This document shows positions 1 through 64,000 of a DNA stretch of 64,000 nucleotides, in pieces (the stretch's first letter is position 1; each line of letters starts with the position of its first letter). The position numbers and the translations under genes were made by a program. The notes below the pieces were generated by a model. It saw only the letters and a list, made by a program, of their open reading frames with translations, had not been told where the DNA came from and searched no databases. This DNA comes from an uncultured Pelagibacteraceae bacterium (GTDB lineage: Bacteria > Pseudomonadota > Alphaproteobacteria > Pelagibacterales > Pelagibacteraceae). Location of the stretch: contig CACOJM010000001.1 in assembly GCA_902627565.1 (NCBI GenBank), positions 62,001 through 126,000 of the forward strand. Reading direction: 5' to 3'.

Positions 1-140
1 CCAAAGGGAACAATTACAACTTTTTCTTTAAAATTAGATTTATTATCAATTCCAAGAAATCCATTTTTATTAGAAAGATATTTCAATTTATTATCCAAAT
101 ATTTTAGAAAAATTTTTTCTATTTCTATTTTTCCACTCAC
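1..140 (-). CDS. Agmatinase/ureohydrolase-like protein, N-terminal fragment running off the window edge; start uncertain (GTG at 140 or TTG at 98)
   Basis: Minus-strand frame reads ...LKYLSNKNGFLGIDNKSNFKEKVVIVPFG without a stop to base 1, overlapping the end of the DHS-like gene. Assignment rests on a weak N-terminal motif and polyamine context. Confidence 0.4.
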   Translation of the reverse strand, partial: MSGKIEIEKIFLKYLDNKLKYLSNKNGFLGIDNKSNFKEKVVIVPF

Positions 141-1131
141 CTTTATGATATGCATCACTAGCAATTAATGGCAAAACACTTGTTGCTTCAGCAAAAACCA
201 TTTGTTCCTTTGTAACATCTACCTTACCCCATGAACTCGCTTCTTTTAAAGTCGAACTACTACAAGCACCATCTCTAGAGTCTGCAACTGTTATCTGAAT
301 GGCATATTTATGCATATCTACATCTTTTCCAAGTAGTTCAGCACAAATTACTGTATCTTGTATAAAATTTTTTGGTACTCCACCCCCTATCATTAAAAGA
401 CCAGATCCCTTCGATTGTATTTTAATTTCAGTTAATTCACGAAATTCTCTTATAGAATCTATCGTGATGTGTTTTTTTGGATTTTTTTCTTGATGAATAA
501 CCAAACCAAATCCAGCACTAGAGTCAGTAAAAGCTGGACAAAATATTGGAACATTGTTGTCATACGCAGTTTCAATTAATGAGTCTTTTTTTACCGAGTT
601 TTTTTTGAGATATTTGCCGATTTCACATATAAATTCTCTAGAAGTATAACTTCTAGGGTCCAAATTATCTGCAATTTCACAAATTTTTTTATCGCATATT
701 TGAAGTTCATCTTCGTCTATGTATGTGTCGTAGATCCTATCTATGTAATTTTTTCTTAATTCAGTATCATCTTGAAATTGAGATCCCTGATAGTGTTTGA
801 ACCCTAATGCTTCGAAAAAATCCATATCAATTATCGATGCTCCGGTAGCCACGATAGCATCAACCATATTATATTTTACTAAATCCTTGTATATACTCAT
901 ACATCCTGCAGCAGATGTAGATCCAGCTAGTGTTAAAAATATAGTGCAATTTTTATCTTTAATCATTTCATTATAAATGTTGGCTGCGTTAGCAGTTTCT
1001 CTCGATACAAATGACATTTTTTCCATTGATGAAATTATTTTTCTGGCATCAAATGAAGTTATGTCAATATGTTCTACAGGATTTTTGAGAAAATCTTTCT
1101 TACTATTATGACCTACTTTTTTTTCAGACAT
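91..1131 (-). CDS. Deoxyhypusine synthase family protein (bacterial DHS-like)
   Basis: 346 aa; contains GGGVPKN and SWGK motifs typical of the DHS fold; next to an ODC-family decarboxylase. Confidence 0.85.
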   Translation of the reverse strand: MSEKKVGHNSKKDFLKNPVEHIDITSFDARKIISSMEKMSFVSRETANAANIYNEMIKDKNCTIFLTLAGSTSAAGCMSIYKDLVKYNMVDAIVATGASIIDMDFFEALGFKHYQGSQFQDDTELRKNYIDRIYDTYIDEDELQICDKKICEIADNLDPRSYTSREFICEIGKYLKKNSVKKDSLIETAYDNNVPIFCPAFTDSSAGFGLVIHQEKNPKKHITIDSIREFRELTEIKIQSKGSGLLMIGGGVPKNFIQDTVICAELLGKDVDMHKYAIQITVADSRDGACSSSTLKEASSWGKVDVTKEQMVFAEATSVLPLIASDAYHKGEWKNRNRKNFSKIFG

Positions 1132-2315
1132 TAAGCAACTAAAGTAGCTTTATTAATGTCTTTATCATAAAGGCTCATGATTGGACTATCTTCAACCTCA
1201 TAAATTTCATTGGAAAAGAAACCATTAAATTGAGTTCTAAATGTTAATCCATAAGCTCCCAATTGTCCAAGTTCTATATAATCATTTTCACGAATATTAT
1301 TTGGCAATATAAAAGGACCCTTCATATAATCCATGCTATCACAAGTTGGACCATAAAAGTCAAAGGCAGTAAGTTTTTTTGAAATTATCTTATTTGAGCC
1401 TTCTTTGATAATTTTAGATGGATAAACAATATTTGGAGTTCCTGCATCAAAAAGGGTGCCATAAGTTCCGTCATTTATGTAAAGCTTTTGTTTTTTTCTT
1501 AAATTAACTCTTACTATTGTTGAGCCACTTTCAGCAACCAGTGCTCTACCTGGTTCACATATTATTTCTGGTAAATTGTTTAATCTTAAATTTTTTAAAC
1601 TTTTAATAATTTCATTAAAATAATTATCTAAAGATTGAGGAATTAGATCTGGATATATAGTTGGAAAACCCCCACCAACATTTATATAGTCTGGTACAAT
1701 TTTTGTTCTTTTTATTATATTTCCAATCTCATTAATTCCTTTCGTATAAGATATAGGATTCATACACTGAGAACCAACATGAAAGCTTAATCCAATTTTA
1801 TTTGCATATTGTTTTACTAGCCTTAATAATCCTACCGCTTCTGAATTTAATGCACCAAATTTTTTTGATAAATCTATTTCAGCATGCTCATTTGAAACTG
1901 CAACTCTTACAAAAAGATCAAGATCTTTAGCGCCACCTGTGCTTTCTATAATTTTAATTAATTCATCTTTTGTGTCCAGTGCAAATATTTTAATACCATA
2001 CTTAAAATAGGCGTCCCTAATACTTTCTCTACTCTTAACAGTGTGCATGTAAGAACATTTCGCTGATTGACTGAATTTTCTAACAGATTTAATTTCCTCA
2101 ACTGATGCTACATCAAACTGGTTGATTCCACTTTTGATTAAAGTCTTAATTACATCTGGATTTGGATTAGTTTTCACGGCATAAAGTATCTTACCTGGAA
2201 ATTTTTTTTGAAAAAATCTTGAAGCAGAAAGAATTGATTTCTTTCTTATACAATAAACCGGTTTGTCAGGTTTCAGTTGATTAACTAAATCTTCAACTGA
2301 CTTAAATTTTTGCAT
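1131..2315 (-). CDS. Ornithine/lysine (group IV, PLP-dependent) decarboxylase; ORF track starts at 2390 but MQKFKSVEDL at 2315 is the more likely start
   Basis: YAVKTNPNPDVI PLP-lysine motif, HVGSQ, GPTCDSMD; family Orn/DAP/Arg decarboxylase 2. Confidence 0.88.
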   Translation of the reverse strand: MQKFKSVEDLVNQLKPDKPVYCIRKKSILSASRFFQKKFPGKILYAVKTNPNPDVIKTLIKSGINQFDVASVEEIKSVRKFSQSAKCSYMHTVKSRESIRDAYFKYGIKIFALDTKDELIKIIESTGGAKDLDLFVRVAVSNEHAEIDLSKKFGALNSEAVGLLRLVKQYANKIGLSFHVGSQCMNPISYTKGINEIGNIIKRTKIVPDYINVGGGFPTIYPDLIPQSLDNYFNEIIKSLKNLRLNNLPEIICEPGRALVAESGSTIVRVNLRKKQKLYINDGTYGTLFDAGTPNIVYPSKIIKEGSNKIISKKLTAFDFYGPTCDSMDYMKGPFILPNNIRENDYIELGQLGAYGLTFRTQFNGFFSNEIYEVEDSPIMSLYDKDINKATLVA

Positions 2316-2465
2316 CTTATGTGCCCCCCAAAAAAAATTTAACAAAAAAAAGTCTTTTAAATTTAAAAAAAACTTTAATATTTCGAGCAATTAATTCAAT
2401 AGTTATCTAATGTAAAGCAAATAATAGCCTATTGAATTGTGGAAAAAAATGACCATATTTAAACT

Positions 2466-3029
2466 ATGAAAAATGAGGCCATACTTCAAAATTTAAGTGA
2501 ATTTGAGAACAAATCACTGCTAATCGTGGATGATGATAATCCTTTTAGAGAAAGATTGGCAAGAGCCATGGAAAAAAAGGGTTTTCAGGTTATTCAAGCT
2601 GAGGGTGTACAAAAAGGTATAGAATCGGTTAAGTCAAAAAAGCCAGGTTTTGCAGTTGTAGATTTAAGATTGGGTGATGGCAATGGTTTGGAGGTTGTTA
2701 AAGAAATTCAGTCAAGCAATGCTAAAAGTAGAATCATAATGTTAACAGGTTATGGAAACATACCTACTGCTGTGGCCGCTATAAAAGAAGGTGCAATAGA
2801 CTATTTAGCAAAACCTGCTGACGCAGATGATGTAGAAAAAGCATTGTTGGCAGATCCAGCAAAAAAAGCTGCACCACCAGAAAATCCAATGTCAGCAGAT
2901 AGAGTAAAATGGGAGCATATTCATAGGGTATTTGAGTTGTGCAACAGAAATGTTTCAGAAACTGCGAGACGACTTAAAATGCATAGAAGAACTTTACAAA
3001 GAATTTTATCTAAAAGATCGCCTAAATAA
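2466..3029 (+). CDS. Response regulator of the ActR/RegA/PrrA family (receiver plus Fis-type HTH)
   Basis: VDDDNPFRERLARAMEKKGF, VDLRLGDGNGLEVV, C-terminal NVSETARRLKMHRRTLQRIL. Confidence 0.9.
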   Translation: MKNEAILQNLSEFENKSLLIVDDDNPFRERLARAMEKKGFQVIQAEGVQKGIESVKSKKPGFAVVDLRLGDGNGLEVVKEIQSSNAKSRIIMLTGYGNIPTAVAAIKEGAIDYLAKPADADDVEKALLADPAKKAAPPENPMSADRVKWEHIHRVFELCNRNVSETARRLKMHRRTLQRILSKRSPK

Positions 3030-3573
3030 ACTTTCTAAATACTAATATTTTTTTAGACAAAAAAGTTAATAAAAAAATCTTAAAAATTTCGGCTAATAAA
3101 AATGGGGCAACACCCAGTTTAAATATTGGTTTTTCCCATCCTATAACTGTTCCCAACCAAAAAATTCCTAGTATATATATTATTGATACAGATAAAATGA
3201 GCTTAATAAAAATTATAAAATAGTTATCTTTAAGTTTTACAAATGATACAAAAATAACAGCAAATAAAAATCCAACTAAATATCCCATCGTAGGTCCAGT
3301 GAAATAAGCTAAACCAACACCTCTTTCTGGCGAGTTTGAAAAAACTGGTAGTCCAATAATTCCTTCAATCAAATATAAACTAACAGAAGCCAAACCTATC
3401 TTATATCCAAAACTTAAACCTAAAAATAGTACAACAAATGTTTGCATAGTCATAGGTACTGGATAGAAAGGTATTTTCACTTTTGCAGATATTGTTAGTA
3501 ATATTGAACCTAAAATAATCACAATTATTGATTTAAATAATCTAGTTTGTGAATTTTGCTTTATTAGTTCCAT
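3022..3573 (-). CDS. bioY: BioY family biotin transporter substrate-binding component
   Basis: KIPFYPVPMTMQTFVVLFLG and FTGPTMGYLVGF motifs; hydrophobic. Confidence 0.85.
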   Translation of the reverse strand: MELIKQNSQTRLFKSIIVIILGSILLTISAKVKIPFYPVPMTMQTFVVLFLGLSFGYKIGLASVSLYLIEGIIGLPVFSNSPERGVGLAYFTGPTMGYLVGFLFAVIFVSFVKLKDNYFIIFIKLILSVSIIYILGIFWLGTVIGWEKPIFKLGVAPFLLAEIFKIFLLTFLSKKILVFRKFI

Positions 3574-3619
3574 AAAAAATAATACTCTTATTTTTATCTA
3601 TAATCTATATTAATTTATA

Positions 3620-6394
3620 ATGAATGAAATTCAAAAAAAAGATCATTTTTATTTAATTGATGGATCAGGTTATATATTTAGAGCTTATTATGCTTTGCCG
3701 CCTTTAACCAGAAAAAGTGATGGATTACCTACAGGAGCTGTAAGCGGTTTTTGTAGTATGTTATTTAAATTACTCGAAGACTCAAAATCAGATAAAAATC
3801 TTCAGAAACCAACTCACTTTGCAGTTATTTTTGATTCAGCTAGGAAGACATTTAGGAATGAAATTTACAGTGATTATAAAGCTAATCGTTCAGAAGCTCC
3901 TGATGATTTAGCTCCCCAGTTTGAATATATTAGAAAATCCGTTTTAGCATTTAATTTGCCTTCAGTAGAACTCCTTAATTATGAGGCGGATGATTTAATA
4001 GCAACTTATGTTGATAAGATATTAAAAAAAGGAGCAAAAGTAACTATTGTATCTTCTGATAAAGATTTAATGCAATTATACAAAAAAAATGTTCGGATTT
4101 ACGATCCAATGAAAAATAAATTTATCACGGATGAAGATGTTCAAAAAAAATTTGGTGTAGACCCGAGCAAGGTTATTGATGTTCAAGCATTAGCAGGTGA
4201 TAGTAGTGATAATGTCCCTGGAGTTCCAGGTATAGGAGTAAAAACAGCCGCTGAATTAATAAATAAATATGGGACACTTGAGAAACTTTTAGACTCTGCA
4301 AGTGAAATTAAACAGAATAAAAGAAGAGAAACTCTTATTGAGAACAAGAATAAAGCCCTAATAAGTAAAAAATTAGTTACATTAAAACATGATGCTCCAT
4401 TAAATATAACTTTAGATCAACTTTCTCTAAAAGAGATTGATAAAGATAAACTGTTTAAATTTTTAAGAGAAATGGAATTTAATAGATTATTAAGTTCAGC
4501 AATATCAGCATATGGCGAACCTGATTTTTCGACATCTAAAAATGAGGAGATTACTAAAGAAAAACAAAACATAATTAGCAAAGATAATTATCATTTAATT
4601 AGTGATATTAATGAGATTGAAAGTTGGATCAAAGAAGCCGAAGAAGTTGGAGAGGTTGCCGTAGATACCGAAACTAATTCTCTTGACCCTCATCAAGCAG
4701 ATTTAATCGGGATTTCGTTAAGTTCAAAAATTGGTAAAGCATGCTATATACCAATTGGACATAAATCAAAAAAAAATCTTAATAAAAATTTGGTTTTGAA
4801 AAAACTAAAACCTTTATTAGAGGACCCTAGTATAAAAAAGATAGGTCAAAATATAAAATTTGATTTCATCATATTTTTTAAACAAGGAATTGAACTTAAC
4901 TCTATGGAGGATACAATGCTCATGTCCTATGTATTAGATGCAGGAAGAAATCGACATAATATGGATACTCTTGCAGAACTTCATTTGGGACATAAAACTA
5001 TTTCGTTTAAAGATTTGGTAGGATCAGGAAAAAAAGAAATTAATTTTAGCGATGTTGATATAGAGAAAGCAAAAAATTATGCAGCTGAAGATGCAGATGT
5101 AACACTCAGGTTATATAAAAAGTTTAAAAAAAGTTTGAAAGATGAAAAAATGACAAATATTTACGAAATATTTGAAAAACCAATGATTAAAATTTTAGCA
5201 TTTATGGAAATAGAGGGAATTATGATTGATAGTAAATTTCTTAGAACTCTGTCATCAAAATTTAAAAATAAAATTGAAAAGATTCAGAATGAAGTTTTTA
5301 AGATTTCAAAAAAAAATTTCAATATTGCTTCACCTAAACAATTAGGAGAGATAATTTATAATGATTTAAAAATAGCAGAACTTAAAAAAACTAAAAAGGG
5401 AAGTTTTGCAACTAGTGCGTCAGTTTTAGAGGATTTAGCCTTTAAAGGGCATAAATTTCCACAATTAATTTTAGATTGGAGACAATTATCAAAATTAAAA
5501 AATACTTATACTGATACCTTGCCAGAACACATAAATCCTAAGACGAAAAGAGTTCATACGTCTTTTTTACTTGCTGCCACTAACACAGGAAGATTAGCAT
5601 CAAGTGATCCAAATTTACAAAATATTCCAATTAAATCTGAAGATGGAAAAGATATTAGAAAAGCGTTTATTACAGAGAAAGACTCAGTTTTGATTTCAGC
5701 TGACTATAATCAAATTGAAATGAGAATTTTAGCAGATTTAGCAGACGTTAAAGAACTCAAAAAAGCATTTAAAAAAAAAGAGGATATTCACTCGTTAACT
5801 GCAAGCCAAATATTTAATGTTAATATCAAGGAAGTAAATGAAGATCAAAGAAGGAAAGCAAAAGCAATTAACTTTGGAATTATTTACGGAATATCACAAT
5901 ATGGTTTAGCTAAACAAATAAATGTGTCTAATCATGAAGCAGAGGTATTTTTAAATGCATATTTCTCTAGATTTCCGGAAATAAAAGTTTACATGGATCA
6001 GACAATAAAATTTTGTAGAAAAAGTGGTTTCGTGAATAACATTTTTGGGAGAAGGTCTCATTTTATAAATATTAATGATAAAAATTATAATGTAAGAAAT
6101 TTTCAAGAACGTGCAGCGATAAATGCTCCAATCCAAGGATCTGCGTCTGAAATTATGAGGTTAGCAATGATAAGGTTGTCACGAAGATTAAATGAGAAGA
6201 AATTTAATAAAACTAAAATGTTATTGCAAATTCATGACGAATTAATATTTGAAACATCCAAGGTTGATGCCAATAGAATCAGTAAAGTTATAATTGACGA
6301 AATGTCAGGTGTAGCTGAAAGTGACATTCATTCATTTTCGATACCTTTAACAGTGGATATTAATATTGGTGAAAATTGGGGGGGCTTACATTAA
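3620..6394 (+). CDS. polA: DNA polymerase I
   Basis: 924 aa; 5'-3' exo domain, DTETNSLDP 3'-5' exo motif, polymerase motifs (DYNQIEMRILA, QIHDELIFE). Confidence 0.98.
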   Translation: MNEIQKKDHFYLIDGSGYIFRAYYALPPLTRKSDGLPTGAVSGFCSMLFKLLEDSKSDKNLQKPTHFAVIFDSARKTFRNEIYSDYKANRSEAPDDLAPQFEYIRKSVLAFNLPSVELLNYEADDLIATYVDKILKKGAKVTIVSSDKDLMQLYKKNVRIYDPMKNKFITDEDVQKKFGVDPSKVIDVQALAGDSSDNVPGVPGIGVKTAAELINKYGTLEKLLDSASEIKQNKRRETLIENKNKALISKKLVTLKHDAPLNITLDQLSLKEIDKDKLFKFLREMEFNRLLSSAISAYGEPDFSTSKNEEITKEKQNIISKDNYHLISDINEIESWIKEAEEVGEVAVDTETNSLDPHQADLIGISLSSKIGKACYIPIGHKSKKNLNKNLVLKKLKPLLEDPSIKKIGQNIKFDFIIFFKQGIELNSMEDTMLMSYVLDAGRNRHNMDTLAELHLGHKTISFKDLVGSGKKEINFSDVDIEKAKNYAAEDADVTLRLYKKFKKSLKDEKMTNIYEIFEKPMIKILAFMEIEGIMIDSKFLRTLSSKFKNKIEKIQNEVFKISKKNFNIASPKQLGEIIYNDLKIAELKKTKKGSFATSASVLEDLAFKGHKFPQLILDWRQLSKLKNTYTDTLPEHINPKTKRVHTSFLLAATNTGRLASSDPNLQNIPIKSEDGKDIRKAFITEKDSVLISADYNQIEMRILADLADVKELKKAFKKKEDIHSLTASQIFNVNIKEVNEDQRRKAKAINFGIIYGISQYGLAKQINVSNHEAEVFLNAYFSRFPEIKVYMDQTIKFCRKSGFVNNIFGRRSHFININDKNYNVRNFQERAAINAPIQGSASEIMRLAMIRLSRRLNEKKFNKTKMLLQIHDELIFETSKVDANRISKVIIDEMSGVAESDIHSFSIPLTVDINIGENWGGLH

Positions 6395-6444
6395 TTAAAT
6401 AATATTGCCCAAATTAGAACAATTTAGTATTTTTATATTCGAGT

Positions 6445-7152
6445 ATGCATAAACAAACAATTGCTTTAATTGATGATGATAGAAATATTTTAACTAGCTT
6501 AAGTATTGCATTAGAAAAAGAAGGATTCAAAGTTCAAACTTATATAGATGGAGAAAGTGCTCTTATCGGACTTACAAGGACACCTCCCGATTTAGCAATT
6601 ATTGATATTAAAATGCCAAAAATGGATGGTGAAGAACTACTTAAGAAATTAAGAAAAAAAACTTCAATGCCAGTGATATTTTTAACTTCTAAAGATGATG
6701 AAATTGACGAGTTACTTGGTTTAAAATTAGGAGCTGATGATTTTGTAAAAAAGTCGGGAGGTTTTTCAATAAAAGTATTAATTGAGAGAATTAGAGTTCA
6801 ATTAAGAAAAAATGACACAAAAGAAACTATCGAAGAAAATAAAAGTATAATCTCGCATGGAAAATTAAAACTAGATCCCTCACAACTAGAGTGTGAATGG
6901 AATGGTAAACAGTTGCCAGACAAATTAACAACTACAGAATTTCTATTAGTTAAAGAATTAGCTAAAAGACCAGGAATTATTAAAGAAAGGGCACAGCTGA
7001 TGGATATTGCATATCGTGAAGACACAGATATAGAAGATCGAACAATCGATAGTCACGTGAAAAGAATTAGAAAAAAATTTAAAAAAGTTGATCCAGATTT
7101 TTCAGCTATAGAAACTAGGTACGGAAGTGGATATAGATGGAACGTTAGCTAA
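6445..7152 (+). CDS. chvI: ChvI-like OmpR-family response regulator
   Basis: Receiver plus winged-helix DNA-binding domain (IDSHVKRIRKKFK, RYGSGYRW); followed by a ChvG-like kinase. Confidence 0.85.
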   Translation: MHKQTIALIDDDRNILTSLSIALEKEGFKVQTYIDGESALIGLTRTPPDLAIIDIKMPKMDGEELLKKLRKKTSMPVIFLTSKDDEIDELLGLKLGADDFVKKSGGFSIKVLIERIRVQLRKNDTKETIEENKSIISHGKLKLDPSQLECEWNGKQLPDKLTTTEFLLVKELAKRPGIIKERAQLMDIAYREDTDIEDRTIDSHVKRIRKKFKKVDPDFSAIETRYGSGYRWNVS

Positions 7153-8694
7153 TGTTTAGCAATCTTCTTAAAAACTTATCTATTCTAAAAAAATTTTTAT
7201 TCATAAATTTAATATTTTTTACTATAATAGGTTTGTTTACATTTGTTTATTTAAAAAATGTACAACCAAATTTAATTAAAAAAAAAATCTTCTAATCATA
7301 TAGAAATAATTAATAATACAATTGATAATTTAGTAAGACTAGAAGTTGAATTTATTCAGGAAGATATTAGAAAATTTTTATTTTCTACAAGATTTCTTTT
7401 CCAAAATTTAGATAGAGTTATATTCTTTGACAACGAATTAAATTTAGTTGGTGATACTGATACTTTAGATCTTGATCCAAGGTCATTTTCGACAAGATTA
7501 GATATAGTTGAATTAGAGGTTTTAAATGAGGAAAAAACAAAAGAAATAACAGAAACTAAAAATATTAATGTTGGAAATGATAATGCAGTATCATTAAAGG
7601 ATATTTTATTTAATTATGTTGGTTCAAAAAATTATGGAATACCATTTACATTTACTGAGGAAGAGTTCAATAAATTTAAATTAACAACGATTAAAAATGT
7701 TATGAAAGATGGTGAGAATATTGGATATTTAGCGATAAGTGAAAATGCAAATGATATAAGAGCTGCAATTGAGGAAAGAAAAACTTTTATTATAAGAACA
7801 GCTATTGCAGTAGGTATTGTAATATTAATCTTTTCTTTTGTTTTAAATAGATATTTTTTAAAACCTATTAGAAATCTTGTTACTTATACAAAAGCAATAA
7901 AAGAAAAAAATTCAAAAATTACAAATATTGAGGGATTAAAAATCAGAAATGATGAACTAGGGTTATTATCAAATTCATTAGATGATATGACTTTAGAATT
8001 GCAAAAAAGAATATCTCAAGCTGAAAATTTTTCAACAGATCTTGTTCATGAAATACGAAATCCTCTTGCCTCACTTAAAAGTGCATCGGAAATTTTACAT
8101 GATACAAATGATATCAATCAAAGAGTAAAATTGATTAATATTTTAAGCCATGATGTTCAAAGGATTGAAAGATTAATTACCGATTATTCACAGATGTTAA
8201 AAGATGAAGTTGCCTTAAGTAAAGAGAAAACAAAAAAATTAGATATTGAACCAATTATTAAATCTGTAGTAGATGATTTTAATAATATTTATAAAGTAAA
8301 AAGAGGAATAAATATTTCATATAAGAATGATGGTCAAAATAAGTATTTTATAAATGGAATTGAAAATAGAATAGAGCAAATAATTGCAAATCTTCTAGAT
8401 AATGCAATTTCATTTAGTGAAGACAATAAAGATATAATAGTAAAAGTTTCTAAACTGGACGGAAAAAAAATAAATATTGATATTTTAGATGAAGGTCAAG
8501 GTTTTAGGGAAAAAGATACTAATAAAATCTTCAAAAGATTTTATAGTAATCGACCGGATAAATTTGGACAACATTCTGGTTTAGGTTTAAATATTGTTAA
8601 AAATTTAGTAGACCTTCATAATGGCTCTATTAAAGCATCTAATCGAACTGACAAAAAAGGTGCAAGAATGGAAGTAATTTTTCCTATGGTATAA
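7152..8694 (+). CDS. chvG: ChvG-like sensor histidine kinase, interrupted by a +1 A in an A10 tract (7278-7287): frame A is 7152-7295, frame B runs from about 7288 to 8694
   Basis: Frame A: MFSNLLKNLSILKKFLFINLIFFTIIGLFTFVYLKNVQPNLIKKKIF*. Frame B continues SSNHIEIINNTIDNLVRLEVEF... through HAMP, HExRNPL H-box (LVHEIRNPLASLKS) and HATPase. Removing one A restores a single ORF. Confidence 0.8.
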
Positions 8695-8739
8695 AGTTAT
8701 ATTGATTAATTAATTCTTTGTTGTTAGAAGGTCCACATT

Positions 8740-10026
8740 ATGGAAGATTTTAAAGTTAAAGATATATCCCAAGCAGAATTTGGCCGAAAAGAAATTTTAA
8801 TTGCCGAAAGTGAAATGCCTGGTTTAATGGCATTGAGAGATGAATACAAAGGAAAATTACCATTAAAGGGTGCAAAAATTATTGGTTGTTTACATATGAC
8901 TATTCAAACAGCAGTTCTCATAGAAACATTAGTAAATCTAGGAGCCGAAGTAAGATGGTCCTCATGTAATATATTTTCAACTCAAGACCATGCGGCTGCT
9001 GCAATTGCTAAAGAGGGAATACCAGTTTATGCATGGAAAGGTGAAACAGAGGAAGAATACCTATGGTGTATAAAACAAACAATTGTGGGAAAAAAAGACT
9101 GGAAACCAAATATGCTCTTAGATGATGGTGGTGATTTAACAGCTGTTATGCATAATGATTATAAAGATCTTTTAAAAGAAGTTAGAGGCGTTTCAGAGGA
9201 GACAACAACTGGAATAAAGGCTCTAAACAAAATGGAAAAAAATAAAAAACTTTTAGTTCCAGCAATAAATGTAAACGACTCAGTAACCAAATCAAAATTT
9301 GATAACCTTTATGGATGTCGTGAAAGTTTAGTAGATGGAATAAGAAGAGCTACAGATGTTATGATGTCAGGAAAAGTAGCAATTGTTGCAGGCTTTGGAG
9401 ACGTTGGAAAAGGAAGTGCAGCTTCGTTAAGACAAAGCGGGGCTAGAGTTTTAGTAACGGAAGCTGATCCAATTTGTGCATTACAAGCTGCAATGGAAGG
9501 TTACGAAGTAGTATTAATGGATGATGCGATAAGTAAAGCAGATATTGTTGTAACAGCTACAGGTAATAAAGACATTGTTACAGCAGATCATATGCGAAAT
9601 ATGAAAGATAGGGCAATTCTTTGTAATATTGGTCATTTTGATAATGAAATACAAGTAGATGCACTAAAAAACTATAAATGGACAGAGGTCAAACCGCAAG
9701 TACATGAAATAGAGCTTACAGGTGGCAAAAGAATAATTTTATTAGCGGAGGGAAGATTAGTTAATTTGGGATGTGCAACTGGTCATCCAAGTTTTGTTAT
9801 GAGTGCATCTTTTACGAATCAAGTAATTGCACAAATAGAGCTTTGGAATAATTATAAGAATTATGAAAATAAAGTCTATGTTTTGCCAAAACATTTGGAT
9901 GAAAAAGTTGCTACGCTTCATCTTAAAAAAGTTGGTGCAAAATTAACCAAATTATCAAAAGAACAAGCGGACTATATAAGTGTAAAAGTAGAGGGTCCAT
10001 ACAAGCCTAATGCATATCGCTACTAG
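8740..10026 (+). CDS. ahcY: Adenosylhomocysteinase
   Basis: Conserved [25 protein letters not shown]-binding motif and C-terminal [10 protein letters not shown]. Confidence 0.98.
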
Positions 10027-10468
10027 CAGTGATAAAATTGATATATCTTCAGAAAAGCAGACAGAGGAATTAGCTAAAAAAATTCAAGAAAAGCTAAAAT
10101 TGGGAGATGTAGTTTTCTTACTAGGAGAAATAGGTGTTGGTAAGACAACTTTTGTAAAATACTTGATTAATTATTACCAAAAAAAAAACAAAATTGAATT
10201 ATCAGAAGTTACAAGTCCAACTTATAACTTACTGAATGAGTATAATATTAATGAAATTAAAATTAATCATTATGACCTTTATAGAGTTAAATATTCAAAA
10301 GAATTAAATGATTTAAATTTATTTGAAAATAACTCAAATATCATTACCTTAATTGAATGGCCCCATATAATTAAAGAAAAGCCTAAACACTTGATTGAAT
10401 TGAGCTTTGAATATGACGATGAATATAAAAAAAGATATGTTCAAACAAAAGGTTTAATTTTAAATTAA
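10010..10468 (+). CDS. tsaE: tRNA threonylcarbamoyladenosine biosynthesis ATPase TsaE
   Basis: [16 protein letters not shown] Walker [18 protein letters not shown]. Confidence 0.92.
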
Positions 10469-10472
10469 ACTT

Positions 10473-11426
10473 ATGAATAATTTTCATAAACAAAATATTA
10501 CAAAAATAAAGGGTGATGCTTCATTTCGTGAATTTTATAGAAAGAAAAATCATAAATTTACATCAATTATTGTTAAAGCAAATAAAGAAAAAGAAAAAAA
10601 TCTCTTAATCTATGACTCAATTAATAGGATTTTAAATAAAAACAAAATTTTTGCTCCAAAACTTTATATTGAAAAATATAATAAAAATTACATAGAAATC
10701 CAAGATTTTGGTGATAAAACTTTTTATAGATTATTAAAAAAAAAAAATAATAAGTTTATATATTTTAAAAAAATAATCGAAATTTTAAACCAAATTCAAT
10801 CAATCAAAGATAGAAAAATAAAAAATTTTAAGAATAAAAATTATACATTACCTAAATATGACAAAAAGGTTTTAATTAAAGAGGCTAATTTGTTTTGTAA
10901 TTGGTACACTAAAAAAAAGTTATTAAGAAAAGATAAAATTATTTTTAATAGGGAATTTAAAAAGATTATAAAAAAATTAAGTCTTAGTCTTCAATTAAAG
11001 AACAATGTTTTTGTTCACAGGGATTTTCATGTATCTAATTTAATGTTAATCCAAAAAAAAATAGGAGTCTTAGATAGTCAAGATGCGCTAATTGGAAATA
11101 AGGCATATGATCTAGCATCATTAGTAGATGATGTAAGATTCAAAACATCTTATCCATTAAAAAAAAAAATTTATAATTATTATCTGAAAACAAATAAAAG
11201 AATCAATCAGAGTAAATTTAAAAATGATTTTGAAATATTATCTGTTCTAAGAAATTTAAAAATTATAGGAATATTTACAAGATTAGCAATCAGAGATAAT
11301 AAAAAAAATTATCAAAGATTAATCCCTCATGCATGGGAGCTGATTAATTTAAGAGTTAAGCATAATAAAATCTTCAAGGATCTTTTAGTTTTATTTGAAA
11401 AGTTTTTCAAAAAACAAATAGTATGA
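10473..11426 (+). CDS. Aminoglycoside phosphotransferase family kinase (AmgK-like)
   Basis: VHRDFHVSNLMLIQKKIGVLDSQDALIGNKAYDLASL kinase motif; between tsaE and a sugar nucleotidyltransferase. Confidence 0.82.
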   Translation: MNNFHKQNITKIKGDASFREFYRKKNHKFTSIIVKANKEKEKNLLIYDSINRILNKNKIFAPKLYIEKYNKNYIEIQDFGDKTFYRLLKKKNNKFIYFKKIIEILNQIQSIKDRKIKNFKNKNYTLPKYDKKVLIKEANLFCNWYTKKKLLRKDKIIFNREFKKIIKKLSLSLQLKNNVFVHRDFHVSNLMLIQKKIGVLDSQDALIGNKAYDLASLVDDVRFKTSYPLKKKIYNYYLKTNKRINQSKFKNDFEILSVLRNLKIIGIFTRLAIRDNKKNYQRLIPHAWELINLRVKHNKIFKDLLVLFEKFFKKQIV

Positions 11427-12109
11427 GAATTAAAACAGCATTAATATTATGTGCAGGTTTTGGAAGTAGACTGAACCCTGTAACGCAAGATATTCCCAAA
11501 CCACTTTTAAAATTAAAAAATATTACAATGTTAGAGAGATGTATTAATTTAATCATAAAATTAGGAGTTAAAAAAATATTTTTAAATACTTTTTATTTAG
11601 AGGAAAAAATTACTGAATTTTTAAGTGAAAAAAAATTTCCTATCAAAATTCAAATAATTAAGGATGGTGATCAAATTTTGAATACAGGCGGCGGTATCTT
11701 AAAAATGATTAACTCCTCATCCGAAAAGGATTTCTTAATCTTTAATCCTGATACACTTTGGGACGAAAGATATGTAAGTGAAATTTTAAAAATTCAAGAT
11801 TATTATTTTTCTAATAAATTGGATAATCTTCTTTTGCTCGTAAAAAAAAAATTAAGTTTTGATGAGAGATTGTCTGGAGATTTTGATCTTAAAAATAATT
11901 TGATTACAAAGGATAAGCAAGATTTTATTTTCATTGGGTGTCAAATTTTAAATAAGAATTTATTTCAAGGTTTCCAAGTTCAAAATTTTTCAATATCAGA
12001 AATATGGAATATTTTAATAAAAAAAAATAATTTAAATGGTATTGAAAGTTTAAATAAATTTTATCATTTAACAGATCTAAAAATTTTTAATAAACTAAGA
12101 GATCTTTAG
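11423..12109 (+). CDS. Sugar-1-phosphate nucleotidyltransferase (MurU-like)
   Basis: ALILCAGFGSRLNPVTQDIPKPLLKL signature; overlaps AmgK-like gene. Confidence 0.85.
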   Translation: MRIKTALILCAGFGSRLNPVTQDIPKPLLKLKNITMLERCINLIIKLGVKKIFLNTFYLEEKITEFLSEKKFPIKIQIIKDGDQILNTGGGILKMINSSSEKDFLIFNPDTLWDERYVSEILKIQDYYFSNKLDNLLLLVKKKLSFDERLSGDFDLKNNLITKDKQDFIFIGCQILNKNLFQGFQVQNFSISEIWNILIKKNNLNGIESLNKFYHLTDLKIFNKLRDL

Positions 12110-12800
12110 ATCTATCTTGATCAAGATATTCACAATTTGAAATATTATATTCATTATCCATTTTTAACATCAAAGGATTTCCTGTAGGAATTTCTAGTTT
12201 TGATATTTGCTCATCATCAAGATTAAATAAATATTTACATAATGCTCTAATCGAATTTCCATGAGCTGAAATTAAAACATTACTATTTATTAACTGTTTT
12301 TTGATATTGCTTTCATAAAACGTTACAACTCTTTTATAAGTATCCTTTAATGATTCTGTGTTTGGAATAATTTCCTTGGGTAACTCTTTGTATATATCTA
12401 TATTAATTGGGTGAAGAGGACTTTTTTTATCTAGAGGTTCTGGTCTTATATCCCATGATCTTCGGAATTCATGAATTTTTTTTTCACCAAGCTTTTTGCT
12501 AGTTTCCTCTTTATTTAATCCAGTAAGTGCACCGTAATGCCTTTCATTTAATTGCCAAGCTTCAGTAAATTTTTTTTTATCATTCAAAGTTTTTTGAATT
12601 ATTTTCAAAGTATTTTTAGCTCTTAATTGGAGAGAAGAATAATAGGTGTCTATATTTATTTTTTTCTCCCTGATCAATACACCTGCTTTTTCAGCCTCTA
12701 ATTTACCTTTATCTGTTAAATCAACATCCACCCAACCAGTGAATCTTTTTTCAAGATTCCAGGTACTTTGACCATGCCGAACTAAAATTAAAAAACTCAT
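12087..12800 (-). CDS. gpmA: 2,3-bisphosphoglycerate-dependent phosphoglycerate mutase
   Basis: LVRHGQSTWNLEKRFTGWVDVDLTDKG. Confidence 0.95.
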   Translation of the reverse strand: MSFLILVRHGQSTWNLEKRFTGWVDVDLTDKGKLEAEKAGVLIREKKINIDTYYSSLQLRAKNTLKIIQKTLNDKKKFTEAWQLNERHYGALTGLNKEETSKKLGEKKIHEFRRSWDIRPEPLDKKSPLHPINIDIYKELPKEIIPNTESLKDTYKRVVTFYESNIKKQLINSNVLISAHGNSIRALCKYLFNLDDEQISKLEIPTGNPLMLKMDNEYNISNCEYLDQDRSKDLLVY

Positions 12801-12845
12801 GTTGTTATTTCTAAATTAAATTTATAAATAAAACTATAAAATAAA

Positions 12846-13244
12846 ATGATAAATTTTTTTTCAAAATTTAAGATATTTTTTTATCTACTCAATTTAATCT
12901 TATTTATTTTGTATTTATTCCCTGGAAGTTTATTAGGATGTATCCTTTTTGATGATTGTAAAGTTCAACCTCAAATTACAAAAGATTTTTTTATTATTTC
13001 GACAAATCATTTTTATGCTTTTGGTTTGATTACTGTTTTAGGATATTTGACTTATGTTCATTCTAAAAAAATGAGACTTGTAATTCTATATCTTATTTCT
13101 TTAGCAGTTATACTTGAGGTTTTGCATCTTATCATTCCTGATAGAGCTTTTCAATTTCCTGATTTATTCGGAAATTTAGCAGGTATATTATTTGTAATTT
13201 ATATAAATATTATTATAAAAAAATATGAAATTTTTAAAAAATAA
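12846..13244 (+). CDS. VanZ-like small membrane protein
   Basis: 132 aa with several TM segments; LEVLHLIIPDRAFQFPDLFGNLAGI resembles VanZ family. Confidence 0.6.
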   Translation: MINFFSKFKIFFYLLNLILFILYLFPGSLLGCILFDDCKVQPQITKDFFIISTNHFYAFGLITVLGYLTYVHSKKMRLVILYLISLAVILEVLHLIIPDRAFQFPDLFGNLAGILFVIYINIIIKKYEIFKK

Positions 13245-13824
13245 ATTTCTTCTTTTATATATTTTCTTACTTTCGGCATGCTCATCAATCCCTGAAAATA
13301 CTTCAAACAGTTGCTCTATATTTAATGAAAGATATCTTTGGTATAAACACACCAAAAAAGTAGAACAAAAATGGGGAACTCCAATTTATGTCCAATTAGC
13401 AATCATAAAGATGGAGTCAGATTTTGACTGGCTAGCCAAACCTGCAAGAAAAAAGATTTTTAAAGTAATACCATATAAACGCCCCTCAAGTTCTTTTGGC
13501 TATTCACAAGCAATAAAAGGAACATGGGAGCAATATAAAAAAGAGACTGGAAATAAATTAGCAACAAGGGTTAGATTTAAAGATAGTGTTGATTTCATTG
13601 GTTGGTATACAAATAAAACAGAGTCTATATTAAAAATTTCTAAAGAGGATGCTTTCAAGCAATATTTAGCATATCATGAAGGTTGGGGTAATTATAAGCA
13701 CTATAAAAAAAATAAAAAAGTTATTAAGCTTGCTAAAAAAGTTGAAAAACAATCAAATATTTATAAGGAACAATTATTTAGATGTAAAAACTCTTTAAAC
13801 AAAAATAAATATATTATTTTTTAA
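13225..13824 (+). CDS. Putative lipoprotein with lytic transglycosylase-like (SLT) domain
   Basis: Lipobox LLSACSS; AIIKMESDFDWLAKPA catalytic-Glu-like motif, SFGYSQAIKGTW, YHEGWG. Confidence 0.75.
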   Translation: MKFLKNKFLLLYIFLLSACSSIPENTSNSCSIFNERYLWYKHTKKVEQKWGTPIYVQLAIIKMESDFDWLAKPARKKIFKVIPYKRPSSSFGYSQAIKGTWEQYKKETGNKLATRVRFKDSVDFIGWYTNKTESILKISKEDAFKQYLAYHEGWGNYKHYKKNKKVIKLAKKVEKQSNIYKEQLFRCKNSLNKNKYIIF

Positions 13825-16800
13825 AAAGCTCTTTTTTTAATTCTAAATCAACCACATCTATTCTTTTCGTATTTTTTGCTAAGGCTAAATACATTGATGG
13901 AGTAACATAAAGTGTAAAAAATGTTGATATTATCATTCCTCCTAAAATAGTTGAACCAACGGCAAGCCTTGAACCTTCTCCAGCTCCTGGACCAATATTT
14001 CCTATTACCAAAGGTAACATTGCGATCATTGTACTAAGTGACGTCATTATTATAGGCCTAAATCTAACTGAGCAAGCTTCTTTAACAGCTAAATCAATAT
14101 TTTTACCTGTAGTTCTGATTTGATTCGCATAATCTACAATAAGAATACTATTTTTCGTAGAAATACCTATTAAAATTATTAAAGCAATCTGAGAAAAAAT
14201 ATTAACTGAGCTATTTAGAAATAAAATAAATACTAATCCACCAAAAATTGCCAATGGTACAGTAAGAACAATTATAAAAGGATGAATAAAAGAGTTAAAG
14301 GTGGCTACCATCACTAAGTAGGCTGTAAGTAGAGCTAAAGCAAAAATTATAAATAGTTCATTACTTGTTTCTTTTAATTCCTCAGATTTGCCTTTCCATG
14401 TAATTTGATTTTCTGGGGCTAAATTTTTCATAACATCTTCAAAAAATTTAATTGCTTCGGTTAAAGTGTAATCCCCATTTATATTAGCAGAAATAGTTAC
14501 CGCCCTTTGACGGTTATATCTTGCTAGTTCTTTTGCTGCACCCTCTTCTTTAAAACTTACTAAATTTGCTAAAGAGATAAGTTTGTCATTAGTTTCAGAT
14601 CGTACAAATATTTTTGAAATACCCTCTTTATTTCTCCTGTCAGATAAGTATTGTTGAACAATAATGGGGTATTCTTTACCCATTTTATTAAATGTTGTTA
14701 TTTTTTTTCCACCATAAAGAGTCTCTAAAGTTTCACCTATAGATTTAGTCGAAATACCTAAATCTTTTGCTTTATTCTTATTTATTAATACTTTTACCTC
14801 TGGTTTATTTCGATTGTAATCAGACTCTATTCTTGAAAGATTTTTATTTGATCTAAGTTTTCGAATTATCTTTTTTTGAGTTTCTTCTAATTCCTCGTAT
14901 GTATTTCCATAAATGACCATTTGTACAGGTTTATTATAATTTGAAACTCTTATAGATTGAGGAGATATTGGAAAAGCTAAAGCTTGAGGAAGAGTAACAA
15001 TTTTTCCTATCGCTTCTCTCAAAACCTCTTGTTGACCTTTTTTTCTATTTTTCCAATCATCTAACAAAGCAATAATTATAAAACTATTATAAGAGTTTGC
15101 AGAATCTCCAAAACCTGGAACACGCATAATAAATCTTGAATATGGACTATTTTCTGCTTGAAGTAGAGGTATTAGTCTTGCTTCAACTTTTTGGGCTTGT
15201 TCTTGAGTATATTCAAAAGAACTCCCTTCATCCGTTGAACCTATGATCAAATATGCACCTCGATCTTCTTGAGGAAGCAGTTCTTTTTTTGAAAAACTAA
15301 ATAGTAATATAGACGCAATTATAATTAAAATTATAAAAATATTAATAGTTTTTATTTTATATACAATAACTTCCAGTGTCTCTTTATAAAAGTTGGCAAA
15401 GCTTAAGAATATTTTTTCAAATTTTTGTATAAAGATTTTTTTAGAAGTTTTTTTATTAAGAAATTTACTTGCAAGCATAGGAGACAAGGTTAATGCAACA
15501 AAAGATGATACAACTATTGAGAATGATAATGCAATTGCTGTTTCTCTAAACAATGTTCCAGAAATTCCCTCAATAAAAATAAGTGGAAGGAAAACTGCTA
15601 CCAATATTAATGTAGTAGCTATAATAGCAAACGAGATTTGTCTAGAACCTTTATAAGCAGCTACAAGAGGTGTTTCACCATTTTCAATCCTCCTATAGAT
15701 TGCATCAGTCATTATTACAGAATCGTCAGTAATAATTCCAATAGCTAATATAAAACTTAATAATACAAAAATATTTATTGATAAATCAAAAATATAAAGA
15801 CCTAAAAATGATGCTATTAAACTTACTGGTAGAGCAATAGCAGGTACTATTACAGCTTTTAGATTTCCTAGAAATAAATAAATTATTAAGACCACTAAAA
15901 TAAAAGCTATTAAAAGAGTTTTATAAACCTCACCAATAGCAGCCTCTATGTAATTTGCTCTATTAAAAGAGACTCTAAGATCTAATTCCTTTGGTAAAGA
16001 TTTCTTAACTTGAATTAATTTTTTTTTAATATTATTGGACAGCTCAACAGTGGAAGCTCCACTTCTAGCATAAATACCAATTCCAACTGTTTTTAAATTT
16101 ATTTGATCTTTTGTTTGAGCCTTGAAAAGAGTTTTTTCTGAAACAGGGCCAAATTCAATATTTGCTACATCAGATAGTAAAATTATTTTATTGCGCGTTT
16201 TCTTTATTGGAAGCTGTTTAATTGAGTCTATATCATTATATGATTTATCTAAATTTAGAGTTAAATCTATATTATCTGCTTCAAGAGTTCCAGCTGGAAG
16301 ACTTATATTCTCTCCTCGTATAGCTAACTCTACTTCTTTGATAGTAAGATCGTTAGCAGCAAGTTTAATTGGATCAACCCAAACTCTAATACTTAATTCT
16401 CTTAAACCTCCGACTAAAATTCTTCCAACATTTTTAATACTTGAAAATTGATCAACAAGGTATCTCTCAGCATAATCTCCTAGCTCAAGATCACTCCAAG
16501 TAGATGAAGATAATGACAACCACATTGTAGTTGTAAAACCGGCAGCTCTTTTTAGTATTTGAGGAGGATCTGACTCGGAGGGTAAGTTATCAACAACTCT
16601 TGCAACTCTTTCCCTTATATCATTAGCGGCGTTATCTAAATCAATATTATTTTCAAACTCAACATTTATTGTGCTTCTTCCATTTTCAGATTTAGAATCA
16701 ATATTCTTTATTCCCTCTGCTCCACCAATTACATCCTCAACAACTTGTGTCACCTCTTGATCTACAATAGATGCAGAGGCTGAAGTATAATTAACCTGAA

Positions 16801-16942
16801 CTTGAACAACAGGTGGCTGAATTCCATTCGGTAGCTCTCTAACAGGTAATTTCCAAAATACAAATAAACCAAAAATTATTAAGATAAGAGACATCACCCA
16901 AGAGACTGCCGGTCTTTTTATACTTAATTCAGTGATAAACAT
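13814..16942 (-). CDS. RND family efflux transporter permease (AcrB-like)
   Basis: 1042 aa; GIITDDSVIMTDAIYRRIENG, GISTKNSILIVDYANQ, canonical RND architecture. Confidence 0.95.
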   Translation of the reverse strand: MFITELSIKRPAVSWVMSLILIIFGLFVFWKLPVRELPNGIQPPVVQVQVNYTSASASIVDQEVTQVVEDVIGGAEGIKNIDSKSENGRSTINVEFENNIDLDNAANDIRERVARVVDNLPSESDPPQILKRAAGFTTTMWLSLSSSTWSDLELGDYAERYLVDQFSSIKNVGRILVGGLRELSIRVWVDPIKLAANDLTIKEVELAIRGENISLPAGTLEADNIDLTLNLDKSYNDIDSIKQLPIKKTRNKIILLSDVANIEFGPVSEKTLFKAQTKDQINLKTVGIGIYARSGASTVELSNNIKKKLIQVKKSLPKELDLRVSFNRANYIEAAIGEVYKTLLIAFILVVLIIYLFLGNLKAVIVPAIALPVSLIASFLGLYIFDLSINIFVLLSFILAIGIITDDSVIMTDAIYRRIENGETPLVAAYKGSRQISFAIIATTLILVAVFLPLIFIEGISGTLFRETAIALSFSIVVSSFVALTLSPMLASKFLNKKTSKKIFIQKFEKIFLSFANFYKETLEVIVYKIKTINIFIILIIIASILLFSFSKKELLPQEDRGAYLIIGSTDEGSSFEYTQEQAQKVEARLIPLLQAENSPYSRFIMRVPGFGDSANSYNSFIIIALLDDWKNRKKGQQEVLREAIGKIVTLPQALAFPISPQSIRVSNYNKPVQMVIYGNTYEELEETQKKIIRKLRSNKNLSRIESDYNRNKPEVKVLINKNKAKDLGISTKSIGETLETLYGGKKITTFNKMGKEYPIIVQQYLSDRRNKEGISKIFVRSETNDKLISLANLVSFKEEGAAKELARYNRQRAVTISANINGDYTLTEAIKFFEDVMKNLAPENQITWKGKSEELKETSNELFIIFALALLTAYLVMVATFNSFIHPFIIVLTVPLAIFGGLVFILFLNSSVNIFSQIALIILIGISTKNSILIVDYANQIRTTGKNIDLAVKEACSVRFRPIIMTSLSTMIAMLPLVIGNIGPGAGEGSRLAVGSTILGGMIISTFFTLYVTPSMYLALAKNTKRIDVVDLELKKELFKK

Positions 16943-17812
16943 TTATTTATTAATCGGTTTTATTTTTCCATTTGGGCGCACTTTTTTCAAACCCTCAGCC
17001 ACAACAATATCTCCTTCGTTAAGGCCAGTTATTATTTCAATACTTTTATTATTTCGTAGACCTGTTTCTATCTCTGTTTTGTTAGTAATATTTTCCTCAT
17101 TAACTTTGTAGACATACGATTTGTCTCCCTCTACCATCACACTTGTATCAGGTACACTTAACGAATTCCTTAAATTAAATTTGACACTTACTTCCAGCAA
17201 AGATCCTGAAATTAACTCTAAATCTGCATTTTTTATTTTGATACGACATAATAAGCTTCTAGTATCTGCGTTTATTCTACTGGAAACAAAATCTATTTTC
17301 CCTTGAAAAATTTTATTTCTAAAACTTGATAACCTAACTTCAACTGGAAGATCTTTTTTAATAGATGCAGAGTAATTTTCAGGGATCTTTATGTCTGAGT
17401 AAATAGTAGAGTTATCATCTAACGTAATTATAAAAATATTATTTGATACTAATATATCTTCTGTAAGCCCAGTGTATCCTAGAACTCCACTAAATGGTGC
17501 AATAATATCACCACTTTTTAATTTAATTAAGATTTCTCCTTTTTTAATGAAATTTTTCAATTTTAAATCTTCATAAAGGTCATCTTTTTTGATTTTAAAA
17601 GTTTCTGATCTCTTTGAAATAGCGGTACCAAAAGTTTCAATTTTTTCTGAGAATTCTTTATTGATAACTTTTGTAACTATTATTCCTGGCGGAGGTATTT
17701 TGCTAAATTTTTTTTTAAAATGATTACCAATCATTGTTCTTCCAATGACAACAGTAGCAATAATAAAAAAGAATATTAATATTATTGAAATAGTTTTTGT
17801 AGATCTCTTCAT
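16943..17812 (-). CDS. RND efflux periplasmic adaptor (membrane fusion protein)
   Basis: N-terminal TM, IIAPFSGVLGYTGLTEDILVS, directly upstream of the RND permease. Confidence 0.88.
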   Translation of the reverse strand: MKRSTKTISIILIFFFIIATVVIGRTMIGNHFKKKFSKIPPPGIIVTKVINKEFSEKIETFGTAISKRSETFKIKKDDLYEDLKLKNFIKKGEILIKLKSGDIIAPFSGVLGYTGLTEDILVSNNIFIITLDDNSTIYSDIKIPENYSASIKKDLPVEVRLSSFRNKIFQGKIDFVSSRINADTRSLLCRIKIKNADLELISGSLLEVSVKFNLRNSLSVPDTSVMVEGDKSYVYKVNEENITNKTEIETGLRNNKSIEIITGLNEGDIVVAEGLKKVRPNGKIKPINK

Positions 17813-17816
17813 TTTA

Positions 17817-18629
17817 TCAAATTATTCCGTATTCAGCCCAGGAGCCATCATAAATACAAGGACGATATTTATCATTTATCAAAGAATATGCTAGTGCTAA
17901 TACACTTGCGGTAATTCCTGATCCACATGAAAATACAAGATTTTGGTCAAGATCAAATTTTAGTGAATCAAATTTTTTTAAAATTTTATCTTTACTTATA
18001 AATGTGTGATCTTCATTAATTAATTCTGAATATGGCAAACAAAAAGAATTTTTTATTGATCCACTTCTCAGACCTTTTCTTGGTTCAGAAACCTTACCTT
18101 CAAATCTTTCTTTACTTCTGGCATCGATAACGTAAAATTTCTTTTTAACTATATTTTCATCTATTTGTTTTTTACTTTTAACGAGGTCTGTATTTTCTAT
18201 ACATGAGTATTTTGAAGTTTTAATAATGACTTCCTCATTATTTGTAATTTTGTTTTCTTTATTCCACTTTTTTAATCCCCCATTTAAAACATGAACCTTT
18301 TTTGGGTCATGCCCAAAATAGATAAAATTATACCAACAACGACAAGCACTTATTACATCTGAGTTATCATAGATAATTATCTTATCATTTTGACTAATTC
18401 CCATTTGGGATACTATTTTTTCCCAATCTTGCTTATCAGTGAGCATATGAGGAAGATTGGTATTTTTTTTTGAATTTTTATCTAAATCAAAAAAAATAGC
18501 GCCTGGAATATGATTTTTTTTATATTCCTCAAATCCATTTCTGTTTGTCTGAGGCATATGCCAAGAACAGTCAATTATTTTAACTTTATTAAGATTATCA
18601 AATAACCAGTCTGTTTCTACTAATGACAT
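17817..18629 (-). CDS. sseA: 3-mercaptopyruvate/thiosulfate sulfurtransferase
   Basis: Two rhodanese domains; active-site loop CGSGITASV. Confidence 0.92.
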   Translation of the reverse strand: MSLVETDWLFDNLNKVKIIDCSWHMPQTNRNGFEEYKKNHIPGAIFFDLDKNSKKNTNLPHMLTDKQDWEKIVSQMGISQNDKIIIYDNSDVISACRCWYNFIYFGHDPKKVHVLNGGLKKWNKENKITNNEEVIIKTSKYSCIENTDLVKSKKQIDENIVKKKFYVIDARSKERFEGKVSEPRKGLRSGSIKNSFCLPYSELINEDHTFISKDKILKKFDSLKFDLDQNLVFSCGSGITASVLALAYSLINDKYRPCIYDGSWAEYGII

Positions 18630-18630
18630 C

Positions 18631-19074
18631 TTATCTTTTTTCTAAATATTTTTGATGATATTCTTCTGCAGCACAATAGTTATTCAACAATGTAATTTTA
18701 GTTACAACCCTGCCGGACAGTTTTTTATTTGTTTCATTAAGCACTTTTTCAGCAATATTTTTTTGATTGTCATTTAAATAGAATATTTCACTTCTATACT
18801 GGGTTCCAAAATCTGGTCCTTGAGAATTTAAAGTTGTAGGGTCATGAATTTCAAAAAAAATATTCAGTATTTTTTCATATGAAATAATTTTTTCATCAAA
18901 ATCAAGTTTTACAACTTCAGCATGATTGGTATTTCCTGTGCAAACTTCTTTATATGTTGTTTTAGATGTATTTCCTCCACAGTAACCAACTTCGGTTTTG
19001 ATAATACCGTCAATATTGCTGAATTTAATTTCAGGTCCCCAAAAACATCCAAGAGCTAACACTGCTATTTCCAT
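18631..19074 (-). CDS. msrA: Peptide methionine sulfoxide reductase MsrA
   Basis: LALGCFWGPE active site, TEVGYCGG, GTQYRSEIFY, AEEYHQKYLEK. Confidence 0.96.
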   Translation of the reverse strand: MEIAVLALGCFWGPEIKFSNIDGIIKTEVGYCGGNTSKTTYKEVCTGNTNHAEVVKLDFDEKIISYEKILNIFFEIHDPTTLNSQGPDFGTQYRSEIFYLNDNQKNIAEKVLNETNKKLSGRVVTKITLLNNYCAAEEYHQKYLEKR

Positions 19075-19109
19075 TGATAATAACTTAAATTAATCTACAA
19101 ATTATTCAT

Positions 19110-19994
19110 ATGCTTAGTAAAAATCAATTGGGTTTTTTGTACATGTTTTTATCCATTTGTGCATTTTCTATAATGGATGTAATAGTTAAATGGTCTGTAG
19201 ATTATCCAATAGGTCAAGTTTTGTTCTTTAGAGGTTTTTTTGGCATTATTTTTTATTTTTTTGTAATTCCAAGAGATAGATTTCATAATTTTTATGTCAC
19301 TAAAAGAGCTGGATTACACTTTTTAAGATGTTTTTCCGGATTGATAGCTTTAGTAGCAATATTTATTGCTCTTAGGAGTTTGCCATTAGCAACAGTTGTA
19401 AGTATTTCTTTTGCAGCACCAATTTTTACAACAATTTTTTCAATTTTTTTATTGCATGAGAAGGTAGGTATATATAGATGGCTTGCAGTTATAATTGGAT
19501 TTATTGGTATTCTAGTTATTACCGAACCTGGGATAAGTTCTCTCAATATTTATTATATTTTTCCAATAATTTTTTGTTTAGGTCTCTCATATGTTGCAAT
19601 AGCGATAAGACAATTATCAACAACAGAACCGGTGTGGTTAATTTCATTTTATTTCTCTTTATCAATAACTTTACTAAGTTTTCTAACTATTCCTTATGGA
19701 TGGGTTATGCCAGATTTTAAAGATTTCTTAATTTTATCAATGATTGGAATTTTTGGTGGTGTTGCTAACTTATGGTTAGGACAATCGTATAAATACTCTG
19801 AAGTTTCATTAGTCACACCTTTAAAATATTTGGCGTTATTATTTGCAATTATATTTGGTTATTTCATTTGGAATGAAATACCAACAATTAAGACTTTATT
19901 TGGATCATTATTAGTTATCGTTTCAACAATGATAATTTTTAGAAGAGAAATTTATAATAAAAAACTTATTACATCAAAAACTGTTAATGACTAA
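19110..19994 (+). CDS. EamA/DMT superfamily transporter
   Basis: 294 aa, about 10 TM, two EamA repeats. Confidence 0.88.
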   Translation: MLSKNQLGFLYMFLSICAFSIMDVIVKWSVDYPIGQVLFFRGFFGIIFYFFVIPRDRFHNFYVTKRAGLHFLRCFSGLIALVAIFIALRSLPLATVVSISFAAPIFTTIFSIFLLHEKVGIYRWLAVIIGFIGILVITEPGISSLNIYYIFPIIFCLGLSYVAIAIRQLSTTEPVWLISFYFSLSITLLSFLTIPYGWVMPDFKDFLILSMIGIFGGVANLWLGQSYKYSEVSLVTPLKYLALLFAIIFGYFIWNEIPTIKTLFGSLLVIVSTMIIFRREIYNKKLITSKTVND

Positions 19995-20622
19995 AATTCC
20001 CAAGTATTGGAAAAAAGCTAAAAAGTATCTTTCAAAGAATGACAAAATTATGTCGGATCTGATTGATAAATATAAATCTCCGACTGAAACAATTCTCACA
20101 ACAAGAAAGGATATTTTTTATTCATTATGTAAAAGTATCATTGGCCAACAAATTAGTGTAGCAGCAGCTAATTCAATTTTCAAAAAATTTAGATTGATAT
20201 GCGATAATAAAATCAATGCCAAGAAAATTTTAAGATTAAAAAATTCTCAATTAAAAAAATGTGGACTGAGTAAGCAAAAGGTAAATGGTATTAAGAATTT
20301 AGCTTTAAAAATTTCAAATAAAACTTTTCAACCAAAATTAATTAGTAAAATGAATGATGAGGAGGCAATAGAATATCTTTCTAATTTAAAGCAAATTGGA
20401 AGATGGTCAGCTGAAATGATTTTATTATTTACTTATAATAGACCTGATATTTGGCCTATTCAGGATATTGGTCTATTGAGAGCAATATCAAAAAATTATA
20501 AAAAAAAATATTTGCCACCTGACAAGTTTGTGTCCCTATTACAAAAAAGATTTTCACCTTATTGTTCTGTAGCAACTTGGTATTTGTGGAGAAGTATAGA
20601 TCCTGAACCTATTCAGTACTAA
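19987..20622 (+). CDS. DNA-3-methyladenine glycosylase II (AlkA-type HhH-GPD)
   Basis: SLCKSIIGQQISVAAANSIFKKF, LKQIGRWSAEMILLF...WPIQDIGLLRA HhH-GPD motif. Confidence 0.88.
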   Translation: MTKIPKYWKKAKKYLSKNDKIMSDLIDKYKSPTETILTTRKDIFYSLCKSIIGQQISVAAANSIFKKFRLICDNKINAKKILRLKNSQLKKCGLSKQKVNGIKNLALKISNKTFQPKLISKMNDEEAIEYLSNLKQIGRWSAEMILLFTYNRPDIWPIQDIGLLRAISKNYKKKYLPPDKFVSLLQKRFSPYCSVATWYLWRSIDPEPIQY

Positions 20623-20908
20623 ATCCCTCAACAATTTGCATATGTCTTTTGGTTGTATCTTTTGCAAGACTCCATCCAGCTTGATATTCCTTTGAGTTAT
20701 GACATTCTACTGCTTTTTCATAACTAGGAAATTCCCAAATAACTGTTCTAACAAAATTATCTCCATCATAAGTTTCATGTTTTCCTCCTCTTACAAGAGG
20801 TTTGCCTCCAAAACTTTTTATAACAGGTGTAACTGTTTCTGCATATTTTTCTAAATTTTCTTGATTATCTATTTTAAAATATAGACTAATCCAGTAACCT
20901 TTTTTCAT
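20609..20908 (-). CDS. DUF1330 family protein
   Basis: 99 aa dimeric alpha-beta barrel pattern (KGYWISLYFKIDN..., FPSYEKAVECHNSKEYQ). Confidence 0.8.
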   Translation of the reverse strand: MKKGYWISLYFKIDNQENLEKYAETVTPVIKSFGGKPLVRGGKHETYDGDNFVRTVIWEFPSYEKAVECHNSKEYQAGWSLAKDTTKRHMQIVEGFSTE

Positions 20909-20914
20909 TTATAT

Positions 20915-21409
20915 TTACTTTAAAATTCCCTCTAATCTTAATGATGCAATTTTTTTAACTTGATTTTTCGCTTCTTCAAACTCAATTTCAAAATTATTTT
21001 GTATTCTATTTCTAAAATTATTTAATATCTCATCCTTATTTTTACCTTTTACAGCGATTATAAAAGGAAAGCCAAATTTTTTTTTATAATCTGTATTTAA
21101 TCTTTTAAATTCCTCATATTCATCGTTAGAACATTGGTTCAATTTTGCTGAAGCTTGTTCTGATATAGATTCTGAAGTCATTTTTTTTGCTACAGCAAGT
21201 TCTGGATGTGCATTTAAAATTTCTAAAATTTTATTTTTTTCATAATTTTCATAAATATTTAACATTTTAAGCACAATATCTTCCAAATTTTTAAATGGTT
21301 TAGACTCAAAAGCCTCTAAAGCCACAGATTCAGTCTTTTCAAAAACATTACCAAATATTGACAAAAAATCAGACTTGTTAAGATCGTTAATGTTATCTAT
21401 TGTTCTCAT
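20915..21409 (-). CDS. uraD: 2-oxo-4-hydroxy-4-carboxy-5-ureidoimidazoline (OHCU) decarboxylase
   Basis: LNAHPELAVAKKMTSESISEQASAKLNQCS, NTDYKKKFGFPFIIAVKG. Confidence 0.93.
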   Translation of the reverse strand: MRTIDNINDLNKSDFLSIFGNVFEKTESVALEAFESKPFKNLEDIVLKMLNIYENYEKNKILEILNAHPELAVAKKMTSESISEQASAKLNQCSNDEYEEFKRLNTDYKKKFGFPFIIAVKGKNKDEILNNFRNRIQNNFEIEFEEAKNQVKKIASLRLEGILK

Positions 21410-21457
21410 ATAATTTTAAATAATTTAAGTTTGAAATTTAAATGATACTATAATTTT

Positions 21458-21808
21458 ATGACAAAGCTCACAACTCATGTTTTAGATGTATATTCAGGTA
21501 AACCTGGAAAAGGTATCTTAGTTGAGTTGTTTTATTTAAATAATTCAGAAAGAAAAAAAATAACTTCAATAAAACTCAATGATGATGGTAGAGCGAGTTC
21601 TCCATTAGCAGAGGGAGATATTTTTGTTAAGGGTAAATATGAATTAGTTTTTTACATTGGTGATTATTTTAAAAATACGTCATCAGTAAGTGATGTACCA
21701 TTCTTGGACGATGTAATTATTAGATTTGGTATTTCAGATCCTTCACAACATTATCATGTACCTTTATTAGTATCTCCATGGAGCTATTCTACTTATAGAG
21801 GCAGTTAA
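21458..21808 (+). CDS. uraH: 5-hydroxyisourate hydrolase
   Basis: LTTHVLDVYSGKPGKGI, HYHVPLLVSPWSYSTYRGS C-terminal signature. Confidence 0.96.
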   Translation: MTKLTTHVLDVYSGKPGKGILVELFYLNNSERKKITSIKLNDDGRASSPLAEGDIFVKGKYELVFYIGDYFKNTSSVSDVPFLDDVIIRFGISDPSQHYHVPLLVSPWSYSTYRGS

Positions 21809-23245
21809 GTGATATCAAATTCAGTAAAGTTCCTTTTGAATGATAAAATTTTAGAAATTAAAAACCCAGATCCTAATCAAACAATTCTTAATTATATTAG
21901 GACTGAATTAAAAAAAACTGGAACTAAGGAAGGATGCTCCGAAGGTGGCTGTGGTGCATGTACCATTGTTTTAGGTGAGCTAGAAAGCAATGACGTAAAA
22001 TATAGTTCAATTAATTCTTGTATTTCTTTTGTACCATCTTTGAATGGTAAACAACTTTTGATTGTAGAGGATTTGGTTTCTAAAGATGGGAAACTTCATC
22101 CAGTACAAGAGGCAATGGTGAAATTTCACGGTTCACAATGTGGATTTTGTACTCCAGGGTTTGTTATGTCTTTGTTTTCGATGTTTAAGAATAATAAAAG
22201 CTACAATAGCGAATTAATAACAGACACTATTTCAGGAAATTTATGTCGATGCACTGGCTATAGACCTATTATTGATGCTGCTAAAAGTTTAAATAAGATA
22301 AATAAGACAGATGAGTTTAGTAAAAATAAAAATAGAACTATAAAATTATTAAAAACTATCAAACCAAATAATATTTTTATTAAAAAAGACGATAAAGTTT
22401 ACTTCTCTCCTAAAAATATCAAAGAATTAAAAAATATAATTAAAAATAACTCTAATTTTAATTTTCTTGCAGGTGGAACAGATTTATCTTTAACAGTTAC
22501 AAAAGAAAGAAAAGAAATTCCGTTTATAATAGATTTAAAAGAGATAAAAGAATTAGATTTTATTAAAGTAAATGAAAATTATTTAGAAATTGGTGCAGCC
22601 ACTCCTTTAATTAAGTTTGAAAATGAAATAAAAAAATATTATCCAGATTTTTATTCTGTATTGAAGAGATATGGTTCTGTTCAAATCAGAAATGTAGGTA
22701 CCATAGGAGGTAATATTGCTACAGCATCTCCAATTGGAGATTCATTACCAATTTTATTGTCTTTAAATGCCGAGATCTTAATTGAGAGTTTTAATAAAAG
22801 AAAAGTTATACCAATAAATAATTTTTTCTTAGATTATAGGAAAACTAAACTAAAAAAAACAGAATTTATAAGATCAATTAAAATCCCAATATTTAAAAAA
22901 AATATATTTAAAGCCTTTAAAATTTCAAAAAGATTTGATGATGATATTTCTTCTGTTTGTGGCTCTTTTAATTTTGAAATTAATAATAATCAAATTAAAG
23001 AGGCATATATTGCATATGGAGGTATGGCTGCAGTGCCAAAAAGAGCCAAGGCATGTGAGAAAGTTCTTAAAAATATGCCTCTTAATATCAATACTTTTGA
23101 CCATGCAAAAAATTATCTTGAGCAAGATTTAAGTCCTATTGGAGATATGAGAGCAAGTAAAGAATATAGGTTAGAGATAGCTAAAAATTTGTTAATGAAA
23201 TGTTTTATAGAAATAAATTCCAATAAGTTAACTAGGGTTAATTGA
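21809..23245 (+). CDS. xdhA: Xanthine dehydrogenase small subunit (2Fe-2S and FAD domains); GTG start
   Basis: GCSEGGCGACTIVLG, CGFCTPGFVMSL, GNLCRCTGYRPI; FAD domain FLAGGTDL, GSVQIRNVGTIGGNIATASPIGD. Confidence 0.96.
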   Translation: MISNSVKFLLNDKILEIKNPDPNQTILNYIRTELKKTGTKEGCSEGGCGACTIVLGELESNDVKYSSINSCISFVPSLNGKQLLIVEDLVSKDGKLHPVQEAMVKFHGSQCGFCTPGFVMSLFSMFKNNKSYNSELITDTISGNLCRCTGYRPIIDAAKSLNKINKTDEFSKNKNRTIKLLKTIKPNNIFIKKDDKVYFSPKNIKELKNIIKNNSNFNFLAGGTDLSLTVTKERKEIPFIIDLKEIKELDFIKVNENYLEIGAATPLIKFENEIKKYYPDFYSVLKRYGSVQIRNVGTIGGNIATASPIGDSLPILLSLNAEILIESFNKRKVIPINNFFLDYRKTKLKKTEFIRSIKIPIFKKNIFKAFKISKRFDDDISSVCGSFNFEINNNQIKEAYIAYGGMAAVPKRAKACEKVLKNMPLNINTFDHAKNYLEQDLSPIGDMRASKEYRLEIAKNLLMKCFIEINSNKLTRVN

Positions 23246-25561
23246 ATGAGCAAAGATAATATTATTGGAGATATAAGACCACACGATAGTGCTTACAAAC
23301 ATGTAAGTGGATATGCTGAGTATACCGATGATATTGTAGAACCAAAAAATACAATTTATGGTGCAATTGGTTTGAGTAAAAAAGCACACGCTATAATTAA
23401 AAAAATTGATTTAACTGAAGTAAAAAATAGCAAGGGTGTTATTTCAGTAGTCACACAAAGTGATATTCCTGGCAGAAATGATGTTGGGCCTGTTTTTGAT
23501 GGAGACCCTATTTTTCCAACAAAAAAAGTTGAGTTTTATGGTCAACCCTTATTTGCAGTTGCAGCTGAAACAATAGAATTAGCTAGAAAAGCAGTTTTAA
23601 AAGCCAAGGTTACCTATAAAGATTTAAAACCTATAATTACAATAAAAGAAGCTTTAAATAAAAAACAGTTCCTATTCAAGCCTAGAAAAATAAAAAGAGG
23701 TAATGCTTCAAAGAAAATAAAAACATCTAAAAATATTTTAAAAGGTAGCTTTACAACAGGAAGTCAAGAACACTTTTATTTAGAAGGTCAGGCAGCTTTT
23801 GTAATTCCTAAAGAGGATGATAATTTTTTAGTTTATAGCTCAACACAACACCCCTCAGAGACACAACAATTAATTGCAAAAATGTTTAATCAAAAAAGTA
23901 ATTCAATTAATGTTGAGGTAAGAAGAATAGGAGGTGGATTCGGAGGGAAAGAAACAAATTTCATGACAGCTTGTATTTGTGCATTATTGGCTAATAAATC
24001 AGGACAACCTGTGAAATTAAGATTAGATAGAGATGATGATATAATTTTAACTGGCAAAAGACATGAGTTTTTTTCTGAGTATAAAGTTGGTTTTAATGAT
24101 GAAGGAATTATAGAAGGATTAAAAATAAATTTATCCTCAAATTGTGGAATGTCGCCTGATTTATCAGCTGCAATAAATGAACGAGCCTTACTTCACATAG
24201 ATAATGCATATTATATTTCAGATATTGAGGTGGTAAACAATCTATGTAAGACAAATATCCCAACCTCGACTGCATTTAGAGGCTTTGGTGGAAACCAAGG
24301 AATGATGGCAATAGAGAATGTTATAGATAATATTTCAAGGTATTTAAAAAAAGATCCACTTGAAGTAAGAAAGAAAAATTTTTATCAAAAAGATAAAAAG
24401 AATGTAACTCATTATGGAATGACTATTGAGGATAATGTTATTAATGAATTATTCAAAAATTTAGAAAATAAATCAAATTACAAGAAAAGATATTCTGATA
24501 TAAGAAAATTTAATGAAGTAAATAAATTTAAAAAGAGAGGCATTGCCATTACACCATTAAAATTTGGTATTTCATTTACAACAATTCATTTAAATCAAGC
24601 TGGAGCACTTGTCCATATTTATACAGATGGAAGTATATATTTGAACCATGGAGGTATAGAAATGGGTCAAGGAACACATACCAAAATAGCTCAATTGGTA
24701 GCAAATTCATTAGGATTGCCCTATGATTTAGTTCATATTTCATCGACCAACACATCTAAAGTTCCAAACACATCAGCAAGTGCAGCCTCATCAACCACTG
24801 ATTTAAATGGAGCAGCAGCGCTAAATGCAGTAGCAAAAATTAAATTAAATTTAGAAAAATTTATAAAGAAAAAATATAAAATTTATAATCAGGAAGCAGT
24901 TTATAAAGATCAACATATAATATTTGGAAATAGGCAATTTGAATTTAAAAGTATTATTCAAGAGGCATATTTAAATAGAATTTCTCTTTCATCTTCAGGT
25001 TTTTATTCAACACCAAAAATTAATTTTAATAAAAAAAAATTTAGAGGTAGGCCATTTTACTATTTTTGTTATGGTGCAGCTGTTTCAGAAGTAACTATAG
25101 ACACTCTAACTGGTGAAAATGTATTAGAAAGAGTTGATATTTTGCATGATGCTGGAAAACCAATAAATCCAGCACTTGAATTAGGTCAGATTGAAGGTGG
25201 GTTTGTACAAGGACAAGGCTGGTTGACAATCGAGGAACTCAATTGGAAATCAAATGGACAAATTACAACATTTTCTCCATCAACATACAAAATACCAGCA
25301 GTTAGTGATATCCCAAAAAAATTTAATGTGGAGATTTACAAAGAAGGTATAAATAAAGAAAACGTTGTTAATAAAGCCAAGACCACTGGCGAACCACCGC
25401 TGATGCTAGCAATGAGTGTTTTTTATGCAATTAAAGATGCAATTGCTTCAATTGGAAATTACCAAATTGCACCCAAACTTAATGCGCCAGCAACTCCTGA
25501 GAGAATCTTAATGAGTGTTAATAAAATGAAACAAAAATTAAAAAATCTAAATGGAAGATAA
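23246..25561 (+). CDS. xdhB: Xanthine dehydrogenase molybdopterin-binding subunit
   Basis: RRIGGGFGGKE, TAFRGFGGNQGM, GEPPLMLAMSVFYAIKDAI. Confidence 0.96.
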   Translation: MSKDNIIGDIRPHDSAYKHVSGYAEYTDDIVEPKNTIYGAIGLSKKAHAIIKKIDLTEVKNSKGVISVVTQSDIPGRNDVGPVFDGDPIFPTKKVEFYGQPLFAVAAETIELARKAVLKAKVTYKDLKPIITIKEALNKKQFLFKPRKIKRGNASKKIKTSKNILKGSFTTGSQEHFYLEGQAAFVIPKEDDNFLVYSSTQHPSETQQLIAKMFNQKSNSINVEVRRIGGGFGGKETNFMTACICALLANKSGQPVKLRLDRDDDIILTGKRHEFFSEYKVGFNDEGIIEGLKINLSSNCGMSPDLSAAINERALLHIDNAYYISDIEVVNNLCKTNIPTSTAFRGFGGNQGMMAIENVIDNISRYLKKDPLEVRKKNFYQKDKKNVTHYGMTIEDNVINELFKNLENKSNYKKRYSDIRKFNEVNKFKKRGIAITPLKFGISFTTIHLNQAGALVHIYTDGSIYLNHGGIEMGQGTHTKIAQLVANSLGLPYDLVHISSTNTSKVPNTSASAASSTTDLNGAAALNAVAKIKLNLEKFIKKKYKIYNQEAVYKDQHIIFGNRQFEFKSIIQEAYLNRISLSSSGFYSTPKINFNKKKFRGRPFYYFCYGAAVSEVTIDTLTGENVLERVDILHDAGKPINPALELGQIEGGFVQGQGWLTIEELNWKSNGQITTFSPSTYKIPAVSDIPKKFNVEIYKEGINKENVVNKAKTTGEPPLMLAMSVFYAIKDAIASIGNYQIAPKLNAPATPERILMSVNKMKQKLKNLNGR

Positions 25562-26021
25562 AAAAAAATTTATGGCAAAAGCCATTGAACTCTCCATAAA
25601 TAGTGCAAATACAATTGGTGGGCCTTTTGGAAGTGTTATAGTCAAGGATAATGAGATTATTGCAGAAGGTTCTAATAAAGTAACTTCTTCAAATGACCCT
25701 ACTGCTCATGGTGAAGTTGTAGCAATTCGAGAAGCTTGTAAAAAATTAAATACTTTTAATCTATCAGGTTGCGAGATTTATACATCTTGCGAACCTTGTC
25801 CAATGTGTCTTTCTGCAATTTATTGGTCAAGATTAGATAAAATATATTATGCAAATACAAGAGAAGACGCAAAAAAAATAGATTTTGATGACTCATTTAT
25901 TTATTTAGAGATTCCTAAAAAAATAGATGATAGAAAAATAAAAATGACACAAATGCTCAGAGATGATGCTCTAAAAGCATTTGAAATTTGGGATAAAAAA
26001 GTAGATAAAATAAAATATTGA
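25551..26021 (+). CDS. guaD: Guanine deaminase (CDA/tRNA-adenosine-deaminase-like fold)
   Basis: PTAHGEVVAIREAC, TSCEPCPMCLSAIYWSRLD zinc motifs; purine-gene context. Confidence 0.88.
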   Translation: MEDKKKFMAKAIELSINSANTIGGPFGSVIVKDNEIIAEGSNKVTSSNDPTAHGEVVAIREACKKLNTFNLSGCEIYTSCEPCPMCLSAIYWSRLDKIYYANTREDAKKIDFDDSFIYLEIPKKIDDRKIKMTQMLRDDALKAFEIWDKKVDKIKY

Positions 26022-26929
26022 TGGAATTTTTACCTTATACTATTAAATGGTTAGAAGTAATTTTAAGATGGGGCCATGTAGTGTTCGCTATATTATGGGT
26101 AGGTAATAGTTTTTTATTTAATTACTTAGATAATAATTTAAATAAAAATGTAACAAGTGATGATGTCGATGGTGAAGGATATCTGATGCATTCTGGTTTT
26201 TTTTACAAGTTATCAAGATTAAAAACATCACCACCACAGGATTATTTAAATAGACTGGTAATTTTTAAATGGCAAAGTTATTTAACTTTTGTAACTGGAA
26301 TGTTGTTATTAGCTGTAATTTATTATTATAACGCAGGTGTATTAATGGTTGATAAACGTGTTTTGTTAATGCCTCCTAGTTATGCAATCATTATTTCACT
26401 TTTATCATTGATTGTTGCATGGTTTATTTATGATCGTTTGTGTAAATCTAAATTGATCGAAAATAATGTATTATTTATTTCTATAGCAATTATTTTACTG
26501 ACAGCTGTTTCTTTTGGTTTGACTAAATTATTTGGGCCAAAATTTGCAATTTTAAGTGTTGGATTGATTATAGGTACTAACATGTTTGGAAATGTTTTTA
26601 CAGTAATTATACCTAATCAAATGAATATTATTAGCAGTAGTGAGAGAGGTGAAAAATTTGATATGAGCTTATCTTTAGCAGCTAAACAAAGATCTATTCA
26701 CAATAATTACTCAACTTTTTTGGTTCTGTTTATAATGCTTTCGGGGCATTCAAGTTTTTTGGTCTATCATAAGTATAACTGGTTAATTTTAGTTGCAATA
26801 GGAGTAATTACAGCAGTCGCTAGACATTATTTCAATTTAAGAGGAAGAAACATTCATAAGTTGTATTTCTTAATTTCCTCAATAATCGCACTTATCGTTC
26901 TTGCAGTTTTGGTTTTATTATTTAAATAA
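26021..26929 (+). CDS. puuD: PuuD-like membrane urate hydroxylase/oxidase, without a C-terminal cytochrome c domain; ATG 26021 overlaps guaD stop
   Basis: LRWGHVVFAILWVGNSFLFNYLDN N-terminus; next to uraH, uraD and xdh; no CXXCH in the 302-303 aa product. Confidence 0.8.
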   Translation: MEFLPYTIKWLEVILRWGHVVFAILWVGNSFLFNYLDNNLNKNVTSDDVDGEGYLMHSGFFYKLSRLKTSPPQDYLNRLVIFKWQSYLTFVTGMLLLAVIYYYNAGVLMVDKRVLLMPPSYAIIISLLSLIVAWFIYDRLCKSKLIENNVLFISIAIILLTAVSFGLTKLFGPKFAILSVGLIIGTNMFGNVFTVIIPNQMNIISSSERGEKFDMSLSLAAKQRSIHNNYSTFLVLFIMLSGHSSFLVYHKYNWLILVAIGVITAVARHYFNLRGRNIHKLYFLISSIIALIVLAVLVLLFK

Positions 26930-26944
26930 TTAAATATAAAAATT

Positions 26945-27469
26945 ATGACAGAAAAATTAATTGTTAGTTGGAATGAATACAATCAGACGGTTGAAAAACT
27001 AGCAATACAAATCCATGAAAGTGGATATCAACCTACAATCTTAGTTGGTATTATGCGAGGAGCAGCACCAATGATAGATGTTTTAAGTAGAATTTTCAAA
27101 TTGAAATGTGCTTATTTAGCTGTCGAGTCATATAGTGGTAAGGGTGTAGAGGATGAGCAAGGTGATATTGTATTCTCAAGAGAAATGAGCTCTATTGCAC
27201 CTAATATGGGTGGCAGAATACTTTTATGTGATGATTTGTCAGATACTGGAATTACATTTAATAAAAGTATAGATTGGTTAAAACAATACGAGCCAATTAA
27301 AGGTAAAATAGAGGAAATTAGAACAGCAACTCTTTGGAAAAAACAAAAATCTACATTTGAACCAGATTTCTGTGCTAGAAGACTAAATGATAATCCTTGG
27401 ATAGTTCAGCCATTTGAAATTTATGAGGAAATAAGAATAGAGGAAATAAAAAAAAAACACAAAAAATAA
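26945..27469 (+). CDS. Purine phosphoribosyltransferase (xanthine/guanine/hypoxanthine type)
   Basis: PRPP-binding motif ILLCDDLSDTGITF; VGIMRGAAPM. Confidence 0.85.
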   Translation: MTEKLIVSWNEYNQTVEKLAIQIHESGYQPTILVGIMRGAAPMIDVLSRIFKLKCAYLAVESYSGKGVEDEQGDIVFSREMSSIAPNMGGRILLCDDLSDTGITFNKSIDWLKQYEPIKGKIEEIRTATLWKKQKSTFEPDFCARRLNDNPWIVQPFEIYEEIRIEEIKKKHKK

Positions 27470-27474
27470 AAAAA

Positions 27475-27503
27475 GGCGATCTAAAGTTCAGACCGCCTCT
27501 TTT
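27475..27503. terminator. Bidirectional rho-independent terminator between convergent genes
   Basis: ggcgatct-aaagttc-agaccgcc stem with one mismatch, flanked by A-tract on one side and T-rich tract on the other. Confidence 0.75.
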
Positions 27504-27516
27504 ATCAAATTATCTT

Positions 27517-28803
27517 TTAAGCTACTGCAAAACTTACTACACTTAGTGCAGCAATTACCCAAATAGCCGGGCTTACATCAAATTTACCTGTAAGTATTTT
27601 GATAGCAGCATAAGCTATAAATGCTAAAGCTATTCCATGAGAAATAGAATATGTGAATGGCATAGCTAACATTGCAAGGACAGCAGGTCCTGACTCAGCA
27701 ATATCATCCCATTCAATATCAGTAATATTTCTGACAAATAGTGTTGCAATATATATTAATGCAGCACCATCTATTTCTTTAGGTAAGCTTGTAGCTAATG
27801 GACTGAAAAATAAACATAGTAAGAAAAGTATTCCAATTACTAGTGAAGTCATTCCAGTTTTACCACCAGCTTTTACCCCAGCTGCTGATTCTACATATGT
27901 TGTTACAGTAGATGTACCCATCATAGCACCTGCTACCGTAGAAACACTGTCAGAAAGCATTGCTTTATCAATGTCCTCGATTTTACCATCTCTACCAATT
28001 TTTCCTGCTACATTGGCAACACTAGTAAGTGTTCCAGCTGTATCAAAAAAGTCTATAAAGAATAAAGTAAAAACAACAGTTACCATCGATGCAGATAGAG
28101 CAGCGCCAAGATCAAACTCAAACAAATAAGTCATTGGCGGCGGTGGTGATACAACACCATTGAATTTTCCGACACCAGTTAACCAAGCTATTGCACTAAA
28201 TACAAGTATACCAATGATTATGTTTCCTTTTATTCCTTTTTTCTCCATCACAATCATAGAGACAAAAGCACCAGCACCAAGTAATAGGAGAGGATTTGAT
28301 AAATCCCCTAATTGAACTAAAGTTACAGGATTATCCGCTGTTAATCCCATAATTTCAAATCCAATGATAGCAAGAAACATTCCTATTCCTGCTCCAATAC
28401 CAAGCTTTAAGCTTTTTGGAATTGAGTTAATTAACCAAGCTCTTATTGGTGTAAGTGAAATAATTAAGAACACTACACCTGCTACCAATACAGCTCCCAA
28501 AGCCTCTGCTGGAGTGTATTCCATTCCAAGACAAACACCGTATGCAATAAATGCATTTATTCCCATACCTGGTGCAAGTCCAACAGGCCATGTCTTTGCA
28601 TAAAAAGCGCATATAAAACACGCAAGTGCCGTCGCACATGCAGTAGCAGTAAATACACCACCAAAGTCAAAGCCACCATCAGCTAATATGACTGGATTTA
28701 AAAACATTATGTAAGCCATAGTTAAGAAAGTAGAAACTCCGGCTAAAACTTCTGTTTTAAAATCAGTCTTATGTTTTTTATAGTTAAAGTAGTTATCTAA
28801 CAT
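27517..28803 (-). CDS. NCS2-family purine permease, AzgA-type (hypoxanthine/guanine/adenine)
   Basis: TEVLAGVSTFLTMAYIMFLNPVIL, GMGINAFIAYG, FFIDFFDTAGTLTSVA. Confidence 0.92.
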   Translation of the reverse strand: MLDNYFNYKKHKTDFKTEVLAGVSTFLTMAYIMFLNPVILADGGFDFGGVFTATACATALACFICAFYAKTWPVGLAPGMGINAFIAYGVCLGMEYTPAEALGAVLVAGVVFLIISLTPIRAWLINSIPKSLKLGIGAGIGMFLAIIGFEIMGLTADNPVTLVQLGDLSNPLLLLGAGAFVSMIVMEKKGIKGNIIIGILVFSAIAWLTGVGKFNGVVSPPPPMTYLFEFDLGAALSASMVTVVFTLFFIDFFDTAGTLTSVANVAGKIGRDGKIEDIDKAMLSDSVSTVAGAMMGTSTVTTYVESAAGVKAGGKTGMTSLVIGILFLLCLFFSPLATSLPKEIDGAALIYIATLFVRNITDIEWDDIAESGPAVLAMLAMPFTYSISHGIALAFIAYAAIKILTGKFDVSPAIWVIAALSVVSFAVA

Positions 28804-28949
28804 TAGACCTCCATTTTTCAGTACAGTATTTGATTCGAATCGAAAAATCTTTTTGGAGTTAATTAAATTTCTTTGATTTGTTGTTAATTTGATAATATTT
28901 ACAACTTTGAGGTTAATTAATATGATAAATTATGTGATATCATTAACTT

Positions 28950-29252
28950 ATGAATATTAAAAAAATAATCATTATTTTTTTTATTTTTCTCTTAACCACA
29001 AGCTGTCAAACAATAAAAGAAAAGTCTGATGCTGTAGTAGAAAAAGAAAATCAAGAATATGGAAAATTTGTTGGAAAAAATATCAATAATTTAAAGATAG
29101 AATTAGGAAATCCAACTGAAGATTTTAGAAATGAATTAGGTAATAAAATTTTGCTTTATAAAACTAAAAAATATGGAATTCCTTGTGAAAGAAAATTTGA
29201 GATAGATAAAAATGAAATTATCATAAGCTTTGCATCAAGTGGGTGTATATAA
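28950..29252 (+). CDS. Small putative lipoprotein
   Basis: Signal peptide with lipobox LTTSCQ; SmpA-like short repeat (VGKNINNLKIELGNPTEDF). Confidence 0.6.
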   Translation: MNIKKIIIIFFIFLLTTSCQTIKEKSDAVVEKENQEYGKFVGKNINNLKIELGNPTEDFRNELGNKILLYKTKKYGIPCERKFEIDKNEIIISFASSGCI

Positions 29253-29364
29253 AAAATAAGCCCAATTTGAACATTAATAATTAATTTTACCATCTAAAAC
29301 AAAATTATCATTGTTTTACATTCATATTTAATTGTTTTATGATTTTATTATATAGGGAGGATAT

Positions 29365-30687
29365 ATGGCATCAAAAAGATCAAATCAAAGATCTTCAGGA
29401 AATACTAATCAAAAACTTCCAATGAATAAAGCGATACCTTTGGGAATTCAACATGTTCTAGCAATGTTTGCTGGAAACATTACAGTACCAATTATTGTTG
29501 CTGGAGTTTTTGGTCAGACACCTGAACAAAAAATATTTCTTATACAAATGGCTTTGTTTGTTGCAGGAGTAGCAACTTTAATTCAAACTATTGGTTATAG
29601 AGATATAGGTTCAAGACTACCAATTATTCAAGGAACTAGTTTCGCATTCATTCCAATAATGTTACCGTTCAAAGCTGCAGGACTTGGTGCAGTTCTTACT
29701 GCTGCATTCATTGGTGGAATTTTTCAATTTTTTATAGGTAAAGTTTTGAAACCAATAAGACATTTATTTCCACCATTAGTAACTGGAATTGTAGTTTTGA
29801 TGATTGGATTTAGCTTATTAAAAGTTGGTTTTATGTATGCAGGCGGAGGTGGATACTTAATGAACAATAAACCTGAATTATTTGCAAATGCAAATCATTT
29901 AACTATAGCATTTACAGTTTTGATTGTTTCATTGTTTTTTAATATTAAAGGCAAAGGCATGGCATCTTCTGCTTCAATCTTAATTGGAATAATTGCTGGA
30001 TACTTAGTTGCTATGGCATTGGGAATGGTTAATTATGGAAAAATAGCATCGGCATCTTGGTTTGCACTTCCAATGCCACTTCAATATGGAATTGATTTTG
30101 TGCCTGGCGCAATAATTCTTATGTTGTTTATGTCGATAGTAACAACGATTGAAACCATTGGAGATATAAGTGCAACAACAATGGGTGGTGCAAAAAGAGA
30201 AGCTACAGATAAAGAACTTTCAGGTGGTATTATGGCCGATGGAGCTGGTACTATTTTTGGAGCTCTTTTTAATGCAATGCCAAATACATCTTACTCACAG
30301 AACGCAGGACTTGTTGCATTTACAGGTGTAGTAAGCAGACATGTAGGAACTGTAGCTGGAGTTATTTTAGTTCTTATGGGATTATTTCCTAAGCTTGGAG
30401 GGATAATAGCTGCAATGCCAGAGTCTGTCATTGGTGGAGCCGCAATTATTATGTTTGGAATGATTGCATCCGCAGGTATTAAATTGGTTTCAAAATCAGA
30501 GATGAGTCAAAGAAATATGTTAATTTTAGCTCTTTCTTTATCGTTTGGTATTGGAATGTCTTTATTACCGGACTTTGTTAAAAATATTCCAGATTTTGGA
30601 ATAAGTCTTAAACTTTTATTAACAACAGGACTTATACCGGCTGGGTTATTAGCGTTTGTATTAAACGCAGTTATGGCAAAAAAATAA
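29365..30687 (+). CDS. NCS2-family xanthine/uracil permease
   Basis: IPLGIQHVLAMFAGNITVPI, QGTSFAFIPIML, NAMPNTSYSQNAGLVAFTGVVSRHV; ggagg RBS. Confidence 0.93.
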   Translation: MASKRSNQRSSGNTNQKLPMNKAIPLGIQHVLAMFAGNITVPIIVAGVFGQTPEQKIFLIQMALFVAGVATLIQTIGYRDIGSRLPIIQGTSFAFIPIMLPFKAAGLGAVLTAAFIGGIFQFFIGKVLKPIRHLFPPLVTGIVVLMIGFSLLKVGFMYAGGGGYLMNNKPELFANANHLTIAFTVLIVSLFFNIKGKGMASSASILIGIIAGYLVAMALGMVNYGKIASASWFALPMPLQYGIDFVPGAIILMLFMSIVTTIETIGDISATTMGGAKREATDKELSGGIMADGAGTIFGALFNAMPNTSYSQNAGLVAFTGVVSRHVGTVAGVILVLMGLFPKLGGIIAAMPESVIGGAAIIMFGMIASAGIKLVSKSEMSQRNMLILALSLSFGIGMSLLPDFVKNIPDFGISLKLLLTTGLIPAGLLAFVLNAVMAKK

Positions 30688-30699
30688 TTTAAATTTAAA

Positions 30700-30723
30700 C
30701 TTGTGGGGAGAAATCCCCACAAG
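30700..30723. terminator. Perfect 9-bp hairpin between convergent NCS2 permease and hsp20; T-rich tract on the minus-strand side
   Basis: cttgtgggg-agaaat-ccccacaag. Confidence 0.8.
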
Positions 30724-30736
30724 CAAGGTTAGTTTC

Positions 30737-31183
30737 TTATTTTATATCAATAAGTCTTTTTTTCTTATGATCTGGCAAAATTCTTTCACAAGCTACTGTT
30801 AAAAGACCATCTTTTAACTCTGCACCATTTACCTTTACATCGTCCGCAATTGTAAATGATCTAGCGAATTGTCTTTGTGAAATACCTCTATGAATTACTT
30901 CACCATCTTCATTTTTGTTATCAGACTTGTTAATTTGTTTAGTTCTTACAGTTAACAAATTGTCCTCAAACTCAACTTCAACATCATCTTTCGTAAAACC
31001 AGCAAGAGCAACTTCTATTGCATAGTTATCCTTACCTGTTTTTCTAATGTTGTACGGTGGATAATTTGATTGCATTGTCAAACCTCCATTGCCCAACATA
31101 TTTTCAAATTGATCAAACATATCGTCGAAACCAATTGAAAAAGGTCTTAATGAGTTGAATATAGATAGATCCTTACTTGTCAT
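30737..31183 (-). CDS. Hsp20/alpha-crystallin small heat shock protein (true start likely ATG 31183, not TTG 31207)
   Basis: SNYPPYNIRKTGKDNYAIEVALAGFTKDDVEVEFEDNLLTVR, GISQRQFARSFTIADDV; AGGAGG at 31190-31195 upstream of ATG 31183. Confidence 0.95.
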   Translation of the reverse strand: MTSKDLSIFNSLRPFSIGFDDMFDQFENMLGNGGLTMQSNYPPYNIRKTGKDNYAIEVALAGFTKDDVEVEFEDNLLTVRTKQINKSDNKNEDGEVIHRGISQRQFARSFTIADDVKVNGAELKDGLLTVACERILPDHKKKRLIDIK

Positions 31184-31189
31184 ATATAT

Positions 31190-31238
31190 CCTCCTTTTAT
31201 TAAGCAAGTTTTATGTAAGCCCCATAAGGCGACTTACA
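31190..31238 (-). promoter_or_regulatory. Candidate ROSE-like RNA thermometer in hsp20 5'UTR
   Basis: Upstream hairpin TGTAAGTCGCC-TTAT-GGGGCTTACA (31214-31238), then TTGCT (31203-31207) able to pair with the AGGA of the AGGAGG SD. Confidence 0.5.
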
Positions 31239-31244
31239 AATCTT

Positions 31245-31272
31245 ATATAGTAATCAATTGAAATCTTTCAAG
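31245..31272 (-). promoter_or_regulatory. Candidate heat-shock sigma (RpoH) promoter of hsp20
   Basis: CTTGAAA (31266-31272) - 15 nt - CTATAT (31245-31250) on the minus strand, same architecture as upstream of groES. Confidence 0.65.
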
Positions 31273-31280
31273 TATGTGAA

Positions 31281-33356
31281 TTAAAATTTATTACAAATTT
31301 TAAGTATGAATGCGTAATCGAAAGCAATTTCTTCTATAGCTCCATCTCTTCCTGATTTGCCACCATGACCCGCATTCATTTCTGTTTTTAATAAAAGAAG
31401 ATTGTTGTCAGTTTTGTAGTCTCTAAGTTTAGCTGTAAATTTAGCAGGTTCATCAAATAAAACTCTATTATCACTTAAGCTAGTTGTTATAAGAATGTGC
31501 GGATAATCCATTTTCTTAATATTATGATATGGCGCATAAGAATAAATGTAATCAAAGTGCTCTTTTTTGTCTTTTGCATTTCCAAACTCATCAAATTCAC
31601 CAACAGTTAGCGGAAGAGAGTGATCTAAATTAGTTGTTAAAGAATCTACAAAAGGAACTGCCATAATTATTCCTAAAAACAGTTCAGGCGCTTGGTTAAC
31701 AACTGCACCCATTAACAAACCTCCAGCAGAACCTCCCATTCCAACAATCTTTGATTTAGAGGTATATTTTTTTTCAATCAAAAATTTTGCTACAGCAATA
31801 TAATCTTCAAATGTATTTTTTTTATTTAAAAGTTTGCCTTCCTTCCACCATTTCATTCCTCTTTCCATTCCTCCTCTTATATGTGCTGTAACCCAAATAA
31901 TATCTCTATTAATTAAACTAAGTTTTGTTGAGGAAAAATCAGGAGACATTGAACTTCCATAAGAACCATAACCGTAAAGCAGTAAGTTTGATGATCCATT
32001 AATTTTAGTTTTTTTATGTCTGGTAACTGTAATTGGTATTAATCTTCCATCATGTGATGGACACTCTAATCTTTCGACAATGTAATCATCGGACTTATGA
32101 CCAGAGGGTACTTTTTGTTCTTTTACTAGTTTTTTTTCTTTGGTTTTTAAATTATATAAATATGTTTTACCTGGTGTCTTAGGAGATGAATATGATAGAT
32201 ATACTAAATCTGTATTTTTATCTCTTTGAGTTAACGAAATGCCAGGAACTATTACTTTTTCATCAGAAAATACTAATTCTTCCTCTAAACCTGTTTGTTT
32301 ATTCTTTATAAAAAATTTACTTAAAGCATTTGATTTTTCAGATCTTATAATCCAATCATTAAGGAATATTAGCCCACCAATAAGTACTTCGTCCTTGGGG
32401 GCAATATAAGTTTCCCAAACTTGATTTGATAAATCTGCACATTTTTCAATTTTAAAATCCTCAGCACTCTCATTAGAATGACAGTAAAAAAAATTATCCC
32501 AAGAAGTTACAGAGTAAATTATTCCCTTATTTCTCTTTTTAATTAATTTTGGTTCTGGGATTTTTTCATTTACAGAAAAATAATATTGTTCAGACGTATT
32601 ATGATCCGAGGTTGTTATAAAATAATATTTTTCATCAGCACTTAAGCTTATACCAACGGTAAATGCCTCACTTTTTTCCTCAAAAATTAGCTCATCTTCT
32701 TTTGTAGGTGAACCAATCTTATGTCTAAAAATTTTTCTAGGACGATGAAATTCATCAAGTTTTGAGTAAAATATAAATTTATCATCTAAACTAAAAATTA
32801 TAGTTCCACTTGTTTCTTCAATTTTTTCTGAAATTAATTTTCCAGACTTAATATCTCGTAAGTAAATTGTATAATATTCTGATCCTTTAATATCTAATGA
32901 ATATCCTAGATACTTGTCATTAAAACTTACTTCTAAATCTCCAATGCCAAAGTATTCAGTTTTTAATTTTTCTTTTTCTTTGTCTCCATTCCATATTTCC
33001 TCTATTTTTCCAGAATTAATCTTTTTTCTTAACTTAATTGAATAATTACCTTCTGATGTAGTTTTTGTCCAATATTCGTAATCTTTATCCTTAAAAGGAA
33101 GAGACTCATCATCTAACTTTATTCTTCCTTTTATTTCATCAAAAAGTTTTTTTTGATATTCTTTGGTATCTTTCAAATTATGGTTTGTGTAATCATTTTC
33201 ATCAATTAGATATTTTTTGACTTCTGGTAGCAATTTGGAGCTATCTTTTAATACTTCAAGAATGTTTTCTTGGTGTATCCAACTATAATTATCTTCCCAT
33301 GTTACATTGTGACAAGATTTTATTTCTGGTTTTTTTTCAAGTTGTGGTATTTTCAT
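31281..33356 (-). CDS. ptrB: Oligopeptidase B (S9A prolyl oligopeptidase family)
   Basis: GMGGSAGGLLMGAVVNQAPELF catalytic motif, SYGSYG, MNAGHGGKSGR. Confidence 0.95.
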   Translation of the reverse strand: MKIPQLEKKPEIKSCHNVTWEDNYSWIHQENILEVLKDSSKLLPEVKKYLIDENDYTNHNLKDTKEYQKKLFDEIKGRIKLDDESLPFKDKDYEYWTKTTSEGNYSIKLRKKINSGKIEEIWNGDKEKEKLKTEYFGIGDLEVSFNDKYLGYSLDIKGSEYYTIYLRDIKSGKLISEKIEETSGTIIFSLDDKFIFYSKLDEFHRPRKIFRHKIGSPTKEDELIFEEKSEAFTVGISLSADEKYYFITTSDHNTSEQYYFSVNEKIPEPKLIKKRNKGIIYSVTSWDNFFYCHSNESAEDFKIEKCADLSNQVWETYIAPKDEVLIGGLIFLNDWIIRSEKSNALSKFFIKNKQTGLEEELVFSDEKVIVPGISLTQRDKNTDLVYLSYSSPKTPGKTYLYNLKTKEKKLVKEQKVPSGHKSDDYIVERLECPSHDGRLIPITVTRHKKTKINGSSNLLLYGYGSYGSSMSPDFSSTKLSLINRDIIWVTAHIRGGMERGMKWWKEGKLLNKKNTFEDYIAVAKFLIEKKYTSKSKIVGMGGSAGGLLMGAVVNQAPELFLGIIMAVPFVDSLTTNLDHSLPLTVGEFDEFGNAKDKKEHFDYIYSYAPYHNIKKMDYPHILITTSLSDNRVLFDEPAKFTAKLRDYKTDNNLLLLKTEMNAGHGGKSGRDGAIEEIAFDYAFILKICNKF

Positions 33357-33372
33357 TAAAGTAAATAAATAT

Positions 33373-33876
33373 ATGAATATAATAATTTATACAGTAGTAA
33401 TTTTAACTCTTTTTTATTTACTATTGAGATTTATTACAAATATTTCGTCAAAAAAATTATCAAAAGGTTTGAGAATTTTAATTGTTATTGGATTAATTCT
33501 TTTAGCAATTTTTTTTGCAATTGCAGGTAGATATATATTAACCCTACCTCTAACTCTTGCAAGTCTTGCATTGTTAAAATTAAAAGGCTTATCAATATTT
33601 CAATTAATTTCACTATTTAGACTTATTCAAACTTTGAGGAGGTCTGGAAGATTTTCTTTTAATCAATCTCAAAGTAATAATACATCAACTATGTCCGTAA
33701 ATGAAGCATATAGGATATTAAATTTGGATGAAAAAAAAAAAATTACAAAGGAAGATGTGAATAATGCTTACACAAAAATTCAAAAGAAAATTCACCCAGA
33801 TGTTTCACCTGAAACTGCTAGATTGTCCACATTAGTAAACGAAGCAAGAGATGTTTTGTTAAAAGAAATTATATAA
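33373..33876 (+). CDS. Membrane-anchored DnaJ-domain protein
   Basis: N-terminal TM segments; C-terminal J-domain with HPD (IQKKIHPDVSPETA). Confidence 0.8.
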   Translation: MNIIIYTVVILTLFYLLLRFITNISSKKLSKGLRILIVIGLILLAIFFAIAGRYILTLPLTLASLALLKLKGLSIFQLISLFRLIQTLRRSGRFSFNQSQSNNTSTMSVNEAYRILNLDEKKKITKEDVNNAYTKIQKKIHPDVSPETARLSTLVNEARDVLLKEII

Positions 33877-34795
33877 AATTTCTAATTTTATTTATGACCA
33901 TTTCAATTGTAATTGAATTAGGATCTAAACTTGATCTGTGAGTAATTTTATTTATATCAGTGTTAGGTGGAATTATTCTAAATTGGTTTTTACTGTAATC
34001 CGAGTATGCTTTTGGTGAATCAATTAAAAAGATAAAACTGGGTTTATTCATCTGACACGCAACATGATGTCCAAAAGAGTCGTTTCCAATAAAAATATCA
34101 CTTAAATATATATAATAGATTATATCCGAAACATCTTTATTGCTTAGAGTCTCACAATTTTTTTTTTCTATTTGATTTATAATTCTTTGAGCTCCTTCCT
34201 CTTCGTTTGGTCCACAGAGTAAATAAAAATAATAATCTCCGAATTCATTTAACCTTTTAATTAATGATGCAAAATTATCATAACCCCATCTTGTAGTGGG
34301 TCCTGATGATCCTATTCCAAGAATAATTTTTTTAAGATTATTTGTCTTATATTTTTCAATTTTTGCAGGATTTAGAATAATTTTACTTTCAGTAGGACAA
34401 TTTTTAATTTTAAGTGATTTTTCAGTAAAATTTTTTGCAGCACTGACTAAATGCAAATTTTTCTTGTTAAATAAAGGATAATGATAAATATTTTTTATAC
34501 CTGCAATTTTACTTGCCAAGTAATGTCTCAAACTTGGATAAAAAATAAAGATGTTTTCAAAATCAAATTTTTTTAGAAATTTAGATAATTTAATTAAATC
34601 AAAAAATCTTTTATGAAATTTTTCAAGATAAATAACTTCCTTAAATGATGGATCATCTTTTAAAACTCTATCTAAGTTTGGACACAAGGTGATTAAAGTA
34701 ACAGGCTCAAATTTTTTTGCAATTTCATGACAGTAACTAAGGTGAAGCAAATTTGCTCCTAGTCCCTTATAACTTAAAAAAATTCCTGTTTTCAT
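33869..34795 (-). CDS. Glycosyltransferase family 9-like (heptosyltransferase-like); start likely MKTGIFLSYKGLG at 34795
   Basis: LGIGSSGPTTRWGYDNFASLI and IGNDSFGHHVACQMNKPSFIF. Confidence 0.75.
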   Translation of the reverse strand: MKTGIFLSYKGLGANLLHLSYCHEIAKKFEPVTLITLCPNLDRVLKDDPSFKEVIYLEKFHKRFFDLIKLSKFLKKFDFENIFIFYPSLRHYLASKIAGIKNIYHYPLFNKKNLHLVSAAKNFTEKSLKIKNCPTESKIILNPAKIEKYKTNNLKKIILGIGSSGPTTRWGYDNFASLIKRLNEFGDYYFYLLCGPNEEEGAQRIINQIEKKNCETLSNKDVSDIIYYIYLSDIFIGNDSFGHHVACQMNKPSFIFLIDSPKAYSDYSKNQFRIIPPNTDINKITHRSSLDPNSITIEMVINKIRNFI

Positions 34796-34835
34796 AAAAT
34801 TAAATTTTCTATTATACTTATTAAAAAAAAAATAT

Positions 34836-35720
34836 ATGTCTAAAATTAGAGGAATATACGCTGCAGGCATGTCTATCTTCAACGATGATTTAAGCCTAAA
34901 CATAAAAAAAACAATTTTACATGCAGAAAATTTAATTGATCAGGGTTGTCACGGTGTTGCAGTATTTGGAAGCACTGGACAAGCTCAATTAATTTCAATT
35001 ACAGAGAAAATTCAACTTTTAAATAAACTTTCAGAGAGTAAGTATAAAGATAAATATATTATTGGTACTGGCCTGAATTCTTTAATTGAAGTGATAAATT
35101 ATATGAAATTATCTTCGTCATTAAATTTCAAAACATTTTTAATCATGCCACCAGCTTATTACAAATACGGAGATAATGAAGTATTTAATTTTTACTCAAA
35201 GTTAGTAGAGGCAGTTCCAGATTCAGAAATTATTCTTTATAATTTTGAAAAATTGTGTGGTTATAAATTTAGTCTGGATTGTGTAAAAAAACTTGTTTCA
35301 AAATTTCCAAAACAAATAATAGGAGTAAAGGATAGTTCATATAATTTATACGAGAATTTAGACTTAGAAAATTTTTCAATTTTTCCAGGCTCAGAAACTA
35401 AATTACTAAAAGGATTAGAATTAGGTTGTTCAGGTATTATTACTGCAACATGTAATGTTACTGGTGAATTATCAAGAAAGGTTTATGACGATTTTATCTC
35501 AAAGAAAAAGCAAACAGAAAATCAAAAATTGGTTGATGTAAGAAACGTTTTTGATAAATATAATCTAATTTCAAGCCTTCATACTTACTTTTCTCAAAAA
35601 AATAAGATTTATAAAAATATTTTACCTCCATTGAGTCTTTTAAACGAACAAGATGAAAAGGATTTAATGGAAAAATTAAAAAATTTAAATTTTAAAATTA
35701 AATCATCTATGGCAGCTTAA
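34836..35720 (+). CDS. Dihydrodipicolinate synthase/N-acetylneuraminate lyase family protein
   Basis: GCHGVAVFGSTGQAQLIS, ILYNFEKLCGY, IIGVKDSS Schiff-base lysine. Confidence 0.82.
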   Translation: MSKIRGIYAAGMSIFNDDLSLNIKKTILHAENLIDQGCHGVAVFGSTGQAQLISITEKIQLLNKLSESKYKDKYIIGTGLNSLIEVINYMKLSSSLNFKTFLIMPPAYYKYGDNEVFNFYSKLVEAVPDSEIILYNFEKLCGYKFSLDCVKKLVSKFPKQIIGVKDSSYNLYENLDLENFSIFPGSETKLLKGLELGCSGIITATCNVTGELSRKVYDDFISKKKQTENQKLVDVRNVFDKYNLISSLHTYFSQKNKIYKNILPPLSLLNEQDEKDLMEKLKNLNFKIKSSMAA

Positions 35721-35721
35721 A

Positions 35722-36909
35722 ATGCAACTAGCAAGATTTCTAAATAAAATGATAAAAAAAGGAGGCTTTGTTTTGATTGATGCTGACTCCAAGAGTTATA
35801 TAATAGGCAATCCTGATAAAAATTCAATAAGATTAAAAATTTTAAATAAAAAACTATATTATAAATTATTACTCCATCCTGATTTGTATTTTGGTGAAGC
35901 GTACACTAATGGAGATATAAAAATAGAAAATGGCACCTTATCTGATTTCTTAGATTTAGCATTAATGAATATAGGACGGGGGGAATTAAACACTTTTAGC
36001 TATCTTTTAAATAAATTGAGAGGATCATATCGATATCTTACAAATTTTAATTTTATTAAAAAATCTAAAATGAATGTTTCACATCACTATGATATTAAAG
36101 ACGATCTTTATGATTTGTTCTTAGATCCTAAAAGACAATATTCTTGTGCTTATTTTAAAAATGAGAGCGATAGCCTTGAGACTGCACAAAACAATAAGAT
36201 ACAGCATATAATTAAAAAATTGAATATTAAACCTGATCAAAAAGTTTTAGATATAGGATGTGGTTGGGGATCACTAGCTATCGATATTGCTAAAAGTACT
36301 AAGTGTGAAGTCACAGGTATAACACTGTCAGAAAATCAATTAAACTATTGTAATCAAAAAGCAGAAGAGTTTAATTTACAGAATCAAGTAAAATTTAAAC
36401 TGATGGATTATAGAGAGTTGGATGAAAAATTTGATAGAATAGTAAGTGTTGGCATGTTCGAGCATGTTGGTAGAAAATTTTACAACAAATTTTTTAATCA
36501 AATTGAAAAGCTATTGAGAGATGATGGCATATCTTTAATTCATACAATTGGGTCTGTTAATCCACCTAGGGACCCTCATCCGTGGATTACTAAATATATT
36601 TTTCCGGGTGGTTATACTCCAAGCTTGAGTGAAGTAACTAATCCCATCGAAAAAGCTGGCTTAATAGTAACTGATATTGAAGTTTTAAGACTTCATTATT
36701 CACATACACTAAGACATTGGAAAGAAAATTGTTTAAAAAATAAAGATAAAATAATCCGAATGTTTGATGAGAAATTTTTTAGAATGTGGGAGTTTTACCT
36801 TACTGGTTGTGAAATGGCATTTAAGTGGGGTGATCAAGTTGTTTATCAATTTCAACTTACTAAAAATTATAGATCGACACCTGTGACTAGAGACTATATT
36901 TATCAATAA
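35722..36909 (+). CDS. cfa: Cyclopropane-fatty-acyl-phospholipid synthase family methyltransferase
   Basis: VLDIGCGWGSLAIDIAKST, SVGMFEHVG, WITKYIFPGGYTPSL. Confidence 0.92.
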   Translation: MQLARFLNKMIKKGGFVLIDADSKSYIIGNPDKNSIRLKILNKKLYYKLLLHPDLYFGEAYTNGDIKIENGTLSDFLDLALMNIGRGELNTFSYLLNKLRGSYRYLTNFNFIKKSKMNVSHHYDIKDDLYDLFLDPKRQYSCAYFKNESDSLETAQNNKIQHIIKKLNIKPDQKVLDIGCGWGSLAIDIAKSTKCEVTGITLSENQLNYCNQKAEEFNLQNQVKFKLMDYRELDEKFDRIVSVGMFEHVGRKFYNKFFNQIEKLLRDDGISLIHTIGSVNPPRDPHPWITKYIFPGGYTPSLSEVTNPIEKAGLIVTDIEVLRLHYSHTLRHWKENCLKNKDKIIRMFDEKFFRMWEFYLTGCEMAFKWGDQVVYQFQLTKNYRSTPVTRDYIYQ

Positions 36910-36938
36910 ATTATTGATAAGATCATTTCTTCTCAGAA

Positions 36939-38135
36939 ATGAAAAAAAAACAAAAAAAATCAAAAAAAAAGAGAAAAGTATTAAAAAAAGGAAAACCTTA
37001 TAAGTCTTCGAGAAAAAGCAATAAAATCAATAAGAAAACAAAAAAATCAAAAAAAAAAAGTGTTGTCAAAAAAAGTAAAACTAAAGTTAAAAAATCGAAA
37101 AGATCAAATTATTTCCAAAAGCCGAAAATAACGCAAAATGAAAGTATTGTTTTAAAATTTGTCAAATTGCAATTATCTCTTAAATCTCAATTGAATTTTA
37201 AGTTTAGTTTTAGTTTAGAAAAATATATTCAAAGTTTTTTTGATAAAATTTCAGAAACAATTTCAAGTTATAAAATTTTAAAACGTGATGAAAAAAGAAG
37301 AATTAAAATAGAAACAATTGAAAGAGAAAGGGAAGCAAAAATTGAGCTAGCTAAACAAAAAGAGGAAGAACAGGCACTTAGAGTCAAGCTTAAAGAACAG
37401 ACACTTAAAGAAGAAGCTAAATTAGAAAAGCAACGAGTAAGAGATATAAAATTATTTTTAAGAAAAGAACAGGCACTTTTAAGAATCGAGCAAGCAGAAA
37501 AACAAAAACAGTTTTTAAAACAATTGCAATTAGATAAACAAATTGAAAAATTTAGAATAAGAGAAGTCAAGGAACTAGAAAAACTTGAAAAAATTTCTTT
37601 AAAAGAGAAAAGAGAGGATTACGCTGGATTACAAGAGAGAATCGATAAACTTAAAGAAAAATATCGATTACTTCGAGATCAAAAAATTAAAGAAAGAGTT
37701 GAGGCATTAGGAGTTAAACTTCAAGGTGATGAAGATAGAGAAACTTTATTAGAGAAAGAGAAAGAATATACTTTAGCAAGACAAAAAATTGAATTTGCAC
37801 TAGAAAGTTTTTATAGAAGTGCAAGCAGTTTGGTATTTCAATTAAATAAAAGACATATCACAAGAGATATGTCCATTTTTCGTTGTGTAGATAGACGATT
37901 TGAAACGGGAGAAGTTTTTATCAAATGGGATGAGACACAAGATGATGATTGGTTATTATTAATTTATATAAAAAATAATTCTCCTGATGAAGGAATTGTT
38001 ATTGAAGATAAAACTAATCCTGAAAAAAATCTTTCTCATGAGTTTAGAAATGTAGATATCTTTAAAGCCTCAGATACGATGGTAGACTCTTTAACACAAC
38101 TCATTGCAAGGAAAAGAGCCAAAAATAATAATTAA
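36939..38135 (+). CDS. Hypothetical protein: polylysine N-terminus, central coiled coil, unknown C-terminal domain
   Basis: Intact 398-codon ORF; first about 60 residues mostly K/S/R; heptad-like K/E/R/Q region; no family recognised. Confidence 0.75.
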   Translation: MKKKQKKSKKKRKVLKKGKPYKSSRKSNKINKKTKKSKKKSVVKKSKTKVKKSKRSNYFQKPKITQNESIVLKFVKLQLSLKSQLNFKFSFSLEKYIQSFFDKISETISSYKILKRDEKRRIKIETIEREREAKIELAKQKEEEQALRVKLKEQTLKEEAKLEKQRVRDIKLFLRKEQALLRIEQAEKQKQFLKQLQLDKQIEKFRIREVKELEKLEKISLKEKREDYAGLQERIDKLKEKYRLLRDQKIKERVEALGVKLQGDEDRETLLEKEKEYTLARQKIEFALESFYRSASSLVFQLNKRHITRDMSIFRCVDRRFETGEVFIKWDETQDDDWLLLIYIKNNSPDEGIVIEDKTNPEKNLSHEFRNVDIFKASDTMVDSLTQLIARKRAKNNN

Positions 38136-38165
38136 ACATTTATATTAAATTAGGTATTATCTGTA

Positions 38166-38459
38166 ATGATTTTAGGATCCGCCTTTTTAATAATTTTATA
38201 TTTAATTTTCAGATATGTAATTGCGTGGATAACATATTTTAATAATTTAGACCCGAGACTTGGTGATAGTACGTGGCGTTTTACGTATGATTATCCAGTA
38301 GTTGGTGAGAGAGACATCTCTGATTTGGATGATAAGGATTTTGTTAGATTAAGAAGAAAAAAAAATAAAATTATATTATTAATGTACTCGATAGTCTTAG
38401 TGATGTTTGTATCCTCAATGTCTTTGTTAAGTAAATTTTTGTTATTTTTCACAAGTTAG
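38166..38459 (+). CDS. Hypothetical small membrane protein
   Basis: 97 aa with N- and C-terminal TM segments around a charged loop. Confidence 0.6.
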   Translation: MILGSAFLIILYLIFRYVIAWITYFNNLDPRLGDSTWRFTYDYPVVGERDISDLDDKDFVRLRRKKNKIILLMYSIVLVMFVSSMSLLSKFLLFFTS

Positions 38460-38805
38460 TTTTTTTTAGTTGCTTTTTATTTTTTAAGTAAAGAAAAAAA
38501 GCTACTATTTCATATACAACTGAAAATATACTAAAGATGATTGGTAATTTAAAAAATTCATAAAGAAATTTATATTTTGGCATTTTTTTCCATAATAATA
38601 AAAAAGCTTTTGCACCTCCAACAACTTCCTCACCATCTTTGACATGTAGTCGTCTCAAAAGTTGTTTACTATCTTTAGAGGTTTCCTGCTCAGCTAATTC
38701 ATTATCTGTAATATCAACCCAATCAATTTTCTCTATTTTTTCCCTCTTATAGAGATCAATTTCTGCCTTACAAATTTTACAAGAATTATTAAAATAAACT
38801 TTCAT
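38449..38805 (-). CDS. DUF393 / DCC-family thiol-disulfide oxidoreductase-like
   Basis: MKVYFNNSCKICKAEIDLYKRE, CxxC near N-terminus; HVKDGEEVVGGAKAFLLLW. Confidence 0.82.
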   Translation of the reverse strand: MKVYFNNSCKICKAEIDLYKREKIEKIDWVDITDNELAEQETSKDSKQLLRRLHVKDGEEVVGGAKAFLLLWKKMPKYKFLYEFFKLPIIFSIFSVVYEIVAFFLYLKNKKQLKKTNL

Positions 38806-38890
38806 AATTAGATATTTTATTACTAATTTGTCCCATATATGTACATGCGTAAAATACTCTAGTTGAAAAATCTTTGAAACAATCTATTTA

Positions 38891-40312
38891 ATGTTTTCTA
38901 TGAGTAATTTCTTTGAAAAATCTGACCTAACAAGAAGAGAGGCTGAAAATATTGTTTCGGATACTCTTCAAAAATGTGATGACGGTGAATTGTACCTAGA
39001 AAATTCTAAATCTGAGTCAATTTTACTAGATGATAATAAGATAAAAAATTCTAGTTATAATTCAGATTTAGGATTTGGATTTAGAGCTATCTCCGATGAA
39101 GTAGTTGCTTATTCTCACTCTAACGAAATTTCAAAAAACTCATTAAAGCAATCCTCAGAAAGTTTAAAATCAACGCTTAAATCCGTCAAAGGTACCTATA
39201 ATCATGAAATTCCTAAATCTAATAAAAAATATTATAATAACATTAATCCTATTGAACAAAAATCTCTTAATGAAAAAATTAAAATACTTTATGAAGTAAA
39301 TAATTATTTACGTTCAAAAGATGACAACATTAAACAAGTTACAGCTAATTTTTTGGGAGAACAAAAATCGGTTGAAATAATTAGATCTGGTGGAGAGACT
39401 TTGACTGATGTTCGCCCATTAATAAGATTCAATGTATCTGTTATGCTTGAGAAAAATGGAAGAAAAGAGACAGGTGTGTATGGTGTTGGGGGAAGACAAT
39501 CTTACGATACTTATTTAAAAAATGATAACTGGAAAAGTGTTTGTGATGAGGCTTTGAGAATAGCTTCAGTAAATTTAGAGAGCAAACCTGCACCGGCTGG
39601 TGAAATGAAAGTCGTGCTAGGACCTGGTTGGCCAGCAATATTAATTCATGAGGCTGTTGGTCATGGTTTAGAAGGGGATTTTAACAGAAAAAAAACCTCA
39701 GCTTTTCATAATTTAATGGGCCAAAAAGTTGCAAGTGAAGGAGTTACAATTGTTGATGACGGTACCATCGATAACAGAAGAGGCAGTCTTACGATTGATG
39801 ATGAAGGAACTCCAACTGAAAAAACTGTTTTAATTGAAAATGGGATTTTAAAAAATTTTATGCAAGATCGTCTCAATGCTCGTTTAATGAAAACTAAATC
39901 TACTGGCAGTGGAAGAAGAGAAAACTATAGACATATCGTTCTTCCAAGAATGAGAAATACAATGATGCTAAGTGGTAATCAGACTCAAGATGAGATGATT
40001 AAAGCTGTCGATAAAGGTATTTTTGCTGTGAGTTTTGGTGGCGGACAGGTCGATATTACATCTGGAAAATTTGTATTCAATTGTACTGAAGCTTATGAGA
40101 TTGTTAATGGCAAAATTGGATCTCCAATTAAAGGTGCAACACTTATTGGAGATGGTCCTTCAATTTTGAAAGAAGTTTCTATGGTTGGGAATGACATGAT
40201 GATGGATCCTGGTATTGGAACATGTGGAAAAGCTGGCCAGGGTGTTCCTGTAGGTGTTGCTCAACCATCTATACTAATTAATAAGATGACTGTTGGTGGC
40301 ACAAAACTTTAA
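38891..40312 (+). CDS. tldD: Metalloprotease TldD
   Basis: ILIHEAVGHGLEGDF metal-binding motif, GxCGKAGQGVPVGVAQPS C-terminal motif. Confidence 0.96.
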   Translation: MFSMSNFFEKSDLTRREAENIVSDTLQKCDDGELYLENSKSESILLDDNKIKNSSYNSDLGFGFRAISDEVVAYSHSNEISKNSLKQSSESLKSTLKSVKGTYNHEIPKSNKKYYNNINPIEQKSLNEKIKILYEVNNYLRSKDDNIKQVTANFLGEQKSVEIIRSGGETLTDVRPLIRFNVSVMLEKNGRKETGVYGVGGRQSYDTYLKNDNWKSVCDEALRIASVNLESKPAPAGEMKVVLGPGWPAILIHEAVGHGLEGDFNRKKTSAFHNLMGQKVASEGVTIVDDGTIDNRRGSLTIDDEGTPTEKTVLIENGILKNFMQDRLNARLMKTKSTGSGRRENYRHIVLPRMRNTMMLSGNQTQDEMIKAVDKGIFAVSFGGGQVDITSGKFVFNCTEAYEIVNGKIGSPIKGATLIGDGPSILKEVSMVGNDMMMDPGIGTCGKAGQGVPVGVAQPSILINKMTVGGTKL

Positions 40313-41629
40313 ATGGTTAAAGATCAAGAATTTTTAGAAAAAAAGGCATCGTATTGTCTAGGTTTAGCTAAGAAATTGGGCGTAACTGAGTCTAGTGTAG
40401 TTGTTAATAACTCTGTGTCTGAAACTGTTAATTTTAGAAATAAAAAACTCGACGAGTCCAATAGGTCAGATGATCTTGGAATAAGAATTACTACTTACAT
40501 TGGAAAAAAAAAGTCATCAATATCTTCTTCTAATTTACTTGATGACAACCTAAACATTTTGATTGAAAAATGTGTTGAGACAACAAAAAATACTCCTGAA
40601 GATGAATTTAATTCATTGCCAGATAAAGATTTGTTAGCCAAAGAAGTTAAAGATTTGAGTCTCTATGATGATACCCATATAGAAAATGATCAAAAAATAG
40701 ATTATTTGAAAAAATTAGAATCTGCTGCCTCCAATGACAAAAAGATTATTAATACTGAGTCTAGTTTTACTCAAAATAAATCAAATTTTATTTTAGCTAA
40801 TACCGAAGGTTTTTGTGCTGGTTACAAAACATCTTCATTCACAGCTTCAAGCGTTACAGTTGCAAAAGATGAAAAAAGCATGGAAAGAGATTACGAATAT
40901 TCAAGCAAATGTTTTTTTAAAGATTTGGATGATGCAGAAGAATTAGGCAAACAAGCTGCTAATCAAACCATCAAAAAATTAAACCCTAAAAAAATAGGTA
41001 GTGAAAAAATTGCTATAATTTTTGATAAAAGAATAGCCAAGGGAATACTTAATACTTTTGCAAGTGCGATTTTATCATCAGCGATATCAAGAGGAACGTC
41101 TTTTTTAAAAGACAAAATTAACCAAAAAATATTTTCTAATAAGATTAATGTCTTTGATAAACCAGATATACTCAAAGGTTTAGGTTCAAGAAATTTTGAT
41201 AGTGAGGGGGTTAAAACTGATACTCTTAAATTAGTAGAGCAGGGAGTCTTAAAACATTATTTGATTGATACTTACAATGGGAAAAAATTAAACCTTAAAT
41301 CAAATGGAAGATGTGGAGGGACAAGTAATCTTTTTTTTGAAAATGGAACTATTAGTCTTAAAGATTTATTGAATTTAAAATCAAAAAGTCTCTATATTAC
41401 AGAAACCATAGGTCATGGAAGTAATATCGTAACAGGTGATTATTCTGTAGGTGCAACAGGGTTTTTAGTAGAAAACGGAGAGTTTCAGTATCCTATAAAT
41501 GAAATTACGATTGCAGGCAATTTTAAAGACATGTTTCAGAATATTACCTTAGCTAATGATCTAGACTTTAAATATGCAACTAATTCACCAACCATGATGA
41601 TTGAGGGAATGGTTGTTGCTGGTAAATGA
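40313..41629 (+). CDS. pmbA: Metalloprotease PmbA/TldE
   Basis: TldE-type protein directly downstream of tldD; IIFDKRIAKGIL, ITIAGNFKDMF. Confidence 0.93.
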   Translation: MVKDQEFLEKKASYCLGLAKKLGVTESSVVVNNSVSETVNFRNKKLDESNRSDDLGIRITTYIGKKKSSISSSNLLDDNLNILIEKCVETTKNTPEDEFNSLPDKDLLAKEVKDLSLYDDTHIENDQKIDYLKKLESAASNDKKIINTESSFTQNKSNFILANTEGFCAGYKTSSFTASSVTVAKDEKSMERDYEYSSKCFFKDLDDAEELGKQAANQTIKKLNPKKIGSEKIAIIFDKRIAKGILNTFASAILSSAISRGTSFLKDKINQKIFSNKINVFDKPDILKGLGSRNFDSEGVKTDTLKLVEQGVLKHYLIDTYNGKKLNLKSNGRCGGTSNLFFENGTISLKDLLNLKSKSLYITETIGHGSNIVTGDYSVGATGFLVENGEFQYPINEITIAGNFKDMFQNITLANDLDFKYATNSPTMMIEGMVVAGK

Positions 41630-42597
41630 GTGAATTCTGTGTAATCGGCTCAGGTATTTCGGGAGCTACAATTGCAAATCTTCTTAATAAAAAAAATTCT
41701 GTAATCCTATTTGATAAAGCGAGAGGTCCAGGAGGTCGTGCATCTTTCAAAAGAATTAAAGGCAATATAGGCTTTGATCACGGTGCTCAATACTTTTCAC
41801 CAAAAAACCCAGAATTTAAAAAATTTACTAAAGATTTAATTAAAAAAAAAATTTTAAAGGTTTGGGGTGGTAAACACATTTTTCTTAACTCTAAAAAAAA
41901 AGAGGATAAAAAACATCTGAAAATTATAGGTAAAAATGGAAACAATGATATTAGCAAGTATTTATTAAAAAAAATTAAGTGCAACTATCAAAGTGAATTA
42001 AAAAAAATTCATTATAAAAAAAAACTTTGGTACTTATCGTTTGCTGATGGAAAATTAAGATCTTTTAAAAGTATTATTTTGACCTGTCCTTATCCACAAT
42101 TAAAAAAACTTTCCAAAAAATTTATAAATAATTCTTTTTTAAAAAAATCAATAAAAATGGATGCAAATATAACTACTATGATTGCTATAAAAAAAAACAA
42201 GAAATCAAATAGTAGCTACCTTTTCGAAGATCCAATTCTTGGTTGGGCGGGTAATGAAAACTCAAAAAAAAGATTTAAATCAAAATATGATTTATGGACT
42301 TTACAAAGTACCTTTAAGTGGGCAAATAGGACAATCAATCAAAACAAATATAATAGTAAAAAAAATTCAAAAATTATGATTGATAAGTTCTTTCAACTTT
42401 CAAATATTAAAAAAACAAAGATAAACTTCTCTCTAAATCATGGTTGGAAATATTCTTCTAATTCAGAACCTTTCAAAATTAAAAGTTTTTGGGATCCAAA
42501 GAAGAAAATAGGTGTTTGTGCTGATTGGTTTGTGGGACCAAGACTAGAGTCGGGATGGATAAGTGCACAGGACTTATTTAAAAAAATTTCAAGATAA
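41626..42597 (+). CDS. FAD-dependent amine oxidase/renalase-like oxidoreductase
   Basis: CVIGSGISGATIANLL Rossmann motif, FDKARGPGGRASFKR, GVCADWFVGPRLESGWISAQDL. Confidence 0.85.
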   Translation: MSEFCVIGSGISGATIANLLNKKNSVILFDKARGPGGRASFKRIKGNIGFDHGAQYFSPKNPEFKKFTKDLIKKKILKVWGGKHIFLNSKKKEDKKHLKIIGKNGNNDISKYLLKKIKCNYQSELKKIHYKKKLWYLSFADGKLRSFKSIILTCPYPQLKKLSKKFINNSFLKKSIKMDANITTMIAIKKNKKSNSSYLFEDPILGWAGNENSKKRFKSKYDLWTLQSTFKWANRTINQNKYNSKKNSKIMIDKFFQLSNIKKTKINFSLNHGWKYSSNSEPFKIKSFWDPKKKIGVCADWFVGPRLESGWISAQDLFKKISR

Positions 42598-42598
42598 A

Positions 42599-43279
42599 TT
42601 ATTCAAAGCTTTTCAATCTATATTCCCAATTTCCCATCCTTGAGTAAGATACTTTCAAAATTCTTAAATTTTTTTGATCGTACCAAATGTCAAAATTTAA
42701 TCTTTTATCTTTAGGGATGGTCATATCTTTGGATTTTAATGTAAAATGATCCACATCATAAATTTTACCGTAAAGATCTATTTTTTCTTTACCTATGAAA
42801 GTAACTACTTGTTCCTTGATACTTCCCGAGATTGGACTTATTTGAGCTCCTGATTGTAAAATTTTATGGTTCCACCAATTTCCAATAATATAATTCATTG
42901 GAGCTTCTCCGTTATAGGAAGAGCCTTTAATGTCGAATTTTTTACTATTTTGATTAAATTTCAATTTTACAAATTTTTCTTTTTTATTTTGTAAAGTTTT
43001 TGAGTTGTATGATATTAATTGATTTTTGATATATTTTTCCTCACCATACGATTCGACTTCAAAAATTGTAGCACCAAAGATAATAACAGAAAATTTTAAT
43101 TGATTTGTAATAATTGTTTCATCACCATTTTTTTCAAAAAAATAATAATTATATCCAATTAATTCACCATTTCTAAAAATCTCCATTTCAATTTTGTTAA
43201 ATTTATTGTAGTGACCTATATGCGCCATCGAAATAACTGGAATAATTATAATAAACAAAATAGCTATAAATTTTTTCAT
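42599..43279 (-). CDS. Secreted DUF6134-like protein
   Basis: Signal peptide; 226 aa beta-rich; GNWWNHKILQSGAQISPISG. Confidence 0.55.
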   Translation of the reverse strand: MKKFIAILFIIIIPVISMAHIGHYNKFNKIEMEIFRNGELIGYNYYFFEKNGDETIITNQLKFSVIIFGATIFEVESYGEEKYIKNQLISYNSKTLQNKKEKFVKLKFNQNSKKFDIKGSSYNGEAPMNYIIGNWWNHKILQSGAQISPISGSIKEQVVTFIGKEKIDLYGKIYDVDHFTLKSKDMTIPKDKRLNFDIWYDQKNLRILKVSYSRMGNWEYRLKSFE

Positions 43280-43329
43280 TTAATAATCACATTAGTAGAC
43301 TTTATTAATAATAGAAATAACTTAATAAA

Positions 43330-43977
43330 ATGTTTTTAAAAATAAAGAAAATACCAAAAGTAAATTGGAGTTCTGATAAGCCATATAATTTCAAACCAAA
43401 ATTTTCTACATTCTTCTTTTTATGTTTTGGTTTGATGTTATTTGGTCTTGGTGAAGGCTTATTGATTGTTTCATTTACTGGCGCTTCTCCATGGAGTGTT
43501 CTTGCACAAGGTATCTCCCTAAATGTAAACTTAAGTATTGGAACAATAACACTTTTAATAAGTATCGCTGTTCTGATATTATGGATACCTCTGGGTCAAA
43601 AACCAGGAATGGGTACAATATTTAATGCTTTAATAATCGCTCTCATGATTGATCTTTGTATAAAGTTTGTTCCAACTCCATCAAATTATTTTAATCAATT
43701 AATTTTAGCAATTGTATCAGTGATTACAGTTGGGATTGGAGGAGGAATTTACTTGGTATCAAATCTTGGTGCAGGACCAAGAGATGGCTTAATGATTGGT
43801 TTACAAAAAATATCAAATTTACCAGTAGCAGCTGTTAGGGCTTTTTTAGAAATTTCTGTTGTAAGTATTGGTTGGTACTTAGGTGGAACAGTCGGAGTTG
43901 GAACTCTACTATTTGCTTTTGGTATAGGTCCATGTGTAGCTTTAGGTTTGTTCTTAGTGGATAAAACTTTTGATTAG
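43330..43977 (+). CDS. YczE/YitT-like membrane protein
   Basis: GEGLLIVSFTGASPWSVLAQG, NLGAGPRDGLMIGLQ. Confidence 0.78.
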   Translation: MFLKIKKIPKVNWSSDKPYNFKPKFSTFFFLCFGLMLFGLGEGLLIVSFTGASPWSVLAQGISLNVNLSIGTITLLISIAVLILWIPLGQKPGMGTIFNALIIALMIDLCIKFVPTPSNYFNQLILAIVSVITVGIGGGIYLVSNLGAGPRDGLMIGLQKISNLPVAAVRAFLEISVVSIGWYLGGTVGVGTLLFAFGIGPCVALGLFLVDKTFD

Positions 43978-45800
43978 GCAGCAGCACCTGACTTTTCACT
44001 TTTTTTTCTTTCATGAGGATCAAGAATTGCTTTTCTTAACCTACAAGACTCAGGAGTTATCTCTAAAGCTTCGTCCATATTTAGCATACTTAATTGTTCT
44101 GCGATTGACATTTTTCTTACTGGAGTTAACACAACATTTTCATCTGTCCCTTGTGTTCGCATGTTGGTTAATTTTTTTCCTTTCATTACATTTATGATCA
44201 TATCACCTGGTTTTGGTGACAATCCAACTATCATGCCTGGATAAACTGGATCATTGTGCGTTACAAACATTTCACCTCTTGCCTGCAAATTAAATATTGC
44301 AAAGGCAACTGCTTTTCCTTGTTCCATAGAAATCAGTGCACCATTTCTTCTTCCTTCCATATTACCTTCGAAAGGTCCATAGGCATGAAAAATTCTATTT
44401 ATAACTCCATTCCCCTTAGTTAATGTTAAAAATCTACTTGTGTATCCCATTAAACCTCTAGTTGGTGCATGGAATATAAGTCGTTTCTTATTTTTACCTG
44501 TATCTTTTAATTCAATTAATTTCCCTTTTCTTCTGTTCATGGAGTCTATTATTTTTGATGAATATTCTTCATCTAGATCCATAGTAATTTCTTCAATGGG
44601 TTCAAGTTTATTTCCGTTTTCATCTTTTTTATACAAAACTTTTGGAGGGCTTACAGTCATTTCAAAGCCTTCTCTTCTCATTTGAGTAAGTAAAATTTCT
44701 AACATTAATTCTCCACGACCACTTACTACAAAAGAGTCATTTCCCTCATTTTCTGAAAATGTTATCCCTACATTATTTTGTGCTTCTTGAATAAGTCTGT
44801 CCCTAATTTGCGTACTTGTAAGTTTTTTACCTTCTGTGCCTGCCAGAGGTGATGTATTTACAGTGATTGTTATTGACATAGTTGGAGGATCTATTGGTGT
44901 TGCTGAAATTGCTTCATTAATTTCTAAATCACATATTGTGTCTGCGACATTAGCTTTTTCTAAACCAGCTATTACAACAATATCTCCTGCTTCACCAATT
45001 TCGATAGGAACTTTTTTAGTTCCCTCATATCTAAAAATTTTAGTAAGTCGGCCTTCATCGACTTTATCACCTTTTAAATTTATTGCCTTAATTGCCTGAT
45101 TAGCTTTGGCTGTGCCTTGAGTAATCCTACCAACTAAACTTCTTCCTAAAAAACTGTCTGCATATAGAAGAGTTGATAACATTGCGAAGGGCTTTGATTT
45201 ATCTAACTGCGCAGGTTTAACGTGTTCAATAATTTTATCTAATAGAGGATTTAAGTTTTTTCTAGGACCTTCAACCTCTATATCAGCCCAACCAGATCTT
45301 CCACTTGCATATAAAACTGGAAAATCTAATTGTTCTTCATTTGCGTCTAAACTTACAAATAAATCAAAAGTTTCATCTAAAACTTCATTTGCTCTTTGGT
45401 CAGTTTTATCTAATTTGTTTATAACCACTATAGGTTTTAAACCTTGCTTAAGAGCTTTTGATAATACAAATTTTGTTTGTGGCATAACTCCCTCTGCAGA
45501 GTCTATTAATAAGAGAGCTCCATCAGCCATACTAAGCACTCTTTCAACTTCAGCTGCAAAATCTCGGTGACCTGGAGTATCAATAATATTAATTCTAGAC
45601 CCTTTCCAGTTAATTGAGGCAGGCTTAGCTAAGATTGTGATACCTCTCTCTTTTTCAAGCTCTCCAGTGTCCATCAGTCTTTCATCAACAACCTCATTTT
45701 CCCTAAACGACCCACTTTGTTTCATTAAATTGTCTATTAAAGTGGTTTTGCCGTGGTCGACGTGAGCAATGATTGTGATGTTTCTTATATTATTAGTCAT
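43974..45800 (-). CDS. typA: Translational GTPase TypA/BipA
   Basis: NITIIAHVDHGKTTLIDNLMKQSG; 608 aa; TRGLMGYTSRFLTLTKGNGVINRIFHAYGPF. Confidence 0.98.
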   Translation of the reverse strand: MTNNIRNITIIAHVDHGKTTLIDNLMKQSGSFRENEVVDERLMDTGELEKERGITILAKPASINWKGSRINIIDTPGHRDFAAEVERVLSMADGALLLIDSAEGVMPQTKFVLSKALKQGLKPIVVINKLDKTDQRANEVLDETFDLFVSLDANEEQLDFPVLYASGRSGWADIEVEGPRKNLNPLLDKIIEHVKPAQLDKSKPFAMLSTLLYADSFLGRSLVGRITQGTAKANQAIKAINLKGDKVDEGRLTKIFRYEGTKKVPIEIGEAGDIVVIAGLEKANVADTICDLEINEAISATPIDPPTMSITITVNTSPLAGTEGKKLTSTQIRDRLIQEAQNNVGITFSENEGNDSFVVSGRGELMLEILLTQMRREGFEMTVSPPKVLYKKDENGNKLEPIEEITMDLDEEYSSKIIDSMNRRKGKLIELKDTGKNKKRLIFHAPTRGLMGYTSRFLTLTKGNGVINRIFHAYGPFEGNMEGRRNGALISMEQGKAVAFAIFNLQARGEMFVTHNDPVYPGMIVGLSPKPGDMIINVMKGKKLTNMRTQGTDENVVLTPVRKMSIAEQLSMLNMDEALEITPESCRLRKAILDPHERKKSEKSGAAA

Positions 45801-45885
45801 TTTTTGTCGCTCTTATACATAAATAAAATGTTTTGAAAACTTAAAAAAACCTTTAATTAACAAGCAATATTCAAATATAATTAGA

Positions 45886-46002
45886 TTAATTAAGCCTTTT
45901 TTGTTTTTCTCTCTTAATTTTTCTTTTTTCTTTTAAGCTAAATTTTGGCTTTTTCTTTACACTAGAATCTTTAAATGATTTTCCGCTATATCTTTTAGAC
46001 AT
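45886..46002 (-). CDS. Unannotated 38-aa highly basic small ORF: MSKRYSGKSFKDSSVKKKPKFSLKEKRKIKREKQKRLN
   Basis: Translated by hand; absent from the supplied ORF track (below length cutoff); lies between groEL terminator and typA on the same strand. Confidence 0.5.
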   Translation of the reverse strand: MSKRYSGKSFKDSSVKKKPKFSLKEKRKIKREKQKRLN

Positions 46003-46017
46003 AATTTTCCCAAAAAA

Positions 46018-46041
46018 AAAGGCCATCTTATGATGGCCTTT
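46018..46041 (-). terminator. Rho-independent terminator of groESL operon
   Basis: Minus strand: AAAGGCCATC-ATAA-GATGGCCTTT followed by T run. Confidence 0.9.
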
Positions 46042-46063
46042 AAATTTTTTTACTCAGAAAAGG

Positions 46064-48027
<1,964 letters not shown>

Positions 48028-48054
48028 AAATTCTCCTTTATAAATATGGACTTC

Positions 48055-48082
48055 ATATAGAGATTGGTGAAACTATTTCAAG
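48055..48082 (-). promoter_or_regulatory. Candidate RpoH promoter of groESL
   Basis: Minus strand CTTGAAA (48076-48082) - 15 nt - CTATAT (48055-48060); no CIRCE element seen. Confidence 0.65.
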
Positions 48083-48151
48083 ATATAGTTAGAAATAAGT
48101 TCATTAAAAAATAAAGGAATTTAAGGATTTTTTGGTTTATAGATATTTTTA

Positions 48152-48970
48152 ATGACTAAAAATTTAGATAAAATGGGACTTAACTCTATAGCAGACAGAT
48201 ATCAACTTTTTTATATTGATTTATGGGGAGTTGTTCATAATGGTGTAAATTTACACGATGAAGCAATCAATGTTTTGAAACAAATTTCTAAAAAGAAGAA
48301 GGATTATGTTCTTTTGACGAACGCACCTAGACCCAATAGTTCAGTAAAAAAGTTTTTAGAAAAAATGGGCATGGAGAAAGAAATCAGAGATCATGTTTTC
48401 ACGTCAGGAGAGGCAGCATTAAATTACCTAAAAAAAAATTTTCTAAATAAATTTTTTTTTCACGTTGGTCCACCAAGAGATTTTGATTTGTTTAAAGATT
48501 TTGAAAAAAATAAAATATCTGATATTGAAAAAAGTGAGTATATTTTATGTACAGGTCTATTTGATGATCACGATAATGATTTAGTTTTTTATAAAAATTT
48601 ATTTGAAAAACATCTGAAAAAGAAAATGATTTGTACCAATCCAGATCTTATTGTTGACAGAGGAAATAAAAGAGAGTTATGTGCTGGATCAGTTGCTATG
48701 GTTTTTGAAAAAATGGGTGGAAGAGTTGTGTATTTTGGTAAACCATATCCTGAGGTTTATAATCAATCAATTAATAACAAAAATAAGAAAATACTTTCAA
48801 TAGGTGATAACTTAAATACCGACATCAAAGGTGCTAATTTGTTAAACTATGACTCATTGATTATCTCCAATGGTATCCACAAAAATGAAATTAAAGAAAA
48901 TGGAATTGAAAAAATAGCTAAGTCATATGAAACTATTTGTAATTATATTCAATCAGAGCTTAAATGGTAA
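48152..48970 (+). CDS. HAD-superfamily class IIA hydrolase
   Basis: FYIDLWGVVHNGVNLHDEAINVL, GKPYPEVY, ILSIGDNLNTDIKGA. Confidence 0.88.
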   Translation: MTKNLDKMGLNSIADRYQLFYIDLWGVVHNGVNLHDEAINVLKQISKKKKDYVLLTNAPRPNSSVKKFLEKMGMEKEIRDHVFTSGEAALNYLKKNFLNKFFFHVGPPRDFDLFKDFEKNKISDIEKSEYILCTGLFDDHDNDLVFYKNLFEKHLKKKMICTNPDLIVDRGNKRELCAGSVAMVFEKMGGRVVYFGKPYPEVYNQSINNKNKKILSIGDNLNTDIKGANLLNYDSLIISNGIHKNEIKENGIEKIAKSYETICNYIQSELKW

Positions 48971-49893
48971 AGTCAGTAAAAATATATAATAATTTTAATA
49001 TTAATAATAATTATAAAAATTCAATATTATTAATAGGTAACTTTGATGGATTACACTTAGGTCATCAAAAATTATTCCGTTTAGCTCAAGATTTTAAAAA
49101 AAAATATTCTTTAAAGATAGGTGTTTTGACATTTGAGCCGATGCCAAAAATGTTTTTTAATAAAAGTCTAATTAATTTTAGAATTTCAAATCAAAAACAA
49201 AAAATATCTTTATTAAAAAAATTTAATGTTGATTTTGTGATAATTAAAAAATTTGACAAAAAATTTTCAAAAACAAAGTCAATAAATTTTATTAAGCAAA
49301 TTTTGTCTAAAAAATTAAAGGCAAAATTTATATTTGTAAGTAATAATTTTAGGTTTGGTAATAAAAGAGAGGGTAACGTTAAACAATTAATGAAGTATGA
49401 AACTTTGTGTAAATATAAAATTATCAAACCAATACCATTATATCAAAATAGAAAAGTTATATCATCTACACTTATACGTAAGCTACTTGAAAACGGAAAA
49501 TTGAATAAAGTAAATAAGTTTTTAAATAGACATTGGTCTATTATCGGAAAAGTGATTAAGGGCAGACAGCTGGGAAAAAAAATTGGATTTCCAACGGCTA
49601 ACATTGATATAAACGATTACGTAGTAGCCAAACCAGGAGTTTATGCAGTTAGAGTAAAAAAACAAAATAGTAAAAAATTTATAAAAGGAATAGCAAATTT
49701 AGGATATAGGCCTACTTTTAATCAAAAAAAAATATTGTTAGAAGTTCATCTATTTAATTTTTCTGGAAATTTATATAATAAGTATTTAACAGTTAATTTT
49801 GTAAAATTTATAAGAAAAGAAAAAAAATTTAGAGATCTAAATCAATTAAAAAAACAAATTAAAATAGATTTACAAAAAGCAAAAAAAAAATAA
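48964..49893 (+). CDS. ribF: Bifunctional riboflavin kinase/FAD synthetase
   Basis: IGNFDGLHLGHQKLF, GRQLGKKIGFPTANI, GVYAV. Confidence 0.95.
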   Translation: MVKSVKIYNNFNINNNYKNSILLIGNFDGLHLGHQKLFRLAQDFKKKYSLKIGVLTFEPMPKMFFNKSLINFRISNQKQKISLLKKFNVDFVIIKKFDKKFSKTKSINFIKQILSKKLKAKFIFVSNNFRFGNKREGNVKQLMKYETLCKYKIIKPIPLYQNRKVISSTLIRKLLENGKLNKVNKFLNRHWSIIGKVIKGRQLGKKIGFPTANIDINDYVVAKPGVYAVRVKKQNSKKFIKGIANLGYRPTFNQKKILLEVHLFNFSGNLYNKYLTVNFVKFIRKEKKFRDLNQLKKQIKIDLQKAKKK

Positions 49894-52616
49894 TGAGCAA
49901 ATTTCAAATAAATTTACCCAAAACAGCTTTTTCAATGAAGGCAAATTTACCAGCTAGAGAGCCTGAATTTTTAAAATTTTGGGATAAAATAAATCTTTAT
50001 AAAGAATTAAGAAATTCGAGAAAAGGTCAAGAAAAGTTTGTTCTTCATGATGGCCCTCCATATGCAAATGGAAACATTCATATGGGAACTGCGCTTAATA
50101 AAATCTTAAAAGATATAATTGTAAAATTTCATCAAATGGATGGTAAAGACTCAGTGTATGTTCCAGGATGGGATTGCCATGGCTTACCTATTGAATGGAA
50201 AATTGAGGAGCAATATAAAAAGAATAAAAAAAATAAAAACGAAGTCCCTATAGTTGAGTTTAGAAAAGAATGTAGATCTTTTGCAGAAAAATGGATTAAA
50301 GTTCATAAAGATCAATTTAAGAGATTGGGTGTTATAGGAGATTGGGAAAACTATTATTCCACAATGAGTTATGATGCCGAGGCTCAAATTGTAAGAGAGC
50401 TTGGAAAGTTTTTAAAAGAAGGAAGTTTATATAGAGGTTTTAAACCTGTATTGTGGTCTACTGTTGAAAAGACAGCTTTAGCAGATGCAGAAGTTGAATA
50501 TCAAGATCACAAATCTGATACTATTTATGCTTCATTTCAAATTAAAAAATCTAATATCAAAGAATTAATTGACAGTGAAATAGTTATTTGGACTACTACC
50601 CCATGGACAATTCCAGCAAATAAAGCTTTAGCTTATAATGATAATTTAGATTATTTATTGGTCAAAATCTCTGACAAAAGTGATTTCGAAAATAAGAAGA
50701 TTGTTATTGCTGAGGCATTATTAGAGTCAGTTAAAAAGAATTGTAATATTGAAAAATATGAAATACTAAAAAAGATTAAAGGAAAAGAATTAAAAGATAC
50801 TGTTTGCAAACATCCTTTTTTTGATTTGGGTTATCATTACGATATCCCACTCCTAGAAGCTCGTTTTGTTACTACTGAACAAGGCACAGGAATAGTGCAT
50901 TGTGCTCCAAGCCATGGACCTGACGATTTTAATTTATGTTTAAATAATGGAATAAAAGCCGTCGAAACAGTAGATGGAGATGGAAAATATACAAAAAATG
51001 TTGCTTTATTTGAAGGAATACACATTTTTAAAGCAAATCATTTAGTAATAGAAAAACTTAAAGAGCAAAAAAAACTTTTAGCAAATGGTGAGCTTATTCA
51101 TTCTTACCCTCATTCATGGCGTTCAAAAGCACCTTTAGTTCATAGAGCAACTCCACAATGGTTTATTTCAATGGAAAGTCATAAGTTAAGAAATAAAGCA
51201 TTAAAAGCTATTGATGATACAGCTTTTTATCCAAGCAAAGGTAAAGAAAGACTAAGATCAATGATTGAAACTAGACCTGACTGGTGTGTATCTAGGCAGA
51301 GAGTTTGGGGAGTACCACTACCTATTTTTGTGAATAAAAAGGATAAAAAGATTTTAATTGATGAAGATGTATTTGAAAATATAGCAAGAATTTATGAAAA
51401 AGAAGGCTCAGATTGTTGGTTTTCAGATGATCCTCAAAAATTTTTAGGAAGTAAGTATAAAGCAGATGATTACGATAAGTTGAGTGATATTGTTGAAGTA
51501 TGGTTTGATAGTGGTTCAACACATTCATTTGTTTTAGAAAAAAGAGAAGATTTAAAATGGCCCGCATCAATGTATTTAGAGGGATCAGATCAACATAGAG
51601 GTTGGTTCCATTCATCGTTATTAGAGTCTTGTGGAACAAGAGGAAGAGCACCTTTTGAGTCTATTTTATCCCATGGGTTTGTTGTTGATGGCAAAGGCTT
51701 AAAAATGTCAAAGTCTCTTGGGAATGTAATAGCTCCAGAAGATATCTTAAAGAAATATGGAGCTGATATTTTAAGAATTTGGGTAGCTTCTTCTAATTAT
51801 GCAGAAGATTTAAGAATAGATTATTCTATTTTAGATCAACATGCAGAATCCTACAGAAAAATAAGAAATACATTTAGATATTTACTAGGTAATTTAAATG
51901 ACAAATTTGAAAATGTTGATCTAGAAAATTTAAACTTAGAAAATTTACCAGAATTAGAAAAATTTTTATTAAATAAGATTTATAATCTAAATGAAAGATT
52001 TAAAAAATATTTTGTAAATTATGATTTTCATAATCTTTATAAGGAATTATTAAATTTTTGTACAGTAGACTTATCAGCATTTTATTTTGATATTAGAAAG
52101 GATACACTTTATTGTGACCCAATAAATTCAGATAAAAGAAAATCAAGTATCATTATTTTAAACATACTATTGGACGCATTACTGAGATGGTTTGCACCAA
52201 TACTTTCTTTTACAACAGAGGAGATTTACCAATTAGTTTCAAAAAAAAATAAAAGCATCCATTTAGAAAAATTTCAAAATTTCCCAAAAAAATTTAAAAA
52301 TGAGGAACTAGACAAGAAATGGACCGAATTAATTAAAATTAGAAATATCTGCAATATAAGTATTGAGGAAAAAAGAGCCAGTAAAGAGATTGGTTCAAGT
52401 TTAGAAGCTCTAGTAAATATTCAACTTAATAACAGTTACAAAAAAATTATTGCTAATATTGATTTATCAGAGTTATGTATAACTTCTAAAGCAGAAATAA
52501 TATATAATAATAATGAAGACATTGTTGTGAACACCAAAAAAGCCCTAGGAGAAAAATGTCCAGTGTGTTGGAAGATAAGCCCAGAACCTTGTATTAGACA
52601 TTCTAAAAATGTTTAA
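49893..52616 (+). CDS. ileS: Isoleucyl-tRNA synthetase
   Basis: HDGPPYANGNIHMGTALNKILKD HIGH region, KMSKSLGN KMSKS motif, C-terminal CPVCWKISPEPCIRH Zn motif. Confidence 0.99.
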   Translation: MSKFQINLPKTAFSMKANLPAREPEFLKFWDKINLYKELRNSRKGQEKFVLHDGPPYANGNIHMGTALNKILKDIIVKFHQMDGKDSVYVPGWDCHGLPIEWKIEEQYKKNKKNKNEVPIVEFRKECRSFAEKWIKVHKDQFKRLGVIGDWENYYSTMSYDAEAQIVRELGKFLKEGSLYRGFKPVLWSTVEKTALADAEVEYQDHKSDTIYASFQIKKSNIKELIDSEIVIWTTTPWTIPANKALAYNDNLDYLLVKISDKSDFENKKIVIAEALLESVKKNCNIEKYEILKKIKGKELKDTVCKHPFFDLGYHYDIPLLEARFVTTEQGTGIVHCAPSHGPDDFNLCLNNGIKAVETVDGDGKYTKNVALFEGIHIFKANHLVIEKLKEQKKLLANGELIHSYPHSWRSKAPLVHRATPQWFISMESHKLRNKALKAIDDTAFYPSKGKERLRSMIETRPDWCVSRQRVWGVPLPIFVNKKDKKILIDEDVFENIARIYEKEGSDCWFSDDPQKFLGSKYKADDYDKLSDIVEVWFDSGSTHSFVLEKREDLKWPASMYLEGSDQHRGWFHSSLLESCGTRGRAPFESILSHGFVVDGKGLKMSKSLGNVIAPEDILKKYGADILRIWVASSNYAEDLRIDYSILDQHAESYRKIRNTFRYLLGNLNDKFENVDLENLNLENLPELEKFLLNKIYNLNERFKKYFVNYDFHNLYKELLNFCTVDLSAFYFDIRKDTLYCDPINSDKRKSSIIILNILLDALLRWFAPILSFTTEEIYQLVSKKNKSIHLEKFQNFPKKFKNEELDKKWTELIKIRNICNISIEEKRASKEIGSSLEALVNIQLNNSYKKIIANIDLSELCITSKAEIIYNNNEDIVVNTKKALGEKCPVCWKISPEPCIRHSKNV

Positions 52617-53112
52617 TTTTTTTAAAAAAAATTTTCATATTAATTTATTTATTGTGATCTCAATCTTTATCTTGGATAGAATCACTAAAATATATGTAAT
52701 TCATTTGAGTGAAAAAAATTATGGTCAGGACTTATTTAACTCAAAATTTTTAGATATAACTTTAATTTGGAATGAAGGAATTGCATTTGGTTTGTTCTCA
52801 TTCACTGAGAAAAATTTTTACCATTTTTTAACTTTATTAATTGGCATTATTATAATTATAATTATTTTTATGGTTAAAAATAATGAAGGTATTAAAAAAT
52901 ATTCTCTATTAATGATTTTGGGTGGTGCTGTTGGTAATTTTTATGATCGTATTTTCTTCAACGCTGTCCCAGATTTTATAGATTTTCATATTGAAAATTT
53001 TCATTGGTTTATTTTCAATGTATCAGATATATTTATTACTTTAGGTGTTATTTTAATGATTGTTTTAGAAGTATTTTCAAATAAAAGAGAACAAAATAAT
53101 GAAAAAACTTAA
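52609..53112 (+). CDS. lspA: Lipoprotein signal peptidase
   Basis: LGGAVGNFYDRI, FHWFIFNVSDIFITLGV; downstream of ileS. Confidence 0.95.
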   Translation: MFNFFKKNFHINLFIVISIFILDRITKIYVIHLSEKNYGQDLFNSKFLDITLIWNEGIAFGLFSFTEKNFYHFLTLLIGIIIIIIIFMVKNNEGIKKYSLLMILGGAVGNFYDRIFFNAVPDFIDFHIENFHWFIFNVSDIFITLGVILMIVLEVFSNKREQNNEKT

Positions 53113-53413
53113 ATTTATAATTTTTATATTTACATTAATGTTATTTTTTCAAAGTTGTTCAACAATTAAGGAGGGATTTTCTTCTCAAAAAAAAAATAGT
53201 ACAGATGAATTTTTAGTTGAAAAGAAATCGCCTTTAGTAATGCCGCCAGAATTTAATAAACTTCCTGAACCTAAAACTTTAAACATAAAAGAGTCAAAAA
53301 ATGAACAAAAAATTAAAGAATTAATTTCTAATAAGAGCACATCAACAGATAACTCTATAAGTCAAAATGAAAATTTAGAGAATTCAATTTTGAAAAAGAT
53401 TAAAGAAAATTAA
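53099..53413 (+). CDS. Small lipoprotein, DUF3035-like
   Basis: Lipobox LFFQSCS; DEFLVEKKSPLVMPPEFNKLPEP; downstream of lspA. Confidence 0.72.
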   Translation: MKKLKFIIFIFTLMLFFQSCSTIKEGFSSQKKNSTDEFLVEKKSPLVMPPEFNKLPEPKTLNIKESKNEQKIKELISNKSTSTDNSISQNENLENSILKKIKEN

Positions 53414-54567
53414 TGATTACAAATGGTATTTACTTTAAAAATTTTAAGTATAAGAAAAAAACTTATAAAATAGCAAACATTCTCAAAAAAATTTTAAAAA
53501 AGAAAGATTTAACTCTTCAGTCACTAAGTAAAAATTTTAAAGAGAATTACGATAAAAAACTATTAAGAAAATTTAGTACATCAAAAAATTTTCGAATAAT
53601 TGGTATGGGGGGTTCCATACTTGGAGCTGAAGCAATTTACAATTTTTTGAAAGATAAAATTAAAAAAAATTTTGTATTTATTAATGATTTAGATGAGAGC
53701 ATAAAGAATAAAAAAAATCAGAAATTCTCTAATTTGATAGTATCAAAATCTGGTGAAACAATTGAAACAATTGTTAATTTCAACCTTTTATCAAAAAAAA
53801 CGGATAGAAATTTATTTATTACAGAAAACAGAAAAAGTTATCTTTATGAGATAGCAGAAAAACTAAAAGCGGAAATTGTTCACCACCATAATTTTATTGG
53901 GGGTAGATATTCAGTATTATCTGAGACTGGAATGTTACCTGCAGAATTAATGGGATTAAATTCAAAAAAATTTAGACAACTAAATACTCTGATTAATAAT
54001 AAAAAATATATGAAGTCTTTAGTTGCTAATGTTGAGTCGATATTATTTTTTGTAAAAAAAAAGAAACATAACTCTATAATTTTAAATTATGATAAGAAAT
54101 CTGAGGGATTATTCTATTGGTATCAGCAATTAATAGCTGAAAGTCTGGGAAAAAATAGAAAGGGATTACTACCAATAGTTTCAAATATGCCTAAAGACAA
54201 TCATAGTCTAATGCAATTTTATTTAGACGGTTTTAATAATAATTTTTTTACTTTTTTTTATGTCAATGAAAAAAGTTCATCTAAGATTATCAATAATAAA
54301 ATCTTGTCTAAAAGAAAATATCTTAAAAATAAGAAATTAACAGATATAACTTTTGCACAAAAAAAAGCTACAGAAAATATTTTTAATAACAGGAATATTC
54401 CTTTTAGAAGTTTTGAAATTTCGAAAAGAAATGAAAAAACATTGGGAGAATTATTCTGTTTTTTTATTTTAGAAACAATTCTGCTTGGCAAAGTAATGAA
54501 GATTGATCCTTATAATCAGCCTGCAGTAGAGTTAATTAAAGATGAAACAAAAAAAATTTTATCTTAA
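53413..54567 (+). CDS. pgi: Compact glucose-6-phosphate isomerase-like protein
   Basis: GMGGSILGAEAIYNFL, SKSGETIETIVNF SIS motif, GLLPIVSNMPKDNHSLMQFYLDG; only 384 aa. Confidence 0.82.
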   Translation: MITNGIYFKNFKYKKKTYKIANILKKILKKKDLTLQSLSKNFKENYDKKLLRKFSTSKNFRIIGMGGSILGAEAIYNFLKDKIKKNFVFINDLDESIKNKKNQKFSNLIVSKSGETIETIVNFNLLSKKTDRNLFITENRKSYLYEIAEKLKAEIVHHHNFIGGRYSVLSETGMLPAELMGLNSKKFRQLNTLINNKKYMKSLVANVESILFFVKKKKHNSIILNYDKKSEGLFYWYQQLIAESLGKNRKGLLPIVSNMPKDNHSLMQFYLDGFNNNFFTFFYVNEKSSSKIINNKILSKRKYLKNKKLTDITFAQKKATENIFNNRNIPFRSFEISKRNEKTLGELFCFFILETILLGKVMKIDPYNQPAVELIKDETKKILS

Positions 54568-55127
54568 TTAAATTTACCAAATATAATTTTAGATATTCCG
54601 TATTTCTTAATTTCTAATATTTTAAAATTCTCTGAGTAATTATCATTTTCTTTTTTATGTCGATGAATTATGATTATACCTTTATTTTCAAGTAATTTTT
54701 CGTTAAAGATTTTATCAAGTACAAGAGAAACATTTTTTTCTTTATATGGTGGATCTAAAAATATTATATCAAAGATATTTTTTTTATCAAATAAAGTTGA
54801 ATTAGCAAAAATATCTTCACCTATTATTTCGTATCTTCTATCAATCTTAAGATTATTTAAATTTTTTTTTAAGATATCTAAAGCTAGCTTATAATTCTCA
54901 ATAAATGTGACAAATCTTGCTTCTCTAGATAAGCATTCTATACCAAAAGATCCAACACCAGAAAATAAATCTAAAATTTTTGAATTCTTAATATCGACTT
55001 TAAATTTATTGGAATGATTAATTATGTTAAAAATTGATTCTTTTGTAAGGTCCTTCAAAGGTCTTGTTTTATTATCTTTAGGTTCAAGTAATTTTTTTCC
55101 TTTAAATTTTCCTGAAATTATTCTCAT
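54564..55127 (-). CDS. rsmD: 16S rRNA (guanine966-N2)-methyltransferase RsmD
   Basis: MRIISGKFKGKKL, ILDLFSGVGSFGIECLSR, DIIFLDPPY. Confidence 0.94.
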   Translation of the reverse strand: MRIISGKFKGKKLLEPKDNKTRPLKDLTKESIFNIINHSNKFKVDIKNSKILDLFSGVGSFGIECLSREARFVTFIENYKLALDILKKNLNNLKIDRRYEIIGEDIFANSTLFDKKNIFDIIFLDPPYKEKNVSLVLDKIFNEKLLENKGIIIIHRHKKENDNYSENFKILEIKKYGISKIIFGKFN

Positions 55128-56389
55128 TTATCTATTACTTTATGGCCAATGTCTTTACGAAAAAAACCTTTAGACCAATTTAAATTTTTGAGATGTTTTA
55201 TAATATTCTTTTTAGCATCAGCAAATTCTTCTGATAAAGATACAAAATTTAAAACTCTTCCTCCTACAGCAAAGACCTTACTATTTTTTTTGTCAGTGCC
55301 AGCGTGAAAGATAAAATCATCAGGATTTAATTTAATTTTATCTAAATTTTCGATTTCAACATATTTATCAAATCTGTCTGGATAGCCATTTGAGCATAGG
55401 ACTACACAAAGACTTTTCTTATTATTCCATTTAACTTGGATTTCGCTGAGTTTGTTTTCACAGCACGACATAAATATTTCAGCAAGATCAGTCTGTAACA
55501 TTGGGAGAATTGTTTGACATTCAGGATCACCCATCCTTACATTATACTCAATTAAATATGGATCATTATCAACAATCATTAATCCTGCGTATAAAAACCC
55601 TTTATAATGAGTGCCTATATCTTTTATAGCCTTTAAAGTTGGGTTTATAATTCTTTTAATTATTTTTTCTTCAAGTTGATTGGTAAGTAATCTTGAGGGA
55701 GAATAAGCCCCCATACCTCCAGTATTTTTCCCTTTATCACCCTCTAAAACTCTTTTGTGATCTTGTGCAGTTCCAAAATTTTGGATAGAAATTCCATCGC
55801 TTATAATAAAAAAACTCATCTCCTCACCATTTAAAAATTCTTCAATAAGAATATTCTTAGCGGGTCCAAATTTTCCATTAAAAATTTCTTTGGCAGCATT
55901 TATCGAGTCTTTCTCATTATTACAAATATATACACCTTTTCCTGAAGCAAGACTGTCTGATTTTATCACAATTGGGTGTATTGATTTTTTTATAAATTGA
56001 TTTGCCTCTATGACGTTATTGAATACCCCAAACTTAGCAGTGGGAATATCATATTTTTTACATATTTCTTTAGTGAAAATTTTTGAACCCTCTAGCTGAG
56101 ATGCAATTTTATTTGGACCAAAAACTTTAATTCCAAATTTTTCTAAATAGTCTACTATTCCATTAACTAAGGGTTTTTCAGGTCCAATTATTACTAAATT
56201 AATCTTTTTTTTTAATATGAAATTTTTTAATTTTTCAAAATCGTTTGTATCCAATTCAATATTTTTTGCAATTTTCGAAGTCCCAGCATTACCAGGAAAA
56301 CAATATAATTCTGATACTTTTTTTGAATACTTAAGCATTTGAGAAATTGCATGTTCTCGTCCTCCACTTCCTATAATCCCAACAATCAT
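55124..56389 (-). CDS. purD: Phosphoribosylamine-glycine ligase
   Basis: GSGGREHAI, AQDHKRVLEGDKGKNTGGMGAYSP, YNVRMGDPECQ. Confidence 0.98.
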   Translation of the reverse strand: MIVGIIGSGGREHAISQMLKYSKKVSELYCFPGNAGTSKIAKNIELDTNDFEKLKNFILKKKINLVIIGPEKPLVNGIVDYLEKFGIKVFGPNKIASQLEGSKIFTKEICKKYDIPTAKFGVFNNVIEANQFIKKSIHPIVIKSDSLASGKGVYICNNEKDSINAAKEIFNGKFGPAKNILIEEFLNGEEMSFFIISDGISIQNFGTAQDHKRVLEGDKGKNTGGMGAYSPSRLLTNQLEEKIIKRIINPTLKAIKDIGTHYKGFLYAGLMIVDNDPYLIEYNVRMGDPECQTILPMLQTDLAEIFMSCCENKLSEIQVKWNNKKSLCVVLCSNGYPDRFDKYVEIENLDKIKLNPDDFIFHAGTDKKNSKVFAVGGRVLNFVSLSEEFADAKKNIIKHLKNLNWSKGFFRKDIGHKVIDK

Positions 56390-56410
56390 GTATAAATATA
56401 TAAACTAAAA

Positions 56411-56608
56411 ATGAATAAAAAATTAGCAAAATTAAAATATTTACCAAATAATTTTCAAATTTTAGAGCCTGGTGACCATGTGATTTGCGCAGTTTCAGGG
56501 AAACCAATTAGTTTAGATAAACTAAATTATTGGAACGTTGATCTTCAAGAGGCATACTTTTCCTATCTTGAAGCATCACAAAAAAAAGAAAAATTAGAAA
56601 AAAAATAA
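56411..56608 (+). CDS. DUF2093 family small protein
   Basis: FQILEPGDHVICAVSGKPISLDKLNYWNVDLQEAY. Confidence 0.85.
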   Translation: MNKKLAKLKYLPNNFQILEPGDHVICAVSGKPISLDKLNYWNVDLQEAYFSYLEASQKKEKLEKK

Positions 56609-56610
56609 AT

Positions 56611-57471
56611 TTATTTCCATCTATTATGAGACCATATCCAATACTTAGGATCTTTTATTATCATTTTTTCAAGAATTTCATTTAATTTTAATGTTATGTT
56701 TTCAATTGTGTCATTATCTAAAAAATTTAAAGGTTTATGAATTGTCATTTTAAATTTTATACCTTCAAACCTTTCTATAAAAATTGGTACGACGGGAGTT
56801 TTAAACTTCTTAACTAATTGTGCTGGTATAGTGGTTGTAAAAGCTTCTTCATTAAAAAAAGTTAATTTGATACCTTCCGAAACTCTTTGGTCAATCATTA
56901 AAGCGGTAGAATATCCCTCTTTATTAAGTTTCACTAATTCTTTGATGCCACCAATTCCTTTCTTAATTTGTTTTTTGCAAATATAATTTTTCCTAATTTT
57001 TTCCATTAAAAAATTTAAAAAAATATTATTCAAAGGCCTATAAATTGCAGCAAGATTTATACCAGCTTTTTCTATTTCCATTGCCATTAACTCAAAATTA
57101 CTAAAGTGACCAGATATAAAAACTACTTTTTGATTATTTCTTTTTATATCCTCAAGTATTTCTTTACCTTCAATTATGATATTTTCATTTTCTTTCTGGT
57201 CCCTAAATTTTTTAATAAACATATATTCAGCAAAAACTCTTCCATAATTATTCCACATTGAGGCTGATATCTTATTCAAATTAATTGGATCAATATCTGG
57301 AAATACTCTTTTGATATTTTTTTGAATAAGTTTTTTTGACCTGAAAATTGGGCCGATAATTTGAAAAAGTTTTCCACCAATAAAAGATGAAATTTTTAAA
57401 CCTAAAATCTTAAAAATTGAAAAAAACAAAATTATTATAATAAATTGAAAAAAATATTTAATTTTGTTCAT
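56611..57471 (-). CDS. Lipid A biosynthesis acyltransferase (LpxL/HtrB-like)
   Basis: SGHFSNFELMAMEIEKAG HX4-5(D/E)-type motif, ALMIDQRVSEGIKLTFF, WIWSHNRWK. Confidence 0.9.
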   Translation of the reverse strand: MNKIKYFFQFIIIILFFSIFKILGLKISSFIGGKLFQIIGPIFRSKKLIQKNIKRVFPDIDPINLNKISASMWNNYGRVFAEYMFIKKFRDQKENENIIIEGKEILEDIKRNNQKVVFISGHFSNFELMAMEIEKAGINLAAIYRPLNNIFLNFLMEKIRKNYICKKQIKKGIGGIKELVKLNKEGYSTALMIDQRVSEGIKLTFFNEEAFTTTIPAQLVKKFKTPVVPIFIERFEGIKFKMTIHKPLNFLDNDTIENITLKLNEILEKMIIKDPKYWIWSHNRWK

Positions 57472-58408
57472 AGATTTTTGTTAATGTTTCAAAAAATTTT
57501 TCCTCATTTAATATTTCAAGTTTTGAGGAAATAAATGCAATCTTATCTGTCATATAATTTTTTAATCTAATAAAATCTTTTTCAGTAGTTAAAATTTTAC
57601 AATTATAATTATTTGAAATTGAAATAATTTTATCAATATCATTTTTTGAATAATTATAATGATCAGGAAATTCAATATCTTTTACAATATTAAAGTTATT
57701 AATTTTTAGCATTGATAAAAATGTTTTGTGATTACCGATGCCTGAAAAAACTAAATATTTTGCATTCATATCAAATTTTTCAAGATTTTGTGGAACATAT
57801 TTGCCGATATGAATATTTGCCTTGGGATTAGTATCTAAAATTTTTTTTTTAATGTTATCTATTTTTTCCAAATCACCATTTATAAAAATATTACAGCAAT
57901 TTTGAATATTCTTGAAGTTTTCTCTAAGAGGTCCAGATGGAATTGGGAGACCGTTGCCAATCCAGTTTAAATTATTAAAACATAGAAAGTTTAAATCATA
58001 ATCTATTGTTTCATCTTGAAAACCATCATCAAAAATTGCTACATCATAATTTTCCTTGATAGCATTTTTTAAAGCAACAACTCTTTTTTTTGATTTAAAA
58101 AGTTTCCCTTTTTTTTCTAAAATTTTCTGCTCATCTAATTGATCAATATAATCTTTTTTAATAAAACAAGTCTTTAGTTTTTTTTTGTTTAATATTTCAT
58201 ATATCTTTAAACTTAAAGAGGTTTTACCAGTGCCACCAACATAAATGTTTCCAACACATATTGTTTTAATATTCTTAAATTTTTTTTTAGAAATAAAAAT
58301 TTTTTTAAATGAATTTAAAAGCTGTAAAATAATTGAAATAGGCCATAAAAGGTAGGCAAAAATATTTGGTTTTTTATAATCCCAAAATTGGGGTTTTTTT
58401 AATTTCAT
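57458..58408 (-). CDS. lpxK: Tetraacyldisaccharide 4'-kinase
   Basis: VGNIYVGGTGKTSLSLKIYE Walker A, AIFDDGFQDETI, FPDHYNYSKNDID, LTTEKDFIRL. Confidence 0.94.
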   Translation of the reverse strand: MKLKKPQFWDYKKPNIFAYLLWPISIILQLLNSFKKIFISKKKFKNIKTICVGNIYVGGTGKTSLSLKIYEILNKKKLKTCFIKKDYIDQLDEQKILEKKGKLFKSKKRVVALKNAIKENYDVAIFDDGFQDETIDYDLNFLCFNNLNWIGNGLPIPSGPLRENFKNIQNCCNIFINGDLEKIDNIKKKILDTNPKANIHIGKYVPQNLEKFDMNAKYLVFSGIGNHKTFLSMLKINNFNIVKDIEFPDHYNYSKNDIDKIISISNNYNCKILTTEKDFIRLKNYMTDKIAFISSKLEILNEEKFFETLTKIYEQN

Positions 58409-59639
58409 AATAAATTTTTTTATTTAATTCTTTAATGGTATTTTTAAAAATTACATTGCCAATTTTTCTGATCTTTTTAACCTTTGTCATATTTTTCTTA
58501 AAGACTACTTGATTAGAAAATTGTAGTGGGTCCTTTATTTCATTTGAAATTTTAAGAGACCTTAAAAAATCATAAACTTCAGTAAAATTTTGTATGTTAG
58601 GTCCATGAAGAATTTTTGCTCCATATCGTGCAGGTTCTAATGGATTTTGACCTCCTTTATCTGTTATTGATCCTCCTAAAAATACAGTTGTTGCAATTTT
58701 ATAAAATTTTTTCGACTCTCCAAAAGTATCTACTATATAAATGTCTACATTTTTTAAGCTTTTAGCTTTTGAACTATGATGGATTATCTTGAGGTTTAAA
58801 TTTTTAAGTTCGTTGTTAATTTCATTTACTCTATGTATATGTCTTGGAATTAAAATTGTTATGAGTCTTTTATTTTTCTTTTTTAACAAAATATGAGTTT
58901 TTGCAGCAAACAATTCTTCATTTTCATGTGTGCTTGCTGCAATACAAATCTTATATTTTTTAAATTGTAATTTTAATCTTTTATCAATATCATCTTGTTT
59001 ATTTCTATCATTTTCAATAAATTTAATATTGCCGATTAAATTAATTTTTTTAACACCTAATTGTTTTAAATATTTTTTTGTTTCATTATTTTGAGGATAA
59101 GCAATATCTATTAAATTAAAAATTTTAAATGAATGTTTCTTAAATTTGTTCCATCGCCCAAAAGTTTTTTTAGTTATCCTGGCATTTAGAAGTATTAAAG
59201 GAATTTTTTTTGATTTAATTTCTTTATACATGGAGGGCCAAATTTCAGACTCTAAAAAAATTACTAAATGGGGTTTCCAATAACTTAAAAAAACTTTAGA
59301 AAAGAAAAAATGATCTATCGGAAAGAATTGATGATCTACTTTTTTAAATCTATATTTTTCTAAAATTTTAGATGAACTTAAAGTGCTTGAAGTAATTAAA
59401 ATTTGATCTATTGAGTCATCGTTATCGTAATTATTTATTATAGGTAGTACGCTCATAATTTCACCTACACTTGCTCCATGAAACCATATTAATTTTCCTG
59501 ATTTTCTTTGTTTAGATGTGAAGCAAAATTTTTCTTTGAATCTAATTATATCCTCTTTTCCTTTTAATATTCTAAATATTATAATTAAAGGGGATATTAA
59601 AATTGTTATTGATAATATTACTTGATAAATAAAAAACAT
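58374..59639 (-). CDS. waaA: 3-deoxy-D-manno-octulosonic acid transferase
   Basis: WFHGASVGEIMSVLPII, LESEIWPSMYKEI, FLGGSITDKGGQNPLEPARYG. Confidence 0.95.
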   Translation of the reverse strand: MFFIYQVILSITILISPLIIIFRILKGKEDIIRFKEKFCFTSKQRKSGKLIWFHGASVGEIMSVLPIINNYDNDDSIDQILITSSTLSSSKILEKYRFKKVDHQFFPIDHFFFSKVFLSYWKPHLVIFLESEIWPSMYKEIKSKKIPLILLNARITKKTFGRWNKFKKHSFKIFNLIDIAYPQNNETKKYLKQLGVKKINLIGNIKFIENDRNKQDDIDKRLKLQFKKYKICIAASTHENEELFAAKTHILLKKKNKRLITILIPRHIHRVNEINNELKNLNLKIIHHSSKAKSLKNVDIYIVDTFGESKKFYKIATTVFLGGSITDKGGQNPLEPARYGAKILHGPNIQNFTEVYDFLRSLKISNEIKDPLQFSNQVVFKKNMTKVKKIRKIGNVIFKNTIKELNKKIYYEIKKTPILGL

Positions 59640-59641
59640 AT

Positions 59642-61378
59642 TTATTTTTGAATTTGTTTCTCATAAAAGTTTTTGTAAAGATCTGAATTTTTAACCAGAT
59701 CTTCATGTTTACCATTAGCTACTACTTTTCCTGAATCAATTACATAAATATTAGTTGAATTAAGTATAGTTGATAGACGGTGAGCTATAACGATAGTTGT
59801 TCTATTTTTAGTCAAAATTGCCAGCGCATCCTGAATTTTAGACTCTGTTTCACTGTCAAGAGATGAAGTTGCTTCATCTAATAAAATAATAGAACTTTTT
59901 TTCATCATGGCTCTCGCAATAGAAATTCTTTGTTTTTCTCCACCTGATAACCTAACTCCGTTTTCACCAATCAAAGTTTCGTACTTATTTGGTAATTGAT
60001 TGATAAAATCATCACAATGTGAGAGTTTTGCTACTTTTATAATTTCCTCATCGGAAGCATCTTCTTTTGCATATTTAATGTTATTCTTAATTGTATCATC
60101 AAAAAGAGTAGTTTCTTGACTTACTAATGAAATATTATTTCTTAGGGACTTAATTTTTGTTTTATAGATTGATTGATTATCAATTAAAATATCTCCAGAC
60201 TCTGCATCATAAAATCTTGGTATTAGATTTAAAATTGTAGATTTACCAGAACCACTATGACCAACCAAAGATGTCATTTTTCCTCCAGTAAACTCTAGAC
60301 TTAATGCATCAAGAACTTTATCTTCCTCTTTATTATAAGAAAATTTTATATTTTTAAAATTTATTTGAGCTTCTTTTAAATCCAATTCTTTTGCGTTTTC
60401 AATATCATTAATTTTATTTTCATTATCAATAATAGGTAAAATTCTTGATGCAGCTGATAAACCCTGGTTTAAAACCATATTAAGTGTAGATAGGGCTCTG
60501 ACTGGTTGGTAGGCTAGCATCATTGCCGCCAAAAATGAAAAAAAATTATTAATATCAAGTTCATTTTGTGCCATTAATTTTCCTGAATAAAAAATTAATA
60601 CCGCAATCATTATCCCTGTTAAAGTTTCCATTATTGGTGACATTCTAACAAAAACAACTTGAATTTTTTTGTTCTTATCTTTTAGTTGTTCTAAATATAG
60701 ATTTGCTCTTGAGTTTTCATAATTTTCTTTTTGAAAAATTTTTATAAGTTTATGATTTTTAAATAGCTCAACAAGATATGTAGTTAAAAAACCTGATTTT
60801 TCTTGAGCTTGTGTTGTTACTTTTCCAACTCTTTTGCCCAAAGTCTTAGCAGATAAGCCAGCTAACGGGATCATGATAATTGAGATTAATGCTAGTTTCC
60901 AATTTTGAGTAAACATTACAAATAACAATCCAACCAAAGTTAATGAGTCTTTGAATAGAGTTAATAATGCATGACTTAGTAAATTTGTGATATGTGTTAC
61001 GTCATAAGTAAGGTTTGAAATAAATTTTCCTGAATGTTTTTTGTCGATTATTTGGGTATCTGCTCTAATTAAGGATTTTGTCATATCAAACTGAAGTTTT
61101 TTCTTCACCTCTTCTCCCACACCAATCATAGTAGCCTTTGCAAAATAAAGAGATAATCCTTTTGTTGTAAAGGCAGCAATTATCATTAGTGGAATTAAAA
61201 AGATTAATGATTGATCTTTATCTATAAACAATTTTTTAATTGCAGGATCTAATAACCAAGCTATTGCGGAAGTACTACCTGCTACAAGTATAGAAAAAAA
61301 AGCTGATATGAAAATTTTATTTAAATATTTTTTTGAATAATCTTTATAAAGTCTTTTATAAATTTCAGCTTTTTTCAT
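59642..61378 (-). CDS. msbA: MsbA-like ABC transporter (lipid A export family)
   Basis: SLVGHSGSGKSTILNLIPRFYD Walker A, LSGGEKQRISIARAMMKKSSIILLDEATSSLDSETE; beside waaA and lpxK. Confidence 0.9.
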   Translation of the reverse strand: MKKAEIYKRLYKDYSKKYLNKIFISAFFSILVAGSTSAIAWLLDPAIKKLFIDKDQSLIFLIPLMIIAAFTTKGLSLYFAKATMIGVGEEVKKKLQFDMTKSLIRADTQIIDKKHSGKFISNLTYDVTHITNLLSHALLTLFKDSLTLVGLLFVMFTQNWKLALISIIMIPLAGLSAKTLGKRVGKVTTQAQEKSGFLTTYLVELFKNHKLIKIFQKENYENSRANLYLEQLKDKNKKIQVVFVRMSPIMETLTGIMIAVLIFYSGKLMAQNELDINNFFSFLAAMMLAYQPVRALSTLNMVLNQGLSAASRILPIIDNENKINDIENAKELDLKEAQINFKNIKFSYNKEEDKVLDALSLEFTGGKMTSLVGHSGSGKSTILNLIPRFYDAESGDILIDNQSIYKTKIKSLRNNISLVSQETTLFDDTIKNNIKYAKEDASDEEIIKVAKLSHCDDFINQLPNKYETLIGENGVRLSGGEKQRISIARAMMKKSSIILLDEATSSLDSETESKIQDALAILTKNRTTIVIAHRLSTILNSTNIYVIDSGKVVANGKHEDLVKNSDLYKNFYEKQIQK

Positions 61379-62244
61379 TAAAAAATCTTTCCTATTATTA
61401 TGGTAATTAAAAGAATTAAACCAAATAAATTATTACTTTTAAATAATTTAAGGCAAGTCCCAGGGCTTTCTGATTCAAATCTTTTAATTTGATAAACAAA
61501 CAAATGTAAAATCGGAATTGTTAAAAATAAAAAATATATCCAGCTAAATTCCATTAAATAACCACCAAAAATTAAACATAAGGTTAAAATTAGATAACAT
61601 ATAGACAAAAACTTTTTTGAATTACCCTTAAACTTTATTGAGGTTGACTTTAATCCTATAATTTCATCATCTTTAATATCTTGATATCCATATATAGTGT
61701 CGTAACCGAGTGTCCAAAATATGGCTCCAAAATAAAATATTAGTGCAATAAAACTTATTTCTTCAGAAATCGAAGTCCATCCAAGTATTAGCCCATAATT
61801 AAATGTTATTCCCAAAAAAAGTTGGGGCCAATAAGTATACCTTTTCATCAATGGGTAAGTAAATGCTAAAGGCATTGATCCTAAAGCAAGAATAATTGTT
61901 AATAAATTAAAGTTTAATAAAACAAGAAGAGCTAAAAAACATAAGATACCAGAATAGAGTAGAGCAATTATCCAAGAGATTTTTCCTGAAGCTAATGGTC
62001 TATTTTTAGTTCTTGAAACTTTTTTATCATATTCTTTATCTAAAATATCATTAACTATACATCCAGCAGATCTCATTAAGACTGATCCAAGAAAAAAAAG
62101 AATTAAATAAAGAAAATAAATATTTAGACTTTCATTAAAATTATAAACTAGGGTAAGACCCCAGGCACATGGCCAAAATAACAACATGTATCCAATTGGT
62201 TTTTTTAGCCGTGTAAGTTCAATAAAAAGATTAATTTGACTCAT
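61378..62244 (-). CDS. ubiA: 4-hydroxybenzoate polyprenyltransferase
   Basis: RSAGCIVNDILDKEYDKKVSRTKNRPLASGKIS, GYDTIYGYQDIKDDEIIGLKSTSIKF. Confidence 0.95.
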   Translation of the reverse strand: MSQINLFIELTRLKKPIGYMLLFWPCAWGLTLVYNFNESLNIYFLYLILFFLGSVLMRSAGCIVNDILDKEYDKKVSRTKNRPLASGKISWIIALLYSGILCFLALLVLLNFNLLTIILALGSMPLAFTYPLMKRYTYWPQLFLGITFNYGLILGWTSISEEISFIALIFYFGAIFWTLGYDTIYGYQDIKDDEIIGLKSTSIKFKGNSKKFLSICYLILTLCLIFGGYLMEFSWIYFLFLTIPILHLFVYQIKRFESESPGTCLKLFKSNNLFGLILLITIIIGKIF

Positions 62245-62274
62245 AAATTTTACTTGTAAATAACAAAGGCAACA

Positions 62275-62700
62275 TTGATAATCAAACTGATTCGTATGAA
62301 TATTGATTACACAGTTACTGCGCTAATGTTTCCTGCAATCCCTTTAATAATGGGAGTGTATAGTAACAGATTTCATTCCTTAAGTGCTTTGATAAGAGAA
62401 CTTCATGATGAGCATGTTTATGAAAAACATGTTCCACCTGAATGGAAAAAACAGTTCATAAATTTAAGTGGAAGAATCACCTTGCTGAGATGGTCAATTA
62501 TGTTCGGTGCATTTGGCTTTTTATTTAATATGCTTACAGTCTTGGGTCTTTATTTGAATGAAGTTTTTATAGCAAGATTAATTTTTGGATCTTGTTGCTT
62601 ATCAATGATGATTTCAATAATTTTTTTTATAAAAGAAATTCATGTCTCAACAAATGCGCTCAGACTACATATGTCAGATATGGATGTTAAGGTTGATTAA
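62275..62700 (+). CDS. DUF2721 family membrane protein
   Basis: ALMFPAIPLIMGVYSNRFHSLSALIRELHDE; three TM segments. Confidence 0.75.
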   Translation: MIIKLIRMNIDYTVTALMFPAIPLIMGVYSNRFHSLSALIRELHDEHVYEKHVPPEWKKQFINLSGRITLLRWSIMFGAFGFLFNMLTVLGLYLNEVFIARLIFGSCCLSMMISIIFFIKEIHVSTNALRLHMSDMDVKVD

Positions 62701-63668
62701 GGAATAATCACAGCAGGGCCTAAAATTTTTCTTCCCTCTAAATCTTGGTGAGCTTTAACAATTTCACTTAGTGGATATTTCTTAAAAATATCTAATTTAA
62801 ATTTTTTGTTAATAAACATTTCAAAGACTTTCTTAGCAGCCTCATCTAGCTCTTCCCTTGTAGATGTATAATGAGCAATACTTGGTCTAGTTAAATACAA
62901 ACCCTTCGGCGCAAGAGATTTAGTAACATTACATGGATCTAAAGGACCAGAGGCATTTCCAAAAGAAACCATCATTCCTCTAACTTTTAAACATTCGATT
63001 GAACCATCAAATGTTTTTTTTCCTACACCATCATAGACTACGGGAACACCAACTCCATTTGTTACTTCTTTAACTTTTTCTACAAAATTTTCTTTTGAAT
63101 AATTAATTACATGATCACAACCATTAGATTTTGCTATCCTAATTTTTTCATCAGATCCAACAGTTCCGATTACAATACAGCCTAAACTTTTAGCCCACTG
63201 ACAAAATATTTGTCCAACGCCTCCAGCAGCTGCATGAAACAAAATTGTTTCCCCAGATTTAACTGGATAGGTTTTATGGAGAAGATAAAAAACTGTGAAG
63301 CCTTTAGTCATTAAAGTTACAACATCTTCTAATTCTATTTCATTTGGAACTTTAACAAGTTTTTTTGTTGGAAAAATTCTATGTGTTGCGTATGAACCAA
63401 TAGGCATAGATGCGTAAGCCACTTTATCTCCAATTTTAAAATCTTTTACATCTGGACCAATTTTTTCAATTATGCCAGCTCCTTCAATTCCGATATTTGA
63501 TGGTAGCTCAATAGGATAAAGACCCGATCTATGATAGGTATCTATATAATTTAGACCAATTGCTTCATTTTTTATGAGAACTTCGCCAGAGCTTGGATCA
63601 TCTAACTTTATGTCTTTAAGTTCTAAAACTTCTGGACCACCATTTTTTGTTATTTTTACAGCTTTCAT
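62697..63668 (-). CDS. Quinone oxidoreductase (zeta-crystallin type MDR)
   Basis: NYIDTYHRSGLYPIELPSNIGIEGAGIIEKIG, HAAAGGVGQIFCQWAKSLG. Confidence 0.93.
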   Translation of the reverse strand: MKAVKITKNGGPEVLELKDIKLDDPSSGEVLIKNEAIGLNYIDTYHRSGLYPIELPSNIGIEGAGIIEKIGPDVKDFKIGDKVAYASMPIGSYATHRIFPTKKLVKVPNEIELEDVVTLMTKGFTVFYLLHKTYPVKSGETILFHAAAGGVGQIFCQWAKSLGCIVIGTVGSDEKIRIAKSNGCDHVINYSKENFVEKVKEVTNGVGVPVVYDGVGKKTFDGSIECLKVRGMMVSFGNASGPLDPCNVTKSLAPKGLYLTRPSIAHYTSTREELDEAAKKVFEMFINKKFKLDIFKKYPLSEIVKAHQDLEGRKILGPAVIIP

Positions 63669-64000
63669 TTAACAAATGTGCCATTATGATAATCTTGGAC
63701 AGCTTGTAAAATCTCTGCTTTGGTATTCATTACGAAAGGACCACCCCTTGCAATTTCCTCATTAATTGGTTTACCAGATATAATTAAAAATTTTGCTTTT
63801 GATATTGCTTTTATTTTTAACTCCTTACCTTTTGTTAGTAGAATTAACGTACTATCTTTAACTTTGTTATGTCTTTGACTACCAATTTTTATTTCGCCAT
63901 TAATCAAATAAACAAAGGTATTATGCGTGGATGGTATATCAAAATTAATTTCTTTATCTTTGTTTAGCTCAACATCAAAATAGATAGGTTCAACGTTGTG
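63665..64000 (-). CDS. Pirin family protein, C-terminal part; continues past the window edge
   Basis: Frame is open to base 64000: HNVEPIYFDVELNKDKEINFDIPSTHNTFVYLINGEIKIG..., GKPINEEIARGGPFVMNTKAEILQAVQDYHNGTF. Confidence 0.88.
   Translation of the reverse strand, partial: HNVEPIYFDVELNKDKEINFDIPSTHNTFVYLINGEIKIGSQRHNKVKDSTLILLTKGKELKIKAISKAKFLIISGKPINEEIARGGPFVMNTKAEILQAVQDYHNGTFVK

Follow-up and report, generated by a model that had tools for sequence, protein, structure and literature searches.

The hsp20 locus and its promoter

The window, by which we mean the whole 64,000-nucleotide stretch of DNA analysed here, is part of the genome of a SAR11 bacterium (Pelagibacteraceae), which comprises 31 contigs totalling 1.03 Mb. 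Its minus strand carries hsp20 (31183 to 30737), the gene that the leader described below would regulate, which encodes a small heat-shock protein of 148 aa (PF00011, 64.4 bits) and is the only HSP20 (PF00011) gene found in the genome; an intrinsic-terminator-like hairpin of 11 pairs, located by pattern scan at 30699-30724 on the same strand, would end its transcript. On this strand a gap of 97 nt separates the stop codon of a prolyl-oligopeptidase-like gene (31281) from the hsp20 start codon (31183-31181), and it holds, in order, CTTGAAA, ACTATAT, a first hairpin (hairpin I), CUUGCUU and AGGAGG ahead of the ATG. Two purine/uracil-type permease-like genes lie nearby (29365-30687 and 27517-28803), one of them convergent with hsp20.

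The original prediction had placed a heat-shock-like promoter on the minus strand, followed by a leader of about 55 nt with a 5' hairpin, TTGCT (31207-31203), TAATAAA and AGGAGG (31195-31190) before the ATG at 31183. Sequence, coordinates and spacing all proved correct: hairpin to ATG measures 55 nt, and the leader 55-60 nt overall. The promoter consists of a -35-like element of heat-shock (RpoH) type, CTTGAAA (31266-31272), and a -10-like element, ACTATAT (31245-31251), which begins 17 nt after the TTG of CTTGAAA; the predicted transcription start lies about 6 nt further downstream, at about 31238. The spacing between TTG and the CCCATAT-like -10 element is exactly 17 nt in 114 of 120 SAR11 leaders with a recognisable promoter, and RpoH is encoded in the same genome (TIGR02392, 364 bits). 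By its sequence, the leader is preceded by a putative promoter for the heat-shock sigma factor, a feature that is usual, if not universal, in the ROSE-like class. In another SAR11 genome (L117, G057:C12), hsp20 is divergent (58% identity) and sits on a contig of 8 kb; its promoter is of the TTGACA/TATAAT type and its leader is a variant one. This copy may be viral in origin.

Two predicted hairpins and the proposed pairing of the Shine-Dalgarno sequence

Hairpin I occupies 31214-31238 on the minus strand and reads TGTAAGTCGCC-TTAT-GGGGCTTACA, or as RNA UGUAAGUC(G)CC-UUAU-GGGGCUUACA, with a bulged G at 31230. Downstream of it, the strand CUUGCUU (31202-31208), which contains the ROSE motif U(U/C)GCU and in which G 31205 is either bulged or opposed to another G, is the predicted partner of the Shine-Dalgarno (SD) sequence AGGAGG (31190-31195) in hairpin II. 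The gene itself is widespread: of 101 genomes from the genus, 82 have it, as do 130 of a sample of 147 from the order. All 97 distinct leaders among the closest 111 loci have the promoter-like sequence, hairpin I, CUUGCU, AGGAG and ATGACAAGTAAG. When more distant relatives were added to these closest SAR11 leaders, giving 123 distinct sequences, hairpin I reached at least 5 bp in 122 of them (14 of 615 dinucleotide shuffles) and the anti-SD/SD helix at least 5 bp in all 123 (1 of 615 shuffles), while no shuffle of the 615 contained both; (U/C)GCU and its short distance to the SD were retained in 123 of 123. An alignment of the leaders made with MAFFT misplaced the SD and was excluded from the pair counts.

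Compensatory change is most evident in hairpin I, where 7 of 10 pairs show two-sided changes among 68 SAR11 leaders and where pairs four and five, counted outward from the bulge, occur as A-U, G-C, U-A and C-G types, lineage by lineage, around a conserved bulged G and GCC/GGG core. The counts of these pair types involved no model fitting, yet the hairpins in them were located by pairing. Over the whole leader, 96.3% of cells in the same 68 sequences are paired, two-sided changes occur at 10 of 16 pairs, and cells with two-sided changes number 52 against 9.8 in shuffles, counts that come from an alignment made with a covariance model, that is, one fitted to the structure. The covariation score is 0.256 and falls to at most 0.066 when partners are slid by 1-3 columns, a control that this fitting biases in the structure's favour.

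The core of hairpin II consists of the SD and the motif; its pairs are nearly invariant within SAR11 and are therefore weakly tested there by covariation. Its fourth pair varies, being A-U in AGGAGU leaders, C-G in CCUUGCU/AGGAGG leaders and, in the bulge register, mismatched as A-G in the group to which the window belongs. The helix of the window is short. Genus g3 (L139, L140) has the other motif letter, CUCGCU, and the sister family f2 has UUAAUC(G)CU-UAAGG-AGGAUUAA, in which UUAAUC(G)CU, again with the UCGCU letter, pairs with AGGAUUAA; the thermosensor stems of the sister lineages are longer than that of the SAR11 window. Across bacteria and phages together, the flanks of the SD helix do covary, with pairings such as AACUUUGCU with AGGAGGUU, UAACUUGCU with AGGAGUUA and UUAAUCGCU with AGGAUUAA, and none of 5000 shuffles, which ignore relatedness, equalled the observed value.

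These comparisons support the proposed ROSE-like reading, since the TTGCT motif and the hairpin are conserved in relatives and the hairpin covaries. The short TTGCT-AGGA helix of the original prediction recurs in 123 of 123 leaders but extends further than was proposed, as CUU(G)CUU with AAGGAG(G), in which the G is bulged or faces another G. Covariation, suggested at the outset as a check, is abundant in hairpin I, while the core pairs of the SD helix hardly vary within SAR11. At the sequence level the leader allows the imperfect pairing of U(U/C)GCU with the SD, CUU(G)CUU with AAGGAGG, around a bulged or mismatched G, and it has the architecture of two to four hairpins with the SD in the last and a stable hairpin before it, here hairpins I and II, both seen in the covariation.

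The folding calculations are less uniform. Locally, hairpin II of the window is predicted to pair CUU-G-CUU with AAG-G-AGG through a G-G opposition, at -6.2 kcal/mol at 15 C and -3.0 at 37 C, a weakening with temperature that is common to any helix; a fixed bulge register was nearly unstable in energy and was set aside for this better G-G register. In the full-length ensemble of the window, computed for the entire leader with 30 coding nucleotides attached, CUUGCU frequently has other partners and the pairing probability of the SD is 0.02-0.18 at 15-42 C. Ensembles of whole leaders are mixed, with almost no SD pairing in the window, L133 and L136 and strong pairing in L139 and L330, and we have not taken them as proof of SD pairing.

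The minimum-energy fold at 37 C contains hairpin I and pairs CUUGCUU not with the SD but with AAGUAAG (31171-31177, minus strand), which runs from the end of codon 2 to codon 4. Codons 2-4, ACA AGT AAG (31172-31180), are invariant in 111 of 111 SAR11 loci, which points to a putative constraint at the RNA level beyond that of the protein. This fold, the invariant codons and the fixed AAG at Lys-4 together make a second, exclusive lock possible: CUUGCUU would pair with codons 2-4 and hold the SD and AUG in a loop, this pairing and the SD helix would be alternative, mutually exclusive states, and the thermometer or switch would then be of a slightly different make. We regard this model as a tentative alternative, with perhaps a minority chance of being right. 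Its helix is computed at -5.9 kcal/mol at 15 C and -2.4 at 37 C, near the values of the SD helix; codon 4 is AAG throughout, whereas Lys in the gene is more often encoded by AAA (965 versus 370), and conservation of a single codon is rare (4 of 108 conserved positions). On the other hand, the codons differ in genera g2 and g3, where this helix is lost and the SD helix is retained; the search pattern behind the codon-usage figures itself fixed codons 2-3, whose invariance comes solely from the 111-locus comparison; and early codons are open to other constraints.

Model searches and the leaders of phage hsp20 genes

At gathering cut-offs, no Rfam family was reached anywhere in the window. Below the cut-off, RF02523 (ROSE_3) aligned over its full length (1-69 of 69) at 31238-31178, with 18.7 bits and an E-value of 0.22; the Rfam check envisaged in the original prediction thus found the exact site at a score far from the gathering value of 43, which leaves the leader outside the family. 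Relatives scored higher (L124, 27.0 bits, E 0.033; L138, 23.0 bits), and among 142 alphaproteobacterial genomes none reached the gathering score, making this a membership test of low power. RF00435 (ROSE, gathering score 45 bits) gave no match in this genome, which likewise gives no membership, and none at or above the cut-off in the same number of alphaproteobacterial genomes (0/142), three falling just below it. The Rfam ROSE models are insensitive, and our results suggest that they miss many short ROSE-like elements. Class-wide searches matched one genome with RF02523, three with RF00435 and two with our own covariance model, so that no mapping of ROSE elements across the class is possible from them. 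Other Rfam matches in the region, including mir-924, snoZ5, AdoCbl-II and RT-6, lay far under their cut-offs and were read as chance.

Our own covariance model, built from 28 bacterial leaders, gave the window leader 75.8 bits and the next site in the genome 18.6 bits (E 0.9); the leader is the only site of this model in the 1.03 Mb genome. In a distant alphaproteobacterium (L404), a plain ROSE element before hsp20 matched RF00435 near the cut-off, at 41.9 bits; a gene resembling a phage terminase large subunit lies directly before this hsp20 (L404, 121-1440).

Related hsp20 genes occur in 508 records of the 'phages' collection, whose leaders were examined in a sample, and the viral sample comprised 66 hsp20 loci from a viral-contig search and 160 more obtained with two phage queries. 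A (U/C)GCU-SD helix of at least 5 bp was present in 148 of 164 distinct viral leaders, against 0 of 820 shuffles, and hairpin I of at least 5 bp in 126 of 164, against 25 of 820; several of the remaining leaders contain, by eye, variants such as AUAAC(G)CU with AGGUUAU or UUAACUGUCU with AGGAGGUUAA. A covariance model trained on bacteria only gave full-length matches at 76 of 81 phage loci, in every case at the leader (best E-value 9e-9, weakest up to 0.3). A sequence-only model from the same alignment matched 52 of 81, mostly in part, which indicates that structure carries much of the phage match. Among 72 distinct phage leaders, two-sided changes occur at 15 of 16 pairs, in 212 cells against 69.8 in shuffles, and the covariation score is 0.429 against at most 0.085 with slid partners. 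ROSE_3 (RF02523) aligned full length (1-69 of 69) to phage Melnitz-3, at 34.1 bits (E 0.00096). The leader occurs in phages of SAR11, Synechococcus, Prochlorococcus and Methylophilales; among the named ones that have it are HTVC008M, Mosig, HTVC103P, HTVC115P and Melnitz-3, as well as syn9, P-RSM4, P-TIM40, S-ShM2 and P-SSM7.

From this evidence it is probable that marine phages carry thermometers of ROSE type in their hsp20 leaders, namely T4-like phages of SAR11, Synechococcus, Prochlorococcus and Methylophilales, and other pelagiphages. If so, infected cells would make a virus-encoded chaperone in response to heat, the RNA element would move together with hsp20 between bacteria and viruses and would reach even cyanobacterial hosts, and viruses would sense temperature through RNA during infection, a connection between ocean heat and infection that can be tested. 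The protein tree puts SAR11 Hsp20 in a single clade next to a group of viral proteins, with cyanophage Hsp20 as a separate group, so any transfer was not recent. This phage distribution is the part that should surprise specialists, and its novelty is provisional: literature searches, with subscription journals mostly outside their coverage, gave no report of ROSE elements in phages or of thermometers in cyanophages or SAR11. A paper on cyanophage Hsp20 does not mention the leaders (PMC3827213), and the main text of a survey of structured RNAs in Pelagibacter mentions neither heat shock nor thermometers (PMC2704228).

Several further observations concern individual phages. The two-hairpin ROSE-like design is seen at phage hsp20 loci L154-L388, L220-L228 and L413-L422, and leaders of the pelagiphage type adjoin a TATAAATA sequence resembling the T4 late promoter. 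In P-HM1 (L414, 232) and S-SRM01 (L418, 184), the annotated hsp20 starts lie inside the beginning of the predicted hairpin I or right next to it, and the true starts probably lie about 45-50 nt downstream. The small heat-shock leader of the large Pseudomonas phage Callisto (L420, 160-255), with a GUGCC..GGGCUC hairpin and AUCUUGC..AGGAGAU, appears by eye to be another ROSE-like element.

Proposed mechanism and comparison with known thermometers

Taken together, the hsp20 leader of the window is very likely a compact two-hairpin ROSE-like RNA thermometer. From its parts, their conservation and covariation and the promoter-like sequence, we infer melting and, through it, temperature-dependent translation. 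RNA polymerase of RpoH type would transcribe hsp20; at normal sea temperature CUUGCUU would close the SD AGGAGG through a short helix in which one G, either bulged or facing another G, lowers the stability, and ribosome loading would be poor; on warming, the SD helix would melt while the stable hairpin I stayed folded, the SD would open and Hsp20 would be made. SAR11 bacteria are among the most abundant in the sea and are known for few regulators. With a thermometer on hsp20, the one HSP20 gene detected in this genome, the cell would sense warming directly and would need no protein sensor for it.

Two further explanations may be considered: (i) the leader could be the binding site of a regulator, notably of Hsp20 itself at hairpin I, with temperature acting through the amount of free Hsp20, as suggested by the gammaproteobacterial IbpA, which binds and represses its own leader, in E. 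coli repressing its own mRNA through the 5' UTR (PMC10474464), and by the conserved bulged G and GCC/GGG core, which seem to go beyond what stabilising the stem needs; RNA binding by the SAR11 protein is, however, purely hypothetical, and such binding would add to the SD lock without replacing it and could operate together with a thermometer, which leads us to consider it doubtful, somewhat more so than a lock on codons 2-4; and (ii) the absence of any riboregulation, the leader combining a conserved transcription start, a stabilising 5' hairpin, a strong SD and a chance resemblance to UUGCU, is very improbable, since, although the genome is AT-rich and has 15 occurrences of the loose pattern YTYGCT-N(3-14)-AGGAG, every SAR11 leader keeps (U/C)GCU close to the SD, the flanking bases covary with the SD side and the design recurs in distant phages.

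The thermometer reading places the SAR11 element beside known systems, ROSE-like thermometers having been described for small heat-shock genes of alpha- and gammaproteobacteria (PMC10474464); like them, it lies in the leader of such a gene (PF00011, 31183-30737). Motif and architecture place it best in the ROSE-like class, as a compact representative present across the lineage, and outside the Rfam families. The two-hairpin model ROSE_3 (RF02523) aligns full length to the window leader, which differs from it in AT-rich stems and a shorter loop in hairpin I. With the alphaproteobacterial ROSE of RF00435 (ROSE1 type, as in L404) the leader shares a first hairpin, there GUGAAUGCC-AAUU-GGGUUCAC, with the same bulged G and GCC/GGG core, the pairing of UUGCU with the SD and the hsp20 gene, whereas it has no middle hairpin and scores under the Rfam cut-off. 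Thermometers are also known from phage genomes, those named being lambda cIII, blyA and a sigma-70 leader (PMC11182007); in the portions available of the reports on SP-beta blyA and other phage thermometers, these are of the FourU motif and belong to other genes, with no ROSE type or hsp20 among them (PMC11182007, PMC10586365).

The closest design is that of Pseudomonas ibpA, whose short two-hairpin ROSE-like thermometers, in leaders of 61-62 nt, are thermoregulated in vivo and in vitro, hairpin II alone being sufficient (PMC3669281). Both have a leader of about 60 nt, a promoter for the heat-shock sigma factor, a stable hairpin I, a hairpin II in which U(U/C)GCU closes on the SD, and a small heat-shock gene. 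The SAR11 hairpin I differs in its bulged-G GCC..GGG core, as in alphaproteobacterial ROSE, and the SD helix of the window is short and weak. The original prediction had called the leader unusually compact; compact it is, and the match to the proven Pseudomonas thermometers of 61-62 nt makes it not unprecedented.
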